Shown here piece after piece: positions 1 to 64,000 of a stretch of DNA of 64,000 nucleotides (positions are counted from its first letter, which is position 1; each line of letters begins with the position of its first letter). Where the stretch lies: positions 54,989 through 118,988 of the forward strand of contig CANLYJ010000007.1 of assembly GCA_947495295.1 (NCBI GenBank), written 5' to 3'. The notes under the pieces are model-generated. The model did not search any database. It saw nothing but the letters and a program-made list of their open reading frames with translations, and was not told where the DNA came from. The translations under genes were made by a program, and so were the position numbers. The DNA comes from an uncultured Paracoccaceae bacterium (GTDB lineage: Bacteria > Pseudomonadota > Alphaproteobacteria > Rhodobacterales > Rhodobacteraceae).

Positions 1-2499
1 ATTGGTGCAGGCGGCCTGCAACATATGCATGGTCTGTGCTTCCCATGCGTGTTTTTCGCCGCTGCGCCGGGCTTTGTAGAAACCACCGATGGGCAGGATA
101 TCGGTGCCTGTGGTCCAGCCATGGGCATGGACCTCTTCCAGCTTGGATTGGATGCCGCTGACACCGATGCCGGAAATCCGGGACGGCATGCCGGGGAAAT
201 ACTCGGCGACCATGGCACGCGACAGGCCGACGGCTTCAAAGTTCAGACCACCGCGATAGGATGACAGAACCGAAATCCCCATCTTGGACATGATTTTCAA
301 AAGACCCGCATCAATCGCCGCGCGATAGCGGCGCATCGCATCGGTCAGGTTACCGTCGATCAGCCCGCGACGCACACGGTCGGCAATGGAATCCTGCGCC
401 AGATAGGCGTTTACCGTGGTGGCACCACAGCCGATCAGCACGGCAAAGTAATGCGGATCAATACACTCTGCCGAACGGACATTGACCGAACAGAAGGTGC
501 GCAGACCCTGTGCTGTCAGCCCCGAATGCACGGCAGAGGTGGCCAGGATCATCGGCATCGCCACCTGATAGGGGGACTGATGTTCATCCGTAAGCACAAG
601 ATGGCCCGCACCGGACCGCACGGCGTCTTCCGCCTCTTCACGAATACGCTTCAGGCCCGCAGATAACGCACCGCGCCCCGGTTCAAACGTACAGTTGATA
701 AAGGCCACGCTGTCATCAAATACGCGGACCATTTCATCAAATTCTGCATTGCCCACAAAGGGGCTTTGCAGAACCAGAATTTCGGTCTGTGACGAATCCT
801 CGTCCAGCACGTTCTTGAGGTTACCAAACCGGGTTTTCAGCGACATCACCCGGCTTTCACGAAGTGAGTCAATCGGCGGGTTGGTGACCTGGCTGAAGTT
901 CTGGCGGAAGAAATGCGATAGCGGGCGGTATGTCTTGGACAAAACCGCCGACGGAGTGTCATCACCCATCGACGCGATCATTTCCTTGCCATCCTCGGCC
1001 ATGGGCGCCAGCACCTGTTCGAGCTCTTCGATCGAATAACCGGCCGCGATCTGGCGCTTGCGCAGGTCTTCACCTTCAAACAGCGGCACCTCGGGGATGT
1101 CGATCAACTGTTCATTCAGGTTCACAACCTTGCCAACCCATTCGCCAAAGGGCTGGGCGGCGGCCAGTTGATCCTTGATCTCGGTATCGTGGTATAGCTT
1201 GCCCTCGGTCATATCGACGGCGATCATCTGACCGGGGCCAAGCGCGCCCTTTTCAACGACGGTCGCCTCGTCCACCGGCACCATGCCCACCTCTGACCCG
1301 GCCACCAGCAATCCATCGCCGGTGACAACGTAACGCAAGGGGCGCAATCCGTTGCGGTCCAGCCCGCCACAAACCCAGCGGCCATCGGTCATCGCCAATG
1401 CGGCGGGGCCGTCCCACGGCTCCATCACGGCGTTGCAATAGCCATACATGTCCTGCCAGGCTTTGGGCATCTCAACAGCCTGTTGCGACCATGCTTCGGG
1501 GACCATCATGGTCTTGGCCATCGGGGCGTTGCGGCCAGCGCGGACCAACACCTCATAAACCGAATCCAACGCGCTGGAATCCGACGCGCCTGATGGGATG
1601 ATCGGCTTGATATCCTCGGCCATGTCACCAAAGGCACCGGATGCCATGCGGATTTCATGGCTTTTCATCCAGTTCACATTGCCCTTGAGCGTGTTGATCT
1701 CACCATTATGGGCCAGCATGCGGAACGGCTGCGCCAGCGACCATTGGGGAAACGTGTTGGTGGAATAACGCTGGTGATAAATCGCAAAAGCGGAAACAAA
1801 GCGTTCGTCCATCAGGTCGGGATAGAATTCGGCCACCTGTTCGGCCAGCATCATACCTTTGTAGATGATCGACCGGCAGGACAGGGAACACAGATACATG
1901 CCGACGATGCCAGCAGCAGTGGCAGCTTTTTCGATACGGCGGCGGATGATATACAATTCACGCTCGAACTGTTCCTCATCCATGTCCTTTTCGCAGCGGA
2001 TCAGGATTTGCTCGATCTCGGGACGGGTGGCGTTCGCTTTTTCACCCAGAACATCGTTATTCACCGGCACATGGCGCCAGCCATAGATGTAATGACCCAT
2101 ACGCAACACTTCGGTTTCGACAATCGTACGGCATTGTTCCTGCGCACCAAAATCGGTGCGGGGCAAAAACACCTGACCCACAGCAATCAATTCATCATCG
2201 CCGGGTTCATGACCGGTCCGGCGGATCTGATCCTCGAAAAAGGCAGTCGGGATCTGCACATGAATACCCGCGCCATCGCCCGTCTTGCCATCGGCATCCA
2301 CCGCACCCCGGTGCCAGACAGCTTTCAGGGCATTGATGCCCTTTTCAACCACGCCGCGGCTTTGTGAACCATCAATCGCCACAACCAGACCAACACCACA
2401 GGATGCATGTTCATCCTCCGCCTCATAAAGGCTGTTTTCAGCCATCCACTGACGCTTGGCTTCCTCGGCGGCGACCCAGGTCTCATCATATGTGGTCAT
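1..2499 (-). CDS. gltB: Glutamate synthase (NADPH) large subunit, C-terminus truncated by window edge
   Basis: Minus-strand reading from ATG at 2499 gives MTTYDETWVAAEEAKRQWMAENSLYEAEDEHASCGVGLVVAIDG...RYSTNTFPQWSLAQPFRMLAHNGEINT; open to position 1; gltD nearby. Confidence 0.95.
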   Translation of the reverse strand, partial: MTTYDETWVAAEEAKRQWMAENSLYEAEDEHASCGVGLVVAIDGSQSRGVVEKGINALKAVWHRGAVDADGKTGDGAGIHVQIPTAFFEDQIRRTGHEPGDDELIAVGQVFLPRTDFGAQEQCRTIVETEVLRMGHYIYGWRHVPVNNDVLGEKANATRPEIEQILIRCEKDMDEEQFERELYIIRRRIEKAATAAGIVGMYLCSLSCRSIIYKGMMLAEQVAEFYPDLMDERFVSAFAIYHQRYSTNTFPQWSLAQPFRMLAHNGEINTLKGNVNWMKSHEIRMASGAFGDMAEDIKPIIPSGASDSSALDSVYEVLVRAGRNAPMAKTMMVPEAWSQQAVEMPKAWQDMYGYCNAVMEPWDGPAALAMTDGRWVCGGLDRNGLRPLRYVVTGDGLLVAGSEVGMVPVDEATVVEKGALGPGQMIAVDMTEGKLYHDTEIKDQLAAAQPFGEWVGKVVNLNEQLIDIPEVPLFEGEDLRKRQIAAGYSIEELEQVLAPMAEDGKEMIASMGDDTPSAVLSKTYRPLSHFFRQNFSQVTNPPIDSLRESRVMSLKTRFGNLKNVLDEDSSQTEILVLQSPFVGNAEFDEMVRVFDDSVAFINCTFEPGRGALSAGLKRIREEAEDAVRSGAGHLVLTDEHQSPYQVAMPMILATSAVHSGLTAQGLRTFCSVNVRSAECIDPHYFAVLIGCGATTVNAYLAQDSIADRVRRGLIDGNLTDAMRRYRAAIDAGLLKIMSKMGISVLSSYRGGLNFEAVGLSRAMVAEYFPGMPSRISGIGVSGIQSKLEEVHAHGWTTGTDILPIGGFYKARRSGEKHAWEAQTMHMLQAACTN

Positions 2500-2577
2500 G
2501 TCAGTTCCTTTCTAGGCGGGGCCACCCTTGGGGTGGGCTTTGTCCGTGTGATCCGCCGCAGCGGCATTGATCAAAAT

Positions 2578-3246
2578 CTATGAAATGGCGACGCCGCAGC
2601 CATGTTTGGGGCGGGCACTCAGGAAACCCGGTTCGCCGGGAAAGATGAATTCGACGGGGCGGTTATCGCGCTCGAACGTCTCACCATTGATGGTGGTCAC
2701 CCCGGTGCCGGCAATAAAGACGCGCCAGTTGCGATTGATGAACTCATTGCCCTTGGACCGCCACATCTCGTCACCATCGGCGTTATAGGCGGTAATGTCA
2801 TAAGTGGTTTCGTCCAAGGTGATGCCATCAATCACCACCTGACGACCTGTCAGTGTGTCCTGACCAACATAGCGGGTTGTGCCAATCTCTTCCGACAAGG
2901 TCTGGAAGTCATAATCATCGACGCCACTTGCGATCAGATCAGACAATGACGCGGGTTCGGCGGGGCTGGTTTCCAGCCGTTCAGCATGGCCGCTGAGGAT
3001 ATGAAAGCTTTCCAGCCACTGGGTCTCATTATCGATATGCCCGGCATAGGTCAGACCCTCTTCGTCCAGTGACACGCGGCGCTGATGGCCTTCGGGGTCA
3101 CCGTCACAGACAAAATGATGATCCACCTGACAGCTGGTGGATTGAACCGTCACAAAAGCCGCGCAACCGGAAGGCAGTTCAAACGTGGACTGCGCCACAG
3201 CCGGGGCTGGGGCCGCAAGGCAAATCAGGGCAAGCGCGTATCTCAC
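2578..3246 (-). CDS. Secreted hypothetical protein, paralogue of the upstream ORF
   Basis: Signal peptide-like N-terminus (VRYALALICLAAPAPAVAQ); GTG start at 3246 overlaps the previous stop (GTGA); shares CxxFVTVQ, QWLES and PASLSDL motifs with the 3243-3911 ORF. Confidence 0.75.
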   Translation of the reverse strand: MRYALALICLAAPAPAVAQSTFELPSGCAAFVTVQSTSCQVDHHFVCDGDPEGHQRRVSLDEEGLTYAGHIDNETQWLESFHILSGHAERLETSPAEPASLSDLIASGVDDYDFQTLSEEIGTTRYVGQDTLTGRQVVIDGITLDETTYDITAYNADGDEMWRSKGNEFINRNWRVFIAGTGVTTINGETFERDNRPVEFIFPGEPGFLSARPKHGCGVAIS

Positions 3247-3911
3247 GGACGGTAATCCACTTCGTTGACGTTGCATTCATACTTGGGGCTGGCGGAAAAG
3301 AAGCCCGGTTCGTCGGGATAGATGAACTCGACCGGGGACATGTCGATGATATTGTCCGGCGTGGCCTCGTCCCAGGCTTCCCCGAAAAAGAACAGGCGGT
3401 GGGTCTGGCTGACATATTGACGGCCGCTGCCGGTCTCGACCTCATTGCCGTCACCGTCCAGCGTGCGACCCTGAAATTCGGTATTCAGCAGCTCTTCACC
3501 ATCAATCACCGTGGTTTCGCCGGTCAGGCTGTCAAAGCCGACATTGCGTTCGATGCCTTCTTCGGTTTCGATCACGAAATCCCAGGTGTCGATCTGATTG
3601 GCGAAAAGCTCGGTCAGGGATGCGGGGTCATCGGCAGGCAGGCGCAGGCGTTCATCCCCTGTCACCTTATAGGATTCCAGCCACTGGAATTCATCATCAA
3701 CCTTCTGGATGCTGAACAGCCCGCCGCCGCCAATCAGGGCGATCCACTGATCGCCCGGATCATCCGCTTCGCAGGACCAGACATTGACCATCACGCAGCC
3801 CTTTTGCTGCACGGTCAGGACACCTTCGCAACCTTCCGGCGGGGCAAAATTCTGCTGGGCGAATGCTGGCGCGCCCGTTGCGATCAATCCAAGGATCGTC
3901 AGATGCTTCAT
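3243..3911 (-). CDS. Secreted hypothetical protein, tandem paralogue
   Basis: MKHLTILGLIATGAPAFAQQNFAPPEGCEGVLTVQQKGC...QWLESYKVTGDERLRLPADDPASLTELF; between gltD and gltB on the same strand. Confidence 0.75.
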   Translation of the reverse strand: MKHLTILGLIATGAPAFAQQNFAPPEGCEGVLTVQQKGCVMVNVWSCEADDPGDQWIALIGGGGLFSIQKVDDEFQWLESYKVTGDERLRLPADDPASLTELFANQIDTWDFVIETEEGIERNVGFDSLTGETTVIDGEELLNTEFQGRTLDGDGNEVETGSGRQYVSQTHRLFFFGEAWDEATPDNIIDMSPVEFIYPDEPGFFSASPKYECNVNEVDYRP

Positions 3912-4024
3912 CACTTCTTTACCCTCCAAGTCAGCATATCTGACTTATCTATATGTTGGGGTCCGACCAGTTGCCCGACGCAAGTCCGACGTCTGGCCGA
4001 CGCTTTGCCGACACGGTTTTTCGG

Positions 4025-5473
4025 CTATTCTGCGGCCACCGTAGCGGCCTGACCCAGATACTCAAGAATGGCAGTGGCAGCATCGCGCCCATCGCGGATC
4101 GCCCAGACAACCAATGATGCACCGCGCACAATATCACCGGCGGCATAAACGCCTTCCAGGCTGGTGGCACCAGTGCCGAAATCAGCCTTCACCGTACCCC
4201 AGCGGGTCACCTCAAGGCCATCAACGCCCCACAGTTTTGGCAGATCTTCAGGTTCGAACCCCAGCGCCTTGATCACCAGATCGGCGCCTTCAACATAATC
4301 GGCACCCTCAATCACCTCGGGCGATTGGCGGCCCGTGGCATCGGGCGCACCAAGGCGCATCTTTTGCACCTTCACACCTGTAGCCGGGTCACCCTCAAAA
4401 CCAGCGGGGGCAGACAGCCAGACAAATTCGACCCCCTCTTCCTCGGCGTTTTGCACTTCACGCTGCGATCCGGGCATATTGGCACGGTCGCGACGATACA
4501 GGCATTTGACGCTGTCAGCGCCTTGGCGGACGGCGGTACGCACGCAATCCATTGCGGTATCACCACCGCCGATCACGACGACGCGTTTGCCCACCGCGTT
4601 CAATTCACCATTGTCAAACTCCGGCACATCATCGCCGAATGATTTGCGGTTGCTGGCGGTCAGATAATCAATCGCGCTGACAATACCATCGGCAAAACTA
4701 TCGGGCAGGTCCCTTGTTTTATAGACGCCCGTGGCAATCAGGACGGCGTCATGTTTGCCGCGAATGGCATCAAATGACAGGTCCTCGCCAACCTCGCAGT
4801 TCAACACAAACTGCACGCCGCCGTCTTCCAGCTGGGTCATGCGTTGCATCACCACATCCTTTTCCAGCTTAAAGCCGGGGATGCCATAGGTCAGCAAACC
4901 GCCACCGCGATCATAGCGATCATAAACGGTGACCTGCACGCCCTGACGGCGCAGCATGTCTGCGGCGGCCAACCCACCGGGGCCGGCACCAATGATGCCC
5001 ACAGTTTCGCTGCGTTCGACATGAGGCTGGATCGGCTTGACCCAACCTTCAGCAAAGGCCGTATCGGTGATGTATTTTTCGACCGACCCGATTGTCACCG
5101 TGCCATGGCCGGATTGTTCAATCACGCAATTGCCTTCGCACAGGCGGTCCTGCGGGCAGATGCGGCCACAGATTTCCGGAAAGGTGTTCGTGGCCTGGCT
5201 GATCTCATAGGCTTCCTGCAACCGGCCTTCGGCTGTCAGGCGCAGCCAATCGGGGATGTTGTTGTGCAGCGGGCAATGGGTCTGGCAATAGGGCACACCA
5301 CATTGGGAACAGCGGCTTGCCTGCTCTGCCGCTTTGTCACGGGCGTACTGCGCGTAAATCTCGCCAAAATCTTCTTTGCGTAGATTGGGCGGGCGCTTTT
5401 CCGGCATATCACGCTCAACAGCCGTAAATTTCAGCATCTTCTGACCAGCCATGCGGCGTTCTCCCAAATTCAA
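4025..5473 (-). CDS. gltD: Glutamate synthase small subunit
   Basis: N-terminal CSQCGVPYCQTHCPLHNNIPDWL Fe-S motifs, then GAGPGGLAAADMLRRQG FAD motif and VVVIGGGDTAMDC NADPH motif. Confidence 0.95.
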   Translation of the reverse strand: MNLGERRMAGQKMLKFTAVERDMPEKRPPNLRKEDFGEIYAQYARDKAAEQASRCSQCGVPYCQTHCPLHNNIPDWLRLTAEGRLQEAYEISQATNTFPEICGRICPQDRLCEGNCVIEQSGHGTVTIGSVEKYITDTAFAEGWVKPIQPHVERSETVGIIGAGPGGLAAADMLRRQGVQVTVYDRYDRGGGLLTYGIPGFKLEKDVVMQRMTQLEDGGVQFVLNCEVGEDLSFDAIRGKHDAVLIATGVYKTRDLPDSFADGIVSAIDYLTASNRKSFGDDVPEFDNGELNAVGKRVVVIGGGDTAMDCVRTAVRQGADSVKCLYRRDRANMPGSQREVQNAEEEGVEFVWLSAPAGFEGDPATGVKVQKMRLGAPDATGRQSPEVIEGADYVEGADLVIKALGFEPEDLPKLWGVDGLEVTRWGTVKADFGTGATSLEGVYAAGDIVRGASLVVWAIRDGRDAATAILEYLGQAATVAAE

Positions 5474-5671
5474 AGGCGAGCCGCCTTTTAGAACAGCTTG
5501 AAACAGATTAAAAGGCAGTATTACTGACCTTTAATGGGAAAATCTATATGCCCAAACGCACTTATGTGCAAATTCAATCGTTAAATAGGTCCGATATGTG
5601 ACCTATATCCGCTCTTTTCCCTGTTTCCGAACGGGTTAGTTTGACGAAACCGAATCAAGCAGCCAGAGCGG

Positions 5672-6475
5672 ATGACAACATTTAACCTGATCCTGATCGC
5701 GCTGATCCAAGGTGTAACCGAATTTCTGCCGGTCTCCTCCTCTGGTCATCTGATATTGCTGCCCTCGCTTAGCGGTCTGGCCGATCAAGGGCAGATCATT
5801 GATGTGGCCGCCCATGTCGGCACATTGTTGGCCGTAATCCTCTATTTCCGGGCCGACGTCCGGCTGGCGTTTTTTGGGACATTGCGACTGATACGGGGCA
5901 AGATCGACACCCAAGGGGCATTCCTCGCCCTTTGCCTTCTGATCGCCACGATCCCGGTGATCCTGGTCGGGCTGATCCTGAAACTCACCGGCCTCTCGGA
6001 CGCCATGCGCGGCATCGCCGTAATCGGCTGGGCGATGATCATCTTTGGGGTCTTCCTTTACTGGGCTGATCAGAACGGGCCCATTGAAAAGACTGCCGAA
6101 AAATGGAGCTTGAAGGACGCCCTGCAAATGGGCCTCTGGCAGGCGGTCGCCCTGATCCCCGGCACATCACGGTCCGGCATCACCATCACCGCGGGGCGGA
6201 TGCTGGGCTATACCAGAACCGATGCAGCGCGGCTCTCCATGTTGATGTCGATCCCCACCATCATCGCCTCTGCGGCCTTGCTGGGATTGGATGTTATCGG
6301 CACCGCTGACGCATCAGATCTGCGCGATATCGGGATCGTCGTGGCAATGTCATTCGGCGCGGCCTTGCTGGCGCTGACCCTGATGATGCGACTGCTCAAG
6401 GCCGTCAGTTACACACCCTACGTGATCTATCGGATCGCGCTGGGCATCGTCCTGCTATGGATCGCCTATACCTAA
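5672..6475 (+). CDS. uppP: Undecaprenyl-diphosphatase
   Basis: GVTEFLPVSSSGHLILLPSL and PGTSRSGITITAGRMLG BacA/UppP motifs. Confidence 0.95.
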   Translation: MTTFNLILIALIQGVTEFLPVSSSGHLILLPSLSGLADQGQIIDVAAHVGTLLAVILYFRADVRLAFFGTLRLIRGKIDTQGAFLALCLLIATIPVILVGLILKLTGLSDAMRGIAVIGWAMIIFGVFLYWADQNGPIEKTAEKWSLKDALQMGLWQAVALIPGTSRSGITITAGRMLGYTRTDAARLSMLMSIPTIIASAALLGLDVIGTADASDLRDIGIVVAMSFGAALLALTLMMRLLKAVSYTPYVIYRIALGIVLLWIAYT

Positions 6476-7452
6476 GCTTTCAGGTTCTTCGCGGATTCCT
6501 TGATCGCGTCATACTGACCAGAAGGCCGGAAGCGCCACAGATAATCGGGAAGTACAGCCTCCATCGCGGTGGGGGAAATCCCCAATGCATCAAGGCCCTT
6601 TGCGTCGTCTGCAACCACATTATCAACAGCGAGGTTCAACACCTGATCCTTGGTCACCGGTCCCTTGACAATGCCCAATGACAAGGCGCGCACAACGCCA
6701 AAGACCGCCGCCATGATCCGGGCAATCCAGAACGGCATATTCAGGATCAACCGCTTGCGGCGCACGATCTGCAACATCAGCTGCATCAGTGCGCGAAAGG
6801 TCATCACATCCGGCCCGCCCAATTCGTAAACACCAGCCTCAGCGTGGCCTTGCACGGCCTTGGCAGCAGCAGCGGCCACATCATCCACATAGACAGGCTG
6901 GAACCGGGTATCAGCGCCGACAACAGGCAAAACCGGGCCAAGCCGGGTCATCCCGGCAAAGCGGTTAAAGAACTGATCTTCCGGGCCAAAGATGATCGAA
7001 GGGCGCAGGATCACGGCATCAGGCATATGTTGCAGAACGCCTGCCTCGCCCGCCGCCTTGGTGCGGGCATATTCACTGGCCGCGTCCGGATCGGCACCAA
7101 TGGCAGAGATATGCACCATGCGAGGCACAGCCATGGATGCAGCGATCCGGGCGATCCGTTCAGCACCTTCGGCCTGAACCGCATCAAATGTGTTCTTGCC
7201 CACCTCGTCCAAAACACCAACACAGTTCACAACCGCATCAGCGCCATCCATGACAGCCGCAACGCTGGCATCATCGCGGATATTGCAGAAAACCGGCTCA
7301 ACCTGACCGACCACACCGTAGGGGCGGACAAACATCGCCTCGTTAACATTGCGGACCGCGACCCGGACGCGCCAGCCTTCCTTGGCCATGCGCCGCGCGA
7401 TATATCGCCCGACAAAACCGGATCCGCCAAAAATCGTGACAAGCTTGGACAT
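6472..7452 (-). CDS. NAD(P)-binding NDUFA9-like / complex I assembly-type epimerase
   Basis: MSKLVTIFGGSGFVGRYIARRMAKEGWRVRVAVR Rossmann fold. Confidence 0.85.
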   Translation of the reverse strand: MSKLVTIFGGSGFVGRYIARRMAKEGWRVRVAVRNVNEAMFVRPYGVVGQVEPVFCNIRDDASVAAVMDGADAVVNCVGVLDEVGKNTFDAVQAEGAERIARIAASMAVPRMVHISAIGADPDAASEYARTKAAGEAGVLQHMPDAVILRPSIIFGPEDQFFNRFAGMTRLGPVLPVVGADTRFQPVYVDDVAAAAAKAVQGHAEAGVYELGGPDVMTFRALMQLMLQIVRRKRLILNMPFWIARIMAAVFGVVRALSLGIVKGPVTKDQVLNLAVDNVVADDAKGLDALGISPTAMEAVLPDYLWRFRPSGQYDAIKESAKNLKA

Positions 7453-7612
7453 AGGGCTAGCCTTTATTGCAACTCTGCGCCTCGGGTTTACCTACCCCGC
7501 ATGGGCCAGACAAGGCGCAATTGCGGCGGCGCGGGCAGAGTCTTTTCATTTCGTCACCGAATCCCGTTGACAGGGGGGCAAACCCCGCTTAAATCCCGCC
7601 CACACGACACCT

Positions 7613-7699
7613 GCCCAGGTGGCGGAATTGGTAGACGCGCCAGCTTCAGGTGCTGGTGTCTGTATGGACGTGGAGGTTCGAGTCCTCTCCTGGGCACCA
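7613..7699 (+). tRNA. tRNA-Leu(CAG)
   Basis: GCCCAGG...CCTGGGC acceptor pairing, CCAGC-TTCAGGT-GCTGG anticodon arm, long variable arm, GGTTCGAGTCC T-arm, encoded CCA. Confidence 0.95.
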
Positions 7700-7829
7700 A
7701 TTACCCCGAACATAGATGAACATATCGGCCTGTAAACACTGATGTTTTGGGCGCTTCCGTGTATCGTTTGACTATAGCAGAACATACGATACCCCAGAAA
7801 ACATGTTATGTAGGAGGATTATTGGGGGT

Positions 7830-7957
7830 GACCTGCGCCTCAAGTTTCCTACAGCTTTCTGCGGAGTCCTTGGGGGTAACTCTGTGACCCTATCCGAAAC
7901 TATTGTCATTGCTGCGCCGCGCGAGGCAATTGCCTTGTCCAACTCACGCACAGGCAT
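7830..7957 (-). pseudogene. Possible IS3-family transposase (OrfB) remnant downstream of tRNA-Leu
   Basis: Minus-strand peptide VRELDKAIASRGAAMTIVSDRVTEL resembles the IS3 OrfB core VRELDxxIxxRGxPxTIVSDNGTEL; surrounding reading frame is broken. Confidence 0.4.
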
Positions 7958-8198
7958 CGATCTTCACTTTTTGGATGCAGTCCCTGATCCAGCGATTGGC
8001 GGTAGCGATGCGGTCGATATCGACGCAAAAGCATGCATCGCTGCCGCGCCACCTGTCTTGACCCGCCGACGCTGTGCCGAAACCGGCTTGGGATCAGAAC
8101 CCTAAAGCCTGTCAAATATCCGCCCAGCCTATCAACCCGGCGGATGTTTGTTGTGATCTGGTTCAGGCAGAATAGTTAGCGGCCAACAGTCGCTGCCC

Positions 8199-9068
8199 TT
8201 AACTGCGCACCAGCTTTTCGTATTCCTCGGAGATGTCCCGCGTCATCGCGCCCACTTCGAAGTTATAGTCGCCGATCTGGCCCACCGGGGTAACCTCGGC
8301 CGCCGTGCCGGTGAGCCAGCATTGTTCGAACCCTTCCAGCTCTTCGGGCATGATGACCCGTTCGTGGACCTTGACCTGATGCTTTTCCAGCATCCCGATC
8401 ACCGTCTGCCGGGTCAGACCGTTCAGGAATGCATCGGGCTTGGGTGTGTGCACCTCGCCATCTTTGACAAAGAACATGTTCGCGCCCGTCGCCTCGGCCA
8501 CATAGCCGCGATAGTCGAACATCAGGGCATCCGAACATCCCTTTGCTTCGGCGGCGTGTTTGGACATGGTTGCAATCATGTAAAGGCCAGCAGCCTTGGC
8601 CTGTGACGGGGCGGTTTCGGGGCTGGGCCGTTTCCATTTGGCGATGTCGAGCCTGGCACCCTTCATCTTGGCATCACCATAATAATTGCCCCATTCCCAA
8701 ACGGCCACGGCCATGTGGACGGGGTTACGGGCCGATGCGACGCCCATATCTTCGCCCGCGCCACGCCAAGCGACGGCGCGCACGTAAGCGTCTGTCAGCC
8801 CATTGGCGTCGAGGGCAGCCCGTTTGGCAGCTTCGATTTCATCGACCGTGTAGGGGATGTCAAAATCGATCAGCTTACCCGATGTGATCAGCCGTTCGGA
8901 ATGCTCGCGGGACAGAAATATCTTGCCATCATAGCACCGCTCGCCTTCAAATACGGATGAGGCATAGTGCATGGCATGTGTCAGGATATGAACATTGGCG
9001 CTACGCCAATCGACCAACTGGCCGTCCATCCAGATTTTCCCATCCCTGTCATCATATCCGCCAGCCAT
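8199..9068 (-). CDS. ilvE: Branched-chain amino acid aminotransferase
   Basis: MAGGYDDRDGKIWMDGQLVDWRSANVHILTHAMHYASSVFEGERCY...EATGANMFFVKDGEVHTP. Confidence 0.93.
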   Translation of the reverse strand: MAGGYDDRDGKIWMDGQLVDWRSANVHILTHAMHYASSVFEGERCYDGKIFLSREHSERLITSGKLIDFDIPYTVDEIEAAKRAALDANGLTDAYVRAVAWRGAGEDMGVASARNPVHMAVAVWEWGNYYGDAKMKGARLDIAKWKRPSPETAPSQAKAAGLYMIATMSKHAAEAKGCSDALMFDYRGYVAEATGANMFFVKDGEVHTPKPDAFLNGLTRQTVIGMLEKHQVKVHERVIMPEELEGFEQCWLTGTAAEVTPVGQIGDYNFEVGAMTRDISEEYEKLVRS

Positions 9069-9215
9069 CTGAGCCTCCATCAAATTTGCATATGTTACGC
9101 GTATAGGTCCGTTTCGGACATAAAATTGCGCAATTTCTGCATTTCGCTAGCAGTTGATTCTTGGAATGTCAACAAAGCTGACGTATTGTGATCTGAAAGC
9201 AAGGGGAGAGGCCGT

Positions 9216-9722
9216 ATGCCGGAAGGATCATCGCCGCCGATGGGGCAAAGCCTGCTGTTTCTGACGGACGAACAGTTGCGCAAGGGCATCGAGGCGATGT
9301 TTTTCGCCTATCGTGGATTTACCGCCGACCCGGATCGTATTCTTGCCCAGAAATCCTATGGCCGCGCCCATCACCGGGCGATCCATTTCATCCATCGCAG
9401 CCCCGGCACGACCGTCAACAATCTGTTGTCGATACTTGGTGTGACAAAACAATCGCTTAATCGTGTGTTGCGTACCCTGATCGAAGACGGTTTGGTAGCA
9501 AGCACTGTTGGCACAAGGGACAAACGCGAACGCCATCTGCACTTGACGGAAACGGGTGCGGCGTTGGAACGTGAACTATCGGATGCCCAGCGCGACCGGA
9601 TGCGGGCTGCCTATCGGGCCGCCGGGCCTGCCGCTGTTGCTGGATTTCGGCAGGTGCTGGAGGCCATGATGGATGACGAAACCCGCCATCATTACGAGGC
9701 GATGAAGGAAAAGACCGAATGA
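9216..9722 (+). CDS. petP: MarR-family regulator, PetP-like
   Basis: MarR winged-helix (RSPGTTVNNLLSILGVTKQSLNRVLRTLIEDGLV...DKRERHLHLTETG) overlapping the response-regulator start by 4 nt. Confidence 0.8.
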   Translation: MPEGSSPPMGQSLLFLTDEQLRKGIEAMFFAYRGFTADPDRILAQKSYGRAHHRAIHFIHRSPGTTVNNLLSILGVTKQSLNRVLRTLIEDGLVASTVGTRDKRERHLHLTETGAALERELSDAQRDRMRAAYRAAGPAAVAGFRQVLEAMMDDETRHHYEAMKEKTE

Positions 9723-10420
9723 GCGTTGATGATGCCCACCTGTTGATTGTTGATGATGATGAACGTATCCGCGGATTGTTACAGAAGTTTCTGATGCGCA
9801 GCGGCTTTCTGGTCAGCACCGCCCGAGACGCCGCCCATGCCCGTCGCGTATTATCTGGTTTGGAATTCGATCTGATCGTGCTGGACGTAATGATGCCGGG
9901 CGAAGATGGCATGGCGCTTTGCCGTGATCTGCGCAAAACCATTACCACCCCAATCATGCTGCTGACCGCCAAGGGCGAAACCGATGACCGGATTACGGGT
10001 CTTGAGGCGGGGGCCGATGATTATCTGGCCAAACCATTTGAACCCAAGGAATTGTTGCTGCGCATCAACGCCATTCTGCGCCGCGTGCCATCGGCAGAAC
10101 CTGCCGTGGTCCTGCCCAAGGTCCTGAATATGGGCCCGGTCCGTTATGACATTGAGCGGGGCGAGATGTGGGAGGGCGAAAAGCTCGTCCGCCTGACCGC
10201 CACGGAAAGTCAGCTGATGCGCATCTTTTCCGGCTGCCCCGGCGAGGCCGTGACCCGCGCACGTCTGGTTGAAGAACTGAGCCGGTCCGGCGGCCAAACC
10301 CAGGAACGCGCCGTTGACGTGCAGATCACCCGGCTACGGCGCAAGATCGAGGTAGACCCCAAGCAACCGCGCTATCTTCAAACGGTGCGGGGCGCCGGGT
10401 ACATGCTGGCGCCAGAGTAG
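9719..10420 (+). CDS. petR: OmpR-family response regulator, PetR-like
   Basis: LLIVDDDERIRGLLQKFLMRSGF...LDVMMPGEDG...LLTAKGETDDRITGLEAGADDYLAKPFEPKELLLR receiver plus winged-helix C-terminus. Confidence 0.88.
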   Translation: MSVDDAHLLIVDDDERIRGLLQKFLMRSGFLVSTARDAAHARRVLSGLEFDLIVLDVMMPGEDGMALCRDLRKTITTPIMLLTAKGETDDRITGLEAGADDYLAKPFEPKELLLRINAILRRVPSAEPAVVLPKVLNMGPVRYDIERGEMWEGEKLVRLTATESQLMRIFSGCPGEAVTRARLVEELSRSGGQTQERAVDVQITRLRRKIEVDPKQPRYLQTVRGAGYMLAPE

Positions 10421-10551
10421 GCAGTCCGTCATCTGGAACCACGCCTAACCCGTGACACGTTTGCAACGGCCTCATTGAACCTGCTTCAAACCCAAAAGCT
10501 GCCAAATTTCTGACTTGTTTCGTAATTAGCAACAATCACATCGGTTCATGA

Positions 10552-11442
10552 TTGATTGGAGTGATTGCGTTGAGACGATTTGCCCGCCTTCCATCCCTCA
10601 TCGGCGCTTTGGCTGCATGTGCCTGTTTACTAGGCCCGCAAAGCGCCGTGGCCGAGGAAAAACCGATCTTTGATCAAGTGGTCGAGATTGTCGGGTCAGA
10701 GCGTGGTACCGTCCGTAAATGGATTTACGCACCCAAGGTGACTGTCATCCATGAGGGCGACCCACAACGCGATCAGATCAACAGCATTGTCGAAATGGTC
10801 AATGCCCGGATCCCCGACTTCCCGGGTGTTGGTGCCATCGAATTCTTTGATCTGTCCCAATATAATCGCCGCCTTGCAGGCAACACCCATTTCCGCATGC
10901 CTCGCGTCGAATTTGACGGGGTTGAAGGCAATATTGTCCGCGCCTTGTTCAAGGGCGAAGAAGAGGCGCAGAATATCGTGCTAACCGGCAGCATCTTCAT
11001 CTTTCTGACAGGTCTTGAGACGGGCATCACCCTTGGGGCACTGACGCAAAGCACCCAGTCGCTTAGCCGTCAGTTTGCCGAAGGTGCGCAGACGAAGTGT
11101 TATTTTCATCTGATGTCCAAGAATGACGAATTGCGCGCCGGGTTCATCTTTATCAACAACGAAGACGCGCATACGCCCATCGCTGAATGCCTATACGAGG
11201 AGTTCATGCAGACCCTTGGCCTGTTGAACGACTCGCGTGGGTCGTCGATCTTTACCTTTGACAATTCCGGCGACGTTCGTGCGGACCGCGCCCCTGATTT
11301 CCGCCTTTTGCAGGCGCTTTATGATCGTCAGGTCGCCGCTGGTGATGAGGCCGAAAAGGTCGCACAGCTTTATCTGGGGTTAGATGCCGCCTATCAACTT
11401 ACGGCTGCACCGTCAGATACTGCGGCGGCACCCGATCAGTAA
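10552..11442 (+). CDS. DUF2927 domain protein, secreted
   Basis: Signal-like N-terminus; HTPIAECLYEEFMQTLGLLNDSRGSSIFTFDNSGD resembles DUF2927. Confidence 0.7.
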   Translation: MIGVIALRRFARLPSLIGALAACACLLGPQSAVAEEKPIFDQVVEIVGSERGTVRKWIYAPKVTVIHEGDPQRDQINSIVEMVNARIPDFPGVGAIEFFDLSQYNRRLAGNTHFRMPRVEFDGVEGNIVRALFKGEEEAQNIVLTGSIFIFLTGLETGITLGALTQSTQSLSRQFAEGAQTKCYFHLMSKNDELRAGFIFINNEDAHTPIAECLYEEFMQTLGLLNDSRGSSIFTFDNSGDVRADRAPDFRLLQALYDRQVAAGDEAEKVAQLYLGLDAAYQLTAAPSDTAAAPDQ

Positions 11443-11932
11443 GCCAGACACCGTTATCCGCCTGAAAGAACGCAAAACCGGCCTGGGACATGGTATGCGC
11501 ATCAACCTGCAATACCACAGGCTTGCCATGGCGCATCCCGACCTTGGTTGCGGTTGAGACATCCAATGACAGATGCACCTGTTGTCTGCGTCCCGGTTTC
11601 AGACCCTCATTCATGATTGCAGCGACGGATTTTTGCGCTGTGCCGTGAAACAGAGTTGCGGGTGGGTCTGCTGGGCTGAGCCCGAGGGCAATATCGACGG
11701 AATGTCCTTGCGCCGCCCTGATCCGGGTCTTGTCGTTGGACAGGGTGAACCGTTTCTTGTCTGAGGTGACAACGATCTGTTCCAATGTGGCCCGGTCGAT
11801 TTTCTGCCCGGCTTTGGCGCAGCCTGCCAACAGGTCGTCCACAGCCACCCAGCCTTGCGAATCCAGTGTTAGCCCCGCCTTTTCCGGTGCGTGTCTTAGG
11901 ACGAGGCTTAAAAACTTGCTTTGCTGTTTCAT
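11399..11932 (-). CDS. kptA: RNA 2'-phosphotransferase (Tpt1/KptA)
   Basis: KFLSLVLRHAPEKAGLTLDSQGWVAVDDLL...LFHGTAQKSVAAIMNEGLKPGRRQQVHLS. Confidence 0.93.
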   Translation of the reverse strand: MKQQSKFLSLVLRHAPEKAGLTLDSQGWVAVDDLLAGCAKAGQKIDRATLEQIVVTSDKKRFTLSNDKTRIRAAQGHSVDIALGLSPADPPATLFHGTAQKSVAAIMNEGLKPGRRQQVHLSLDVSTATKVGMRHGKPVVLQVDAHTMSQAGFAFFQADNGVWLTDRVPPQYLTVQP

Positions 11933-11950
11933 TGTTCCTTTTGGGGCGAC

Positions 11951-13363
11951 TTAGCGCCGCCCCTTCCTTTTCTTTTTGTCCATCCAGAATGGTGGAATGT
12001 CACCTGCCATCATGCAGCCATACGGATCGATGTAGTCTTCAATCTCGGCGAGGTTGAACTGGCCGATCTGGCGCACCACATTGGCCGCGTTTTTGTAGGA
12101 TGATGGCAACTCGGACGCATCGATCCCACCGGCGGGGAACCGGATATCAAGCCCCTTTGTCTCGGCCTCAAGCGCCTGTTGGGCTGTCATCTCGCCCAGC
12201 CGCCGCTTGTGTTCAGAGCGCGAGAAGTTGCGCCCCGCCCCATGTGGCGAGAAACCCAAGGCATGCTCTGCATCTTTCCCACGCACGACCAAAACGGGTT
12301 CGGACATGTTCAGCGGGATCAGTGTCAGACCCGTCGCATCAGCGGCATAATCACCCCAGGCCGGGGTCGCCCCCTTGCCGTGGTAATACAGATCGCCACG
12401 CCGGAAGACGAAGTTATGTTCATTCCAGAACCGGTCGCCCGGCTGCGCCTTTGACCCTTCAACGGTCGCCTGATGGATCGCGTTATGGTTCGCCTTCGTC
12501 CATTTACGGATAAGTTGCAGCGCCGCCCAATAGTCCTGACCGTCCTGCGTATCCGCCGGGATCCACGCGTTTTGCTTGAGCGTGTCTGGCGACAGCTTTC
12601 TGCGATGTCTTTCGGCTGCTTCCATGCCCAGCTTGTAAAGCACCGCCCCCGGCCCGCGAGAGCCGTGATGGGTGACAATCGCCGTCCGCCCGGTATTGCG
12701 GGACTTGCCCACAAACAGGAAATGGTTGCCGTCCCCCTGGGTGCCCAGATGCTCGACCGCCATGCGCAAAATCTTGGGATTGTTGAGGAACTTGTTTTCC
12801 CGGAACGCATCCATCAGATTTTGCGACATGGTGAACCGCTTGCCATTGGGCCGCCCGCCGGGGCCGAAATGCGTGACCTGTTCGGCAGCGTCCAACACCG
12901 CCTTTGGATCAGTCTCGCCCATATCGGTCATCATGACCGAACAACAGATATCCGCCGAATGCATGCCGGGATGGATCGCATTGCGGGCCGCAACAACACC
13001 GCCCACAGGGATGGTCCCCAACGGACCCGCCGGACAGGCATCGGGCATCACGGCCGCCGACACAACTGTCGGTGTGCGAATAACAGCCTTCATCGTCTCG
13101 CGCACATCGGCAAGGTTCTTGATCTCATCAGGATCGTCCGAGGCTTCGATATTGAAATGAAACGGCACATCGCCCGCCTTTTGCAACGGCAAAGTTGGCG
13201 GCGGTGGGGGTGGCTTCATACCCTCCAGCTTGGCCTTGATCTGGTCCATCTCATAGCCCGCAGCGGCAGCCGCCTGTGCGATTTCGAGGGCACGGCCAAA
13301 TTCCTTGCCGGGGGTATGGCCCCATTCCTTAAGCGTTTCACCGGTGATTTCTACTTGTGTCAT
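11951..13363 (-). CDS. rtcB: RtcB-family RNA ligase
   Basis: HPGMHSADICCSVMMTDMG metal/Cys motif and FSPHGAGRNFSRSEHKRRL guanylylation-His motif. Confidence 0.95.
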   Translation of the reverse strand: MTQVEITGETLKEWGHTPGKEFGRALEIAQAAAAAGYEMDQIKAKLEGMKPPPPPPTLPLQKAGDVPFHFNIEASDDPDEIKNLADVRETMKAVIRTPTVVSAAVMPDACPAGPLGTIPVGGVVAARNAIHPGMHSADICCSVMMTDMGETDPKAVLDAAEQVTHFGPGGRPNGKRFTMSQNLMDAFRENKFLNNPKILRMAVEHLGTQGDGNHFLFVGKSRNTGRTAIVTHHGSRGPGAVLYKLGMEAAERHRRKLSPDTLKQNAWIPADTQDGQDYWAALQLIRKWTKANHNAIHQATVEGSKAQPGDRFWNEHNFVFRRGDLYYHGKGATPAWGDYAADATGLTLIPLNMSEPVLVVRGKDAEHALGFSPHGAGRNFSRSEHKRRLGEMTAQQALEAETKGLDIRFPAGGIDASELPSSYKNAANVVRQIGQFNLAEIEDYIDPYGCMMAGDIPPFWMDKKKRKGRR

Positions 13364-13366
13364 TTT

Positions 13367-13783
13367 CTAGTCTTTCGTCACTTTCCAGTACGTCGCCTTC
13401 ATTACGGGCTCGAATAGGTGCCATTCATGGCAATCTGCGTGATGCCAACCGATATGTTTGCCGCAATGGCAGATACGATTGGGTTCACCACTGCCAGAAA
13501 TATCGCAACATCCGCTCAGCCGTTCCTGATGGGGTGTATAGCCGACCCAATCGCGCAGATCGTCCAAGTTGATCCACGCGTTGCTGCGCGGTTGCCAGCC
13601 TTTAGCGAAAGCCATGCGGATTTTTCGCACCTCACCTTCGATCAGCAAGTAACGACCTCGCGGTGTGACCGGTTTTTCAGGCGCAAAGACGCAGATTGCT
13701 TGCATTTCCGCCGCTGTTTTGATCGGAAAAATCGGAAAGGTCAGTTCTGTTTTACAGGTCGCGCATGTCAAAATCTGTTTCAT
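13367..13783 (-). CDS. Cys/His-rich uncharacterised protein in RNA-repair operon
   Basis: Internal start MKQILTCATCKTELTFPIFPI; C-terminal CCDISGSGEPNRICHCGKHIGWHHADCHEW; 3 nt upstream of rtcB; upstream part of the ORF overlaps the RNA array. Confidence 0.65.
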   Translation of the reverse strand: MKQILTCATCKTELTFPIFPIKTAAEMQAICVFAPEKPVTPRGRYLLIEGEVRKIRMAFAKGWQPRSNAWINLDDLRDWVGYTPHQERLSGCCDISGSGEPNRICHCGKHIGWHHADCHEWHLFEPVMKATYWKVTKD

Positions 13784-13810
13784 CTCATTCACTCTCAAAT
13801 CTAACCAAGG

Positions 13811-13942
13811 CCGGAACAAGGTGTTTGCAGGATAATTTTCCGCCACCGGATTTCTCCGGGCTGGGGTCGAACCAGCACGGGCCTTTTGGCCCCGGCCCCC
13901 AGAGGGCCTGCGTCTACCTGTAATCCTGACAGGCATTTCCAG
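13811..13942 (-). ncRNA. Y-RNA-like unit 8, with T-arm-like element and GAAA-capped hairpin
   Basis: Outer CTGGAA/TTCCGG, inner CAGGAT/ATCCTG, AATGC and TTGT motifs; interior GCTGG-TTCGACC-CCAGC followed by CCGGA-GAAA-TCCGG. Confidence 0.7.
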
Positions 13943-13950
13943 ATCATGGG

Positions 13951-14028
13951 TCCGGAGGACAAAGGTTTCGTGAGATGCCTTTCGGCGACCGTTTTAGAGC
14001 GATGTAATCCCACGGGCATTCCCCCGGA
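13951..14028 (-). ncRNA. Y-RNA-like unit 7 (minimal, no tRNA-like domain)
   Basis: Outer TCCGGGGGA/TCCTCCGGA, inner CGTGGGAT/ATCTCACG, AATGC and TTTGT motifs. Confidence 0.75.
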
Positions 14029-14081
14029 TGTGTTTCCTTTCTGTCTTACAGAGGTTTGCAGGGCAGTGCCTGGACCTCAGG

Positions 14082-14160
14082 GTGGGTGCGAAGCGCCCTC
14101 CCCATGGGGGAGGTCCGGGCGCTGCCCGGCAATGCCGGGCGGGACATTCGCTCCACGCGC
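14082..14160. repeat. REP-like block of nested GC palindromes
   Basis: CCTCCCC-atg-GGGGAGG and GCCCGGCAATGCCGGGC palindromes adjacent within the RNA array. Confidence 0.55.
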
Positions 14161-14176
14161 CACGCTCAAATTACCA

Positions 14177-14252
14177 TGGCTGGAAGAGCAGGGTTCGAAC
14201 CTGCGACCTGCGGTACCAAAAACCGTTGCTCTACCAGCTGAGCTACCTTCCA
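14177..14252 (-). tRNA. tRNA-Gln(UUG)-like, canonical order, inside the Y-RNA-like array
   Basis: TGGAAGG-TA-GCTC-AGCTGGTA-GAGC-A-ACGGT-TTTTGGT-ACCGC-AGGTC-GCAGG-TTCGAAC-CCTGC-TCTTCCA-G-CCA; A27xC43 mismatch. Confidence 0.85.
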
Positions 14253-14255
14253 ATG

Positions 14256-14321
14256 GCGGAGGACAAGGGTTCAGTGAGACGCTGACACTTTGGAGATGTA
14301 GTCCCACAGGCATTCCTCCTG
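14256..14321 (-). ncRNA. Y-RNA-like unit 6 (minimal, no tRNA-like domain)
   Basis: Outer GGAGGA/TCCTCC, inner GTGGGAC/GTCTCAC, AATGC and TTGT motifs. Confidence 0.75.
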
Positions 14322-14331
14322 CTTGATTTGC

Positions 14332-14462
14332 CCCGGCGACAAGTATCTGGCGAAACGTTACGCGCTCTATCCATCTGAGCTATCCCGTCATGGTAACGGG
14401 AGTGGGATTCGAACCCACGACCTCGACATTCGTAGTGTAGTTCCACCAAGGCATTCGCCAGG
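14332..14462 (-). ncRNA. Y-RNA-like unit 5 with circularly permuted tRNA-like domain
   Basis: Outer CCTGGCGA/TCGCCGGG, inner GGTGGAAC/GTTTCGCC; interior T-arm GTGGG-TTCGAAT-CCCAC, then TCCCGTT-ACCA-T-GACGGGA acceptor, then D-arm GCTCAGATGGATAGAGC. Confidence 0.85.
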
Positions 14463-14475
14463 GCTGTTATTCGGG

Positions 14476-14595
14476 TCCGGCAACAAAGTGGGGCGAAACA
14501 TGTATACTGCTCTACCAACTGAGCTACCCGGTGAAGTGACCTCCGGGGCGGGGCTCGAACCCGCGACCAATGTAGTTCCACCAGCATTTGCCGGA
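14476..14595 (-). ncRNA. Y-RNA-like unit 4 with circularly permuted tRNA-like domain
   Basis: Outer TCCGGCAA/TTGCCGGA (8/8), inner GGTGGAAC/GTTTCGCC; T-arm GCGGG-TTCGAGC-CCCGC, acceptor-like CCCGG...CCGGG, D-arm GCTCAGTTGGTAGAGC. Confidence 0.85.
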
Positions 14596-14604
14596 ATGTT
14601 CGGG

Positions 14605-14751
14605 TCTGGCGACAAAGGGAAAGAAACGTTTTGGGGCCCCGCCCCCATTTCCGCAGAAATGGTTTTCCGTCTGGGCGTCTTCGCTAGAGGGGAGTTGAAC
14701 CCTCGGGTGATCCCGGTTTGGTGCGATGTAGTTCCTTTGGCATTCGCCAGA
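14605..14751 (-). ncRNA. Y-RNA-like unit 3 with degenerate T-arm-like element
   Basis: Outer TCTGGCGA/TCGCCAGA (8/8), inner AAAGGAAC/GTTTCTTT; interior GAGGG-TTCAACT-CCCCTC, no D-arm recognised. Confidence 0.75.
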
Positions 14752-14760
14752 ATATCTGGT

Positions 14761-14898
14761 CTTGGCAACAAGGTTTTGATGAAACATTGGGGAGGTGCTC
14801 TTCCAACTGAGCTACATCGCTCCGGTTGTCCCGGCTGTGATGGCGGGGTTCGAACCCGCGACATCATCCGTGATGTAGTTCCACCGGCATTTGCCAAG
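14761..14898 (-). ncRNA. Y-RNA-like unit 2 with circularly permuted tRNA-like domain
   Basis: Outer CTTGGCAA/TTGCCAAG (8/8), inner GGTGGAAC/GTTTCATC; T-arm GCGGG-TTCGAAC-CCCGC, CATC...CCGG-gacaa-CCGG...GATG closed acceptor, D-arm GCTCAGTTGGAAGAGC. Confidence 0.85.
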
Positions 14899-14914
14899 GT
14901 GTTTGTTTGTCGGT

Positions 14915-15010
14915 CCCGGCGACAATCGGGGGTGAAACATCAACATGCGCGTATTCTGCCAGCAAAACCGCCATCACGTTCCCTATGTAGTTCCACCAGC
15001 ATTCGCCGGG
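14915..15010 (-). ncRNA. Y-RNA-like unit 1 (no clear tRNA-like domain)
   Basis: Outer CCCGGCGA/TCGCCGGG (8/8), inner GGTGGAAC/GTTTCACC (8/8), AATGC and TTGT motifs. Confidence 0.8.
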
Positions 15011-15120
15011 TTTCATTCCTTTCATTTCAATCGGCGTCCTACGATCATTTGGACGACAAAGCCGTTTCGCCAAGGCGTGACGTGACCCACGCATTTCCGA
15101 GAGTTACAATTCTTTTGTGT

Positions 15121-15144
15121 GGGTCAGGCGTTGCCGCCTGACCC
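15121..15144. other. Perfect hairpin between rsr stop codon and the RNA array
   Basis: GGGTCAGGCG-ttgc-CGCCTGACCC, 10-bp stem, no T-run on the minus strand. Confidence 0.6.
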
Positions 15145-15148
15145 GTTC

Positions 15149-16705
15149 TTAAATGTCGGTTGCCTCGATTTGGCCGACCCAGTGATCTGGTCCCATCTCG
15201 CCTGCCGCGAAGGCTGCGATCTGGTCAAAGACCGTGTCCGAGAACCCGCCAATGTTCAGAACATCGTCGCGTTCTTTCGCCTGGGTCGTCCCGTATGGGG
15301 CGATGTCGATGCAGACCAGTTTGGCCTTTGGGTTCCGCCTTTTCAGCTTCTCCCACGCTTGCATCATAACCGTCCCGGCGTTGCCGTACTGGTTATGCGC
15401 CCAGGACTGGTTGTCCGAGACGATGATCACCAGATCCGGGGCACGCCCCTTGGCCAGCAACCAATCCAGCGGTGCCGCGCAATTGGTCCCGCCGCCCCAC
15501 TGATCCGCCAAACGTGCTGCGTTTGTCAGGATCGTGTCGCGTGGTTCCAGCCGCACATCGCGCACCTTCACCTCGAACGGCAGGACCGTCGCGGATGGGT
15601 TACGCCGCAGCACAGCCGCAGAGACAAGCCCCGCCACATCCACGAACCGCGTCGCTGTGGTGGCCCCCTTACGGTAGCCTGTTACAGCGCCGGACATGGA
15701 CCCGGATACATCCGGGGCAACCACAACCTGACCGCGCAGCTTTGGCACGTTGCGCACCGAAAGCTCCATCGCGTCATGCAATGCGTCCCTGATCTCGGCC
15801 GGCATGTCCGAAGACATGGCCTGATAGGCCGTCATCAGCTGATACGGGAACACCCGTGCCTTTGCGATCAGCGCCGGATCACGCAAACGATCCGCAATCA
15901 TGCACCGCATTTTCGGCAGGGCCAGAACCCCGTGCCGCAGGAACGTGTTCAGGTTCATACGGGTCATCTGCCAAGATGCGTTCTCAGCAATCTTTGCCCA
16001 CTGTTTCGTAGACAATTCAAGCTGCGTCAGCATCTGGAACGGAACGTTTGGCACGCGGCCACGGCCCGTTTTCTTGAACCGCAGGAAATCCTGCACATTA
16101 TCCGGCAGCAATGCGACGTCACATGGCTTCCTGATGATCCACGCAAACAGCGCGTCTCGCGCCTTCGAGGAAGGCTTCGGGTGGACCATCTTGATCACAT
16201 CCGCCAGCGACGGGTCGTTACCCACATTCGCCTGCAGGATCGCCCGGTCGGACGCCTCATTCAGCCAATTGGCAACCAGCCGCTTTGGCGCAGAGCCAAG
16301 CGATTTCCGCCCCGTCTGCCCCGACCGCATGATCTGCACAAAGGTGCGCAGCATCTTGCCGTTATCCACAACACGCCCAACGACGCGCTGGAACAGGATC
16401 GGGTCACGGGCCGACAGAACCGCCAGCAACAGGGCGGGCATATCTTTCATATGGCCCTCTTGCCGGGTGTAGACCGCCGCCTTTGCAAGAAAGGACGGAT
16501 CAACCTTTTGCGCCAATTCCAGCGTGCGGGACAGTTCCTGCATCGGGTCCTGGTAGAATGTCTGCCCAAACGTGCCGGTCATCGCCAGCTGCGCCAAGGC
16601 ATGCGCATCGGAATAGGTATAGGCCGGTGCCCCCGCCAGATTCGTAGCAGAAGCTGCCGGAAGCAACCGGCCTTTCATCGATGCAAACACAGATTTGTTT
16701 GCCAT
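15149..16705 (-). CDS. rsr: TROVE/Ro60-family RNA-binding protein with vWA domain (Rsr)
   Basis: LLLAVLSARDPILFQRVVGRVVDNGKMLRTFVQIMRSGQTGRKSLGSAPKRLVANWL TROVE repeats; VVVAPDVSGSMSG MIDAS motif in the C-terminal part. Confidence 0.93.
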   Translation of the reverse strand: MANKSVFASMKGRLLPAASATNLAGAPAYTYSDAHALAQLAMTGTFGQTFYQDPMQELSRTLELAQKVDPSFLAKAAVYTRQEGHMKDMPALLLAVLSARDPILFQRVVGRVVDNGKMLRTFVQIMRSGQTGRKSLGSAPKRLVANWLNEASDRAILQANVGNDPSLADVIKMVHPKPSSKARDALFAWIIRKPCDVALLPDNVQDFLRFKKTGRGRVPNVPFQMLTQLELSTKQWAKIAENASWQMTRMNLNTFLRHGVLALPKMRCMIADRLRDPALIAKARVFPYQLMTAYQAMSSDMPAEIRDALHDAMELSVRNVPKLRGQVVVAPDVSGSMSGAVTGYRKGATTATRFVDVAGLVSAAVLRRNPSATVLPFEVKVRDVRLEPRDTILTNAARLADQWGGGTNCAAPLDWLLAKGRAPDLVIIVSDNQSWAHNQYGNAGTVMMQAWEKLKRRNPKAKLVCIDIAPYGTTQAKERDDVLNIGGFSDTVFDQIAAFAAGEMGPDHWVGQIEATDI

Positions 16706-16850
16706 TTCACTCTCGTCCTTCTTCGTTTCAGTGATGCTGTTTTCGTGGATTTTGAGGGTTGGACGAAGAAAAATCGCATTCGCTTTAAGTCGCTGTTTTT
16801 ATTAGAGTATTTTTGGCAAAACGATAATGACTACAGAATTTACGATTTAC

Positions 16851-16870
16851 ACGGATATTACTTTATCCGT
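16851..16870. promoter_or_regulatory. Palindrome just upstream of rtcR in the rsr/rtcR divergent region
   Basis: ACGGATA-TTACTT-TATCCGT, 7-bp arms, directly abutting the ATG at 16871. Confidence 0.45.
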
Positions 16871-16882
16871 ATGGATAATCTT

Positions 16883-18472
16883 ATGAAGAAGAATGTTGTC
16901 ATCGGCTTTCTGGGGACGAATCTGGACGCGGGCAAGCGCCGCCGCTGGCGTCCCTCTGTGCAGATCAATGATCATCCTGATTTTCCTATTACGCGACTGG
17001 AATTGCTGCATGATCGGCGCTGGACGGGGCTTGCCACGAAAATCAAAGGCGAGGTTGAACGCGCCCATCCCGAAACCGAGGTCCTGCTGCACGAGGTCAA
17101 CGTCCACGACCCGTGGGATTTTGAGGAGATGTATGGCGCGATGTTCGATTTCGCCCGTGATTATGGTTTTGATGATGAGCGGGAGGAATACCACGTTCAT
17201 CTGACCACCGGCACACATGTTGCGCAAATCTGCTGGTTCCTGCTAACCGAGGCGCGCCATATCCCGGCCAAACTGGTTCAGACCGGCCCGCCGCGCGGTG
17301 AGGATACCGGCCCCGGCACCTTGCAGATCGTTGATCTTGATCTGTCGCGCTACAATGCCCTGCAACAACGGTTTGATCTGGTTTCCAAGGAATATAACGC
17401 CCTGTTGAAGGGCGGGATCGACACCAAGAACGCAGCCTTTAACGCGATGATTGACCGGATGGAGGTCGTGACCTCCAATTCAGACGCGCCGCTGTTGTTG
17501 ATAGGGCCGACCGGGACGGGGAAATCGGATCTTGCCGCGCGCTTGTATGAATTGAAGCTGCAACGCCGTCGCATCAAGGGCCGTTTGGTCCATGTGAATT
17601 GTTCGACGCTGAAGGGCGAGCGGGCCATGTCGACCCTATTTGGCCACCGCAGACAATCTATCCGTGGCGCAGGGTCCGACCGGCGCGGCCTGCTGCAAGA
17701 GGCTGATGGCGGTGTCCTGTTTCTGGACGAGATTGACGAGCTGGGTCTGGATGAACAGGCGATGATCCTGCACGCGGTTGAGACGGGCAAATACCTGCCA
17801 CTTGGGTCGGATTACGAGGTGACCAGCCGGTTTCATCTGATCGCGGGGGCGGGGCGTGATCTGGCGGCTTTGGTGGCCAAGGGCCAGTTTCGCGCCGACC
17901 TGTTTGCCCGGCTGAACCTATGGACATTCCACCTACCCGCTTTGCGTGACCGACCCGAGGATATCGACCCGAATATCGCCTATGAACTGGCACGGGTAGA
18001 AAAACTGTTGGGGCAACGGCTCAGCTTTAATGCCGATGCATTCACCCGCTATCAACGTTTTGCCACAGATCCGGGCACTGATTGGTCAGGCAATTTTCGT
18101 GACCTGTCCGCATCTGTCCAACGCATGTGTACCCTTGCCCCGCGGGGACGGATTACATTGGCTATGGTCGAGGATGAAATTGCCACGTTGCGCAGCACAT
18201 GGCGCGACGCGACCCGCGACCCGGATTTGCAGCTATTGCAGGCGCATCTGGGTGCGGCTGCACAGGACATCGACATCTTTGATCGGGTCCAATTGGCCGC
18301 TGTTATTCGGATTTGCCAGAAAAGCGCGAGCCTGAGCGCTGCGGGTCGGACGTTATTCGCGGCTTCGCGCGCGGCCAGGGCCAGCCGGAACGATGCCGAC
18401 CGGCTGCGCAAGTATCTGGATAAATTCGGTCTTGATTGGGCGCAATGTCAGGCAGATGCCGCTTCAGGGTAG
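16883..18472 (+). CDS. rtcR: RtcR-type CARF + AAA+ transcriptional regulator
   Basis: VVIGFLGTNLDAGKRRRWRPSVQINDHPDFPITRLELLHD (RtcR N-terminal domain), GPTGTGKSDLA Walker A, GGVLFLDEIDELG Walker B; ATG at 16871 also possible. Confidence 0.93.
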   Translation: MKKNVVIGFLGTNLDAGKRRRWRPSVQINDHPDFPITRLELLHDRRWTGLATKIKGEVERAHPETEVLLHEVNVHDPWDFEEMYGAMFDFARDYGFDDEREEYHVHLTTGTHVAQICWFLLTEARHIPAKLVQTGPPRGEDTGPGTLQIVDLDLSRYNALQQRFDLVSKEYNALLKGGIDTKNAAFNAMIDRMEVVTSNSDAPLLLIGPTGTGKSDLAARLYELKLQRRRIKGRLVHVNCSTLKGERAMSTLFGHRRQSIRGAGSDRRGLLQEADGGVLFLDEIDELGLDEQAMILHAVETGKYLPLGSDYEVTSRFHLIAGAGRDLAALVAKGQFRADLFARLNLWTFHLPALRDRPEDIDPNIAYELARVEKLLGQRLSFNADAFTRYQRFATDPGTDWSGNFRDLSASVQRMCTLAPRGRITLAMVEDEIATLRSTWRDATRDPDLQLLQAHLGAAAQDIDIFDRVQLAAVIRICQKSASLSAAGRTLFAASRAARASRNDADRLRKYLDKFGLDWAQCQADAASG

Positions 18473-19230
18473 TCGCGCAGGAACACCCATTTGTCCCCCT
18501 CGGACAGATCGGCGTCAAAGCGGTAGCCACCGCTGTTAAAGCCTTTGATCTCATCAGCGTCCGTAAGCCGGTTTTCGATGATGTAGCGCGCCATGGCCCC
18601 ACGGGCTCGTTTGGCAAAGAAGCTGACGATGCGTGGCTTATCGTCTTTCAACTCCATAAAACTCGGCGTGATCACCCGCAACGTCAGCGCCTTGCGATCA
18701 GCGGCCCCGAAATACTCCTGACTGGCGCAGTTGATCAGCGTGTCGGTGCCTTGCGCCGCGCCCTGCCTGTTCAACGCCTTGGCAATCGTGTCGCCCCAAT
18801 AGTCATAAAGCGATTTGCCCCGCCGGGTTTTCAGGCGGCTGCCCATTTCCAGCCGGTAAGGCTGAATGGCATCCAAAGGTCGCAACACCCCGTAAAGGCC
18901 GGACAGGATGCAAAGGTGGTCCTGCGCCCAATCCAGATCATCCTTGGTCAGTGTTCGCGCCTCTAGCCCCTGATAGGTGTCGCCGTTGAAGGCGAGCGCG
19001 GCGGGCTTTGTCGCCTCTGGCGCCGGTTCATCAGCAAAGGTTTTGAAACGATCCCGGTTCAACCGGGCCAGATCATCAGAGATACCCATCAACCCCTTAA
19101 GGTCTTTCAACGTCAGATTGCGTGCAGTTCTGGCGAGGCTGATCGCCTCTTTGGTAAAAACGGGTTGCGTCGCTGTAACGGCAACCGGGTCCATATCAAG
19201 TGATTTTGCAGGTGATATCGTGACGAGCAT
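18448..19230 (-). CDS. yaaA: Peroxide stress protein YaaA
   Basis: MLVTISPAKSLDMD...FNGDTYQGLEA...ILSGLYGVLRPLDAIQPYRLEMG. Confidence 0.95.
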   Translation of the reverse strand: MLVTISPAKSLDMDPVAVTATQPVFTKEAISLARTARNLTLKDLKGLMGISDDLARLNRDRFKTFADEPAPEATKPAALAFNGDTYQGLEARTLTKDDLDWAQDHLCILSGLYGVLRPLDAIQPYRLEMGSRLKTRRGKSLYDYWGDTIAKALNRQGAAQGTDTLINCASQEYFGAADRKALTLRVITPSFMELKDDKPRIVSFFAKRARGAMARYIIENRLTDADEIKGFNSGGYRFDADLSEGDKWVFLRDYPEAASA

Positions 19231-19276
19231 GACTGTCTTCCTTTTGGTCTTGCGGAAGACTTAACACGCAACTGGG

Positions 19277-19603
19277 TTAGTTCAACTGGACCTGTAACGG
19301 ATATTGCCCATCTTCAAACGGCCCGAACAAATCATCAAGATCGGGGTGATCCACGGGTTCGCCAGAATAATCGGCAATCAGGTTCTGCTCCGAGACATAG
19401 GCGACATAAAAGCTCTGCTCATTCTCGGCCAGAAGATGATAAAACGGCTGGTCTTTTTTGGGCCGGCTATCTTCGGGGATGGCGTTGTACCATGCATCCG
19501 TGTTCGAAAACATCGCATCCACGTCAAAGACAACACCCCGGAACGGATGTTTCCGGTGGCGGACGATCTGACCCAGATGATATTTCGCACGTGTCGTAAA
19601 CAT
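19277..19603 (-). CDS. hspQ: Heat shock protein HspQ
   Basis: AKYHLGQIVRHRKHPFRGVVFDVD...KDQPFYHLLAENEQSFYVAYVSEQNL. Confidence 0.9.
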   Translation of the reverse strand: MFTTRAKYHLGQIVRHRKHPFRGVVFDVDAMFSNTDAWYNAIPEDSRPKKDQPFYHLLAENEQSFYVAYVSEQNLIADYSGEPVDHPDLDDLFGPFEDGQYPLQVQLN

Positions 19604-19686
19604 TATAACAATACCCCACATTCCGGTATATGCCCCGAAAAGCGGCGCTGTCTAGGTTTTGACCCTTAAAATTAAGGAAACAGTTT

Positions 19687-20568
19687 GTGAGCATTGTCCT
19701 GACAGTGGTCAATATTACGGCCCCGGTTTTCCTGTTGGCCACCGTCGGCTTTGTCTGGGTCAAGCTGGGATTTGAATACCGGGTGGAGTTCGTCACCCGC
19801 ATGGCCATGACGCTTGCCGTGCCTTGCCTGATCTTTGTAGCCTTGATGCAGACCCAGATCGCGCCAGAGGCGCTGGCCGCCCTGTCGCTGGCATCGCTTG
19901 CCGCCTATAGTCTTGTGATTGCTGCTTTTTTTGTTGCTGTGAAGGCTTTGCGCCTGGACGTACCGACATATCTGGCACCATTGTCGTTTGGCAATACCGG
20001 CAATCTGGGCCTGCCACTTGCGCTGTTTGCCTTTGGCGATGTTGGGCTGGGCTATGCCGTTGTTGTTTTCGCCGTGATGGCGGTCTTGTCATTCACGATT
20101 GGCGTCTGGATCGTGTCGGGTGGTGGATCAATCAAGCGGGTCGTTCAGGAACCCATGGTTGCCGCCACGTTATTGGGCGCGCTTTTCTTGTGGCAGGGGT
20201 GGGAAACCCCCGCATTTCTGACAAATGCGCTGGATTTGATTGGACAAATGGCCATCCCGATGATGCTGATCACGCTTGGCGTTGCCGTGGCGCGGTTGAA
20301 TGGGCGGATGATGCGGCAGGCCGCCGCACTGTCCATTCTGAAGGTGATCCTATGCGTTGCCGCAGCAGCCGCGGCCGCATCACTATTCACCCTGGACCCG
20401 GTCGCGACCGCCGTTCTGGTTGTGCAAGTTGCCACGCCGGTCGCAGTCACATCCTACCTTTTGGCGGAAAAATATGGGGCTGATGCGCAACCGGTGGCCG
20501 GGCTGGTTGTCGCCTCAACCCTGTTATCGGTTGTCGCTTTACCGCTTATCCTTGCATTTGTGATCTGA
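19687..20568 (+). CDS. AEC-family permease
   Basis: Ten-helix hydrophobic profile; APLSFGNTGNLGLPLALFAFG AEC motif. Confidence 0.85.
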   Translation: MSIVLTVVNITAPVFLLATVGFVWVKLGFEYRVEFVTRMAMTLAVPCLIFVALMQTQIAPEALAALSLASLAAYSLVIAAFFVAVKALRLDVPTYLAPLSFGNTGNLGLPLALFAFGDVGLGYAVVVFAVMAVLSFTIGVWIVSGGGSIKRVVQEPMVAATLLGALFLWQGWETPAFLTNALDLIGQMAIPMMLITLGVAVARLNGRMMRQAAALSILKVILCVAAAAAAASLFTLDPVATAVLVVQVATPVAVTSYLLAEKYGADAQPVAGLVVASTLLSVVALPLILAFVI

Positions 20569-20643
20569 CGGACGCTCTTTGGGATTCACAGGACCAGTTT
20601 GATCAGTTAGGATCAAAGAAAAACAAATATAAGCGAGAGGCAG

Positions 20644-21237
20644 ATGAGCAGTTTCTTTCGCGCAATGATCGCGGTGCTTGTGTTGGGCAGTTGCAGCGGC
20701 GGTGGATCCGGATACGGGTCAGCGCCACGCAATCTGGATGACGCTTGCAGCATCGTGTCGCAGCGCCCTGAATACCTTCGCGCGTTCAAGCAGGTCGAAC
20801 GCAAATACGGTGTCCCTGTGCCATCGCTGATGGCGATGATCTATCAGGAAAGCAAATTCATCAGCGATAACCGCACCCCCCATCAGTATGCGTTAGGCGT
20901 TATTCCTGTTGGCCGCCAGTCATCCGCCTTTGGCTATAGCCAGGCGCTGGATGGGACCTGGAAGGAGTATCAGGATGAGGTTGCGGGTCGCCGTGCCCGT
21001 CGTGACGACATTTACGCCGCCACCGATTTCATGGGCTGGTACATGGTCCAGACGGTGGAGGAAACAGGTGTGCCGATCGACGATACGCGCAACCAATACC
21101 TTGCCTATCACGATGGCCGTACCGGGTTTAAACGGGGCACTTGGAAATCAAAAAGCTGGCTGGTCCGTATCTCGGGTGAGGTTGAGGCGCGCGCAGTGTT
21201 GTATGACACCCAATTGCGCAGTTGTGGGAAACGCTAG
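20644..21237 (+). CDS. Lytic transglycosylase-like lipoprotein
   Basis: VLGSCSGGG lipobox; VPVPSLMAMIYQESKF...AFGYSQALDGTWKEYQ SLT-like motif. Confidence 0.8.
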   Translation: MSSFFRAMIAVLVLGSCSGGGSGYGSAPRNLDDACSIVSQRPEYLRAFKQVERKYGVPVPSLMAMIYQESKFISDNRTPHQYALGVIPVGRQSSAFGYSQALDGTWKEYQDEVAGRRARRDDIYAATDFMGWYMVQTVEETGVPIDDTRNQYLAYHDGRTGFKRGTWKSKSWLVRISGEVEARAVLYDTQLRSCGKR

Positions 21238-21542
21238 CAGCAGGTCGTCACGCGCGGGTCGCTTTTGCAGCAATCCCTGACCAGATATCCGATCATTGCG
21301 CCCATCGCGTCAAAGTCCACGCGGTAGATGATGCTGCGTGATGCCCTTGTGGCGTTGATCAACCCGGCATCCGCCAGCGTGGACAAATGAAACGATGTCC
21401 GCGACGCAGACGCGCCCACCTTTTTGCTGATGTCACCAGCCGCTGCACCTGCTGGTCCCATGGTCACCAGATACCGCAGGATGCGCAGTCGCGTTGCCTG
21501 CGCCAAGGCGCCAAGTGCCTGGATAACTGCCTGTTCTTCCAT
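21234..21542 (-). CDS. ArsR-family metalloregulator
   Basis: ALAQATRLRILRYLVTMGPAGAAAGDISKKVGASASRTSFHLSTLADAGLI; C-terminal DCCKSDPRVTTCC. Confidence 0.9.
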   Translation of the reverse strand: MEEQAVIQALGALAQATRLRILRYLVTMGPAGAAAGDISKKVGASASRTSFHLSTLADAGLINATRASRSIIYRVDFDAMGAMIGYLVRDCCKSDPRVTTCC

Positions 21543-21613
21543 ATTTCAATCTTTCTTGAAATGTTTTGGGTTTTCGATCATATTTCAACAAAAGTTGAAA
21601 TAGGAGATACCCA

Positions 21614-22120
21614 ATGCCAGCGACCGATACAACACTCCAAGCGCTAACCACCGAACTGGATCAGGCGGCGCCTGATCAACCGCTGATCTTTGTGACAGAT
21701 GATGGCGATATCGGCCCTGGCTATCATGTGACCGAGCTTAAGCATCTTGCCGTTCACAGTATTGATTGCGGTGGTCGACGTTCCAGCTGGGATGAGGCGC
21801 AGTTGCAACTGCTTGACGGGCGCAATGGCACGCATATGTCCGTTGGAAAGTTCGTCACAATTGCCCGACGCAGCATGGCAGCGGTGGACGGTTTGGGTGA
21901 TGTGCCACTTTCGGTGGAATATGCCCCGCAAAATCAAGGCCTTCACCGGTATCACATCGGGACTGCAATAGCCGGTTCAGACGGTTTGCGGCTATCGCTG
22001 GTCCCGGATGCAGCATTGTGCAAGCCTACGTCGAAATGGGGACTTGGCCCACCATTCCAGGCAAAAAACAGGGCAGGCCGAAAGGCCCGCCCTGCATCTG
22101 ACTGTTGTGCGCCGCGTTAG
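21614..22120 (+). CDS. DUF6428-like protein
   Basis: Divergent from arsR-type gene; GPGYHVTELKHLAVHSIDCGGRRSSWDEAQLQLLDG, C-terminal DCCAPR. Confidence 0.65.
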   Translation: MPATDTTLQALTTELDQAAPDQPLIFVTDDGDIGPGYHVTELKHLAVHSIDCGGRRSSWDEAQLQLLDGRNGTHMSVGKFVTIARRSMAAVDGLGDVPLSVEYAPQNQGLHRYHIGTAIAGSDGLRLSLVPDAALCKPTSKWGLGPPFQAKNRAGRKARPASDCCAPR

Positions 22121-22722
22121 GGGTTCCAGTTGCTGGTGGCGGCGACGATGTTGAACTTCCGTTCGCTGATGCTGCCGCCTGAAACCAAATCGTTCAGGAT
22201 CACCGTTGTCTGGCTGCCCACATCATCGGTCACGATCCATTGACGCAGCTCAACCGGACTGCCTGTGAACACCATCTGAATGTTCCCGTATTGCGGGTTG
22301 TCGGGGTCTTGCGCGGTGACCGTCGTGCTTGTTCCGTCAAAGGTTTGGTTGGTCACCATCCGCGCCCGGCCCAGATCAACATTGCGTTGCAGGATAATGC
22401 CCAGCGGTGTCTGGTTCAGGGGATAAGTCTCTGGTCCCGTGTTCGAGCGCGGGTCAAAGATCGCCAATTGGCCACCCTGCCCGATCACCAAGGATTTCTC
22501 GGGCGGGTTATACTCGAACCGGATGCGTCCGGGCCGTTTGATGTAAATGGTACCCGTTGACAGTGTGCCGTCGGCGTTGATCTGAGTGAACCCACCTTGT
22601 GCTGTCTGCAACTGGTTGAGGTATTGCGATATCTGCCCGAGGCTCAGCTGTTGTGCAGATGCGGCGCCTGCAAAAACCGCAAGGATCATTGCAAAGGCGA
22701 GTGTGAAGAAACGTTTGGTCAT
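22117..22722 (-). CDS. lolA: Outer-membrane lipoprotein carrier protein LolA
   Basis: LGQISQYLNQLQTAQGGFTQINADGTLSTGTIYIKRPGRIRFEYNPPEKSLVIGQGGQLAIFD. Confidence 0.92.
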   Translation of the reverse strand: MTKRFFTLAFAMILAVFAGAASAQQLSLGQISQYLNQLQTAQGGFTQINADGTLSTGTIYIKRPGRIRFEYNPPEKSLVIGQGGQLAIFDPRSNTGPETYPLNQTPLGIILQRNVDLGRARMVTNQTFDGTSTTVTAQDPDNPQYGNIQMVFTGSPVELRQWIVTDDVGSQTTVILNDLVSGGSISERKFNIVAATSNWNP

Positions 22723-22906
22723 AAACCTTACCTATATCTGAAGGTGCCTGTTTGCACCCGTTATGCAGACATCACAACAGCACGGCCCGGCCCGTTAGGC
22801 GATATCACGCCGGATGATTTCAGATATCCGGACGGCTTTGCACCTTATTTTACTGATGTTCGGGCCTGATCGATCAGCTTTTCGTGATCTGCCACATGAT
22901 CACAGG

Positions 22907-24526
22907 TCAGCGCACCCAGATTTCAACGCGGCTATGTGTGTTGCCCGCCACTTGACCCTTATAGCAGGCAACCGGGGCCACTGGGCCAAAACCGTAGGAG
23001 GATAATTGCAGGTTATTGCTGGCGATCACGTCTGCTGCAAAAATGCTGAAGGCCGCTTCAACGCCTGATGCAACCTTTTCAGACACATCAATAGCCGTTT
23101 GATCGCCTTCACTGCTTTCTGCAAGGCCGACGAAGAAGATATTGCGACCAGCATAGGCATCATCGGCAAGCGTCTCTGCAAGCGTCTTGAACATCGCACG
23201 GTTCCATCCGCTTTCCGGTCCGCTGGTCGCCCCGCCGATCAAGGTGGGTGACAACCGTTCGGCATCAAATAGCCGCTCAAACATAGTCGCTGCGGCCGGT
23301 TTGGCGGCATCGCTCAGCTCTGCGCTCATGATGGCAGAAAGGCGTGTGTTATTCTTGGCCGGGTCCAACTGCACGGCGCTGTAGTTCAAGAACCCGTCTT
23401 CCTGCAGAACGGTCTGCACGGCATCGCTGCTGGCAAAATCCAGCAGGGCGGGTGTCAAACCGTTTGAAGGCAAAGTATTGTAGCGCGCCATAATCGGGCG
23501 GATCAACGGATACTCCCCCGAGATCATGTTGAAGACGTCAGGCGCAACCGCGCGCCCACAGCTTCCTGCCACATCCAGCAACTCATTCTCGCCAGTATTG
23601 TCCAGACTGACAACGCTGATACTGCCCGGAAACTGACCGACAGAGGCGGCGATACCGGCCTCATCCGCCATGGTCAGCACGTTGCCCGCGATCGTCTTTC
23701 CGGCTGGTTCCATCACCGTGGCAATGAACTCTGCCCGTAAATCTGTGTTTTCCGGCAGTTGCAGCGGCAGGATACGCTTGTCAGCACCACCAAGGGCAGA
23801 CCAATTGCTGATCTCGCCTGCGTAAATCGCCGCGATGTCCTCTAGCGACACAGACGTGACGCCGGAATCGGGCGCGGCGATGACGGCAAATGCCGTCAAA
23901 CCGACCATCTGGTGGGTCAAGGGCCCGGTCAGCGCCCAGCCAGTCACATCAGGAAAATCGGCCTCTGCACTGCCGGTGAGAGATGTGATTGCGATATTGA
24001 TATCGCCTGCCGTTCCCACGCCAACCGGGCGAAGCGTTGCTTCTTCGCCTGTCGCGCCCCGCGACAACACGACAAGCCCCTGATCAGTTTCGCGAACATC
24101 AACGTCGGTTCCCTGCTCTGACAGATAGGTTCCCGCCACGACACCGAACAGATCTTCAAAGTTCCTACGCCCGAAGCTCACTGACAAATCGGCCGAAACG
24201 TTGGAAGAGCCAGAAGATGTCGCCGTAGCCACTTGGGTGTCTTCCTTACTTGCACCCGTCACAACTTCAACAAAGGCGGCTGCATCCAGACCAAAATCAT
24301 TATTGGCCAGAACATCCTGGCAACCGGTCCCGTAACATCCAACCTCTGACGCAGGCACGCTGACCACGCCAACAGAGGTACTTACGGATAGCATTGTGCC
24401 ATCATAGTTGACGATTTCCCCGGCAACGCTGATGAACCCATCCAGTGACCGCAGCTCAACCTCTTGAGCGAACAGGGCAGCAGGCGCGGCTGCACAAAGT
24501 AATGTGACGATGGTTCTTTTCAGCAT
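22907..24526 (-). CDS. PstS-like substrate-binding domain fused to OmpA-like C-terminus
   Basis: Start MLKRTIVTLLCAAAPAALFAQ; VSLEDIAAIYAGEISNWSALGG PBP motif; C-terminal NNLQLSSYGFGPVAP...NTHSRVEIWVR OmpA motif. Confidence 0.8.
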   Translation of the reverse strand: MLKRTIVTLLCAAAPAALFAQEVELRSLDGFISVAGEIVNYDGTMLSVSTSVGVVSVPASEVGCYGTGCQDVLANNDFGLDAAAFVEVVTGASKEDTQVATATSSGSSNVSADLSVSFGRRNFEDLFGVVAGTYLSEQGTDVDVRETDQGLVVLSRGATGEEATLRPVGVGTAGDINIAITSLTGSAEADFPDVTGWALTGPLTHQMVGLTAFAVIAAPDSGVTSVSLEDIAAIYAGEISNWSALGGADKRILPLQLPENTDLRAEFIATVMEPAGKTIAGNVLTMADEAGIAASVGQFPGSISVVSLDNTGENELLDVAGSCGRAVAPDVFNMISGEYPLIRPIMARYNTLPSNGLTPALLDFASSDAVQTVLQEDGFLNYSAVQLDPAKNNTRLSAIMSAELSDAAKPAAATMFERLFDAERLSPTLIGGATSGPESGWNRAMFKTLAETLADDAYAGRNIFFVGLAESSEGDQTAIDVSEKVASGVEAAFSIFAADVIASNNLQLSSYGFGPVAPVACYKGQVAGNTHSRVEIWVR

Positions 24527-24814
24527 TTGCTTTCGTAGCTCCGACGATAATGTACCTGCACGCTCGCGCGCACTGCGTGTGACACTCACCAACCAAACAA
24601 AGCAACAAACCAACACGACTATTTGCAGATTGGTTAACACTTAACCCTATTGTTGTCACCGGTCAGTCGGTGGTCCGTTTTTTGTTTGTTTTCTTGTTGC
24701 TAACCCACATCGCGCATTGGCCTTACACAACAATGGGTCAGGCGTTGCGCGTTATCTTACGTAAATCAGCAGTTTCCCCAAGGGCATTTTTCAAAGTCGG
24801 ATGCCCGTCAGCCG

Positions 24815-25480
24815 TCAACCTGGCGCCTTTGCATAGCGCAGATGCCCTGACTTGATCCAAAGCCTGGCCCCGTCAGTGCCGGCCTTAGCCACCAGCGCCG
24901 TACCGTCAGGCAAACGTAGCCAGGTGTGTTTGTCCAGCGTTTCACCCTGTTCAGTCACGCTGCCATCAAGCACCAGCATTTCGATCCCGCCGGGTTCATT
25001 CATCGAAAGCGATGCGCCCGCATCAAGTGCGTGATATGTCACCACCTCTTGGGCATCGCGGTGCAGTTCAGCACTGGCCAGCCCATTCTCTACCGCACCC
25101 AGTTCGTCTGCCATGGTTTTACGAAACTGGTTGCGATCATCCATGTCGAATTGCCAGAGTTTGACAAAGATGGTGCAACCCGGTTCTGATCCCGGCGTAT
25201 GCGCCGTCGTTGGTGGATTGCGTACATAGGTTCCCATGGGGTAGTCGCCGTGTTCGTCCTGAAAAACCCCGTCCAACACGATGAATTCCTCACCACCGGT
25301 ATGGGTATGCGCCGAAAAATGGCTGCCAGGGGCGTAGCGCACAATTGTGGTGGCGCGGGCCACTTCATCGCCAATCCGGTCAAGCATCCGCCGGTCCACG
25401 CCCGGCATGGGCGACGCCTGCCAAGGGCGTTGCTCTGAGTGGACGACCACACGGGTCGTGAAATCGGCGTTCAGTTCCAT
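24815..25480 (-). CDS. ChrR-like cupin protein
   Basis: [42 protein letters not shown] cupin motif. Confidence 0.8.
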
Positions 25481-25635
25481 TTCGGTGTCCTTTTCCATGG
25501 CTGGGCATACCATGCCTGACACAAGGTCATGCCCGCCTGCCACCCCTTTTGCCCGTCACGACACATCTATTTGAAACATTGCAATATTGTTTTGGTCTAT
25601 GGCTGGACGACACATATCGGCCAAGGGAACACTTC

Positions 25636-26103
25636 ATGCGTGGCATCATTATCGGCATCCTTCTTTTTCTGGGCACGCAGGTCGCTGCCCAATCGGTCAC
25701 AGATCGCGATGGCTGGGTTGTTATGCAAACTGACAAGGGTTTTGATACCTTGTTGGATGACCTCAAAACGGCCGTGCGCAACAACAAGTTTGGCGTTGTT
25801 ACGCAGGCGGGCCCAACCGGTGCCGCCCGCAATCGCGGCATCACCATCCCCAATAACCGGGTCGTGGGCGTTTTTAACAATGTCTACGCCGTCCGCATTC
25901 TGGAAGCATCCGTACCCGCCATGATCGAAGCCCCAATCCGATTTTATCTGACCGAGGATGAAAGCGGCGCAGCGACACTTTCCTATAAAACGCCCAGCCA
26001 TGTGTTTGCGCCCTATGCACTGGACGCCAGCGCTGACCTGATGGTAGCTGCCGGTGAGCTTGACGCGGTCTTTTTGACGATCGCCACTGCCGCAGCCCGC
26101 TAA
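25636..26103 (+). CDS. DUF302 domain protein, secreted
   Basis: Signal peptide; GFDTLLDDLKTAVRNNKFGVV...NNVYAVRILEASVPAMIEAPIRFYLTE. Confidence 0.8.
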   Translation: MRGIIIGILLFLGTQVAAQSVTDRDGWVVMQTDKGFDTLLDDLKTAVRNNKFGVVTQAGPTGAARNRGITIPNNRVVGVFNNVYAVRILEASVPAMIEAPIRFYLTEDESGAATLSYKTPSHVFAPYALDASADLMVAAGELDAVFLTIATAAAR

Positions 26104-26119
26104 AGATAAGGACAAACCC

Positions 26120-27733
26120 ATGCAAGATACGATCCGCGCCGCCGACGTTCTGGCGCGCCGCCTTTATGCAGCAGGTTGCCGTTATGCTTTTGGGATGCCG
26201 GGCGGTGAGGTCCTGACCCTGATCGACGCGCTGGAACAGGCGGGCATTCAGTTCATCCTGACGAAACATGAAAATGCGGCAGGTTTCATGGCAGAAGGCG
26301 TGCATCATGTGGATGGTGCCCCTGCCATTATGGTCGCGACCGTCGGACCGGGTGCCATGAACGGCGTCAACGTGGTCGCCAATGCCGAACAGGACCGGGT
26401 ACCGCTGATCGTACTGACGGGCTGCGTTGATGCGGCAGAGGCGCAGACCTACACCCATCAGGTTCTGGATCATCGCAAGGTGTTTGATCCTATCACCAAG
26501 GCGACCTTTACCCTTGATCCCGCTGCTGCAGGCGTGATCGCAGACAAGGCGGTGGGCATCGCCACCGAAGCTCGCGCCGGGCCGGTGCATATTGATGTCC
26601 CGATTGCCGTCGCTGACGCAGCCGCGCATCCCTTGCAGGTTGGCCGCGCAAATGCCGCAACCGTGGTGCCGCATGGTGCGGATCTGGACCTTGCCCGCGA
26701 TTGGTTGGCCGGGGCCAAGCGCCCCGTGATCGTTGCTGGGCTGGATGTGCTGAAGGATGGCTCTGCTGATACGCTGGCGGCATTTGCGGCAGATTTTCAG
26801 GTGCCGGTGATCACGACTTATAAGGCAAAAGGTGTATTGCCAGAGGATCACCCGCTGTCCTTGGGCGGTGCCGGCCTGTCTCCGTTAGCTGACAAACATC
26901 TCCTGCCTTTTCTGGACGCCGCCGACCTGATCCTGCTTGTTGGCTATGACCCAATCGAGATGCGAACAGGCTGGCGCGATGTATGGAATCCGCAGACCAA
27001 ACGGGTCATCGATATCCACGCGGCCCCCAACCATCACTACATGCATCAGGCGAGCCTTAGCTTTGTCGCTGATACCGGCGCGACACTACGGGCCATCTCG
27101 ACCGGGTTGGAACCTAATGCCACGTGGGTGGATAGGGAAATACCAACCTTGAAAACGGCGCTGGCCAATGCCTTTCCCAAGGATGAGCCATGGGGGCCAG
27201 CGGCGGTGATCGATACGTGCCGCACGGTCCTGCCCGATGATACGATCGCCACGGTCGATAGCGGCGCGCATCGCATCCTTTTGTCGCAGATGTGGACTTG
27301 CACCAGCCCGCGGACACTGCTGCAATCATCTGGGCTTTGCACCATGGGCTGCGCCGTGCCACTTGCCATGGGCGCGAAAATCGCCGCCCCGGACCGACCA
27401 GTGGTCAGTTTTTCCGGCGATGCAGGTCTGCTGATGGTGGCGGGTGAACTTTCGACGGCGGCAGAACTGGGACAGAACACAATTTTTGTGGTCTTTGTCG
27501 ATGCCTCGCTGGCGTTGATCGAGCTGAAACAAAGACAACGCCAGATGGTCAACAAGGGTGTGGATTTTGGGCTGCATGACTTTGCCGCTATCGCGCGGGC
27601 CTTTGGCGGGAATGGCGTGACAGTGCGCGACCGTGATGGGCTGACGACAGCCTTGACCGATGCACTGGCTGCAGACAAGTTCACCCTGATCGCGGCAGAA
27701 ATTGACAGGCAAGCCTATGACGGACGCATCTAA
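26120..27733 (+). CDS. ThDP-dependent acetolactate-synthase-like enzyme
   Basis: YAFGMPGGEVLTLIDALEQAGIQFILTKHENAAGFMAEG; GDAGLLMVAGELSTAAELGQNTIFVVFVD. Confidence 0.9.
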   Translation: MQDTIRAADVLARRLYAAGCRYAFGMPGGEVLTLIDALEQAGIQFILTKHENAAGFMAEGVHHVDGAPAIMVATVGPGAMNGVNVVANAEQDRVPLIVLTGCVDAAEAQTYTHQVLDHRKVFDPITKATFTLDPAAAGVIADKAVGIATEARAGPVHIDVPIAVADAAAHPLQVGRANAATVVPHGADLDLARDWLAGAKRPVIVAGLDVLKDGSADTLAAFAADFQVPVITTYKAKGVLPEDHPLSLGGAGLSPLADKHLLPFLDAADLILLVGYDPIEMRTGWRDVWNPQTKRVIDIHAAPNHHYMHQASLSFVADTGATLRAISTGLEPNATWVDREIPTLKTALANAFPKDEPWGPAAVIDTCRTVLPDDTIATVDSGAHRILLSQMWTCTSPRTLLQSSGLCTMGCAVPLAMGAKIAAPDRPVVSFSGDAGLLMVAGELSTAAELGQNTIFVVFVDASLALIELKQRQRQMVNKGVDFGLHDFAAIARAFGGNGVTVRDRDGLTTALTDALAADKFTLIAAEIDRQAYDGRI

Positions 27734-28916
27734 TACCGGCCCTTTAAAAGGTATCCGGGTGCTGGACCTGAGCCGTATTCTGGCCGGGCCAACCTGTACC
27801 CAATTGCTGGGTGATCTGGGCGCTGAGGTGATCAAGATCGAAAACCCCAAGGGCGGCGATGACACACGCAGCTGGGGACCGCCATTTGTAACCGGCGCAG
27901 ACGGGGCACCGACCGACAGATCGTCCTATTTCCTATGTGCCAATCGTAACAAGTATTCGGTTGCCGTCGACATCTCGACCAGCGAAGGGCAAGACACGAT
28001 CCGCGCCATTGCCGCACAATCCGACATCGTGATCGAGAACTTCAAACCCGGTGGCCTGCAGAAATACGGGCTGGATGCCGCAACACTTTGCGCGGGCGAC
28101 CCGGCGCTGATCTATTGCTCAATCTCTGGCTACGGGCAGACCGGGCCAAATGCGCATAAGCCCGGCTATGACCTGATGGCGCAAGGCTATGGCGGGATCA
28201 TGTCACTGACCGGTGCGGCAGATGGCGAGCCAATGAAAGTCGGCGTCGGGATCGCTGATGTGATGTGCGGTATGTATGCCAGCGTTGGTATTCTGGCTGC
28301 GTTGCGGCATCGCGATCAGACGGGTGAGGGGCAACATATTGATCTGTCATTGGTCGACAGCCAGGTGGCATGGCTGATCAATGAGGGCACAGGCTATTTG
28401 ACCACTGGCGAACGCCCGATCAGACGCGGCAATGGCCATCCCAATATTGCGCCATATCAGGTTTTTGCCACATCCGATGGTCACGTGATCATCGCGGTGG
28501 GTAATGACGGGCAGTTCGGGCGGTTCTGCGGGTTTCTTGGGCTGGATGACCTGCCCGGCGACCCACGCTTTGTCACCAATTCCGCCCGGCTGAATAACCG
28601 GGGCGCGTTGGTTGCAGTACTTGAACCAGCGCTTGCGGTTCGGACAACCCCAGACGTCATTGAAGGGTTGGAAGCATGCGGTGTGCCCGTGGGACCGGTA
28701 CAGACACTGGATCAGGTCTTTGCCTCTGATCAGGTGGCCGCAAGGGACATGGCGATCACCATGGATTGCCCCGATGCTGCAACCAAAGATGTGCGTTTAA
28801 TCGGCAATCCGTTGAAATTTTCAGCAACACCGGTGTCATATCGCAAGGCGCCGCCAAAGCTTGGGCAGGATACAGCCGATATTCTACAGTGGCTGAATTC
28901 AGAGCTTGAACGCTAA
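27717..28916 (+). CDS. CaiB/BaiF-family CoA transferase
   Basis: GIRVLDLSRILAGPTCTQLLGDLGAEVIKIENP...GYGQTGPNAHKPGYDLMAQ. Confidence 0.95.
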   Translation: MTDASNTGPLKGIRVLDLSRILAGPTCTQLLGDLGAEVIKIENPKGGDDTRSWGPPFVTGADGAPTDRSSYFLCANRNKYSVAVDISTSEGQDTIRAIAAQSDIVIENFKPGGLQKYGLDAATLCAGDPALIYCSISGYGQTGPNAHKPGYDLMAQGYGGIMSLTGAADGEPMKVGVGIADVMCGMYASVGILAALRHRDQTGEGQHIDLSLVDSQVAWLINEGTGYLTTGERPIRRGNGHPNIAPYQVFATSDGHVIIAVGNDGQFGRFCGFLGLDDLPGDPRFVTNSARLNNRGALVAVLEPALAVRTTPDVIEGLEACGVPVGPVQTLDQVFASDQVAARDMAITMDCPDAATKDVRLIGNPLKFSATPVSYRKAPPKLGQDTADILQWLNSELER

Positions 28917-29043
28917 ATAACTGAAATCCATGTACTAAACTGCATTGAAACACTTATGACAGGTTCGTCATTCACGGGTCTGTGTGATGTGCAATCTACG
29001 CGGGGCTGCTACCCCATAGGACAGACCAAGGAGCGTTCAGCAC

Positions 29044-30414
29044 ATGATGCAAGATATTTTCGGCCAAGATACAACACTGGCGACCCCGGCAGCGTTGGAA
29101 CAGTGGAACAAAACACAGCTTGCATTTCTGGCGCATGGGGCGGCGACGCCGACACATCTGGGTGCGGCATTGGAGGCCGAGCCGCAATTTGCACTCGGAC
29201 ATATCACAAAGGCGATGTTCTATATTCTTTTGGGACGTCGCGAATTGCTGGCCACAGCAGAGGCTGCCTATCACGCCGCTGAGGCCGCCAATCGCACCCA
29301 GCCGATCAGCAAGCGCGAGTTGCATTTTCTTGAGGCGCTGCGCGACTGGATGAAAGGCCATCCCAAAATGGCGCTGCGCCATTTTGAGGCGGCATTGGCC
29401 CAGAACCCAACCGATACGCTTGCCATGAAGCTGGACCATGCGTTGCGTTTTGTGCTGGGCGACCATCATGGCATGCGCCGCATGGTCGAAGATGTGATGC
29501 CCGCCTATGATAATAAACACCCCGGATACGGTTATCTGCTGGGATGTCATGCGTTTACGTTGGAGGAAACCGGCGAATACAAACGTGCCCAGATTGCCGG
29601 GCGCGAGGCGCTTTTGCTGGCCCCCGATGACGCATGGGGCCTGCATGCTGTGGCCCATGTCCATGATATGACCGCCGATGCAGCGGGCGGGATCAAATGG
29701 CTGACCGGCCGCGAGGAGGCCTGGGCTCATTGCAACAATTTCCGCTACCACGTCTGGTGGCACAAGGCCCTGATGCATCTTGATCTGGGCGAACGTGAGG
29801 TCGTGCTGGACCTATATGACCAGCAGATCCGGCAGGATAAGACCGATGACTACCGCGATATCTCAAACGCGACTTCACTGCTGTCGCGGCTGGAACTGGA
29901 CGGTGTTGATGTTGGTGACCGCTGGGACGAATTGGCTGACCTTTCTGCCACCCGGACAGAGGATGGCTGCCTGATCTTTGCCGATCTGCATTACCTGCTG
30001 GCCCTTGTTGGCGGGCGGCGTGACGATGCAGTGGCGCAGATGATGGGTCGTTTGCACCGCGATGCCAAGGAAGGTCGCACCGACATGCAAAAGGCGATGG
30101 CATCGCCCGGATTGGCCACAGCTGCCGGGTTGGAAGCCTTTGGCGAAGCGAATTTTGAGGTGGCCTTCATAAATCTGGCCAAGGCCAACCAGCATCTGCA
30201 GCTGGCCGGGGGTAGCCACGCCCAGCGTGATGTTTTTGAACGTCTCACTATCGATAGCGGCATTCGGGCCGGAATGCTTGACGAAGCAGAGGCGATTCTT
30301 GCCAAGCGAACAGCCCAGCGCAACGGACGTATTGACGGCTACGCTGCGGCGCGGCAAAAGCTGATTGCAGATGGCCGTGGTGCGGCTGGCAACGCGGCCC
30401 ATGTTGTTGCTTAG
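29044..30414 (+). CDS. TTC38-like tetratricopeptide protein
   Basis: GLHAVAHVHDMTADAAGGIKWL...WWHKALMHLDLGEREVVLDLYDQQI...LFADLHYLLALVGG resembles the TTC38 family. Confidence 0.75.
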   Translation: MMQDIFGQDTTLATPAALEQWNKTQLAFLAHGAATPTHLGAALEAEPQFALGHITKAMFYILLGRRELLATAEAAYHAAEAANRTQPISKRELHFLEALRDWMKGHPKMALRHFEAALAQNPTDTLAMKLDHALRFVLGDHHGMRRMVEDVMPAYDNKHPGYGYLLGCHAFTLEETGEYKRAQIAGREALLLAPDDAWGLHAVAHVHDMTADAAGGIKWLTGREEAWAHCNNFRYHVWWHKALMHLDLGEREVVLDLYDQQIRQDKTDDYRDISNATSLLSRLELDGVDVGDRWDELADLSATRTEDGCLIFADLHYLLALVGGRRDDAVAQMMGRLHRDAKEGRTDMQKAMASPGLATAAGLEAFGEANFEVAFINLAKANQHLQLAGGSHAQRDVFERLTIDSGIRAGMLDEAEAILAKRTAQRNGRIDGYAAARQKLIADGRGAAGNAAHVVA

Positions 30415-30437
30415 CTTCACGGGCGCCCGATAGTTAG

Positions 30438-31658
30438 ATGAATATGACGTCCACGATGACAACTTCCGGTGCCATGGCAGCGCCGAAGACGATCCGTGAT
30501 CCACGGCTCGACTTTTATCGTGGTATGGCGATGTTTATCATCCTGATGGCCCACACCTCCGGCAATTGGTGGAACCAATGGATCCCAGCCCGGTTCGGCC
30601 TGTCTGATGCCGCAGAGATCTTTGTTTTCTGTTCCGGTATGGCCTCTGCTGTGGCTTTTGGCCGAACCTATGAACGGCGCGGTTGGGCGCTTGGCACAGC
30701 GCGCATCGGGTTTCGGGTCTGGCAGATTTACTGGGCGCATATTGCAACCTTCCTGCTGACCGTTGCCCTTCTGGCGGCCTTTGACACTTATGGCGATTTT
30801 GAAAAAAGTTATATCGGGGGCCTTAATCTGGGTCGCTTCGTCAATGATACGGCACCGCAGATTGTAGGTCTGTTCACCCTGACCTACGTTCCGAACTTCT
30901 TCGATATTCTGCCGATGTATATGGTGATCGTGATGATGGTGCCGATCGTGATGGCCCTGTCGCAGGTCAACCTGTGGCTGGTCGCCGCATTCATTGGCAT
31001 CACCTGGTTTCTGGGCCAAGGCGGTCTGCTGGATTGGCTTGGTATTGGTTGGTTGCAAATCAGCCTACCTGCGGAGCCATGGTCAGAGCGCGAATGGTTC
31101 TTCAACCCTTTCACCTGGCAGCTTGTGTTTTTCACTGGCTTTGCGCTGATGATCGGTTGGCTACCCGCCCCCCCAATCAATCGCTATATGATCGCGCTGG
31201 TGGGTGCCGCCCTGATTGGTGGGTTTCTTGTATCCATCGTGGCCGCCCGCGAATTGGGCTGGGGTTGGGTGAACCCGTGGAAGGCCGAAAACAGAATGTG
31301 GATTTCCAAGACCGATACCGGCATCCTGCGCTACCTCCACTTTCTTGCGGTCGCATATCTGGGCTGGGCGATTGCCGGGCAGCATGGGCGCAATATCGTG
31401 GCCACGGGTACATCCATCCTCGCCAACATTTGGCGCGGCATTGTTCGCCTGATCACGAAGGTTGGTCAGCAATCGCTGGCTGTGTTCCTGACAACGGTTG
31501 TCCTGTCCCGCATCCTTGGCTTTGCAATTGATCAATTCGGCAATGGCGCACTGCCGATTGCAGTAATCAATATCGCCGGTTTCGCGATCATCCTTGGCGT
31601 TGCCTATGGCGTTGCCTGGATCAAGGGCCAACCGTGGAGAGGGGTGGCCAAACCATGA
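30438..31658 (+). CDS. opgC: OpgC-type membrane protein
   Basis: DPRLDFYRGMAMFIILMAHTSGNWWNQWIPARFGLSDAAEIFVFCSGMASAVAFGR, multi-TM, first gene of opgGH run. Confidence 0.88.
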   Translation: MNMTSTMTTSGAMAAPKTIRDPRLDFYRGMAMFIILMAHTSGNWWNQWIPARFGLSDAAEIFVFCSGMASAVAFGRTYERRGWALGTARIGFRVWQIYWAHIATFLLTVALLAAFDTYGDFEKSYIGGLNLGRFVNDTAPQIVGLFTLTYVPNFFDILPMYMVIVMMVPIVMALSQVNLWLVAAFIGITWFLGQGGLLDWLGIGWLQISLPAEPWSEREWFFNPFTWQLVFFTGFALMIGWLPAPPINRYMIALVGAALIGGFLVSIVAARELGWGWVNPWKAENRMWISKTDTGILRYLHFLAVAYLGWAIAGQHGRNIVATGTSILANIWRGIVRLITKVGQQSLAVFLTTVVLSRILGFAIDQFGNGALPIAVINIAGFAIILGVAYGVAWIKGQPWRGVAKP

Positions 31659-33151
31659 TGGATCGCCGCACATTCATGGCCCTGATCGCCGCCGCAGCCG
31701 CAAGCCCTGCCGCCGCGCAGGCGACACAACCGTTTTCGCGCGATTGGTTGATAAATCTGGCGTTGCAGAAATCCAAGGCCGACTACACCGCCCGCCCGCT
31801 GATCCCAGAAGCGTGGCGCAAGATCAGTTATGATGATTTCCAGCATATCTGGTTCAATGAGAAAAAGGCCGTCTGGAATGATACCGACCGGCCACTGAAA
31901 CTGGACCTGTTTACAGCAGGTCTATACGTCGAACGCCCTACCACGATCCATCTGGTTGAGGACGGTCAGGCGCGCACGCTGGCATATGACATTTCGCTCT
32001 TCGACCGGACGGGCGACTTCCCTGACCTGCCTGTTGACGACACCATGGGGTATGCGGGGCTGCGCATGCGGGCCGAACTGAACGCGCCCGGCATTTTTGA
32101 AGAATTTACCGTCTTTCAAGGGGCCAGCTATTTCCGGGCCATCGGTAATGGGCAGACCTATGGGTTGTCGGCACGTGGACTGGCCCTGCGGACCGGCGAT
32201 CCCGATGGCGAAGAGTTCCCCGATTTCACAGATTTCTGGGTCGAGGCTCCGGCCCCCGGTGCAGACAGTTTTGTCGTACACGCCTTGCTAGACAGCCCGT
32301 CCGTCACCGGGGCCTATCAGTTCACCATCAGCCATGGCGAAACAACCGACATAGCCGTGACCGCAACGCTGTTTCCTCGGGTGGATCTGACCCATGTGGG
32401 GCTTGGTGCGTTGACATCCATGTTCCTATTCGACGAAACAAACCGCCACCGGTTTGATGATTTCCGCCCCGCCGTGCATGACAGTGAAGGGTTGCTGATC
32501 CTCAACGGCAATGGCGAACGTATCTGGCGACCGCTTGCCAACCCCAAAAAGGTTGAGATCAGCGCCTTTGTCGATGATGGCCCACAAGGGTTCGGCCTGA
32601 TGCAACGCGACCGCGACCCCGAAAGCTTTGCCGATCTGGAGGCGCATTACGAAGCACGGCCATCGCTATGGATTACGCCGGATAGCGACTGGGGAAAGGG
32701 CGTTGTCGAACTGATCGAAATCCCCGCGGACAAGGAAATCTACGACAATATCGTCGCGTTCTGGCGTCCGCGCGAGGTAATGAAAAGCGGCGCGCGGCAG
32801 GATTTCAGCTATCACATGGCATGGGGGAATGATCCAACCGGTCTGCCTGACCTTGCCCCGGTGATTAACACGCGCATCGGCAAGGGTTTTGATCAGATCA
32901 AGACCGTGATCGCCATCGACTTTGCCACACATCCCGCGCTGGAAGGGTCGTTGGATGACCTGACAATTGTCCTGCGCGGATCACATGGTGAGGTGTCGCC
33001 AGCCATCGTTCAACGTAACCCCGGCACAGGCGGCGTGCGGATGAGCTTCAGCATTCTGCCGGGTGATGCACAAATGGTGGAACTGCGCGCGCAACTGCGT
33101 CGTGATGGAACCCCCCTGACCGAAGTTTGGCTTTATCGATGGACGGCATGA
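31655..33151 (+). CDS. opgG: Periplasmic glucan biosynthesis protein OpgG
   Basis: Tat-like MMDRRTFMALIAAAAASPAAAQ; FLFDETNRHRFDDFRPAVHDSEGLLILNGNGERIWRPLANP. Confidence 0.93.
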   Translation: MMDRRTFMALIAAAAASPAAAQATQPFSRDWLINLALQKSKADYTARPLIPEAWRKISYDDFQHIWFNEKKAVWNDTDRPLKLDLFTAGLYVERPTTIHLVEDGQARTLAYDISLFDRTGDFPDLPVDDTMGYAGLRMRAELNAPGIFEEFTVFQGASYFRAIGNGQTYGLSARGLALRTGDPDGEEFPDFTDFWVEAPAPGADSFVVHALLDSPSVTGAYQFTISHGETTDIAVTATLFPRVDLTHVGLGALTSMFLFDETNRHRFDDFRPAVHDSEGLLILNGNGERIWRPLANPKKVEISAFVDDGPQGFGLMQRDRDPESFADLEAHYEARPSLWITPDSDWGKGVVELIEIPADKEIYDNIVAFWRPREVMKSGARQDFSYHMAWGNDPTGLPDLAPVINTRIGKGFDQIKTVIAIDFATHPALEGSLDDLTIVLRGSHGEVSPAIVQRNPGTGGVRMSFSILPGDAQMVELRAQLRRDGTPLTEVWLYRWTA

Positions 33152-35016
33152 TCGCACCCTATCTGATGCCGCCCGAGGCCCCGTTGGAGCGGCCTATTCA
33201 GGTATTGAACCGGCCGCACCGGGACCAGTCCGCGCCAGGCACGGCTGATCAGTCCACGACGCGCTGGTGGCGGCTCTTTGCCTTTGCGCCTGCGATTGTA
33301 ATCACCGCATTTGTGATTGGCATGATCATCGACTGGTTTGCCATGTCCGGCCTGTACCCGCTGGAATATGCGATCATCGGCCTGATCACGGTCACGTTTT
33401 TCTGGATTGCCCTGTCACTATCCACCACAATTGTGGGGATCAGCAGCATGTTTCTGAACCATGCGCGCCTCGACAGGCCGTCATCACTTACGCCGCAAAA
33501 CGTGGCTTTGCTGGTCCCCGTTTACAACGAATTCCCTGCTGACGTGTTCGGCAATGCCGCGGCCATGATGATGGCCCTTCGCGATCAGCACAGCGGCCAT
33601 AATTTTTCCCTGTTCATCCTGTCAGACACGCGTGGCGAAGAAGCCGCAGCGCTGGAACTGCGGGCGTTTTACAACCTGCGCACCCGATTGCCCGAAGGGT
33701 GTCAGGTCTACTATCGTCGGCGCCACGACAATATCGACCGCAAGGTGGGCAATCTGGCCGATTGGGTGGAACGCTGGGGTGGTGGCTACGACGCCATGCT
33801 GGTGCTGGACGCCGACAGTCTGATGAGCGGTGACGCCATCACCGCCTTGACCGATGCGCTTGCCGCTGAACCTGCCGCTGGTCTGATCCAATCGTTCCCA
33901 ACAATCTTTGGGGCGCGCACAGTCTTTGCCCGGGTACAGCAGTTTTCTAACAGAGTATACGGCGCGCCGCTGGCCGAAGGCCTCAGTCGCTGGACCGATC
34001 AAGAGGGCAACTATTGGGGTCATAACGCGATTATCCGCACGCGTGCCTTTGCTTCTTGCGCCGGCCTGCCACGGATGCGCAATGGCAAAGGTGATTTGAT
34101 CCTGAGCCATGATTTTGTCGAGGCTGGTTTGCTGCGCCGGGCCGGTTGGGCCGTGCGTTTTCTGCCGCGCGTGCAGGGCAGCTACGAAGAGGTGCCAGCA
34201 ACCCTGATCGACTACATCCTGCGCGACCGGCGTTGGTGTCAGGGTAACCTGCAGCACCTGAGTCTGCTGTCCTCACGCGGCTTTCATGCGATGTCGCGGT
34301 TCCATCTGATCAGCGGGGCCATGGGATATCTGATGTCGCCCGCATGGTTCACGCTGCTGATCATCTGGGCGCTTGTGGGGAATGGCGAACAGGACAATGT
34401 CGTCAAATATTTCAGTGGTTTTGATGCACAGGTAAACTGGCCCACGATGACGACAGGCAACAGTATGGCGATCCTCGCCTTCATGTACGCGATGCTGCTC
34501 GCCCCCAAGGTGCTGGGGGCTGGGGTGATCCACAAGACAGGCTTACGGCTGCGCGATATGGGCGGCATTCGGCAGTTCATGACCTCGCTTTCGCTAGAGA
34601 TCCTGCTCTCCATCGCCTACGCGCCTGTACTGATGGTGCAACAAACACGGGCAGTGGCGCAAAAGCTGATGGGGCACCGCGAAAGTTGGGTGCCACAGAA
34701 CCGAAGCGGTGGGCATTACCCCTTGCTTACCATGATCAAGTTCCACGCGTTTGAGACGATTCTGGGATTGTGTGCGCTTTGGGGCATGGCCCACGAGTTG
34801 GTGACATTGTGGTTGCTACCCATCGCTATCAGCCTCGCGCTTGCGATCCCGCTATCAGCGCTTAGCGGCGTCGATCTCTCGGCGCGGCGCTGGTCGGCAC
34901 GACATATGGGGACACCCGAAGTGATCAATGCGCCCCCGATCATCAGACGAGCCATGGCAGAGCGTCGGCTTGCCGCACGAGCATTGGAAGACACCGCCCG
35001 GATTGCTGCAGAATAG
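33139..35016 (+). CDS. opgH: Glucan beta-1,2-glucosyltransferase OpgH
   Basis: VALLVPVYNEFPADVFGNAAAMM...LVLDADSLMSGD...DRRWCQGNLQHLSLL. Confidence 0.95.
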   Translation: MDGMIAPYLMPPEAPLERPIQVLNRPHRDQSAPGTADQSTTRWWRLFAFAPAIVITAFVIGMIIDWFAMSGLYPLEYAIIGLITVTFFWIALSLSTTIVGISSMFLNHARLDRPSSLTPQNVALLVPVYNEFPADVFGNAAAMMMALRDQHSGHNFSLFILSDTRGEEAAALELRAFYNLRTRLPEGCQVYYRRRHDNIDRKVGNLADWVERWGGGYDAMLVLDADSLMSGDAITALTDALAAEPAAGLIQSFPTIFGARTVFARVQQFSNRVYGAPLAEGLSRWTDQEGNYWGHNAIIRTRAFASCAGLPRMRNGKGDLILSHDFVEAGLLRRAGWAVRFLPRVQGSYEEVPATLIDYILRDRRWCQGNLQHLSLLSSRGFHAMSRFHLISGAMGYLMSPAWFTLLIIWALVGNGEQDNVVKYFSGFDAQVNWPTMTTGNSMAILAFMYAMLLAPKVLGAGVIHKTGLRLRDMGGIRQFMTSLSLEILLSIAYAPVLMVQQTRAVAQKLMGHRESWVPQNRSGGHYPLLTMIKFHAFETILGLCALWGMAHELVTLWLLPIAISLALAIPLSALSGVDLSARRWSARHMGTPEVINAPPIIRRAMAERRLAARALEDTARIAAE

Positions 35017-35028
35017 GCCGACTGGCGC

Positions 35029-35051
35029 AAAAATCTGTGCAACAGATTTTT
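35029..35051. terminator. Palindromic terminator-like hairpin
   Basis: AAAAATCTGT-gca-ACAGATTTTT after opgH stop. Confidence 0.6.
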
Positions 35052-35098
35052 GTCATCGCACAGCGGATCATTCGGATGCGCGGCTATCGTGTTGCCCG

Positions 35099-35121
35099 AA
35101 AAATCTGTTGCACAGATTTTT
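35099..35121. terminator. Second, inverted copy of the terminator-like hairpin
   Basis: AAAAATCTGT-tgc-ACAGATTTTT near the convergent rhodanese stop. Confidence 0.6.
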
Positions 35122-35133
35122 CTGCCCTGGCGC

Positions 35134-35610
35134 TCAACTATCTGACGGCGCGTCCTTGTTGAGCGGCAATCCACGCGCAATCCAACCAGGACCCGCAGCC
35201 GATCCCAGCATACCTTCGGGCACATCAATAATGTTGGTGAAACCGGCCGCGATCAGCCGGTTTGCAACGCGGGCCGATCTGACACCGCGCGCGCAGATCA
35301 GGGCAACCGGCACTGACCTTTCGCCGCCGGTAATCTCCAGCAGCGCATCCACAAAATCATCGCGGCGCAAATCCAGTCGATGCGCCCCTTCACCACTGCC
35401 GGTCCGCGCCCATTCGTCCGGACGGCGGATATCGATCAATGTAATCTGACCACCAATTGCGGCTTCATGCGCCTCAGGCGCGGTCAAGACAGCGCCATCA
35501 ACCTCTTCCGTGATGAGCGTGTAAAACAGATTAGGATTGGCAAGGGCCGTCAGCCCCCCGGCACCAGCCAGAACAGCCACCAGGACAAGAATGCGCGCGC
35601 GGGGTTTCAT
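35134..35610 (-). CDS. Rhodanese-like domain protein
   Basis: ITLIDIRRPDEWARTGSGEGAHRLDLR...VALICARGVRSARVANRLIAAGF. Confidence 0.88.
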   Translation of the reverse strand: MKPRARILVLVAVLAGAGGLTALANPNLFYTLITEEVDGAVLTAPEAHEAAIGGQITLIDIRRPDEWARTGSGEGAHRLDLRRDDFVDALLEITGGERSVPVALICARGVRSARVANRLIAAGFTNIIDVPEGMLGSAAGPGWIARGLPLNKDAPSDS

Positions 35611-35612
35611 CG

Positions 35613-36167
35613 CTAACCTGTCGTCTCAAGATATGGCGTAATGATCTTCACCGCCTCATCGACATCCATGACAGGCGGCACCAGAGTCAACACATCGCCC
35701 GCGCCATCAAGCAGGTAGATAAAGCTGCCATGCGCAAAAATCTCTCCTCCCGCCGGATCGGTGAACAACACCTCGCGATCCACCGAAAAGGCATCGTAAG
35801 CGACTTGCAGATCGTCCTCTGGCCCGGTCAGACCGACAAAGTCAGGGTGATACTGCTCTAACGGTGCGCCGATCTGGTCAACCGTGTCACGTTTTGGATC
35901 TACCGTGATCATGACCGGGCGCAAGGTGGCCGCAGCCGCCAAGTCATCAACGATATCGGCCATCATCGGCAAGGTCGCCGAACAGATTTGTTCGCAATTG
36001 GCGTAACCAAAAAACAGCAACTGGAAATGCCCGTCCGGGTCCGCCTGTGTGCGGGCGACCCCGCGCTGATCAGTCAGTGCAAAGTCGCCGCCGATGTTGA
36101 ACGGGAACGTATCAGATACCGCTGGTGTCGCCCCCAGTACCACGATGATCGTCAGAACCCGCATCAT
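35613..36167 (-). CDS. SCO1/SenC-family protein
   Basis: FPFNIGGDFALTDQRGV...LLFFGYANCEQICSATLPMM...TVDPKRDTVDQIG. Confidence 0.93.
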   Translation of the reverse strand: MMRVLTIIVVLGATPAVSDTFPFNIGGDFALTDQRGVARTQADPDGHFQLLFFGYANCEQICSATLPMMADIVDDLAAAATLRPVMITVDPKRDTVDQIGAPLEQYHPDFVGLTGPEDDLQVAYDAFSVDREVLFTDPAGGEIFAHGSFIYLLDGAGDVLTLVPPVMDVDEAVKIITPYLETTG

Positions 36168-36736
36168 TCGAACAGGAAATCCTTGATCTCTTCATCCTGT
36201 TCCAGCCCAAGACCAAAATAGCCTTCACGCGCGATTTCGGCCAGAACACGCGGATCGCGGCGGAACCAAGGCCCTTTGCCCGCAGCCTCAGGATTGTTTT
36301 CAGCCCAACGCTTGGTCCAGCTATTGGCCTTTACCCAGTCTTCACTACCCAAGGCCCGAATGCGTTGCACCAAATAGATATTCTTGGCCCCGACATAGTC
36401 GTCTTCCAACAGCAACCCATCCACCTCAACTTCTTGCGCGCAATAGGGCAGCAACTCCTGAACGGCGCCGGTAAAGGCGGGCTGGCTGTTTTTATTGGGA
36501 AAGACCAGAACATCATCAACGGTTCGGACAAGTCCAAGCTGGCGGCTGCCATCGCCGCAATTGTCGGGGCAATCGCCTGTCAGTTCACACAGGATATCCA
36601 CCACTGTCGCCTCGAACCGGGCAGGTTGTTCGGCGTAAAGGTTCCAGGTTTTCGCCTCGGACCCTTCTTCAAAATCCTGCGCAATGGCCGGTGACGCGGC
36701 AAAGGCAATTGCTGCAATCAGGTTCAGATGTTTCAT
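36164..36736 (-). CDS. Secreted hypothetical protein
   Basis: Signal peptide; CELTGDCPDNCGDG Cys motif; overlaps SCO1 start. Confidence 0.65.
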   Translation of the reverse strand: MKHLNLIAAIAFAASPAIAQDFEEGSEAKTWNLYAEQPARFEATVVDILCELTGDCPDNCGDGSRQLGLVRTVDDVLVFPNKNSQPAFTGAVQELLPYCAQEVEVDGLLLEDDYVGAKNIYLVQRIRALGSEDWVKANSWTKRWAENNPEAAGKGPWFRRDPRVLAEIAREGYFGLGLEQDEEIKDFLFE

Positions 36737-37221
36737 TGGTCTTTCTCCGGCACGGCGAATGGCGGAACAGGGCCGTAGCTGTCATGACTCAGCACCTCGA
36801 TATCAAGGTCATTCACGACTTCTTCGACCACCAGATATTTTAGACCATCGCGTTCATATAGCAGCCCATCCGCCTCAATCACATGGCTCGCCAGACGCAG
36901 CTGCGTGTCACCACTGGCGCTATCGGCGCTGCCTTCGATCTTGAGTACCATATAAACGGTCCCGTCCTCGGCCAGCAGGCCAACCGGAATACCGCCCGCC
37001 GAACACCAAAGCGCACATGTATGATGTGCTGTTCCGACCACGGCATCCGGGCCACCCATCACACCCGAGAAGTAGCACCAGGTGTCGATGATTTCGCCCT
37101 TGACGCTGATCCGCTCACCGCCAGCCGCGAATGCAGGACCGGCCAGTGACGCAAATGCGGCAATGATTGCAGGTAGAATTGGTTTCATATGCGCCCCCTG
37201 TTGGTGCAACAAGATGACCAC
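36733..37221 (-). CDS. Secreted hypothetical protein
   Basis: Signal peptide; GEIIDTWCYFSGVMGG and HHTCALWCSAGGIPVGLL Cys motifs; overlapping next gene. Confidence 0.65.
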   Translation of the reverse strand: MVILLHQQGAHMKPILPAIIAAFASLAGPAFAAGGERISVKGEIIDTWCYFSGVMGGPDAVVGTAHHTCALWCSAGGIPVGLLAEDGTVYMVLKIEGSADSASGDTQLRLASHVIEADGLLYERDGLKYLVVEEVVNDLDIEVLSHDSYGPVPPFAVPEKDQ

Positions 37222-37262
37222 AGGTCAACATGCCGCGCAACACACGTTCGCTTGATGGGGCG

Positions 37263-38408
37263 TCAGATAACCTGCAGTAACAGCGCCTTGGTGTTCACCT
37301 CGGTCATCTCGATCGGATTGCCGCCAGTGCTCGGGTCGATCAACGCCCCTGCCACGATCCGGTCGATATCGGGGGTTTCAATGCCCAACCCGGCCAGCGT
37401 TTTGGGAATGGCGAAAGAGGCGTTGAAATCATCCACAAAGGCACAGAACCCGTCAAACCCGCCATCAATCCCCAGATAGGCGGCGGCCGCATCAAACCTG
37501 TCAGCAATCGCCGATTTGTTGAATTGCAGGACGGCGGGCATGAACACCGCATTCGTTGTGCCGTGGTGGGTGTGATAGATCGCCCCGACCGGGTGGGACA
37601 GCGCATGAATGGCACCAAGCCCCTTTTGGAAGGCCGTTGCCCCCATCGCCGCCGCCGACATCATATGCGCGCGCGCTTCGATATCCGCGCCATCTGCATA
37701 GGCGCGCGGCAGGTATTCCTTGACCAGTCGCATCCCTTCCAGCGCCATGCCCTGGCTCATCGGGTGATAATGCGGAGAACTGTACGCCTCTACACAATGG
37801 GCAAAAGCATCCAGCCCCGTGCCTGCCGTGATAAACTTGGGCATCCCGACTGTCAGTTCGGGATCACAGATGACCACGGATGGCAGAAATTTGGGGTGAA
37901 AGATGATCTTTTTCTCAGCCGTTTCCGAATTGGTGATAACAGAGGCGCGACCCACTTCTGACCCCGTACCCGCGGTCGTTGGCACAGCCACGATGGGTGC
38001 GATGGCATCCGCGTCCGCCCGCGTCCACCAATCGCCAATATCCTCAAAATCCCAAAGCGGGCGCGTCTGACCCGCCAGAAACGCTACCAGCTTGCCCAAA
38101 TCCAACCCGGAACCGCCGCCAAAGGCGACAACCCCATCATGCCCACCATCGTTAAAGGCCTGCACACCGGCTGCCGCGTTCTTTTCATTGGGATTTGGGT
38201 CCACATCAGCAAAGATGGCCCGGCCCAGGCCTGCAGCCTCCAACAGATCCAAACTGCGCGTCGTGATCTCCATATCCGCGAGGCCACGATCCGTGATCAG
38301 CAATGGCTTCTTGATCCCGGCGGCGGCACAAGCATCAGCAATCTCTGCAATGCGTCCTGCGCCAAAGCGGATTGATGTGGGATAAGACCAGTTAGCGGTA
38401 AGCGACAT
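37263..38408 (-). CDS. Iron-containing alcohol dehydrogenase
   Basis: GGGSGLDLGKLVAFLAG...VPTTAGTGSEVGRASVI...GLDAFAHCVEAYSS. Confidence 0.92.
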   Translation of the reverse strand: MSLTANWSYPTSIRFGAGRIAEIADACAAAGIKKPLLITDRGLADMEITTRSLDLLEAAGLGRAIFADVDPNPNEKNAAAGVQAFNDGGHDGVVAFGGGSGLDLGKLVAFLAGQTRPLWDFEDIGDWWTRADADAIAPIVAVPTTAGTGSEVGRASVITNSETAEKKIIFHPKFLPSVVICDPELTVGMPKFITAGTGLDAFAHCVEAYSSPHYHPMSQGMALEGMRLVKEYLPRAYADGADIEARAHMMSAAAMGATAFQKGLGAIHALSHPVGAIYHTHHGTTNAVFMPAVLQFNKSAIADRFDAAAAYLGIDGGFDGFCAFVDDFNASFAIPKTLAGLGIETPDIDRIVAGALIDPSTGGNPIEMTEVNTKALLLQVI

Positions 38409-38411
38409 GAT

Positions 38412-39779
38412 TTACGCCTTTTTCAAGTGGTAGGATTTGGGTCGGGTCAGGTTGTGATAGCCGATGATCGACAGGCCACCGCCACGCCCGGTGTCTTTGC
38501 AACCGGTCCAGCACAATCCAGGATCAAGGTAATCGGCCCGGTTCATAAACACAGTGCCCGTTTCGATCTGGTCAGCGATTGCTTCTGCCCGGGCCGCGTT
38601 TTTCGTCCAGACAGATGCGGTCAGCCCGAACTGGCTGTCATTCATCAACCGGATCGCCTCTGCGTCATCTTTGACCGACATGATGCCAACAACAGGACCA
38701 AAGCTTTCTTCGCGCATCACCCGCATGTCATGGGTCACATTCGTCAGGATTTGCGGGGTCAGATAGGCGCCGCCATCATCCTCTGCAAAGGTCGCGATAT
38801 GCGCGGTTGCGCCATCTGCGACCGCCTCTGCCGTTTGCGCGCGGACTTCGGCGGCAAAGCGTTTATGCGCCATCGGCCCCAGTGTGGTTTCTGGGTTCAG
38901 TGGATTGCCCAGCTTGTAGCCGTTCACAATGGCGACGGCCTTTTCCACGAACGCATCAAAATGCTGCTCGGCCACGTAAATCCGTTCAATCCCACAGCAA
39001 CACTGACCCGAGTTGAACATCGCCCCATCGATCAGCGTATCAACGGCGGCGTCAATATCGGCATCATCGCAGACATAGCCCGGATCCTTGCCGCCAAGTT
39101 CCAACCCGATGCCGGTAAACGTGCCAGCCGCCGCGCGTTCAATCGCCTGCCCACCACTGACAGAGCCAGTGAAATTCACAAAGCCAAAGGATTTCGTGGC
39201 GATCAGGTCAGATGTTGTCTGATGATCCAGAAACACGTTCTGGAACACATCTGTTGGTACACCCGCCGCATGAAACGCCGCCGCCATGCGTTCACCCACC
39301 AGCGGTGTCTGGCTTGCATGTTTCAGCATCACCGCATTGCCCGCGATCAAGGCCGGGGCGACGGTGTTAATCGCGGTCATATAAGGATAGTTCCAAGGGG
39401 CCACGACCAGCACAACGCCGTGCGGCACCCGCTTGATAACCCGGCGAAACGCATCACCATCCTCAATCACGATATCGGCCAGCGCGTCTTGCGCGATCTC
39501 GGCCATATAGCTGGCCCGTTCGTTGAAACCACCAAATTCACCACCATAGCGGATCGGCCGACCCATTTGGTGGGCCAGTTCGGGTACGATCTCGTCGTTC
39601 ATTTCGCCAACTTTGGCGACACCCGCCTGTACCAGTGCTATGCGTTCATCCAGCGGGCGGGCGGCCCATGCGGATTGGGCGGCCTTGGCGCGGGAAACGG
39701 CCATTTGTGCGTCAGTCGCGCCCAGCGCCGGACGCTCGGCATAAACCGATCCGTCGATAGGAGAAATACATGTGATCAT
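38412..39779 (-). CDS. NAD(P)-dependent aldehyde dehydrogenase
   Basis: VVAPWNYPYMTAINTVAPALIAGN...FTGSVSGG...GLELGGKDPGYV...FNSGQCCCGIERIYV. Confidence 0.93.
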   Translation of the reverse strand: MITCISPIDGSVYAERPALGATDAQMAVSRAKAAQSAWAARPLDERIALVQAGVAKVGEMNDEIVPELAHQMGRPIRYGGEFGGFNERASYMAEIAQDALADIVIEDGDAFRRVIKRVPHGVVLVVAPWNYPYMTAINTVAPALIAGNAVMLKHASQTPLVGERMAAAFHAAGVPTDVFQNVFLDHQTTSDLIATKSFGFVNFTGSVSGGQAIERAAAGTFTGIGLELGGKDPGYVCDDADIDAAVDTLIDGAMFNSGQCCCGIERIYVAEQHFDAFVEKAVAIVNGYKLGNPLNPETTLGPMAHKRFAAEVRAQTAEAVADGATAHIATFAEDDGGAYLTPQILTNVTHDMRVMREESFGPVVGIMSVKDDAEAIRLMNDSQFGLTASVWTKNAARAEAIADQIETGTVFMNRADYLDPGLCWTGCKDTGRGGGLSIIGYHNLTRPKSYHLKKA

Positions 39780-39782
39780 CGG

Positions 39783-41147
39783 TCAGGCCCTTTCAAATCC
39801 ACGTGCGATTTCCCAGTCGGTGACGACGCGGTCAAACTCTTCCTGCTCCCATTCGGCGCATCTGATGTAATGGTCAATCACATCGTCGCCCATGGCCTCG
39901 CGCAGGAATGTCGAGTTGCGCAGGGCCTTGGTCGCGGCGCGCAGGGTTTGGGGAATATCCGCCGCCTTTGCGTCCTCATAGACGTCGCCACGGGTGGGTG
40001 GGGCAAGTTCCATCTTGTCCTTGATCCCCTTGATGCCTGCCGCCAGCATCGCCGCCTGCGCCAGATATGGGTTCAGATCGGAGCCGCCGATGCGGCATTC
40101 GACGCGGACCCCTTTGGTGCCGTCACCACACAGGCGAAAACCGGCAGTGCGGTTATCAACGGACCAGACTGTTTTGGTTGGTGCAAACGTGCCTTTGGAA
40201 AAGCGTTTGTAGCTGTTGATATAGGGGGCAAGAAAGAACGTGTAGTCAGGCGCATAGGCGATCAGCCCAGCCATATAATGTTTCATCAGATCGGACATGC
40301 CCAGATCGGCATCCGCGTCATAAAACGCCGGGTCGCCATCTTTCCAAAGTGACTGATGGACGTGGGACGAACTGCCAACCTTGTCATGATGCCATTTCGG
40401 CAGGAAGGTCGCGGCGCGGCCATAGGCCCAGGCGATTTCCTTGATTGCATGTTTGGCAATCGAATGGTGATCAGCGCAATCCAGGGCGTGGGCGTAACGA
40501 ATGTTCAGCTCTTCCTGACCCGTCTCGGCCTCACCCTTTGAATTTTCAATCGGCAGACCGGCGGCAAACAGATGGTTGCGGATCGGGCGCATCACCGCTT
40601 CTTCCTTGGTGGTCTGCAGGATGTGATAGTCTTCGTTATAGCCACTGATCGGGGCCAGATCGCGGAAGCCACCCTTGCGGATTTCGTCAAAGCTTTTCTC
40701 GAACAGAAAGAACTCCAACTCGGTGGCCATCATCGCATCTAGGCCCAATACCTCTAGCCGGGCAATCTGCTTTTTCAGCATGGCGCGGGGGTCATGCGGG
40801 ACGGGCGCATGGGTGTGGTGGTCAAGGATATCGCACAGCACCATGGCGGTGCCTTCCAGCCATGGGGTGAGACGGATCGTGCTGAGGTCCGGTGCCATGA
40901 CGTAATCGCCATAACCCTTTTCCCAACTGGTCGCGGCATAGCCATCCGGCGTCGCCATCTCCAAGTCAGTCGCAAGCAGGTAGTTGCAGCAATGCGTTTC
41001 CCTGAAAGATGATTGGATGAAGTTCACGGCTTGAAACCGTTTGCCCATCAAGCGGCCCTGCATGTCCACGAAACAGGTCAGGACAGTGTCGATTGATCCA
41101 TCTTCAACGTGGGATTTGAGGTCATCGAAGGTCAAATTGCCGGGCAT
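39783..41147 (-). CDS. Glutamine-synthetase-like gamma-glutamyl-amine ligase
   Basis: ATELEFFLFEKSFDE...HHDKVGSSSHVHQSLW...VECRIGGSDLNPYLAQAA; PuuA/GlnT-type rather than canonical GlnA. Confidence 0.85.
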   Translation of the reverse strand: MPGNLTFDDLKSHVEDGSIDTVLTCFVDMQGRLMGKRFQAVNFIQSSFRETHCCNYLLATDLEMATPDGYAATSWEKGYGDYVMAPDLSTIRLTPWLEGTAMVLCDILDHHTHAPVPHDPRAMLKKQIARLEVLGLDAMMATELEFFLFEKSFDEIRKGGFRDLAPISGYNEDYHILQTTKEEAVMRPIRNHLFAAGLPIENSKGEAETGQEELNIRYAHALDCADHHSIAKHAIKEIAWAYGRAATFLPKWHHDKVGSSSHVHQSLWKDGDPAFYDADADLGMSDLMKHYMAGLIAYAPDYTFFLAPYINSYKRFSKGTFAPTKTVWSVDNRTAGFRLCGDGTKGVRVECRIGGSDLNPYLAQAAMLAAGIKGIKDKMELAPPTRGDVYEDAKAADIPQTLRAATKALRNSTFLREAMGDDVIDHYIRCAEWEQEEFDRVVTDWEIARGFERA

Positions 41148-41172
41148 GAAACGATCCTTTGTCGCAAAAGGT

Positions 41173-41236
41173 GCCCCGGGCTTGACCCGGGGCCTCCACG
41201 TTGGTTCTGGTTGAGGTCCCGGGTCAAGCCCGGGAC
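41173..41236. repeat. Inverted repeat pair of CCCGGGCTTGACCCGGG type
   Basis: GCCCCGGGCTTGACCCGGGGC (41173-41193) and GTCCCGGGTCAAGCCCGGGAC (41216-41236). Confidence 0.75.
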
Positions 41237-41240
41237 AGGT

Positions 41241-42272
41241 TCACGTGTAACGGTAAGGCCGTCCGGCCTTTTCCATATCCGCGTTATATTGTTTGAAGAT
41301 ATCAACGACCTTGCGCTTGATATCTGACTCCGCGGCAATTTCTTCCCAGAATTCGCGCCCGGCCGCCTCGACGGTCGCCCATTCTTCATCGGGAATGCTG
41401 GTCAGTTCCATCTTTGTGCCGTTGACACGCAGGTTCGCTTCCCCGCCCCAGTACCAGTGCTGGCGATAGTAATGTGACTGTTCGCAGCATACCTGGAACA
41501 GGGTTTGCAAGTCTTCGGGCAGTTCATTCCAGCGGTCCATATTCGCAAAGAAATGACCGATCCAGGCACCAGAGATATTGTTGGTCAGGAAGTAATTGGT
41601 CACGTCGGCCCAGCCGACGGTGTAGTCTTCGGTGATGCCCGACCATGCGATCCCGTCCAGTTCGCCGGTTTGGACGGCGACCTCGATATCCTCCCATGGC
41701 AGGTTTACCGGCACCACGCCGAACTGGCTCAGGAACCGGCCAGCGGTGGGGAAGGTAAAGATGCGCTTGCCTTTCAAATCCTCAAGGCTGCGGATCGGGT
41801 CCTTGGTCGCGAAATGGCATGGGTCCCAGGCCCCTGCGCTGACATGTTTGACGCCAACAGCGGCATATTCCTCTGCCCAGATTTCATTCAGGCCGTATTG
41901 ATTGAACAGCACCGGCACGTCGAGCGAATAGCGCGACCCAAACGGGAAATAGCCGCCAAACACAGTCACCTCGGTGGGTGAGGCCATACTATCATCATCC
42001 GACTGCACGGCGTCGATCGTACCGCGTTGCAGCGCCTGAAACAGTTCTCCGGTTGGGACGATCTGATCGGCATAGAACAGTTCAATCTGCATCCGGTCGC
42101 CCGCGATTTGGTTGAACATCTTGATCGCCGGGTCAATCACCTCGGCCGCCAATGCAGCACCTGCATAGGTCTGCATTCGCCACTGGATTGTTCCCTGCGC
42201 AAGGGCAGGTGCGGCTAGTGTCGCCGGGGCAGCCACAGCGGCCCCCTGAATAAACTTACGTCTTGTCGTCAT
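41241..42272 (-). CDS. TRAP transporter substrate-binding protein
   Basis: MTTRRKFIQGAAVAAPATLAAPALAQ; FYADQIVPTGELFQALQRGTIDAVQSD. Confidence 0.92.
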   Translation of the reverse strand: MTTRRKFIQGAAVAAPATLAAPALAQGTIQWRMQTYAGAALAAEVIDPAIKMFNQIAGDRMQIELFYADQIVPTGELFQALQRGTIDAVQSDDDSMASPTEVTVFGGYFPFGSRYSLDVPVLFNQYGLNEIWAEEYAAVGVKHVSAGAWDPCHFATKDPIRSLEDLKGKRIFTFPTAGRFLSQFGVVPVNLPWEDIEVAVQTGELDGIAWSGITEDYTVGWADVTNYFLTNNISGAWIGHFFANMDRWNELPEDLQTLFQVCCEQSHYYRQHWYWGGEANLRVNGTKMELTSIPDEEWATVEAAGREFWEEIAAESDIKRKVVDIFKQYNADMEKAGRPYRYT

Positions 42273-42319
42273 AACGTCTTCTCCTTGTTGGGTTATGCCG
42301 GTTACCCCGGTCTCATTTT

Positions 42320-43645
42320 TCATTTTGCGTAAACGTAATCAGGCAGCCAGGTGGCCAACCCCGGAAAGATCATCACCAGGCTCAGCGCCAGCACCATCAC
42401 CAGCACAAAGGGCGTGATAGAGGCATAGATGTCGCGCAGCCCAATCCCTGGCGGGGCCATGGCGCGCATCAGGAACAGGTTGTAGCCAAAAGGCGGTGTC
42501 ATATAGGCGATCTGGGTCGTGATCGTATAAAGGATACCGTACCAGATCAGATCGAAACCCAGCGCACCGACAAGCGGCACATAAAGCGGGGCAACGATGA
42601 CCAGCATGGCTGTGTCATCCAGAAACGTACCCATCAGGATAAAGCTGAGCTGCATCAGAATCAGGATCATCCAGGGCGACAGGTTCAACTGGTCCGTAAA
42701 CAGGCTTTCAATCGCCTTGACCGCGCCCAGCCCATCGAACACGGCACCAAACGCCAAGGCGGCAAGGATGATCCACATGAACATGCAGGTGATGCCCAGC
42801 GTGTTGCGGACGGAGTTTTCAAACACGTCGCGGGTCATCCGACCTTTCAGGATGGCCGCAAGCAGTGCCGCCAGCGCGCCAATGGCAGAGCTTTCAACCA
42901 GCGATGTCCAACCATTCACGAAAGGGACCATCATGACGGCAAAGATGATGATCGGCAGCAATCCAGCCCGCAGCAACCGCAGCTTTTCGGCGCGGGGCAT
43001 GGCGCGGTCCTCTTCGCTTAGCACCGGACCCAAACCTGGGTTCAACCGGCAGCGGATGGCGATATAGGCGACAAACATCGCGGCCATCATCAGCCCCGGA
43101 ACAACCCCCGCCAGCCAAAGCTGACCGACAGGCTGACGCGCAATCATCGCGTAAAGGACAAGGACGACAGATGGCGGCACCAGAATACCCAAGGATGATC
43201 CGGCCTGAATGACCCCCGTCACCATCCGTTTGTCATAGCCGCGCTTTAACAGTTCGGGCAGCGCAATCGTCGCGCCAATGGCCATACCAGCCACGCTCAA
43301 CCCGTTCATCGCGGAAATCAGCACCATCAGCCCAATCGTACCAATGGCCAGTCCACCGCGCAGCCCGCCCATCCAGACATGGAACATACGATAGAGATCA
43401 TCGGCGATTTTGCTTTCCGACAGCACATAACCCATGAAAATAAACATCGGCAGGGTCAGCAGCGGATACCACTTCATCAACTTCATTGCGGCGGCAAAGC
43501 CGATATCATACCCACCCTTGTCGCCCCAAAGCAGCAAGGCCGCGACCACCGCGACAAACCCGATAGCACCGAATACACGCTGACCCGTCAGCAGCATCAG
43601 CATCATGGAGGAAAACATCAGGGTCGCGATCACTTCATAGGGCAT
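42320..43645 (-). CDS. TRAP transporter large permease
   Basis: DctM-type multi-TM sequence with GTFLDDTAMLVIVAPLYVPL. Confidence 0.92.
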   Translation of the reverse strand: MPYEVIATLMFSSMMLMLLTGQRVFGAIGFVAVVAALLLWGDKGGYDIGFAAAMKLMKWYPLLTLPMFIFMGYVLSESKIADDLYRMFHVWMGGLRGGLAIGTIGLMVLISAMNGLSVAGMAIGATIALPELLKRGYDKRMVTGVIQAGSSLGILVPPSVVLVLYAMIARQPVGQLWLAGVVPGLMMAAMFVAYIAIRCRLNPGLGPVLSEEDRAMPRAEKLRLLRAGLLPIIIFAVMMVPFVNGWTSLVESSAIGALAALLAAILKGRMTRDVFENSVRNTLGITCMFMWIILAALAFGAVFDGLGAVKAIESLFTDQLNLSPWMILILMQLSFILMGTFLDDTAMLVIVAPLYVPLVGALGFDLIWYGILYTITTQIAYMTPPFGYNLFLMRAMAPPGIGLRDIYASITPFVLVMVLALSLVMIFPGLATWLPDYVYAK

Positions 43646-44214
43646 CAGATGGTTTCACCCTTCAGGCGCAGCACGTCTTTGAACAACTCTGACAAGCATT
43701 GCAGGATCATCAGAAAGAACCCGACGATCATGACGACCTTGATCGGCCACATGTAAGGACGCCAGGCCGAGGAAGAACGTTCCATACGCCCGATCTCTTC
43801 GCTGCCAGTCAGCAGACCCGCGAAAAACGAAAATGGTTCGGTCTTCCAATATCCCAGTGAATATGCGGTCGACCCGACAGCACCGTAAAGCAGGACGCAA
43901 AGATAAAAGATCAAGAACAGTACCGTGATCAGATCAAACCACGCTTTGCGGCGCACAGACCAACCACCATAAAGCAGATCCATACGCACGTTTGATCCCA
44001 TCTGGATCGCATAAGGCCCGCCTAGAATGTAATAGGCGACCATGGCAAACTGAGCCATCTCAAGCGTCCAAAGCGAGGGCAGAAAAAACGTCTTACTGAT
44101 CGATGACCAAAGCAGAATGCCCATCAGGACAAAAATACTGTACATCATGATCCGTCCGACCCGATAGTTCACGGCATCGACCCCACGAATGTAGCCGTGC
44201 ATCAGGCCACGCAT
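43645..44214 (-). CDS. TRAP transporter small permease
   Basis: Four-TM DctQ-like protein overlapping the large permease. Confidence 0.85.
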   Translation of the reverse strand: MRGLMHGYIRGVDAVNYRVGRIMMYSIFVLMGILLWSSISKTFFLPSLWTLEMAQFAMVAYYILGGPYAIQMGSNVRMDLLYGGWSVRRKAWFDLITVLFLIFYLCVLLYGAVGSTAYSLGYWKTEPFSFFAGLLTGSEEIGRMERSSSAWRPYMWPIKVVMIVGFFLMILQCLSELFKDVLRLKGETI

Positions 44215-44999
44215 GCGACCGACCCCGCTGCATTCGTTCTGCTGAACGCATCAGCAATCCAGCCCGCCAGCATATCGGCCATCACCGATTGCTCTGGCGC
44301 AGTGCTGATCAGGTCATTGCGGATTTCCAGCATGACGTTCAGATGCCCGTCCGGCAGGGCGTGTTCCTTAAGCGTATGGGTCACGCCATGCGTCGGCCCG
44401 TAAGGCTGGTTGCGATCTATCACAGCACTGCTGTGGTCGGCGGCGCAATCCAGCATCGCGTCGGCCAGCCGCGCATCGTCATCATGCACAACACCGATTT
44501 CGACGGTCCGGGCATTGCCGTGATAGGTTGGGGTAAAGCTGTGCAAGGTCACAATGACCGGATCTGACGTCTGACCGATCACCTCGGACAGGCGGCTTTT
44601 GAATGGTTCGTAATAGGCCGCGATCCGGGCAGCCTTTTCTGCCTGCGAAAGATGCTGATTACCGGGGACGGCGTAAATCTCGCTCTTTTCCGGCATTGCG
44701 TCTGGCGCATCGGGCGGTCGGTTGCAGTCATAGACCAACCGCGACACGACGCCAGCGACCAATGTTGCATCCAGCTTGCGAGACAGGTTTTCAGCAACGG
44801 CCATCGCCCCCGGATCCCAGGCGATGTGGCTTCTTTTGGCCTCATCTGAAAGACCAAGATCAGAAAAAGACGATGGAATATAATGGGTTGCATGTTCGCA
44901 TACCAGAATGATCGAGGATGCCCCATCCGGGTTGATTGGCACAACCCGGTTCGCATTCTGATCTGTGACATCGTGATTCATGGTGCCCCCCTCGCACAA
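44202..44999 (-). CDS. N-formylglutamate amidohydrolase-family hydrolase
   Basis: SIILVCEHATHYIPSSFSDLGL...DRNQPYGPTHGVTHTLKEHAL...LMLEIRNDL-type motif. Confidence 0.88.
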   Translation of the reverse strand: MCEGGTMNHDVTDQNANRVVPINPDGASSIILVCEHATHYIPSSFSDLGLSDEAKRSHIAWDPGAMAVAENLSRKLDATLVAGVVSRLVYDCNRPPDAPDAMPEKSEIYAVPGNQHLSQAEKAARIAAYYEPFKSRLSEVIGQTSDPVIVTLHSFTPTYHGNARTVEIGVVHDDDARLADAMLDCAADHSSAVIDRNQPYGPTHGVTHTLKEHALPDGHLNVMLEIRNDLISTAPEQSVMADMLAGWIADAFSRTNAAGSVACVA

Positions 45000-45094
45000 A
45001 CTGCTTGCGTTCAGCGGTTTTTGTCAACAGAATTGTGAAAAATTTATCACAAACGAACAGGCCTGGTAATTTTTCGATCAAATGAAAGGCGATC

Positions 45095-45967
45095 ATGTCC
45101 GACGCAGCGCTGACAATCTCTGACCGTATCCAGCGAAAGCTGGATGATCTCACCCGGGCAGAGCGGCAATTGGCGCATTCGATCCTTGAAAACTATCCCG
45201 CATCAGGCCTTGGCCCGTTATCGGCGCTGGCCCGGGACGCGAATGTCTCTGTCCCCACAGTGGCGCGGATGGTTCAAAAACTCGGCTTCAAGGGTTACCC
45301 TGAATTTCAGGCCGAGCTGCGCGAAGAACTGCGCGCCAAGGTCAAAAACCCCATCGCCAAACACGACACCTGGGCTGACGGCGCGCCCTCAGGTCATATG
45401 CTGAACAGGTTCACCGATGCGGTGATTGACAATATCCGGCACACGCTGGGCCAGATCGACCCCGATGCGTTTGATGCCGCTTGCGCGCTTGTTGCTGACC
45501 AAGAACGCAGGCTTTGCATCGTTGGTGGGCGCATCACTCATGTTTTAGCCGAATATCTGTTTCTGCACATGCAGGTGATCCGGCCAAACGTGACGCATAT
45601 TCAGTCCACATCCAACGCATGGCCGCACTACCTGCTGGATACCAAGGACAGTGATGTTTTCGTCATCTTCGACATGCGGCGCTATGAAAACAATACGCTG
45701 AAACTGGCGCAGATGGCGCAGGAACAAGGGGCAAAGATTGTCCTGTTCACAGACCAATGGCGGTCGCCCGTGCATCAGATTGCCGATATCAGCTTCAGCG
45801 GACGGATCGTCGTACCATCGGCATGGGATTCGCTGGGCACAACGCTGTTGTTGGTCGAAACCATGATCTCCTCCGTTCAGAACCTGAACTGGCATGACAC
45901 CAAGGCCCGGATGGAAGAGCTTGAAGGTATGTTCGACCAAACCAAGCTCTTCCGGAAATTCACCTAG
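45095..45967 (+). CDS. RpiR/MurR-family regulator
   Basis: LTRAERQLAHSILENYPASGLGPLSALARDANVSVPTVARMVQKLGFKGYPEFQAELREEL plus SIS-like domain. Confidence 0.92.
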   Translation: MSDAALTISDRIQRKLDDLTRAERQLAHSILENYPASGLGPLSALARDANVSVPTVARMVQKLGFKGYPEFQAELREELRAKVKNPIAKHDTWADGAPSGHMLNRFTDAVIDNIRHTLGQIDPDAFDAACALVADQERRLCIVGGRITHVLAEYLFLHMQVIRPNVTHIQSTSNAWPHYLLDTKDSDVFVIFDMRRYENNTLKLAQMAQEQGAKIVLFTDQWRSPVHQIADISFSGRIVVPSAWDSLGTTLLLVETMISSVQNLNWHDTKARMEELEGMFDQTKLFRKFT

Positions 45968-47760
45968 AACTTCCTGTTGATCTTCGTGTTCTGCGGACCG
46001 GCGGTGCGCGCAACCGCGGTGCCGCGCAAGATCGCATCAATATTTGCCGGGGTCACAGGCGGGATGGGATCACCGCTGGCGAACCTTCGGGCCAACGCCC
46101 GTGTGACCTGCGGGGCCGACATGCTGGTACCCGACACAGCCTGACGGCTGCCCGATAAGGACCCCATGGTCACAACACCCGGCCTGATCCGGCCACGGTC
46201 CGCCGGGGCGGTTGTGTCACCGGTCATGGGACGCGCAAGGCCAGCAGCACCCAGACCCGAATAGACGACAATCTCTCTCTCATCTTCGTCCAGATCATCA
46301 TCCTCATCGCCATAAGTACCACCAACCCGAAGCTGAAGCCCGCCACAGGCAAAGGCATTGACAGTCCCTTCGCGGCGGATAACGGATCCAGAGCCCGATG
46401 GATCAAGGGCAAGGATGTCACCATCGGGGCCATGGCTTTGATAAAGCATGTCACGAAATTTGGACTGGCGCCCGCCCGATCGGAACCGACGAATGGAATC
46501 GTCGCGTTGGATATAGGCATCCACCACGGCATCCTCCCCCAACGACACGGACATCTGGAAATGGCCCGGCTGAATATAGGGGTCACCAGATTGCGCAGGC
46601 ACGGTCGGATACATGGCAAGGGTGATCACCTCACGACCACCAGTTCCAATTTCGCGATATTGCAGATAGGCACGACCGACCGGGGCATCGCCGTTCTGCA
46701 ATTCCTCGAATGCGCCATGAGCGGCAAAGCCGGTGGTTGCCGGCGCATCTGGCCGCCGGGAAATCGACAACTGCATGCATTGCGCAGGCGGGTTCGTATC
46801 ATCACGCCAAGGCCCCCAGAATTCCAGAAAACTGGGGGTTCTATCATCCGGTTTTGCTTCCCAAGTCACCTGATCATCAGTGGCGGTATCAAGAACCGCA
46901 TGAGTTTGCGACTGTCGGTGATTGCCCATCGGCAGGACAAAATGCACCGGCCCGATATCGGTGATCCCGGCTTGCGTAACCGCATCCTGAAAACGTTCAA
47001 CCAGACTGCTGCCATCCTTGGCACCGGCCAAAATCCCGTAACTGATGTTAATGATCAAAGGCAGACGGACAGGCACCCCGTCACCGCGGACCTTTTCGAT
47101 CCAGCGACATAAACGGCGGGTGCGCCGCACCAGATACAAGATCGCTGTCAGGATGTAGAACGGGGCAAAGGTGCCCAACGTATCGCGCGTCACCTCTGGC
47201 GGCAGGCTGACAGCCATGACCGGAAAGTTGCGTGCATCAGGATCAGACGGGGCAAAGCCCGCTGCAAGATCCGTCACTGCCGCCCCATGATTGCCAAAGA
47301 ACGCACCACTTTGAACGGATCCGCGCGAAAAATCAATCACGCCCGCCTTGCGATATATCGCTTCTTCATCCGCCAGATCACCGGCAGCCAAATCGGCCAG
47401 CATGCTGGAAATCTGTGCGCCGCGCAGCTCTGTCCCATGGGGTAGATCGGCACCAATGCGTGGATCAACCGCATCAGCGACAACCCCGTCCTGCATCCAG
47501 ATCGCAGCCATGCGGCTATCAAGATTGTTAACCGTAAGCCGTTGATTGGCAAAGGGAACGGTATCGTCAATCACCCCGATCACCGCCGCCCGCGCCGGAT
47601 CAGGCGGCAAGGCGCCTGGCGACAGAAACTGCAAGTCGGGATCATCCTCCAGGGATTCATCGTATGGTTCTATGTTCAGCCGGATGGTATCCGCCTGCGC
47701 AAATTCATCTAAGTTCTGTAGAAGACCGGAAAAGGCACTGAGGGTTTCAAGAGCAATCAT
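45964..47760 (-). CDS. S8-family (subtilisin-like) serine peptidase
   Basis: GVIDDTVPFANQRL (Asp), PHGTELRGAQ (His), GTSMSAPQVTRALA (Ser). Confidence 0.85.
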   Translation of the reverse strand: MIALETLSAFSGLLQNLDEFAQADTIRLNIEPYDESLEDDPDLQFLSPGALPPDPARAAVIGVIDDTVPFANQRLTVNNLDSRMAAIWMQDGVVADAVDPRIGADLPHGTELRGAQISSMLADLAAGDLADEEAIYRKAGVIDFSRGSVQSGAFFGNHGAAVTDLAAGFAPSDPDARNFPVMAVSLPPEVTRDTLGTFAPFYILTAILYLVRRTRRLCRWIEKVRGDGVPVRLPLIINISYGILAGAKDGSSLVERFQDAVTQAGITDIGPVHFVLPMGNHRQSQTHAVLDTATDDQVTWEAKPDDRTPSFLEFWGPWRDDTNPPAQCMQLSISRRPDAPATTGFAAHGAFEELQNGDAPVGRAYLQYREIGTGGREVITLAMYPTVPAQSGDPYIQPGHFQMSVSLGEDAVVDAYIQRDDSIRRFRSGGRQSKFRDMLYQSHGPDGDILALDPSGSGSVIRREGTVNAFACGGLQLRVGGTYGDEDDDLDEDEREIVVYSGLGAAGLARPMTGDTTAPADRGRIRPGVVTMGSLSGSRQAVSGTSMSAPQVTRALARRFASGDPIPPVTPANIDAILRGTAVARTAGPQNTKINRKF

Positions 47761-47951
47761 TTTTCAAACGCCCTCTGAATAAGGTCCTCAACGCTGACAT
47801 TCACCGATTTGGCTACCTCGACCACGCTGCGCTTTTTGACGTCATCAACCAGTTCGCGCTGATCAAGCCAGAAATGCGCGTAAGGCGATGAATCGTTTTC
47901 AAATGTGGCGGCTTCGGGCTGGTTGGGTTTTGTCCATTTCAGCTCCATCTC
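47757..47951 (-). CDS. Small hypothetical protein
   Basis: MELKWTKPNQPEAATFENDSSPYAHFWLDQRELVDDVKKRSVVEVAKSVNVSVEDLIQRAFEK; overlaps both neighbours. Confidence 0.55.
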   Translation of the reverse strand, partial: EMELKWTKPNQPEAATFENDSSPYAHFWLDQRELVDDVKKRSVVEVAKSVNVSVEDLIQRAFEK

Positions 47952-49099
47952 AGACCCCACTCTGTTTCGGCCTGCTGCCACAACCAACCCAACAAAGGGG
48001 CAGGTTGCACAGCAACCGTATCGCCGGTCGTCATTGCAAGATCTTCGGCGGGCAGCGCAGGGGCTGGGTCAAGCAGCTTGTTCAACTCCTCGAAATGGAA
48101 GTCACGCGCATCGCCATTTTCGTGATAGCGATCACCGTGGAACGTGCGGGAAGTCGCGGTTTGCGCCCCGGCACGGGCCCGCGCCACCAGATACTGGCCC
48201 AGCGTGATCCCCAAAATTGCACCAGCCGCACTGTCCGACGGGAAATGAACACCCGCAACAGTGCGGTTAATCGCAATACGTGACGCCATGCGGTAAAGCT
48301 GGCTCTCTGGCTTGACGGCCGCGCCACCCGGACCAGCGATCAACTCGCTCAGCATCGTTGCCACCATAAAGGCCTGTGTGGCGTGGCCGCTGGGGAACGT
48401 ACCGTGATCCGGGGTCTGGATCATGGGCTGCAACTGCTGGGCAAACGCGATAGGACGCGGACAGCCAAGCGCCAGCTTCATCTGCTGCGACACGACCGTG
48501 GCCAGATCCAGCCCTGTATTCAGCAAGGTGAGCAACCATTTCGTCCGCTGCGGCTGCAGATAGACGATGGACCCAAAGAACGACAGAACGTCGGTCAGTT
48601 GGGTATGCACCTCGGCCAATCGGTCACCACGCAAATCGGCGTAATTGGCGACCAGCGACAGGTCCCGTTCAAAGTCAGTGTCGGATGGCCGGTTCAGGGT
48701 GACCAGTGGGGCGAATGTCGTCTGTAAATTATCCCCTGCGGCTGCGACTGCGGACCGGGCGAAGACTGTCGTGCTTGCCGGTACGGTCTCGGCCGGGGAA
48801 TAGGCCAGATCGCTCAACAGTTCCAAGCTGATGGCGGCCGCACGATGCGATGGGGAAAGACGAGAAAAGCGCTCGGCAGGATCAAGTGGCGCGACCACAC
48901 CTAACTGGCCAGTCACAACCTCGGCGCCGACAATACTATCGCGAGCACGGGCCAAAGCCGTCGACAAAAGCGGCGACGCGCGGCCACCGGCATGCGCGCC
49001 ACCACGACGTTCCGCATTCTCCGCGTTCTCGGCGTTTTCCGCATTCTCAGCGTTTTCTGCGTTTTCGGCATTTAAAAAAGACAAATGTGTTCTCCTCAA
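47939..49099 (-). CDS. PAP2/vanadium haloperoxidase-family protein with NAE repeats
   Basis: KLALGCPRP...FPSGHATQAF...RIAINRTVAGVHFPSD; N-terminal NAENAENAENAENAENAENAE. Confidence 0.85.
   Translation of the reverse strand: MRRTHLSFLNAENAENAENAENAENAENAERRGGAHAGGRASPLLSTALARARDSIVGAEVVTGQLGVVAPLDPAERFSRLSPSHRAAAISLELLSDLAYSPAETVPASTTVFARSAVAAAGDNLQTTFAPLVTLNRPSDTDFERDLSLVANYADLRGDRLAEVHTQLTDVLSFFGSIVYLQPQRTKWLLTLLNTGLDLATVVSQQMKLALGCPRPIAFAQQLQPMIQTPDHGTFPSGHATQAFMVATMLSELIAGPGGAAVKPESQLYRMASRIAINRTVAGVHFPSDSAAGAILGITLGQYLVARARAGAQTATSRTFHGDRYHENGDARDFHFEELNKLLDPAPALPAEDLAMTTGDTVAVQPAPLLGWLWQQAETEWGLRWS
49010..49080. repeat. 9-bp tandem coding repeat (NAE codons)
   Basis: ttctccgcgttctcggcgttttccgcattctcagcg... 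encodes (NAE)n on minus strand. Confidence 0.85.
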
Positions 49100-49228
49100 A
49101 TAGACTTATTGTAAAATCAAAACCGGACAAATGACGTCCAATATGAAAGAAGTGTAGGTTCGGTGTGTCTGTTGATGCAAATGTTTATTCCCACGGGGTA
49201 ACAGGCAAGCAGCAGCATCTAGAATGCC

Positions 49229-50797
49229 ATGAAGAGAATTACACTCCATCTCGCCGGTCCTGTTACTGTCGCCGGACCCAGCCTGCAGGACCTAACCCCG
49301 GCCAGCATGAAAAGTCGGGGGGTGCTGGCGCTATTGGGCACGTCGCATCACCTGCGGGCAAGTCGAGCCAAACTCCAAGACAAACTCTGGAGCCAAAGGG
49401 GCGCTGATCAGGGTGCTGCCAGCCTCAGGCAGGCATTAACCGAAATCCGGCGCAGTTTTGGCAATTACCGCAATGCTGTTTTGTCGGGTTCGGGTTGGGC
49501 AGCACTTGACCCCGAGCAAGTTGGAGTCGCGCTCAGTCCGGATCCGGCGCGCGTGAACCCAGATCTGGTTGAGTTCGCCGAAGACCTGGACATTCGCGAT
49601 CCCGAATTCGAGGATTGGATACGCGAACAGCGCCAGTATTTTGCAGCGAAATGGCGCAAGCAGGGAGCACCTGCAACGCTACACGCTCAACCGACGCATC
49701 TTGCGCTGATCATCGTAAAAACGCTGCCGAGCGATTCTCATATATCGGCCTTGGCCGATATGATATTGCGTGACGGTGCAGAACGCGCAGCGTCTTTTGT
49801 GCCGGCACATATCTTTGAAGACAATGCCGCTTTCGATGATCACCCGCACGCCCTGAAATTATCCTGTCAGGCGGTCGGCAGTCGGCAACATGCCAGCCTT
49901 CAGTTCACCGTGACCCGCAGCGGTACACAACAACAAATCTGGAACCGCTCAGTTACCGGATCGCTGGATTCGCTGACACCTCAATTTGACACCCTTTCCG
50001 GCGCATTGACACTTGCGATATTAAACGCGGGTTGGGGCACACCCGCGGATGACCCATATGATAACATCCTGTCTTTGCGCGATGTTTTCAGTTTTTCTCA
50101 TGATCGACTGCTCAAGGCGGAATTCCTGCTGGACCGCAATGACAGCGACAAAGACGAAGCAATCAGGCTCGCGTTGCGGGCCTATATTCGCAATACCATG
50201 CTGCTTGAACGGTTTGCGGACGACCCGTTTGAGATGCTGGCCGAAGCGACCGAATTTGCAACACGCGCGATGGAACTGGACCCGCAGAATGCGGTCGCGC
50301 TCTCAGTTGCCTCAATGATTGCTTGTCGCAATCGTAACGTCGATCTCGCACTTGATCTGGCCCAGCAGGCGGAGCAGGCCGACGCAAACAACCCGCTATC
50401 GCGCTATAGTCTTTCATCGGCGTTGACCGAGGCCGGCGATGATGAGCGCGCATTTCAAGAAGCGATCAAAGCCCGGGCCGGACCCATCACTGCGCTCAGC
50501 CCGGCAACCTGGCTGATGCGCTGTGCGGTGACTGCAGTGCGCGCGCACCGGTTGGACGAAGCTTTGCGGTTTTCGAATATGGCACATGGGTATTCACCCA
50601 ATTACCGTCCCGCTTTGCGATTCATCGCAGCATTGGAATTTCGGCGAGGGAACGAACCCGCGACAGCCGATGCATTGCAGCGACTGCAACTGCTGGAACC
50701 TGATTTCTCGCTCAAGCTGATGGCCAGCGATACCTATCCAGTGGCCACATTGCGCACATCGGGCCTTCTGGAAGTAACGAAATCTGGCCTTTTTTAG
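49229..50797 (+). CDS. SARP/BTAD-like transcriptional regulator with TPR-like C-terminus
   Basis: MKRITLHLAGPVTVAGP...LQDKLWSQRGADQGAASLRQALTEIRRSF winged helix typical of SARP/OmpR-like activators. Confidence 0.75.
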   Translation: MKRITLHLAGPVTVAGPSLQDLTPASMKSRGVLALLGTSHHLRASRAKLQDKLWSQRGADQGAASLRQALTEIRRSFGNYRNAVLSGSGWAALDPEQVGVALSPDPARVNPDLVEFAEDLDIRDPEFEDWIREQRQYFAAKWRKQGAPATLHAQPTHLALIIVKTLPSDSHISALADMILRDGAERAASFVPAHIFEDNAAFDDHPHALKLSCQAVGSRQHASLQFTVTRSGTQQQIWNRSVTGSLDSLTPQFDTLSGALTLAILNAGWGTPADDPYDNILSLRDVFSFSHDRLLKAEFLLDRNDSDKDEAIRLALRAYIRNTMLLERFADDPFEMLAEATEFATRAMELDPQNAVALSVASMIACRNRNVDLALDLAQQAEQADANNPLSRYSLSSALTEAGDDERAFQEAIKARAGPITALSPATWLMRCAVTAVRAHRLDEALRFSNMAHGYSPNYRPALRFIAALEFRRGNEPATADALQRLQLLEPDFSLKLMASDTYPVATLRTSGLLEVTKSGLF

Positions 50798-50866
50798 CAG
50801 AAATTGTGAAATTCATATTTTTTTAACGTTTCCTTAGGGTCAATTTTCACGCTGCTTTCACAGCCG

Positions 50867-50947
50867 GGGTGCACAAAAGGGCACCAACGTTGGTTGGTAA
50901 GTCAACGGCGCCTTTCAGGAGCAACACCTGAACAGAGTCCCTTTTTT
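50867..50947 (+). ncRNA. Possible structured RNA or 3' UTR after the SARP-like gene
   Basis: Three small hairpins (GGTGC..GCACC, CGTTG..CAACG, TTCAGG..CCTGAA) followed by T6. Confidence 0.3.
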
Positions 50948-51148
50948 ATAGCTGGTTATTTTTCCCCGGCGTCGTTGGCTTCTCAACTTTCAGACGACCC
51001 TTCCAAAACAACTGCGCGTGGCACCATTTGTGGCACGCGCAGTCGTTGACACCCCTGCAATAAACTATGCCATCCCGACCCGTTGACCCGTTCCATCATT
51101 GATGGGTCTTCCGTCGTTGATAGCTGAAGGGCCTGATCGCCCCGAAGG

Positions 51149-51496
51149 TCAGCTTTCCAAAAGCCCCGCAGGCACAAAATCCGGGCGCACAAAATCAGCC
51201 GCCGGCCTGTCGGCGACCGCCGTCAACCATTTGAATTCAAAGACACGTTCATCATCTTCATCAACGGATGACACGACAAGGCACTGATACAAATGCTTGG
51301 GGCCATCATAGATATCAACATGTCCACGAAGCCGCTCTGACCCTTCCAGATCAAGGGCGAAACCATCGTCCCATAGCCGCCTGATCCGATGAACCTTCTC
51401 ACCGTCATGGACACATAAGCGGTCCTTGCGCTGCAGCGCGGCCTTGCGCGCCTCGTGTAACCCCTGACGCACAGCCTCAGGTAAAAACGTATACAT
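51149..51496 (-). CDS. Hypothetical protein
   Basis: Uninterrupted 115-aa ORF, VRQGLHEARKAALQRKDRLCVHDGEKVHRIRRLWDDGFALD. Confidence 0.6.
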   Translation of the reverse strand: MYTFLPEAVRQGLHEARKAALQRKDRLCVHDGEKVHRIRRLWDDGFALDLEGSERLRGHVDIYDGPKHLYQCLVVSSVDEDDERVFEFKWLTAVADRPAADFVRPDFVPAGLLES

Positions 51497-51585
51497 ACCA
51501 GTCCCCTCCAGACATACGTGAGGATGACCACACCAAGGTAAATATCAAGTAACAAAATCCGCCGCAGCGCGGAAAAACCTTCGTT

Positions 51586-52353
51586 TTAAGCCTTCACGCG
51601 TGGTCGCAACACATGCGGACGGGCTGCATCATAAAGCGCCGAATCAGGAAATCCGTGCGAATCAGCCAAGGCAGGCCCGACAAGAATCAGCGCGGTTCGG
51701 GTAATTTTGGCCGCCCTGACCTTCTCGCGGATATCCGTCAACGTGCCACGAATGATCAATTGATCAGGCCAACCCACGCGATAGATCACGGCCAACGGGC
51801 AGTCAGCTCCATAAAATGGCGCTAATTGGCGCTCAATCTCACGCAGGGCACGAATACCCAGGTGGATGGCCAATGTGGCCCCAGTACGGGCAAAATTCTC
51901 CAGCGTCTCGCCCTCCGGCATCCCGGTCGATTTCATCGACATCCGGGTTAGGATGATCGATTGCGCAACTTCCGGCACAGTCAATTCCGTCCCCAAGGCC
52001 GCTGCTGCTGCGGCATAAGCAGGCACACCAGGTATAATCTGATAGTCGATTCCATCCGCCTTCAACCGGCGAATCTGTTCCGCAATCGCACCATAAAGCG
52101 ATGGATCACCCGAATGGACCCGGGCGACGTCCTGCCCCTTGGCATGGGCGTCCAACATCACGCCATGTGTTTCATCCAGGGTCATCGGGGCGGTATCCAT
52201 CACCAACGAACCTTGTGGCGCACAGGCCACAACCTCAGCAGGCACCAAAGAACCCGCGTATAGACACACCGGACAAGCGCCAATTACCCGCGCTGCCTTC
52301 AAGGTCAGCAACTCCGGATCACCGGGACCCGCACCAATAAAGTAAACAGTCAT
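51586..52353 (-). CDS. cobM: Precorrin-4 C11-methyltransferase
   Basis: VYFIGAGPGDPELLTLKAARVI...VARVHSGDPSLYGAIAEQIRRL. Confidence 0.93.
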   Translation of the reverse strand: MTVYFIGAGPGDPELLTLKAARVIGACPVCLYAGSLVPAEVVACAPQGSLVMDTAPMTLDETHGVMLDAHAKGQDVARVHSGDPSLYGAIAEQIRRLKADGIDYQIIPGVPAYAAAAAALGTELTVPEVAQSIILTRMSMKSTGMPEGETLENFARTGATLAIHLGIRALREIERQLAPFYGADCPLAVIYRVGWPDQLIIRGTLTDIREKVRAAKITRTALILVGPALADSHGFPDSALYDAARPHVLRPRVKA

Positions 52354-52406
52354 CTAAGCTCCTCCGGGATGGCGGGTGGGGCGCATTTCGCGAAAGCGAA
52401 ACAGCG

Positions 52407-54227
52407 TCACCCCGCCAGATCCCCATCAATTTTGCGGGCATAACCACGCGGCGTATACATGCGCGGACCTTCACCCAGTTGGGCCAACTGCGAATGGGAC
52501 GACCCCACCAACACGACGGTCAGCATATCCACTTCATCCACTTCCAATTCATCCAGGCGGCGATATCGCACATGCTCCTCTTGTCGTCCCAAGGACGAGG
52601 CCAGCATCACTGGCGTCGCCCCCGGACGATGCTGCAGCAAGATATCCCGTGCCTCCGCCAACAAGGTCCGTCGCCGCATCGACACCGGGTTATAAAACGC
52701 GATCACAAAATCGCCCTCTGCCGCCGCCCGCAACCGCTTGAGAATATCCTCGCGCGGCGTCAGCAAATCCGACAGCGAAATCGCACAAAAATCATGCCCC
52801 AGCGGCGCGCCAGCCCGGGCTGCGGCTCCTTGCAATGCACTCACGCCGGGCGAACAAATCACCTCCACGCGGCGGGCTGCATCAGACACGCCCATCTGAT
52901 CTGGCCCGCGATCCAGCAGTTCAAAGACAAGTGCACCCATCGCGTAAATCCCGGCATCGCCCGAACAAACCAAGGCAACATTCATGCCCTTCCCCGCCTG
53001 CTCCAACGCATAACGACAGCGATCCTCCTCGCCGCCTAGGGGAAAATCGGACCGGGTCTTGCCCACGGCCAAAGGCCCCAACAGATCAATATAAAGACCA
53101 TAGCCGACCAGCTCATCTGCTTCAGCCACCAGCCGCGACACCTCAGGCGTGCGCCATGCCGCCTGCCCGGGGCCAATACCAACAACCGACAAACGTCCAC
53201 GGGCACGGCCCGCAAGGGCCATCAATGGGGTATCCGCACCGGCAATAGCACAGGTGGCATTCGCGGTTTTGCGCTTGGGCACACGCAAGGTCGCGCCCTC
53301 CCCCGCTTGCGCCAAAGCCGCCGCCTCGGAAACGCCATGCGTACCGACCTCGGTAAACACGACATCAGACGGATGGGCCAAGCGGGGGGTCTGGGCATCC
53401 AGCACAGGCGCTTCAAACACCCGCATCGGCAGACCCAGCTTTGCAGCAAGCGCGATAACTGCAGGCTCATCCGCCTTCAACGTCAAGGTATTCACCGAAT
53501 GGAGTGACGCAGCGCACAAACCAGCTTCAGCCAAGGCCTCATCGACGAGGACGGCCAACTCATCCACAGCACAGTCGCGCGCACAGCCAACGCCCAATGC
53601 GTAGCATTGCGGCGCAAACTGTATGTGATCAGGGCCAAGATCGGGCACCGGCGCAGCCGAACAGGTGATGCGCAAACCATCACCCTGGGGCAAACGATGC
53701 AACCAGTCTGCCGCCACCGCATCGGGACCCTGAACAGTAGCACCCGCACCAGATAACAGAATCGCCATTGCCTCTTTCGCGTCCCCGGGGTTCACCAATT
53801 GCCAACCTTCGGGCGGCGCATCCAAAGCCACGCCCAATGCCACGTCCCCCGCCGTCGTGACAGCTGCCACAGCGCCCAGCGCGTCTGAAATCTGTGCGGC
53901 CAACCGATTGGCACCCCGATGCCCACCCAACAGCGGCACCACCACCGCTCCGTCATCCGACACCGAAACCACAGAGGGTTCGGCAGTCTTGTCGGCCAAC
54001 AATGGGGCAACAGCGCGAATCAAGATGCCAGAGGCACAAACCCCAACAACCGGCACACCCGCAGCAAACAAATCACGCACGTGATCCAGTGCATTGGCAA
54101 AAAACGCATCGGCCTGGTCCACACGGCCCTCACGACCATGGACAAGGCACCCCAAAACGGCGGCCACGCGATGCGCCACGGGCTCACCAGATCGGGACAA
54201 TGCCAGAACAACAGGTTTCAAAGCCAT
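52407..54227 (-). CDS. cobJ: CbiG-CobJ fusion (cobalamin biosynthesis protein + precorrin-3B C17-methyltransferase)
   Basis: N-terminal GVPVVGVCASGILIRAVAPLL...PLLGGHRGANRLA (CbiG); C-terminal LSVVGIGPGQAAWRTPEVSRLVAEADELVGYGLYIDLL...CSGDAGIYAM (CobJ). Confidence 0.9.
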   Translation of the reverse strand: MALKPVVLALSRSGEPVAHRVAAVLGCLVHGREGRVDQADAFFANALDHVRDLFAAGVPVVGVCASGILIRAVAPLLADKTAEPSVVSVSDDGAVVVPLLGGHRGANRLAAQISDALGAVAAVTTAGDVALGVALDAPPEGWQLVNPGDAKEAMAILLSGAGATVQGPDAVAADWLHRLPQGDGLRITCSAAPVPDLGPDHIQFAPQCYALGVGCARDCAVDELAVLVDEALAEAGLCAASLHSVNTLTLKADEPAVIALAAKLGLPMRVFEAPVLDAQTPRLAHPSDVVFTEVGTHGVSEAAALAQAGEGATLRVPKRKTANATCAIAGADTPLMALAGRARGRLSVVGIGPGQAAWRTPEVSRLVAEADELVGYGLYIDLLGPLAVGKTRSDFPLGGEEDRCRYALEQAGKGMNVALVCSGDAGIYAMGALVFELLDRGPDQMGVSDAARRVEVICSPGVSALQGAAARAGAPLGHDFCAISLSDLLTPREDILKRLRAAAEGDFVIAFYNPVSMRRRTLLAEARDILLQHRPGATPVMLASSLGRQEEHVRYRRLDELEVDEVDMLTVVLVGSSHSQLAQLGEGPRMYTPRGYARKIDGDLAG

Positions 54228-55009
54228 GGATCGGCCCCTTTAGTCAGTAAAATCATCGAAAAATACGGGGCACCGACAGGTGCCTCCGACAACGGCAACA
54301 CAAGTTCCTCCGCGAGTGTCGCCCGCTCCACATAAACAGCTTGATCCGTCAGGCCCAAACCATCAATCACCATGCGGATCTTCGGCAAATGCCGCCCCAC
54401 CTTCATGATGACAACGCTTTCCGCACCATCAATCCGGGCACGCAGCTCATCCTCTGGCAAGGGCCCCGGCAACACCGTCAAACGCTCATTACGGGCGGCG
54501 AGCGGCATACCGGCCCGGGCAGCGCAAGCAGTGACCGAGGTCACACCCGGAACAACCTCGACACGGTAGCGATCCGACAGGCGGGCAAAAAGATACATGA
54601 ACGAACCGTAGAAAAACGGATCGCCCTCGCACAAACACACCACATCGCGGCCCTGATCCAGCACCATAGCGATCCGCACAGCACCATCATCATAGGCCGC
54701 TTGCGCCGGCGCACGGGCGACTGACATTGGCACATCCATGACAATCTCTTCCGCCTCCGGCGCAATCAGATCGGCGGCAATCGCCCGGGCAAAACTCTCG
54801 GCCCCTGCCAATGTCGGGTAGGCGACAACCGCAGCGCCTTCAATCAACCGCGCCGCGCGCAAGGTGATCAAATCCGGCGCGCCGGGGCCAAGGCCAACCC
54901 CATAGAGCACCCCCTGGGATGGTGGGTGTGGCGCATTGGCACCGCCAACAGCGTCACCCATCATCGCTTCACCAAACTCCACTGGGTCACCGGCATCAGC
55001 GGGCGCCAA
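54218..55009 (-). CDS. cobI: Precorrin-2 C20-methyltransferase
   Basis: LYGVGLGPGAPDLITLRAARLIEGAAVVAYPTLAG...CLCEGDPFFYGSFMYLFARL. Confidence 0.93.
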   Translation of the reverse strand: MAPADAGDPVEFGEAMMGDAVGGANAPHPPSQGVLYGVGLGPGAPDLITLRAARLIEGAAVVAYPTLAGAESFARAIAADLIAPEAEEIVMDVPMSVARAPAQAAYDDGAVRIAMVLDQGRDVVCLCEGDPFFYGSFMYLFARLSDRYRVEVVPGVTSVTACAARAGMPLAARNERLTVLPGPLPEDELRARIDGAESVVIMKVGRHLPKIRMVIDGLGLTDQAVYVERATLAEELVLPLSEAPVGAPYFSMILLTKGADPWL

Positions 55010-56163
55010 CCGTTCAACCGACCCACAGGTTCCGCACGATGCACCGACAATTTCACCAGATCACCACCGTATTTCTTATGGAGCGCAATCAGCTCCGCTT
55101 CGCTTTCCAATGTCACCGCATTGGCCACCATCCGGCCCAAAGGGCGCAGCGCGGCCCAGGCCGCCTCAAACGTCTCACGACTCAGACCGCCGCCAATGAA
55201 AATCGCATCCGGGGCATCCAGTCCCACAAGCGCATCAGGCACCTCACCATCAATCAATGCCAGCTTTGGCACGCCCAGCGCCAGCGCATTCGCCGCCGCC
55301 ATGGCGCGCCTGTCAGCACGCGGTTCAATCCCAACCGCGCGGGCATATCGCGCCGCCCGCATCCATTCGATCGCCACCGATCCACAACCACAGCCAATAT
55401 CCCACAACAACGCGCCACGCATGGGCATCAACTTGGCGACGGTGGCGGCACGCACCTCCTGCTTGGTCATGGTGCCATCGGACTGAAACAGATCATCGGC
55501 TAATCCGGGCACACGCGGCAGCAACGCGGCATCAGGGGCGGCAACACATTCAACAGCTAAAGTATTAAACGCAGGCACCACATGGTCCCAGCTGTCTGCG
55601 ATACCATCAAAACGGGCCTCATCCTTGCCACCCATGGCGGCCAGCACGGTCATCCGCGATCCACCAAATCCACGCTCTGTCAGGAAACGGGCAATCTGTG
55701 CAGGCGTCTCTTCGCCCGTCGTCAAGACCAGCAAACGCACATCCGGCTGGATAAAAGCTATCATCTGCTCAACCGGTCGACCATGTACGGTCAGGGTTTC
55801 CACATCCGGCAGGGACCAGCCCATCCGGGCCGATGCCAGCTGAAACGCAGATAACTGCGGGTGATAGGTGATCTCGGCAGGGTCAATCGCCCGGCCAATC
55901 TTGGCCCCGACCGAGTACCAAAGCGGATCACCAGTGGCGAGCACGACAACACGCCGCCCGCGCAAACCGTCTATCGTTGTAATCAATGCATCAAACGGAT
56001 GCGGCCAGGCCATACGCTCTGCGGTCAGATTGTCCGCCAGGTTATGGTGACGCTCACCCCCGATGATGATCTCGGCCGCCTCAACCACAGCACGGGTCGC
56101 AGGCAACAACCCGTCCATGCCGTCTTCGCCGATACCGACAATATGCAGCCAGGGATCAGACAT
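54961..56163 (-). CDS. cobL: Precorrin-6Y C5,15-methyltransferase (decarboxylating)
   Basis: WLHIVGIGEDGMDGLLPATRAVVEAAEIIIGGERH; C-terminal LLWDIGCGCGSVAIEWMR methyltransferase. Confidence 0.93.
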   Translation of the reverse strand: MSDPWLHIVGIGEDGMDGLLPATRAVVEAAEIIIGGERHHNLADNLTAERMAWPHPFDALITTIDGLRGRRVVVLATGDPLWYSVGAKIGRAIDPAEITYHPQLSAFQLASARMGWSLPDVETLTVHGRPVEQMIAFIQPDVRLLVLTTGEETPAQIARFLTERGFGGSRMTVLAAMGGKDEARFDGIADSWDHVVPAFNTLAVECVAAPDAALLPRVPGLADDLFQSDGTMTKQEVRAATVAKLMPMRGALLWDIGCGCGSVAIEWMRAARYARAVGIEPRADRRAMAAANALALGVPKLALIDGEVPDALVGLDAPDAIFIGGGLSRETFEAAWAALRPLGRMVANAVTLESEAELIALHKKYGGDLVKLSVHRAEPVGRLNGWRPLMPVTQWSLVKR

Positions 56164-56791
56164 CTTCGGGCAACCCCGCAGCCAAGGCATTGACCGCAGC
56201 CGAGGCCATGGCCGACCCACCGCGCCGCCCGCGCAAGGCCACGTATTCGCAGCCACGCGGATCACGGGCCAGTTCAGCTTTGCTTTCAGCAGCACCCACA
56301 AACCCCACCGGAAAGCCAAGGATCACTGCAGGTTTCGGCCAACCCTGCTCTAACAATTCCAACAGGTGGAACAATGCGGTCGGCGCGTTGCCAACAGCCA
56401 CAACAGCACCTGCCAGACGGTCACGCCACAACTCCACTGCCGCCGCTGACCGGGTATTACCGATCTTCGCAGCCAATGCGGGGACCGTGGGATCATTCAA
56501 TGTCACGACGACCTCATTCTTTGCAGGCAAGTAACGGCGGATGATCCCCGCACCAACCATTTCGCAATCACATAGGATGGGCGCGCCCGCTTGCAGCGCT
56601 GCATGACCTGCGGCAGCAGCATTGGTTGAGATTGATAACCGATCTGCAATCTCAACCATTCCACAAGCATGAATGAGGCGGGTGATCAGAGGATGCATAT
56701 CGGGCGGGAACCGGTCCAGCCGCGCCTCATCGCGCACAGTTGCAAAGCTCTGTGCATAGATCGCTCGAGGGTTCTTTTCATATGGTCGCAC
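56156..56791 (-). CDS. cobH: Precorrin-8X methylmutase
   Basis: TRLIHACGMVEIADRLSISTNAAAAGHAALQAGAPILCDCEMVGAGIIRR...GFPVGFVGAAESK. Confidence 0.93.
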   Translation of the reverse strand: MRPYEKNPRAIYAQSFATVRDEARLDRFPPDMHPLITRLIHACGMVEIADRLSISTNAAAAGHAALQAGAPILCDCEMVGAGIIRRYLPAKNEVVVTLNDPTVPALAAKIGNTRSAAAVELWRDRLAGAVVAVGNAPTALFHLLELLEQGWPKPAVILGFPVGFVGAAESKAELARDPRGCEYVALRGRRGGSAMASAAVNALAAGLPEDV

Positions 56792-56871
56792 TAATTATCC
56801 TTCGGCGCCATCTGGCGTCCAATTTTTCACAGAAAAATTGCCAGCAAACTTTCCGCGAAAGTTTGGCATCC

Positions 56872-58101
56872 TCACACCTTACCCTTGCGCGCGCTTTCCG
56901 GCCCATGCGGGTGATTGGCATGGGGATAGACCGCGTGGTGATGATGGTGATGATGGTGATGATGGTGATGATGGTGATGATCATGGTCGTGTTCATGGCC
57001 ATGGCCATGGTGGTGGTGGTCGTGATCATGCAAAGCCTCAAGGCGGCAGACACCCGTACAGAATGTATCGCAAAGCGTACAATCGGCCACGTTTGACCCC
57101 GGCGCATTGGCACCTTGCCCCTCGACATGGTGGTGATGGCTTTCCTGTACCGCCCCAACCTCGGCTTCAAAACCAACAACCTGCACCCGATACTTGCACA
57201 GTACACATGTCGGCGGCGGGACCGCGCCGAAGGCCGGATGCGCACGATCCTCGACACTGATATGATGATGACCGCCATCCTCCAGCGCCAGAACCTGACT
57301 ACGATATCCGCAAATCCCGCAATTAGGGGGGGGCGTATCGCTCACCTGTTCCATGATACGTTCGGCAAAGGTTTCCAAAACCTTGGGGTGATCCCCCAGA
57401 TAGCCCGCCTTCACGAATTGCATGTCGGGATGTTCGGCGGCCACCTGATCGGTAAAGCCATAAATCCGGTCAATCAAAATGCCCGAGAATAGAAAATACG
57501 GGAAGACGATGACGCGCTTGTAGGGCAGCATCGCCACATGTTGCAGACACGGTTCCACCAATGGGAAGGTCACGCCGGAATAGCCGACCTCGCACCAGCC
57601 AAAACCCAGGCCCTCCTGCAGCATTCGGGCAATTTTTGACACGTTGCCATTTGCATCGGGGTCAGAAGCACCACGGCCAATCACAACCAGACAAGTCTCA
57701 ACCAAGGGCACATCGCCCAGCTCCGCATTGGCCCGGTCAACTGCCTCCTGCACCCGGCCCGCAGCGGCGGCGATCATCTTGGGATCAACACCCAACTCGC
57801 GGCCATACGACACCTGCATGCCGTGCTTGGCAGCATAGGTGTTCAACACTGTCGGAATATCATTCTTGGCATGCATCGCCGCAAACAACATGCCGGGCAC
57901 GGCCAAAATCCGTTCGCACCCTGCCTCGCGCAACTTATCCAAACCGTCACGGATCACCGGATTGGCGAACTCAAGATACCCGTAATCGGTCATCCAGTCA
58001 TCTGGCAGATAGGCTGGCAGCTTTTCAGCCAAAACAGCAAACTCATCCACTGCCGATTGACTACGCGAGCCGTGCCCGCAGATCATTACGCCTGTTTTCA
58101 T
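56872..58101 (-). CDS. cbiX: Sirohydrochlorin cobaltochelatase CbiX, long His-rich form
   Basis: MKTGVMICGHGSRSQSAVDEFAVLAEKL; repeated CGICGYRSQV, CVLCKYRVQV and CTLCDTFCTGVC motifs and a long poly-His tail. Confidence 0.9.
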   Translation of the reverse strand: MKTGVMICGHGSRSQSAVDEFAVLAEKLPAYLPDDWMTDYGYLEFANPVIRDGLDKLREAGCERILAVPGMLFAAMHAKNDIPTVLNTYAAKHGMQVSYGRELGVDPKMIAAAAGRVQEAVDRANAELGDVPLVETCLVVIGRGASDPDANGNVSKIARMLQEGLGFGWCEVGYSGVTFPLVEPCLQHVAMLPYKRVIVFPYFLFSGILIDRIYGFTDQVAAEHPDMQFVKAGYLGDHPKVLETFAERIMEQVSDTPPPNCGICGYRSQVLALEDGGHHHISVEDRAHPAFGAVPPPTCVLCKYRVQVVGFEAEVGAVQESHHHHVEGQGANAPGSNVADCTLCDTFCTGVCRLEALHDHDHHHHGHGHEHDHDHHHHHHHHHHHHHHHAVYPHANHPHGPESARKGKV

Positions 58102-58310
58102 GCCGCTTCCTCTTCGGGTTCTTCCTCTGGTTCGGCGTCTTCCCTGGCCTTCTTGCCCTTTAAGGCACCCCAAATCGCCGCCAGCCCAGCCAGACCAATC
58201 GCAGCCCCCGCGACCCAATGATCATGACCTGCTAGATCACCCCAATGGCCAGGATGGGCCACCGCAGCTGAGCATGTAAAAACCAGTATCAGGAAAAGCA
58301 AAATACGCAT
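58098..58310 (-). CDS. Small membrane protein (DUF6732-like)
   Basis: Signal peptide, AHPGHWGDLAGHDHWVAGAAIGLAGLAAIWGALKGKK, acidic tail; overlaps cbiX start. Confidence 0.6.
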   Translation of the reverse strand: MRILLFLILVFTCSAAVAHPGHWGDLAGHDHWVAGAAIGLAGLAAIWGALKGKKAREDAEPEEEPEEEAA

Positions 58311-58960
58311 CGGGTCCTCCGTTTCAAATCACGACCAGAGACCCGGCACCCCGAGTTTCGACGACGTGGCGCTTTGGTCCCCGTTTTGGGTCAACCGCTG
58401 CACCTCCAACCGTTCTGGCCACAAGGGCTTCGTCTGCTGAGTCGTATAAAGTGCGGCGGCAGTCGGGGCAAACCGATAAGCGACCGTTCAGAGGAAACAG
58501 GCGGCACATCCCGTGTCACTGGTCACGGGGCCGGCATCCCGCCCACCAACCTGCTGACCGCGACCCCTGCGTCATAGCAATCCCAGAAACGAAAACTGCA
58601 TTGGTAAAAGAAGGAATAATCTGAAAGCAGGAAATACAATTATGAAGTGTATTTTAATTACTGGAATGGCGGTCACCAAATTGCGAACTCTTGGATCAGA
58701 ACACGTTGCGCCATCTAACACGAAGGCCGACTTGTCTGCCCGTTACTTAATGTTTTGTTAATATTCATTAAAGGTTAACAAATAGATATGGCCCCTAGGC
58801 GGCTACATCAGCGACATATCTGATCCCAAAGGTAAAAACTCTATACTCCGCGCATATTGCCAACCTATTCTTCCTTAAGTTGATTAAAATTTAAGAAAAT
58901 TTTTCAACTCTGGAACAAACCCGTGAACGAGGTCGTTTGCACTAATAGCGAGGATAAGAA

Positions 58961-60691
58961 ATGCCCCAAAAACTAGAACAACAAAAGATTGCAAGTCAAT
59001 TTGATCAAGCGATTTCTGAATTCATCTGGCAGGAAAAATACCAGTACCGGGTCAATGGAAATGCCGTTGACGCAACCATCGAAGATACCTGGCGGCGCGT
59101 GGCAGATGGTTTGGCCAGCGCCGAACGGCCCGGGGCCCGGAGGCGCATCTCTGATCAGTTTTTGTCCGCGATGACCGACCACAAACTGCTTCCCGCCGGT
59201 CGTATTCTGGCTGGCTGCGGGACGGCGCGGAACATCACGCTGTCAAATACGTTCGTGATGCAGACCATCCCTGATTCCGTTGCTGGGATCATGGACACTG
59301 CCAAACACGCCGCACTGACCATGCAGATGGGCGGTGGGCTTGGATATGATTTTTCAACAATCCGACCTGCCGGAACTTATGTCAAAGGGCTTGATTGCGG
59401 CGCTGCCGGACCAATCGCGGCAATGGAAATTTTCGACGCCGTCTGCAACATGGTCGTCAAGGGGATGGGACGCGGCGCCATGATGGCCACGATGCGGAGT
59501 GATCACCCCGACATCATTGACTTTGTGAATGCCAAAACCGACCGGCTGAAACTGCGGAACTTTAACCTGTCCGTCATGTTAACCGACGACTTCATGGACG
59601 CCGTCAGGAATGACGACGAGTGGGATCTGATCTGGGACGGAAAAATCGTCAAGACGATCAAGGCTCGCAGCCTGTGGCAGACAATTATGAAACGCACTTA
59701 TGCGGCAGCGGAACCAGGTGTTCTGTTTATCGACCGGATCAACGCGATGAACCCGCTCAACTATCTTGAGAAGATTTGCGCAACAAATTCCTGCGCCGAA
59801 CAACCGCTGCCCCCCAACGGCACCTGCCCGCTGGCATCGATCAATCTGGCACAGCTGATCCGCGCACCGTTTGAGGCGAAAGCGACACTTGATCTGGACG
59901 AATTGAAGCGTTTGACAGGCGTCGCGGTTCGGATGCTGGACAATGCAATTGATGTGTCACAATTCGCCAATGAGGCGCAGCGACAGGAGGCCGTGACGAA
60001 GCGGCGGATCGGCATCGGTGTGACCGCCGTGGCGGATGCGTTGATCATGCTGGGTATCCCATATGGCACGCCCGAAGCGGCGCGCATGCTGGGCAGTTGG
60101 ATGCGCGCCCTGCAAAACGCAGCCTATGCCGCATCTGCAGAACTGGCCAGGGAACGCGGCGCGTTCCCGGCTTACATCCCCCAGCAACACCAAGACCACC
60201 CTATGGTCAGACGACTTGAACCAGAGGTACGGCAGTTGATCCTGCGTCATGGGCTGCGCAATGCCGCCTTGACCTCCATCGCGCCGACAGGGACGATTTC
60301 GATGCTTGCGGGTAATGTCTCGTCCGGGATCGAGCCGATTTTCTCTTTGGCATATCATCGGATCGTCAACACATCGCGCGGCACGCAGCGGCAGGAAAAG
60401 GTCGAAGACTACGCCGTCTGGCTCTATCGCAGGATGTTTGGCGCACAGGCCGCTTTGCCCAAGGCATTTGTGACCGCCGGAAATTTAGAACCAGCGGCGC
60501 ATATCACCATGCAAGCCGCCGCACAGCATTGGGTCGACGGCGGGATTTCCAAGACCGTGAACTGCCCCGAGGCGATCACCTTTGATGCGTTCAAGGATGT
60601 CTATCAGCAGGCCTATGACACGGGCTGCAAAGGCTGCACCACATTCCGCCCCAACAGTATCACGGGCAGCGTTTTGCAGGAGGCGGAGTAA
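58961..60691 (+). CDS. Short adenosylcobalamin-dependent-type ribonucleotide reductase
   Basis: LPAGRILAGCGTARNITLSNTFVM...MGGGLGYDFSTIRPAG...NSCAEQPLPPNGTCPLASINL; C-terminal CKGCTTFRPNS. Confidence 0.88.
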   Translation: MPQKLEQQKIASQFDQAISEFIWQEKYQYRVNGNAVDATIEDTWRRVADGLASAERPGARRRISDQFLSAMTDHKLLPAGRILAGCGTARNITLSNTFVMQTIPDSVAGIMDTAKHAALTMQMGGGLGYDFSTIRPAGTYVKGLDCGAAGPIAAMEIFDAVCNMVVKGMGRGAMMATMRSDHPDIIDFVNAKTDRLKLRNFNLSVMLTDDFMDAVRNDDEWDLIWDGKIVKTIKARSLWQTIMKRTYAAAEPGVLFIDRINAMNPLNYLEKICATNSCAEQPLPPNGTCPLASINLAQLIRAPFEAKATLDLDELKRLTGVAVRMLDNAIDVSQFANEAQRQEAVTKRRIGIGVTAVADALIMLGIPYGTPEAARMLGSWMRALQNAAYAASAELARERGAFPAYIPQQHQDHPMVRRLEPEVRQLILRHGLRNAALTSIAPTGTISMLAGNVSSGIEPIFSLAYHRIVNTSRGTQRQEKVEDYAVWLYRRMFGAQAALPKAFVTAGNLEPAAHITMQAAAQHWVDGGISKTVNCPEAITFDAFKDVYQQAYDTGCKGCTTFRPNSITGSVLQEAE

Positions 60692-60696
60692 TTATC

Positions 60697-60924
60697 ATGG
60701 CTGAAACTTACGGACTACCGGATCGACGGGATCAATGGCGCGCAACCCATCAGCACAAAAAAGGCGGGCTGTACCGGGTCATCGCCGAAGGATTGGTCGA
60801 GGCTGATCGCAGCGACGTCGTCATCTATGATGACGCGCAAGGGCAGGTCTGGGTCCGGCCCGCCGCAGAATTTTGGGATGGCCGGTTCACGGCCATCTCT
60901 GGCAAAACCCCCGCCCGGGATTAA
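60697..60924 (+). CDS. DUF1653-like protein
   Basis: HQHKKGGLYRVIAEGLVEADRSDVVIYDDAQGQVWVRPAAEFWDGRF. Confidence 0.8.
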   Translation: MAETYGLPDRRDQWRATHQHKKGGLYRVIAEGLVEADRSDVVIYDDAQGQVWVRPAAEFWDGRFTAISGKTPARD

Positions 60925-61589
60925 TGCCCGGCAATCGCGGAATACAGCCCGAACGCGCCGACAGCGACCAGGCTGAGCGCCCAGAGGATATCAAGATTGA
61001 ACCAGGTCTTTGACAGAAACCGAAGGCCCAGCCAAAGATAGATCACCAATGCGATGATACCGCCGGCAACGGTCATTGATAGCGTGTGCGCCGCAGCGAC
61101 CAGAAATGCGGTCGTCACGTTGTTGCTCATCAAGGTTTGCGCGGCAAGGTGACCGGTTTCATCCGCGCCAATGGCACAGATACCAAGGTAGATAGGAACA
61201 AGCATCAAACCGGCCCCATGCGCCATCGCGGCCAGAAATGACCATAGCGCCAATCGGGCCGGATGGACGCGGGCCAGAAACTTCGGATGCCTGCGATTGA
61301 TCAGCAGATAGATCCCCATCGCAATCACCAATAGCCCGGCCGCGACGCGGATCTGGACCTCCCATTCAACAAGGACGATCATCAGCGAAAATGGCAGCAG
61401 GATGCCGATCATTGCCAGAAAATGCCCAGCGGCCAGCATCGCCAGTGCTTTGGGCATCGCGCTATGCTTGCGCTCCATCAATGCAGCCGACACGGCCAAG
61501 GGCCAGCCCATGCCCGGATTGATCCCATGATAGAGGCCAGAAAAAATGACAGCCCACCAAAGGGCTGCCATGGATGTCACATCAGCCAT
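60921..61589 (-). CDS. Multi-pass membrane protein, uncharacterised
   Basis: SGLYHGINPGMGWPLAVSAALMERK...AAGHFLAMIGILLPFSLMIVL, about six TM stretches. Confidence 0.7.
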   Translation of the reverse strand: MADVTSMAALWWAVIFSGLYHGINPGMGWPLAVSAALMERKHSAMPKALAMLAAGHFLAMIGILLPFSLMIVLVEWEVQIRVAAGLLVIAMGIYLLINRRHPKFLARVHPARLALWSFLAAMAHGAGLMLVPIYLGICAIGADETGHLAAQTLMSNNVTTAFLVAAAHTLSMTVAGGIIALVIYLWLGLRFLSKTWFNLDILWALSLVAVGAFGLYSAIAGH

Positions 61590-61592
61590 GCC

Positions 61593-62993
61593 CTAGACGG
61601 ACGGATAGCAGAAGCTGTCGGTCGAACAATCGCCGCCTTCCAGCCTGATCTGGTGCGATCGCAGGCCTTTGGGGAAATCAACATAGAAGTCGTTGTTCAG
61701 GGTCAAACCACCATTTTCGCCCACATCAGCCATCACCATCTGGCCGCCTTCGTCATCAGGATAGAACTGGTCATCCCATGTAGAGTATAGCGAGTTCGTC
61801 CAATAAACCCGCTTACCATCACGGCTGATCTCGACCATCTGCGGACCATAGGCAAAATCCTTGCCATTGGTATGTTTGGTACCCCGCGCGATGCCGCCCA
61901 GTTCAACCTTGCCAGCCAGCACAGGGTTCATCGGGTCGGTGACATCATATTGATGCATCTCACCCAAGCCCCAGCAGGCAACGTAAAGGTATTTGTCATC
62001 CAGGCTCAAGTCGATATCGGTGACCAGCGGGGGAACCGCCTCAAACCCTTGCAACAGCGGTGGCAGGTTCTCCGGCTTCTCCGGGCGCGGATCAATGGTG
62101 ATCGTCTTCTTGGACTGCCAAACACCATCATCATCCCGCCACCAGGTAAAGATCGCGCCTTGCAGATTTGTCGTATCCACGACAACACCGCAGAAACCGT
62201 AGGATTTGGTTGGGTCATGGGCGGGGCGAATCTCCAGCGCCATCTGGTAATTGTCGCCAAAATCCATGGTCTGGATATTCTTGCGCGCACGCAAGTCCCA
62301 GAAATGGATCGAATGACCGTATTTGTTAGACAGCAGGTCTTCCGGGACAACACCGTTTTCGAACTGCGGCGGCAGACCCCATTCAGAGCTGACCATGTAA
62401 TCCTGCGGCAGGTTCCACCAGAAATCGTAATGCTTGTCCTGCTTGCCGCGGTCCATCTCGTACTGGCCGATGATCTCAAACGTTTCGCAATCCATGATGA
62501 AAATACCCGGAGGGCCGTCGGTGCCATCCTCGCCCCCGCCACCAAGGCAGGACACATAGATCCCTTCAGGACCACAATGGATAGTGTGCGGGCGGGAATA
62601 CCCTGTCTTGGCAAACAGCTCTTCCGGCTCAATCGTCTTGTGAATATGGGCCTTCAGCGGGTCCTTGACGTCAATCACATAGATGCGGGACGACCGGATA
62701 CCCGGCACGATCAGATAGCGGCGCTCAAGAAAGGCGTGGCCCGTCAATGGCGACAGCGATGACGAACAGGCATTCCAGCCGAAATGGTGAAATTCGTCAC
62801 CCTTATTCGGCACAATAACCTGATGCACGATCTGGCCATAGGTATCGGACCCGGCCTTCAGGTCGATCACCGCAATGCCATCCGACTGCGACCCGTCCGG
62901 GCTCAGCATCACGGTAAAGGCGTAGTTTTCCACCGGGGCCTGCATCGCAAGCTTGGGTGAGGCATGAAATGTTGGATCTGGTCTTAGGTTCAT
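61593..62993 (-). CDS. Selenium-binding protein / methanethiol oxidase family (SBP56)
   Basis: YLIVPGIRSSRIYVIDVKDP...GYSRPHTIHCGPEGIYVSCLGG...YMVSSEWGLPPQFENG. Confidence 0.9.
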   Translation of the reverse strand: MNLRPDPTFHASPKLAMQAPVENYAFTVMLSPDGSQSDGIAVIDLKAGSDTYGQIVHQVIVPNKGDEFHHFGWNACSSSLSPLTGHAFLERRYLIVPGIRSSRIYVIDVKDPLKAHIHKTIEPEELFAKTGYSRPHTIHCGPEGIYVSCLGGGGEDGTDGPPGIFIMDCETFEIIGQYEMDRGKQDKHYDFWWNLPQDYMVSSEWGLPPQFENGVVPEDLLSNKYGHSIHFWDLRARKNIQTMDFGDNYQMALEIRPAHDPTKSYGFCGVVVDTTNLQGAIFTWWRDDDGVWQSKKTITIDPRPEKPENLPPLLQGFEAVPPLVTDIDLSLDDKYLYVACWGLGEMHQYDVTDPMNPVLAGKVELGGIARGTKHTNGKDFAYGPQMVEISRDGKRVYWTNSLYSTWDDQFYPDDEGGQMVMADVGENGGLTLNNDFYVDFPKGLRSHQIRLEGGDCSTDSFCYPSV

Positions 62994-63088
62994 TTTTGTT
63001 CCTCTCTGTAAAATTGTAAGGCCCATTTTTGGGCTGCTTTTTGTTGGCCCCACATCCTCCTCCGGGGCAGGTTGTCCATTCGCGCAGG

Positions 63089-63871
63089 TTAAACCTCCGC
63101 CACATTGCATAGCTGGATGGCACCGCTGACTTTCTGCGCCAATGCGATCAACTTTTCGCCAATCTCCATCCGATAATCTGTACCAAACCGACGGATCGGT
63201 CCCACCGCACCAACACTGAAGGTCGCCCCGATATTACCAATGGAAACCGGTGCGGCGACACTTGCGATGCCGATATCAATCTCCTGGTCACAATCGGCAA
63301 AGCCACGCGCGACGATCGTTTCAAATTCCCGGCGCAATTCGGCTTCGGATGTTTTGGTGTGTTCGGTGTATTCCTTCAGCCCGCCGGTCACGATCACCTC
63401 GCGAAACTCCGGCTCGGCAAAGGCGGCAATCGCCTTTGAACACGAACAGGCATGCATCGGGCGCACACCAAGGCCCGGATGAATAAATGCACGTGCCGGA
63501 TCATCCGGTGTTTCGATATGGATGATCTCGACCTTGCTGTCACGAAAGCGCGCCAGAAAAACGGTCTCGTTGAAGTTAGACGCCGCCATCCGCATCAGCG
63601 GTGCGGCGCAACGGCGCACATCAACGTCGGATTTGCCCAATAACGCGATACGGATCAGACGTTCACCAATCACATATCGGCCGTCCTCTGACGGCTCATC
63701 GATCAGCTTTTGTTCGACCAGCGATTGGATCAGACGATAGCAGGTCGGCTTTGGCAGATCCGTCGCGCGTTGCACCTCTGCCACCGAAACCGGTCGGCCA
63801 GCGACGGCAATAATTTCAAGCAGATTGATCAGTCGCTCAAGATGCATATTGACGGACAACTCTCGTTTCAT
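63089..63871 (-). CDS. IclR-family regulator
   Basis: LINLLEIIAVAGRPVSVAEVQRATDLPKPTCYRLIQSLVEQKLI... Confidence 0.92.
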   Translation of the reverse strand: MKRELSVNMHLERLINLLEIIAVAGRPVSVAEVQRATDLPKPTCYRLIQSLVEQKLIDEPSEDGRYVIGERLIRIALLGKSDVDVRRCAAPLMRMAASNFNETVFLARFRDSKVEIIHIETPDDPARAFIHPGLGVRPMHACSCSKAIAAFAEPEFREVIVTGGLKEYTEHTKTSEAELRREFETIVARGFADCDQEIDIGIASVAAPVSIGNIGATFSVGAVGPIRRFGTDYRMEIGEKLIALAQKVSGAIQLCNVAEV

Positions 63872-63936
63872 GAGACTATGTCTCGAATGAAAAGACTCTT
63901 TTGAGTCGAAGCAAGACTTATTTGGGAGGAATTGAA

Positions 63937-64000
63937 ATGCGGACGCGTGCGGCGGTGGCGTTGGAGGCGGGTAAGCCTCTTGAGGTGATGGAAGTGAACC
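63937..64000 (+). CDS. S-(hydroxymethyl)glutathione dehydrogenase / class III ADH, N-terminus only
   Basis: MRTRAAVALEAGKPLEVMEVN typical N-terminus; runs off window. Confidence 0.7.
   Translation, partial: MRTRAAVALEAGKPLEVMEVN

Follow-up and report, generated by a model that had tools for sequence, protein, structure and literature searches.

Why does a canonical tRNA gene lie among Y RNA genes in the middle of an RNA-repair operon? The gene in question occupies positions 14177-14252 on the minus strand of the window, the whole 64,000 nucleotide stretch of Paracoccaceae DNA analysed here. We characterised the gene and its surroundings, compared them with related operons and known systems, and weighed the possible roles of the tRNA.

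A genuine tRNA-Gln(UUG) gene within an RNA-repair operon

An earlier note on this DNA had described a full-length tRNA in normal order, with anticodon TTG, G73, an encoded CCA and a mismatched A27xC43, and each of these features was verified using ARAGORN, Rfam and the individual structure segments. The gene encodes a canonical cloverleaf, its D and T loops conserved, and matches the Rfam tRNA family (RF00005) with 61.6 bits, well over the gathering score of 29 and inside the range spanned by the 39 tRNAs of this genome (52.5 to 74.8 bits). The anticodon UUG, the U1-A72 pair, G73 and CCA expected of a tRNA-Gln(UUG) are all present. We rejected the A27xC43 mismatch as a sign of decay, as it is common to the operon tRNA-Gln copies of two related loci (L080 and L082) and the housekeeping tRNA-Gln of a Loktanella genome (L151). 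Because that housekeeping tRNA has the same mismatch, it provides no argument against function in translation.

The tRNA gene belongs to an RNA-repair operon. The first gene of the operon encodes an Rsr (Ro60) orthologue with TROVE and vWA_Ro60 domains (15149-16705; Pfam PF25045 and PF05731) and is followed on the minus strand by an array of Y RNAs, the tRNA, more Y RNAs, the RNA ligase RtcB (11951-13363; PF01139) and the RNA 2'-phosphotransferase KptA/Tpt1 (11399-11932; PF01885). The rtcR gene (16883-18472, plus strand) is divergent from rsr and encodes an RtcR/CARF-type sensor domain and an AAA+ domain (PF06956 and PF00158). Pfam searches and covariance models thus place rsr, the Y RNAs and rtcB on one strand with a divergent rtcR, as in known RNA-repair operons. 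A small ORF of approximately 138 amino acids (13370-13783, minus strand) lies between the Y RNAs and RtcB; it is partly conserved in relatives and has no Pfam match. A search of the operon strand from 13360 to 16900 revealed neither a sigma-70-like promoter nor a terminator.

The layout resembles that of the Salmonella rsr-yrlBA-rtcBA operon, which likewise unites RtcR and Rsr with RtcB and with YrlA-type Y RNAs that lie between rsr and rtcB (PMC7790460). The two operons differ in that Salmonella has RtcA where KptA is found here, and in that the window has a tRNA-Gln, whereas the passages searched in that study do not mention a canonical tRNA. They also differ in the two components of enterobacterial-type sigma-54 control, the GAFTGA loop of RtcR and a -24/-12 promoter, neither of which was found in the window. 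The GAFTGA loop, which contacts sigma-54, is absent from the RtcR encoded here and from all other Rhodobacterales RtcR proteins checked, and is kept by nearly all RtcR proteins of other phyla. An alignment of upstream regions revealed no -24/-12 promoter upstream of Rsr in the window. The RtcR of this operon probably works without sigma-54. A -24/-12-type element (TTGGCACGC..TGC) does occur in the operons of a planctomycete (L087) and a member of the Phycisphaerae (L110). The promoter/operator region of the operon (16706-16882, minus strand) contains a TATCC-N4-GGATA palindrome and a further half-site (16838-16875, minus strand) that are conserved 5' of Rsr in many relatives; the palindrome is likely to be the RtcR operator.

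The neighbouring elements are YrlA-type Y RNAs

The elements around the tRNA had been described in the earlier note as permuted tRNA modules, but they belong to an established family, the YrlA-type Y RNAs (Rfam RF02553). Matches to RF02553 in the array have E-values down to 5.6e-19, one of them over the gathering threshold, and a covariance model built here (R1) yielded seven Y RNA matches. In transcriptional order on the minus strand, these are Y1 (14913-15009; RF02553 38 bits, R1 51 bits), the YrlA-type Y2 (14759-14897; RF02553 55.9 bits, R1 116 bits), the divergent Y3 (14603-14750; R1 42.2 bits), the YrlA-type Y4 (14474-14594; RF02553 84.1 bits, above gathering), the YrlA-type Y5 with its tRNA-like domain (14330-14461; RF02553 66.9 bits, R1 110 bits), the short Y6, which has no tRNA-like domain and lies directly upstream of the tRNA (14254-14320; R1 36.4 bits, RF02553 E-value 0.054), and the short Y7 downstream of the tRNA, which is conserved in relatives (13950-14026; R1 40.8 bits). 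A probable eighth Y RNA (13812-13942, approximate ends, minus strand) is divergent and was recognised by eye, with no model score, from a T-arm-like hairpin and a stretch that is conserved in relatives (AATGCC..GATTACA..TTCGACC..CATCCTG..CCTTGTTC). In the YrlA family the T arm precedes the D arm inside the Ro60-binding stem; this is the case for the neighbours of the tRNA but not for 14177-14252, which is a normal-order tRNA of RF00005 and not a Y RNA. The tRNA had been placed 4 nt from the sixth unit on the same strand. The strand was correct, and the gap is 1 nt when Y6 ends at 14254, the figure of 4 nt depending on the unit end chosen.

Several ARAGORN predictions in related arrays were rejected as tRNAs: a tRNA-SeC (L083) and a tRNA-Asp (L200) correspond to the divergent Y RNA after Y7, and a tRNA-Arg (L107) and a tRNA-Leu (L097) overlap Y RNAs.

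We found no support for the suggestion that the tRNA was the raw material from which the neighbouring units arose. The tRNA-Gln and the Y RNAs have a GCTC/GAGC D arm in common, but the same D arm is found in 18 of the 29 distinct tRNAs of the genome and in YrlA RNAs from distant phyla. The likeness therefore says nothing about origin, and we rejected it as proof that the Y RNAs descend from tRNA-Gln.

tRNA genes recur among the Y RNAs of related operons

To place the gene in a wider context, we compared 30 Rhodobacterales loci (16, including the window, and 14 from a second search). One to three tRNAs are located among the Y RNAs in 22 of these 30 operons, several of which come from one genus and are not all independent, the array being found in 18 of 139 genera. 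The isotypes are Gln(UUG) (15 genes), Asn(GUU) (14), Pro(UGG or CGG) (9) and Lys(UUU) (3). At the density of this genome, approximately 0.0046 tRNAs per kb per strand, chance would place about 0.2 tRNAs in 30 arrays of approximately 1.4 kb, against the 41 observed. A frequent order is Y-Pro-Y-Asn-Gln-Y, and wherever Asn and Gln both occur they are separated by exactly 4 nt, a pair kept across several genera. Interleaved tRNAs of other isotypes occur in Phycisphaerae (Y-Pro-Y-Arg in L110 and Y-Pro-Y-Leu-Y in L108), and a Calditrichia operon (L100) has a tRNA-Phe and another tRNA between its Y RNAs. The operon of the planctomycete Adhaeretor mobilis (L087) runs from RtcR through Rsr, Y RNAs and RtcB to RtcA, 3' of which at least 23 tRNA genes, representing many isotypes, lie on the same strand (L087:14119-17562). 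Text searches covering part of the literature returned no earlier mention of tRNAs in such operons, and one may exist.

tRNAs were not found in 8 of the 30 Rhodobacterales operons, in any of the 9 other pseudomonadotan loci sampled, or in the operons of Rhizobium, Shinella and Methylosinus plasmids. Because related and other pseudomonadotan loci lack them, the repair system can do without the tRNAs, which counts against a role in replacing damaged tRNAs.

The gap between a Y RNA and the following tRNA is 0-10 nt in 31 of 39 cases (Rhodobacterales, Phycisphaerae and Calditrichia), leaving no room for a promoter of the tRNA's own. Such gaps, and the alternation of tRNAs with Y RNAs, are consistent with the tRNAs serving as punctuation, i.e., as processing signals at which RNase P (at the 5' end) and 3' tRNA processing would free Y RNA ends and separate the RtcB message. 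However, the majority of Y RNAs in these arrays are not adjacent to a tRNA (Y1 to Y5 in the window), and entire arrays without tRNAs exist. A pure signal would also need no fixed anticodon, discriminator base or U1-A72 pair, yet neither Gln(UUG) nor Asn(GUU) varies. We consider it rather unlikely that punctuation is what the tRNA is mainly kept for.

Operon tRNAs duplicate housekeeping genes and retain charging features

A search for another tRNA-Gln(UUG), proposed in the earlier note, identified one at 148537-148611 of contig C1, so the operon copy is not the sole tRNA-Gln gene. The two are 74% identical and differ in the D arm. Relatives, too, carry a housekeeping tRNA-Gln apart from the operon copy, except for three in which the search did not recover one (G061, G062 and G066), and housekeeping Pro, Asn and Lys tRNAs are likewise located outside the operon in the relatives where they were searched for. 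The operon tRNAs thus duplicate housekeeping genes, as expected of a stress-induced tRNA operon of the Anabaena trn type. The trn operon of Anabaena PCC 7120 contains 26 extra tRNAs that are silent until translational stress and favour survival, and its repressor, TrcR, represses it together with rtcB (PMC10272220). Both systems have extra tRNAs beyond the housekeeping set, which in Anabaena are stress-induced and co-regulated with rtcB. They differ in that trn is a separate plasmid operon with an RHH repressor, no RtcR, and rtcB at another locus (PMC10272220), whereas here the repair operon itself holds one to three selected tRNAs, placed among its Y RNAs. With the trn operon as a precedent, the most economical reading would be that the RtcR switch also issues replacement tRNAs. 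We favour, with moderate confidence, the following role for 14177-14252: it would be a functional back-up tRNA-Gln(UUG), transcribed within an RtcR-controlled RNA-repair operon.

The sequences of the operon tRNAs bear on whether they are merely passengers, i.e., neutral remnants captured with a mobile operon or from phages. The scattered occurrence of the operon, found in 23 of 390 genomes of the order, and the existence of phages carrying Rsr among tRNAs, such as Mx1, fit that view. Against it, 98.4% of the pairs in the 12 distinct operon tRNA-Gln sequences, whose identities go down to 79%, are standard (93.7% in shuffles), and both partners have changed at six pairs (2.2 on average in shuffles). 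The U1-A72 pair, the anticodon and CCA do not vary among these sequences. Several genera also retain the Asn-Gln pair with its 4 nt spacing. A passenger origin is already disfavoured by this covariation, and we regard it as very improbable.

Neither GlnRS nor AsnRS was found above the curated cut-off in the genome, and Gln and Asn are therefore expected to be charged via transamidation. The U1-A72 pair, a recognition element of GatCAB, is kept in the operon Gln and Asn tRNAs. Position 73 is A rather than G in 3 of the 15 operon tRNA-Gln copies (L071, L077 and L079), which counts against replacement.

The earlier note had proposed that the tRNA may be a decoy or sentinel, the cleavage of which by anticodon nucleases feeds RtcB or signals to RtcR; a sacrificial tRNA of this kind might also titrate the nuclease. 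In favour of such a role, most operon tRNA-Gln copies, all but one of the Asn copies and the Lys copies have the same anticodon loop as their housekeeping counterparts, so that the tRNA-Gln of the window could be cut alike. In Salmonella, moreover, 5' tRNA fragments with a 2',3'-cyclic phosphate end are the ligand that activates RtcR, and YrlA has been proposed to act as a competitive inhibitor of the nuclease (PMC7790460). The proposal is weakened by several observations. A sentinel must exist before induction, but for this tRNA, located deep in the operon, no promoter of its own could be recognised. A decoy has no need of charging features, and all of these are kept. Furthermore, the operon tRNA-Pro has A37 (9 of 9) where all housekeeping tRNA-Pro examined have G37, the opposite of what would be expected of a mimic. 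A sentinel or decoy appears less likely than a replacement tRNA, and we consider it improbable.

The A37 of operon tRNA-Pro could instead indicate that the operon tRNAs are spares altered into poor nuclease substrates. This has been proposed for phage tRNAs, which replace tRNAs destroyed by anticodon nucleases and some of which have loop changes (PMC10264068, PMC11555353) argued to allow evasion of these nucleases (PMC10264068). A37 is also found in the operon tRNA-Gln of one clade, and the anticodon stems of operon tRNAs tend to contain more G-C pairs than those of housekeeping tRNAs (2-4 versus 2-3 for Gln, 3-4 versus 1 for Asn, 3-4 versus 2-3 for Pro, and 4-5 versus 2-3 for Lys). Loop changes relative to the host tRNA are nevertheless restricted to the operon Pro and some Gln tRNAs of relatives; the tRNA-Gln of the window has the unchanged housekeeping loop (TTTTGGT), as do all Asn and Lys copies but one. 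The tRNAs studied here differ from those of phages in this respect, and in being encoded by the cell and coupled to RtcR. Resistance to nucleases is a doubtful general explanation, with a probability that we place slightly lower still than that of a decoy. An apparent C2xA71 mismatch in the acceptor stem was observed in each of the operon tRNA-Lys(UUU) genes of three loci (L196, L197 and L205).

A candidate replacement tRNA

If 14177-14252 is a back-up tRNA, a plausible order of events would be as follows. Cleavage of tRNAs would lead RtcR to switch on the operon, and a single transcript would then supply Rsr, Y RNAs, the RtcB ligase and the KptA 2'-phosphotransferase together with fresh copies of a few tRNAs, those whose loss would stall translation. 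The spare Gln, Asn, Pro and Lys tRNAs found at the same place in relatives suggest that the cell makes replacements as well as repairing cut tRNAs. Cleavage of tRNAs, co-induction of the tRNA-Gln with the operon, its charging and use in translation, and processing by RNase P are all inferred from comparison with related operons and known systems; the one pointer to induction by stress is the position of the gene in an RtcR operon. The tight spacing suggests that cleavage by RNase P at the 5' end of the tRNA would also release the 3' end of the Y RNA before it. This trimming is probably secondary to the replacement role, because most Y RNAs have no adjacent tRNA. The unchanged anticodon loop counts against replacement, as nothing obvious would protect the copy in the window from a nuclease that cuts the loop, and it might be lost in the same way as the housekeeping original.

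More tentatively, and at less than even chances, RtcR operons in several phyla could be two-armed, combining repair with replacements for the isotypes most at risk, some of them with nuclease-resistant anticodon arms. In the same tentative picture, the isotypes at risk would be Gln, Asn, Pro and Lys here and near-complete sets in some planctomycetes. If so, these operons would be a cellular counterpart of the tRNA cargo of phages. The replacement reading, if true, would mean that a single transcript, induced by damage, couples bacterial RNA repair by RtcB to replacement of the damaged tRNA. Which isotypes a lineage retains would then indicate the nucleases it encounters, and what RtcR/RtcB operons protect against would become directly testable. 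The placement of Y RNAs next to tRNAs is also a natural setting in which to test how Y RNA ends form.

Further associations were observed outside the Rhodobacterales. Viral contigs searched with an Rsr query returned no Rsr relative from that query. Rsr is flanked by many tRNAs in Myxococcus phage Mx1 (L189), where a peptidyl-tRNA hydrolase is also present, and on a Sandaracinaceae contig that has no RtcR and is possibly of phage origin (L093). On a Shinella plasmid (L187:8217-11697), the RtcB of the operon precedes another RtcB and prfH, a release factor gene.

Follow-up and report, generated by a model that had tools for sequence, protein, structure and literature searches.

The RtcR protein encoded in the window (the whole stretch of 64,000 nucleotides analyzed here, from an uncultured Paracoccaceae bacterium) is almost certainly independent of sigma54. 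It failed three tests of a sigma54-dependent activator: 1) the GAFTGA motif, 2) sigma54 in the genome and 3) a -24/-12 promoter. The tests of the AAA+ domain, that is Walker A and B, the arginine fingers and sensor II, were all met. Since the enhancer site and the ATP-binding engine have been kept, RtcR probably switches genes on from afar with a different RNA polymerase. We consider it fairly likely that this ATP-binding enhancer protein controls the rsr-Y RNA-rtcB operon through a polymerase devoid of sigma54, although the direction of regulation (activation) and the sigma partner are inferred. An earlier note on this DNA had suggested that this RtcR may activate or repress without sigma54, and the lack of a sigma54 gene and of a -24/-12 promoter, the loss of the loop across a whole clade and the conservation of the rest of the protein all support the suggestion.

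The standard example of obligate enhancer control in bacteria is the sigma54 activator. In RtcR, one orthologue provides a natural series with and without GAFTGA, the sensor I Thr and the -24/-12 promoter, while the layout of enhancer and IHF site stays constant. The rewiring of an AAA+ enhancer protein to another polymerase, and the order of the cis and trans changes, thereby become testable. For annotation, RtcR of Rhodobacteraceae should not be called sigma54-dependent, and regulon predictions based on sigma54 miss the rsr-Y RNA-rtcB operon.

The rtcR gene and its altered loop

The product of rtcR was identified as a frameshift-free RtcR because the Pfam models RtcR (PF06956; 240.8 bits, 8.8e-72, cut-off 23.1) and Sigma54_activat (PF00158; 132 bits, 2e-38) each match over almost the whole domain length. 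GAFTGA is replaced by QSIRGA, as the earlier note had read it; the replacement is in frame, and both Walker motifs are intact (Table 1). A further genome from the genus (L011) shows this loop too, which excludes a sequencing error. In the predicted structure the bEBP AAA+ fold is intact (mean pLDDT 84) and lies ~2.2 A from the FleQ and NtrC1 domains; within the AAA+ domain, the confidence of the model is lowest around the loop. A pseudogene, a frameshift or an assembly error was ruled out by the open frame, the second genome and the dN/dS values given below.

Table 1. Features of the rtcR locus (positions in the window).
Feature	Position	Strand	Remarks
rtcR	16883-18472	+	529 aa, open frame; CARF and AAA+ (Sigma54_activat) domains by Pfam, then C-terminal HTH
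Walker A, GPTGTGKS	17504-17527	+	intact; K in 56/56 of the clade
L1 loop region, LFGHRRQSIRGAGSDRRGLL	17636-17695	+	aa 252-271
GAFTGA position, QSIRGA	17654-17671	+	aa 258-263, in frame
Walker B, VLFLDEIDELG	17714-17746	+	DE intact
Sensor I position, Ala323	17849-17851	+	aligns with Thr of ATN in NtrC1
Arginine-finger region, FRADLFARLN	17888-17917	+	both Arg present
C-terminal HTH region	18338-18418	+	conservation equal to that of GAFTGA-containing RtcRs
UAS palindrome, TTATCCGTATGGATAA	16863-16878	.	12/12 match to TTATCC-N4-GGATAA
IHF-type site, consensus WATCAANNNNTTR (rsr strand)	16785-16798	-	from sequence only
New element, part 1, TTTTCTTC (rsr strand)	16765-16772	-	fixed distance from IHF-type site
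New element, part 2, CGAAAACA	16738-16745	-	clade consensus GNCAAAAC
rsr (Ro60-like, vWA/TROVE)	15149-16705	-	divergent from rtcR
Tandem YrlA-like Y RNA array	14177-15009	-	3' of rsr, between rsr and rtcB
rtcB-like RNA ligase	11951-13363	-	named by sequence and by its constant position in rtcR loci, without a family search
Presumed KptA-like RNA 2'-phosphotransferase	11399-11932	-	from translation

A single clade of RtcRs without GAFTGA

Genomes were sampled at three taxonomic levels, and RtcR turned up in 12 of 385 for the class, 35 of 390 for the order and 28 of 398 for the phylum; 80 named rtcR loci were added (Tateyamaria, Ruegeria, Leisingera, Sulfitobacter, Paracoccus, Roseibium and others). 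A number of genomes entered the set twice, by different routes, leaving a few duplicates in the counts of 74 GAFTGA-containing and 56 GAFTGA-less loci. The motif was absent from every Rhodobacteraceae RtcR sampled so far, the loop being spelled there in many ways (QAIPGA, SYLGQA, SHTGQP, GAMGTQ and SAGAGA among them), and was retained in RtcRs outside the clade that contains this family. A tree built without the loop columns (37 rows) placed the GAFTGA-less RtcRs in one clade (support 100/99). This clade was recovered again under wider sampling (SH-aLRT 99). Roseibium and strain BW5 then joined it, as did two MAGs of the Hyphomicrobiales; two small alphaproteobacterial orders are also represented. 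The clade adjoins the GAFTGA-containing RtcRs in these trees, which were unrooted, restricted to RtcR and without an outgroup of other proteins.

Alignment of RtcR homologues at the loop, which the earlier note had proposed as a check, revealed a clade-wide loss of GAFTGA in an otherwise conserved protein. The difference is more than chance: the Thr of GAFTGA is present in all GAFTGA-containing RtcRs (74/74) and in none of the clade (0/56), the six residues of the motif show the greatest loss of constraint from one clade to the other among 524 such segments, and the mean entropy of the AAA+ domain is equal in both groups (0.87 vs 0.88). Apart from the loop, rtcR is under strong purifying selection (dN/dS of 0.035-0.088 against relatives in the genus and family). 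Such values speak against RtcR and its promoter being non-functional and in decay, a very improbable reading to which the freely evolving loop and the complete absence of rtcR from several relatives of the genus lend some color, but which is also contradicted by the conserved ATPase and HTH residues, the conserved intergenic elements and the intact rsr and rtcB genes.

The 56 RtcRs of the clade all have the Walker A Lys, the Walker B Asp, the first arginine finger and the sensor II Arg, and 54 keep the second arginine finger. Two other positions set the clade apart. At sensor I, 73/74 GAFTGA-containing RtcRs have Thr and 52/56 clade members have Ala; the Gly that follows Walker B has become Asp in 55 of the 56. 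The sensor I Thr of PspF is reported to couple hydrolysis to remodelling of the sigma54-RNA polymerase, to judge from the title of Schumacher 2007 as given in PMC2745333. The Walker B Glu is replaced by Asp (LFLDD) in twelve of the 56 (L019, L026-L029, L036, L095-L098, L101 and L102). Active ATP hydrolysis is for this reason doubtful in part of the clade, the substitution suggesting that hydrolysis may be slow or absent. By analogy with NtrC of R. capsulatus, we infer that ATP binding, more than hydrolysis, may drive these proteins.

One RtcR placed inside the clade (L088:4001-5560) carries GAFSGA, and sigma54 is present in its genome; the promoter scan described below found no strong -24/-12 sequence at this locus. 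It is a possible intermediate.

Sigma54 in the genomes and the order of events

The domain models PF04552 and PF00309, both of which detect the sigma54 controls of E. coli, B. subtilis and Caulobacter, identified no sigma54 gene in the 4.27-Mb genome of the window (G000), whose completeness is given as 100%. This genome encodes five more NtrC-type proteins (loci L070, L071, L073, L074 and L076, on contigs C1 and C2), whose sequences identify them as NtrC, NtrX and three DctD-like response regulators. All five lack GAFTGA, and in some the loop is wholly deleted. Therefore, no sigma54-dependent transcription is expected in this genome. An RpoN-dependent -24/-12 promoter of rsr, which the earlier note had named as the result that would refute it, cannot exist there without sigma54. 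That RtcR still uses sigma54 through its altered loop might be argued from the sigma54 genes of some clade genomes and from GAFSGA in L088, but with no sigma54 in the genome of the window and no strong -24/-12 promoter in the 56 clade loci or L088, we give it next to no credence. For the genome of the window it is already refuted, unless the assembly misses rpoN.

Full-strength sigma54 (223-237 bits) was detected in the clade genomes behind L001 (G341), L005 (G091), L086 (Roseibium), L087 (BW5), L088 and L101. These loci have no -24/-12 promoter, and the loop is missing from all except L088. The switch is thus not simply a by-product of sigma54 loss. The departure of the RtcR locus from sigma54 seems to predate the loss of sigma54 itself or to be unconnected with it, although a transfer of rtcR into sigma54-bearing genomes would weaken this ordering. 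To judge from their sequences, the diverse loops may have arisen by repeated decay once the promoter had switched. Some sigma54 is found in about 30% of the sampled Rhodobacteraceae. Its frequency is 5/35 in genomes with RtcR and about 60/198 in the family sample (p = 0.065), a difference too weak to link rtcR firmly to the absence of sigma54 within this family. The broader proposal is that the clade kept a looped enhancer (palindrome, IHF bend and AAA+ ring) in working order and swapped the sigma54 promoter and the sigma54-contact loop for a new type of promoter and a polymerase without sigma54 before most hosts lost sigma54, which would represent long-range ATP-dependent activation outside sigma54; in our judgment it could go either way.

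The divergent promoter region

A -24/-12 promoter of the divergent operon (score of at least 0.84) was located in 69 of the 74 GAFTGA-containing rtcR loci vs none of the 56 GAFTGA-less ones. Where GAFTGA is present, the promoter lies mostly 140-187 nt from the rtcR start. A scan of the intergenic gap found none between rsr and rtcR in the window. The palindrome TTATCC-N4-GGATAA is common to both groups of loci, typically 18-20 nt before rtcR. In the window it lies 20 nt before the ATG, and this sequence occurs as a single exact copy in the genome. An IHF-type site (score of at least 11/13) was found in 62% of the GAFTGA-containing and 88% of the GAFTGA-less loci, compared with 15-16% of shuffled sequences.

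As the palindrome lies in the rtcR leader, autorepression is also possible. A GAFTGA-less RtcR could now be a repressor of rtcR, of the operon or of both, bound to the palindrome and released by an RNA-damage ligand, in the manner of TyrR-type relatives at sigma70 promoters. The closeness of the palindrome to the rtcR ATG, the disappearance of the known activating contact with GAFTGA and the sigma70 dependence of the GAFTGA-defective TyrR, DhaR and HupR (PMC3162934) are compatible with repression. However, the palindrome occupies the same place in activators with GAFTGA, and neither the IHF-type site nor its constant distance from the new element, both kept and even stronger in the clade, would be needed for repression at the leader. 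We regard repression alone as unlikely, and activation from the palindrome remains the preferred reading.

In GAFTGA-containing loci the -24/-12 sequence usually starts 39-42 nt past the point where the IHF site begins. In the GAFTGA-less clade the same interval, free of indels, carries a T-tract (TTTTYYTC) followed by GNCAAAAC (GNCAAAA), the second part of this new element occupying the place of the -24/-12 promoter. A T, a T and an A of the element are invariant across 22 loci under 75% identity. Both halves were found at fixed coordinates in 20/42 GAFTGA-less and 0/68 GAFTGA-containing loci (0.02 in shuffles). We infer from these alignments that the element is a putative replacement promoter. 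Scanning the gap for sigma70 promoters yielded a single match, at chance level and around the start of rtcR; we therefore claim no -35/-10 for the rsr-rtcR gap.

The mechanism that we favor would run as follows. The CARF domain would still recognize RNA damage, and RtcR would bind ATP, assemble and occupy the palindromic enhancer beside rtcR. IHF would still bend the DNA between enhancer and promoter. The rsr-Y RNA-rtcB promoter would now depend on an RNA polymerase without sigma54, most likely of the primary sigma70 type, which RtcR would contact without the GAFTGA loop. Activation, the promoter role of the new element and IHF binding at the IHF-type site are inferred, and the explanation is limited by the lack of expression data and by an element unlike the textbook sigma70 -35/-10. 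This same unlikeness to TTGACA/TATAAT, in what is a stress operon, leaves some room for a variant in which the partner of RtcR is an alternative sigma factor, RpoH- or ECF-type, and not the housekeeping one; but the element matches neither the RpoH nor the EcfG consensus, and sigma70 is used by NtrC of R. capsulatus (PMC10274813). We hold this variant to be possible but doubtful.

Comparison with known regulators

By its domains and gene context the protein of the window is an RtcR; in working principle, its closest counterpart is NtrC of R. capsulatus, which depends on sigma70. This NtrC is reported to activate through sigma70 (PMC10274813, citing Bowman and Kranz 1998), as the earlier note had stated of Rhodobacter NtrC without GAFTGA; ATP binding, and not hydrolysis, is reported in the same paper as essential. 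Both are NtrC-type AAA+ proteins without GAFTGA, from the same order, that keep the ATP site and an enhancer-type site. By this analogy, the pattern of the clade, with ATP binding kept and coupling parts lost, appears to fit R. capsulatus NtrC. However, the L1 loop is deleted in NtrC whereas in the clade its length is mostly kept and its letters are changed. RtcR, unlike NtrC, has a CARF sensor, and its loci keep the IHF-type site and show a matching promoter replacement across the clade.

The use of a UAS and an IHF site has been described for E. coli RtcR (PMC9650030). The CARF-AAA+-HTH architecture, the divergence from the rsr/rtcB operon, the UAS and the IHF site are shared with RtcR of E. 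coli and Salmonella. Enterobacterial RtcRs, of which Citrobacter L158 is an example, differ from the clade in having GAFTGA, a Thr at sensor I and a -24/-12 promoter, and they need sigma54. TyrR, DhaR, HupR and VpsR differ from RtcR in sensor domains and regulons. We know of no report that any of these four keeps the sigma54-type layout of enhancer and IHF site. They are GAFTGA-defective and sigma70-dependent where tested (PMC3162934, PMC10274813). An earlier survey listed GAFTGA-defective relatives with presumed sigma70 use, one Jannaschia protein included (PMC3162934). No description of a sigma54-free RtcR was found in the literature searched, which leaves out most subscription journals.

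The RNA-repair operon

The rsr gene is presumed to be the first of the RtcR-controlled operon, and rsr and rtcB are divergent from rtcR wherever they are found among rtcR loci. The product encoded next to rtcB we take, from its translation, to be KptA-like. CCTC ... GAGG pairs occur just upstream of rsr in the leaders of L024, L028, L096 and L107, among others; their pairing would enclose the Shine-Dalgarno sequence in a small hairpin. The Y RNA array comprises at least five units, matching Rfam RF02553 at 84, 67, 56, 38 and 25 bits, of which the first alone exceeds the gathering score. Further unscored YrlA-like units are possible near 14596-14750 and 13860-14010. The tRNA-like domain of one unit was good enough to be called tRNA-Gln(TTG) by ARAGORN.
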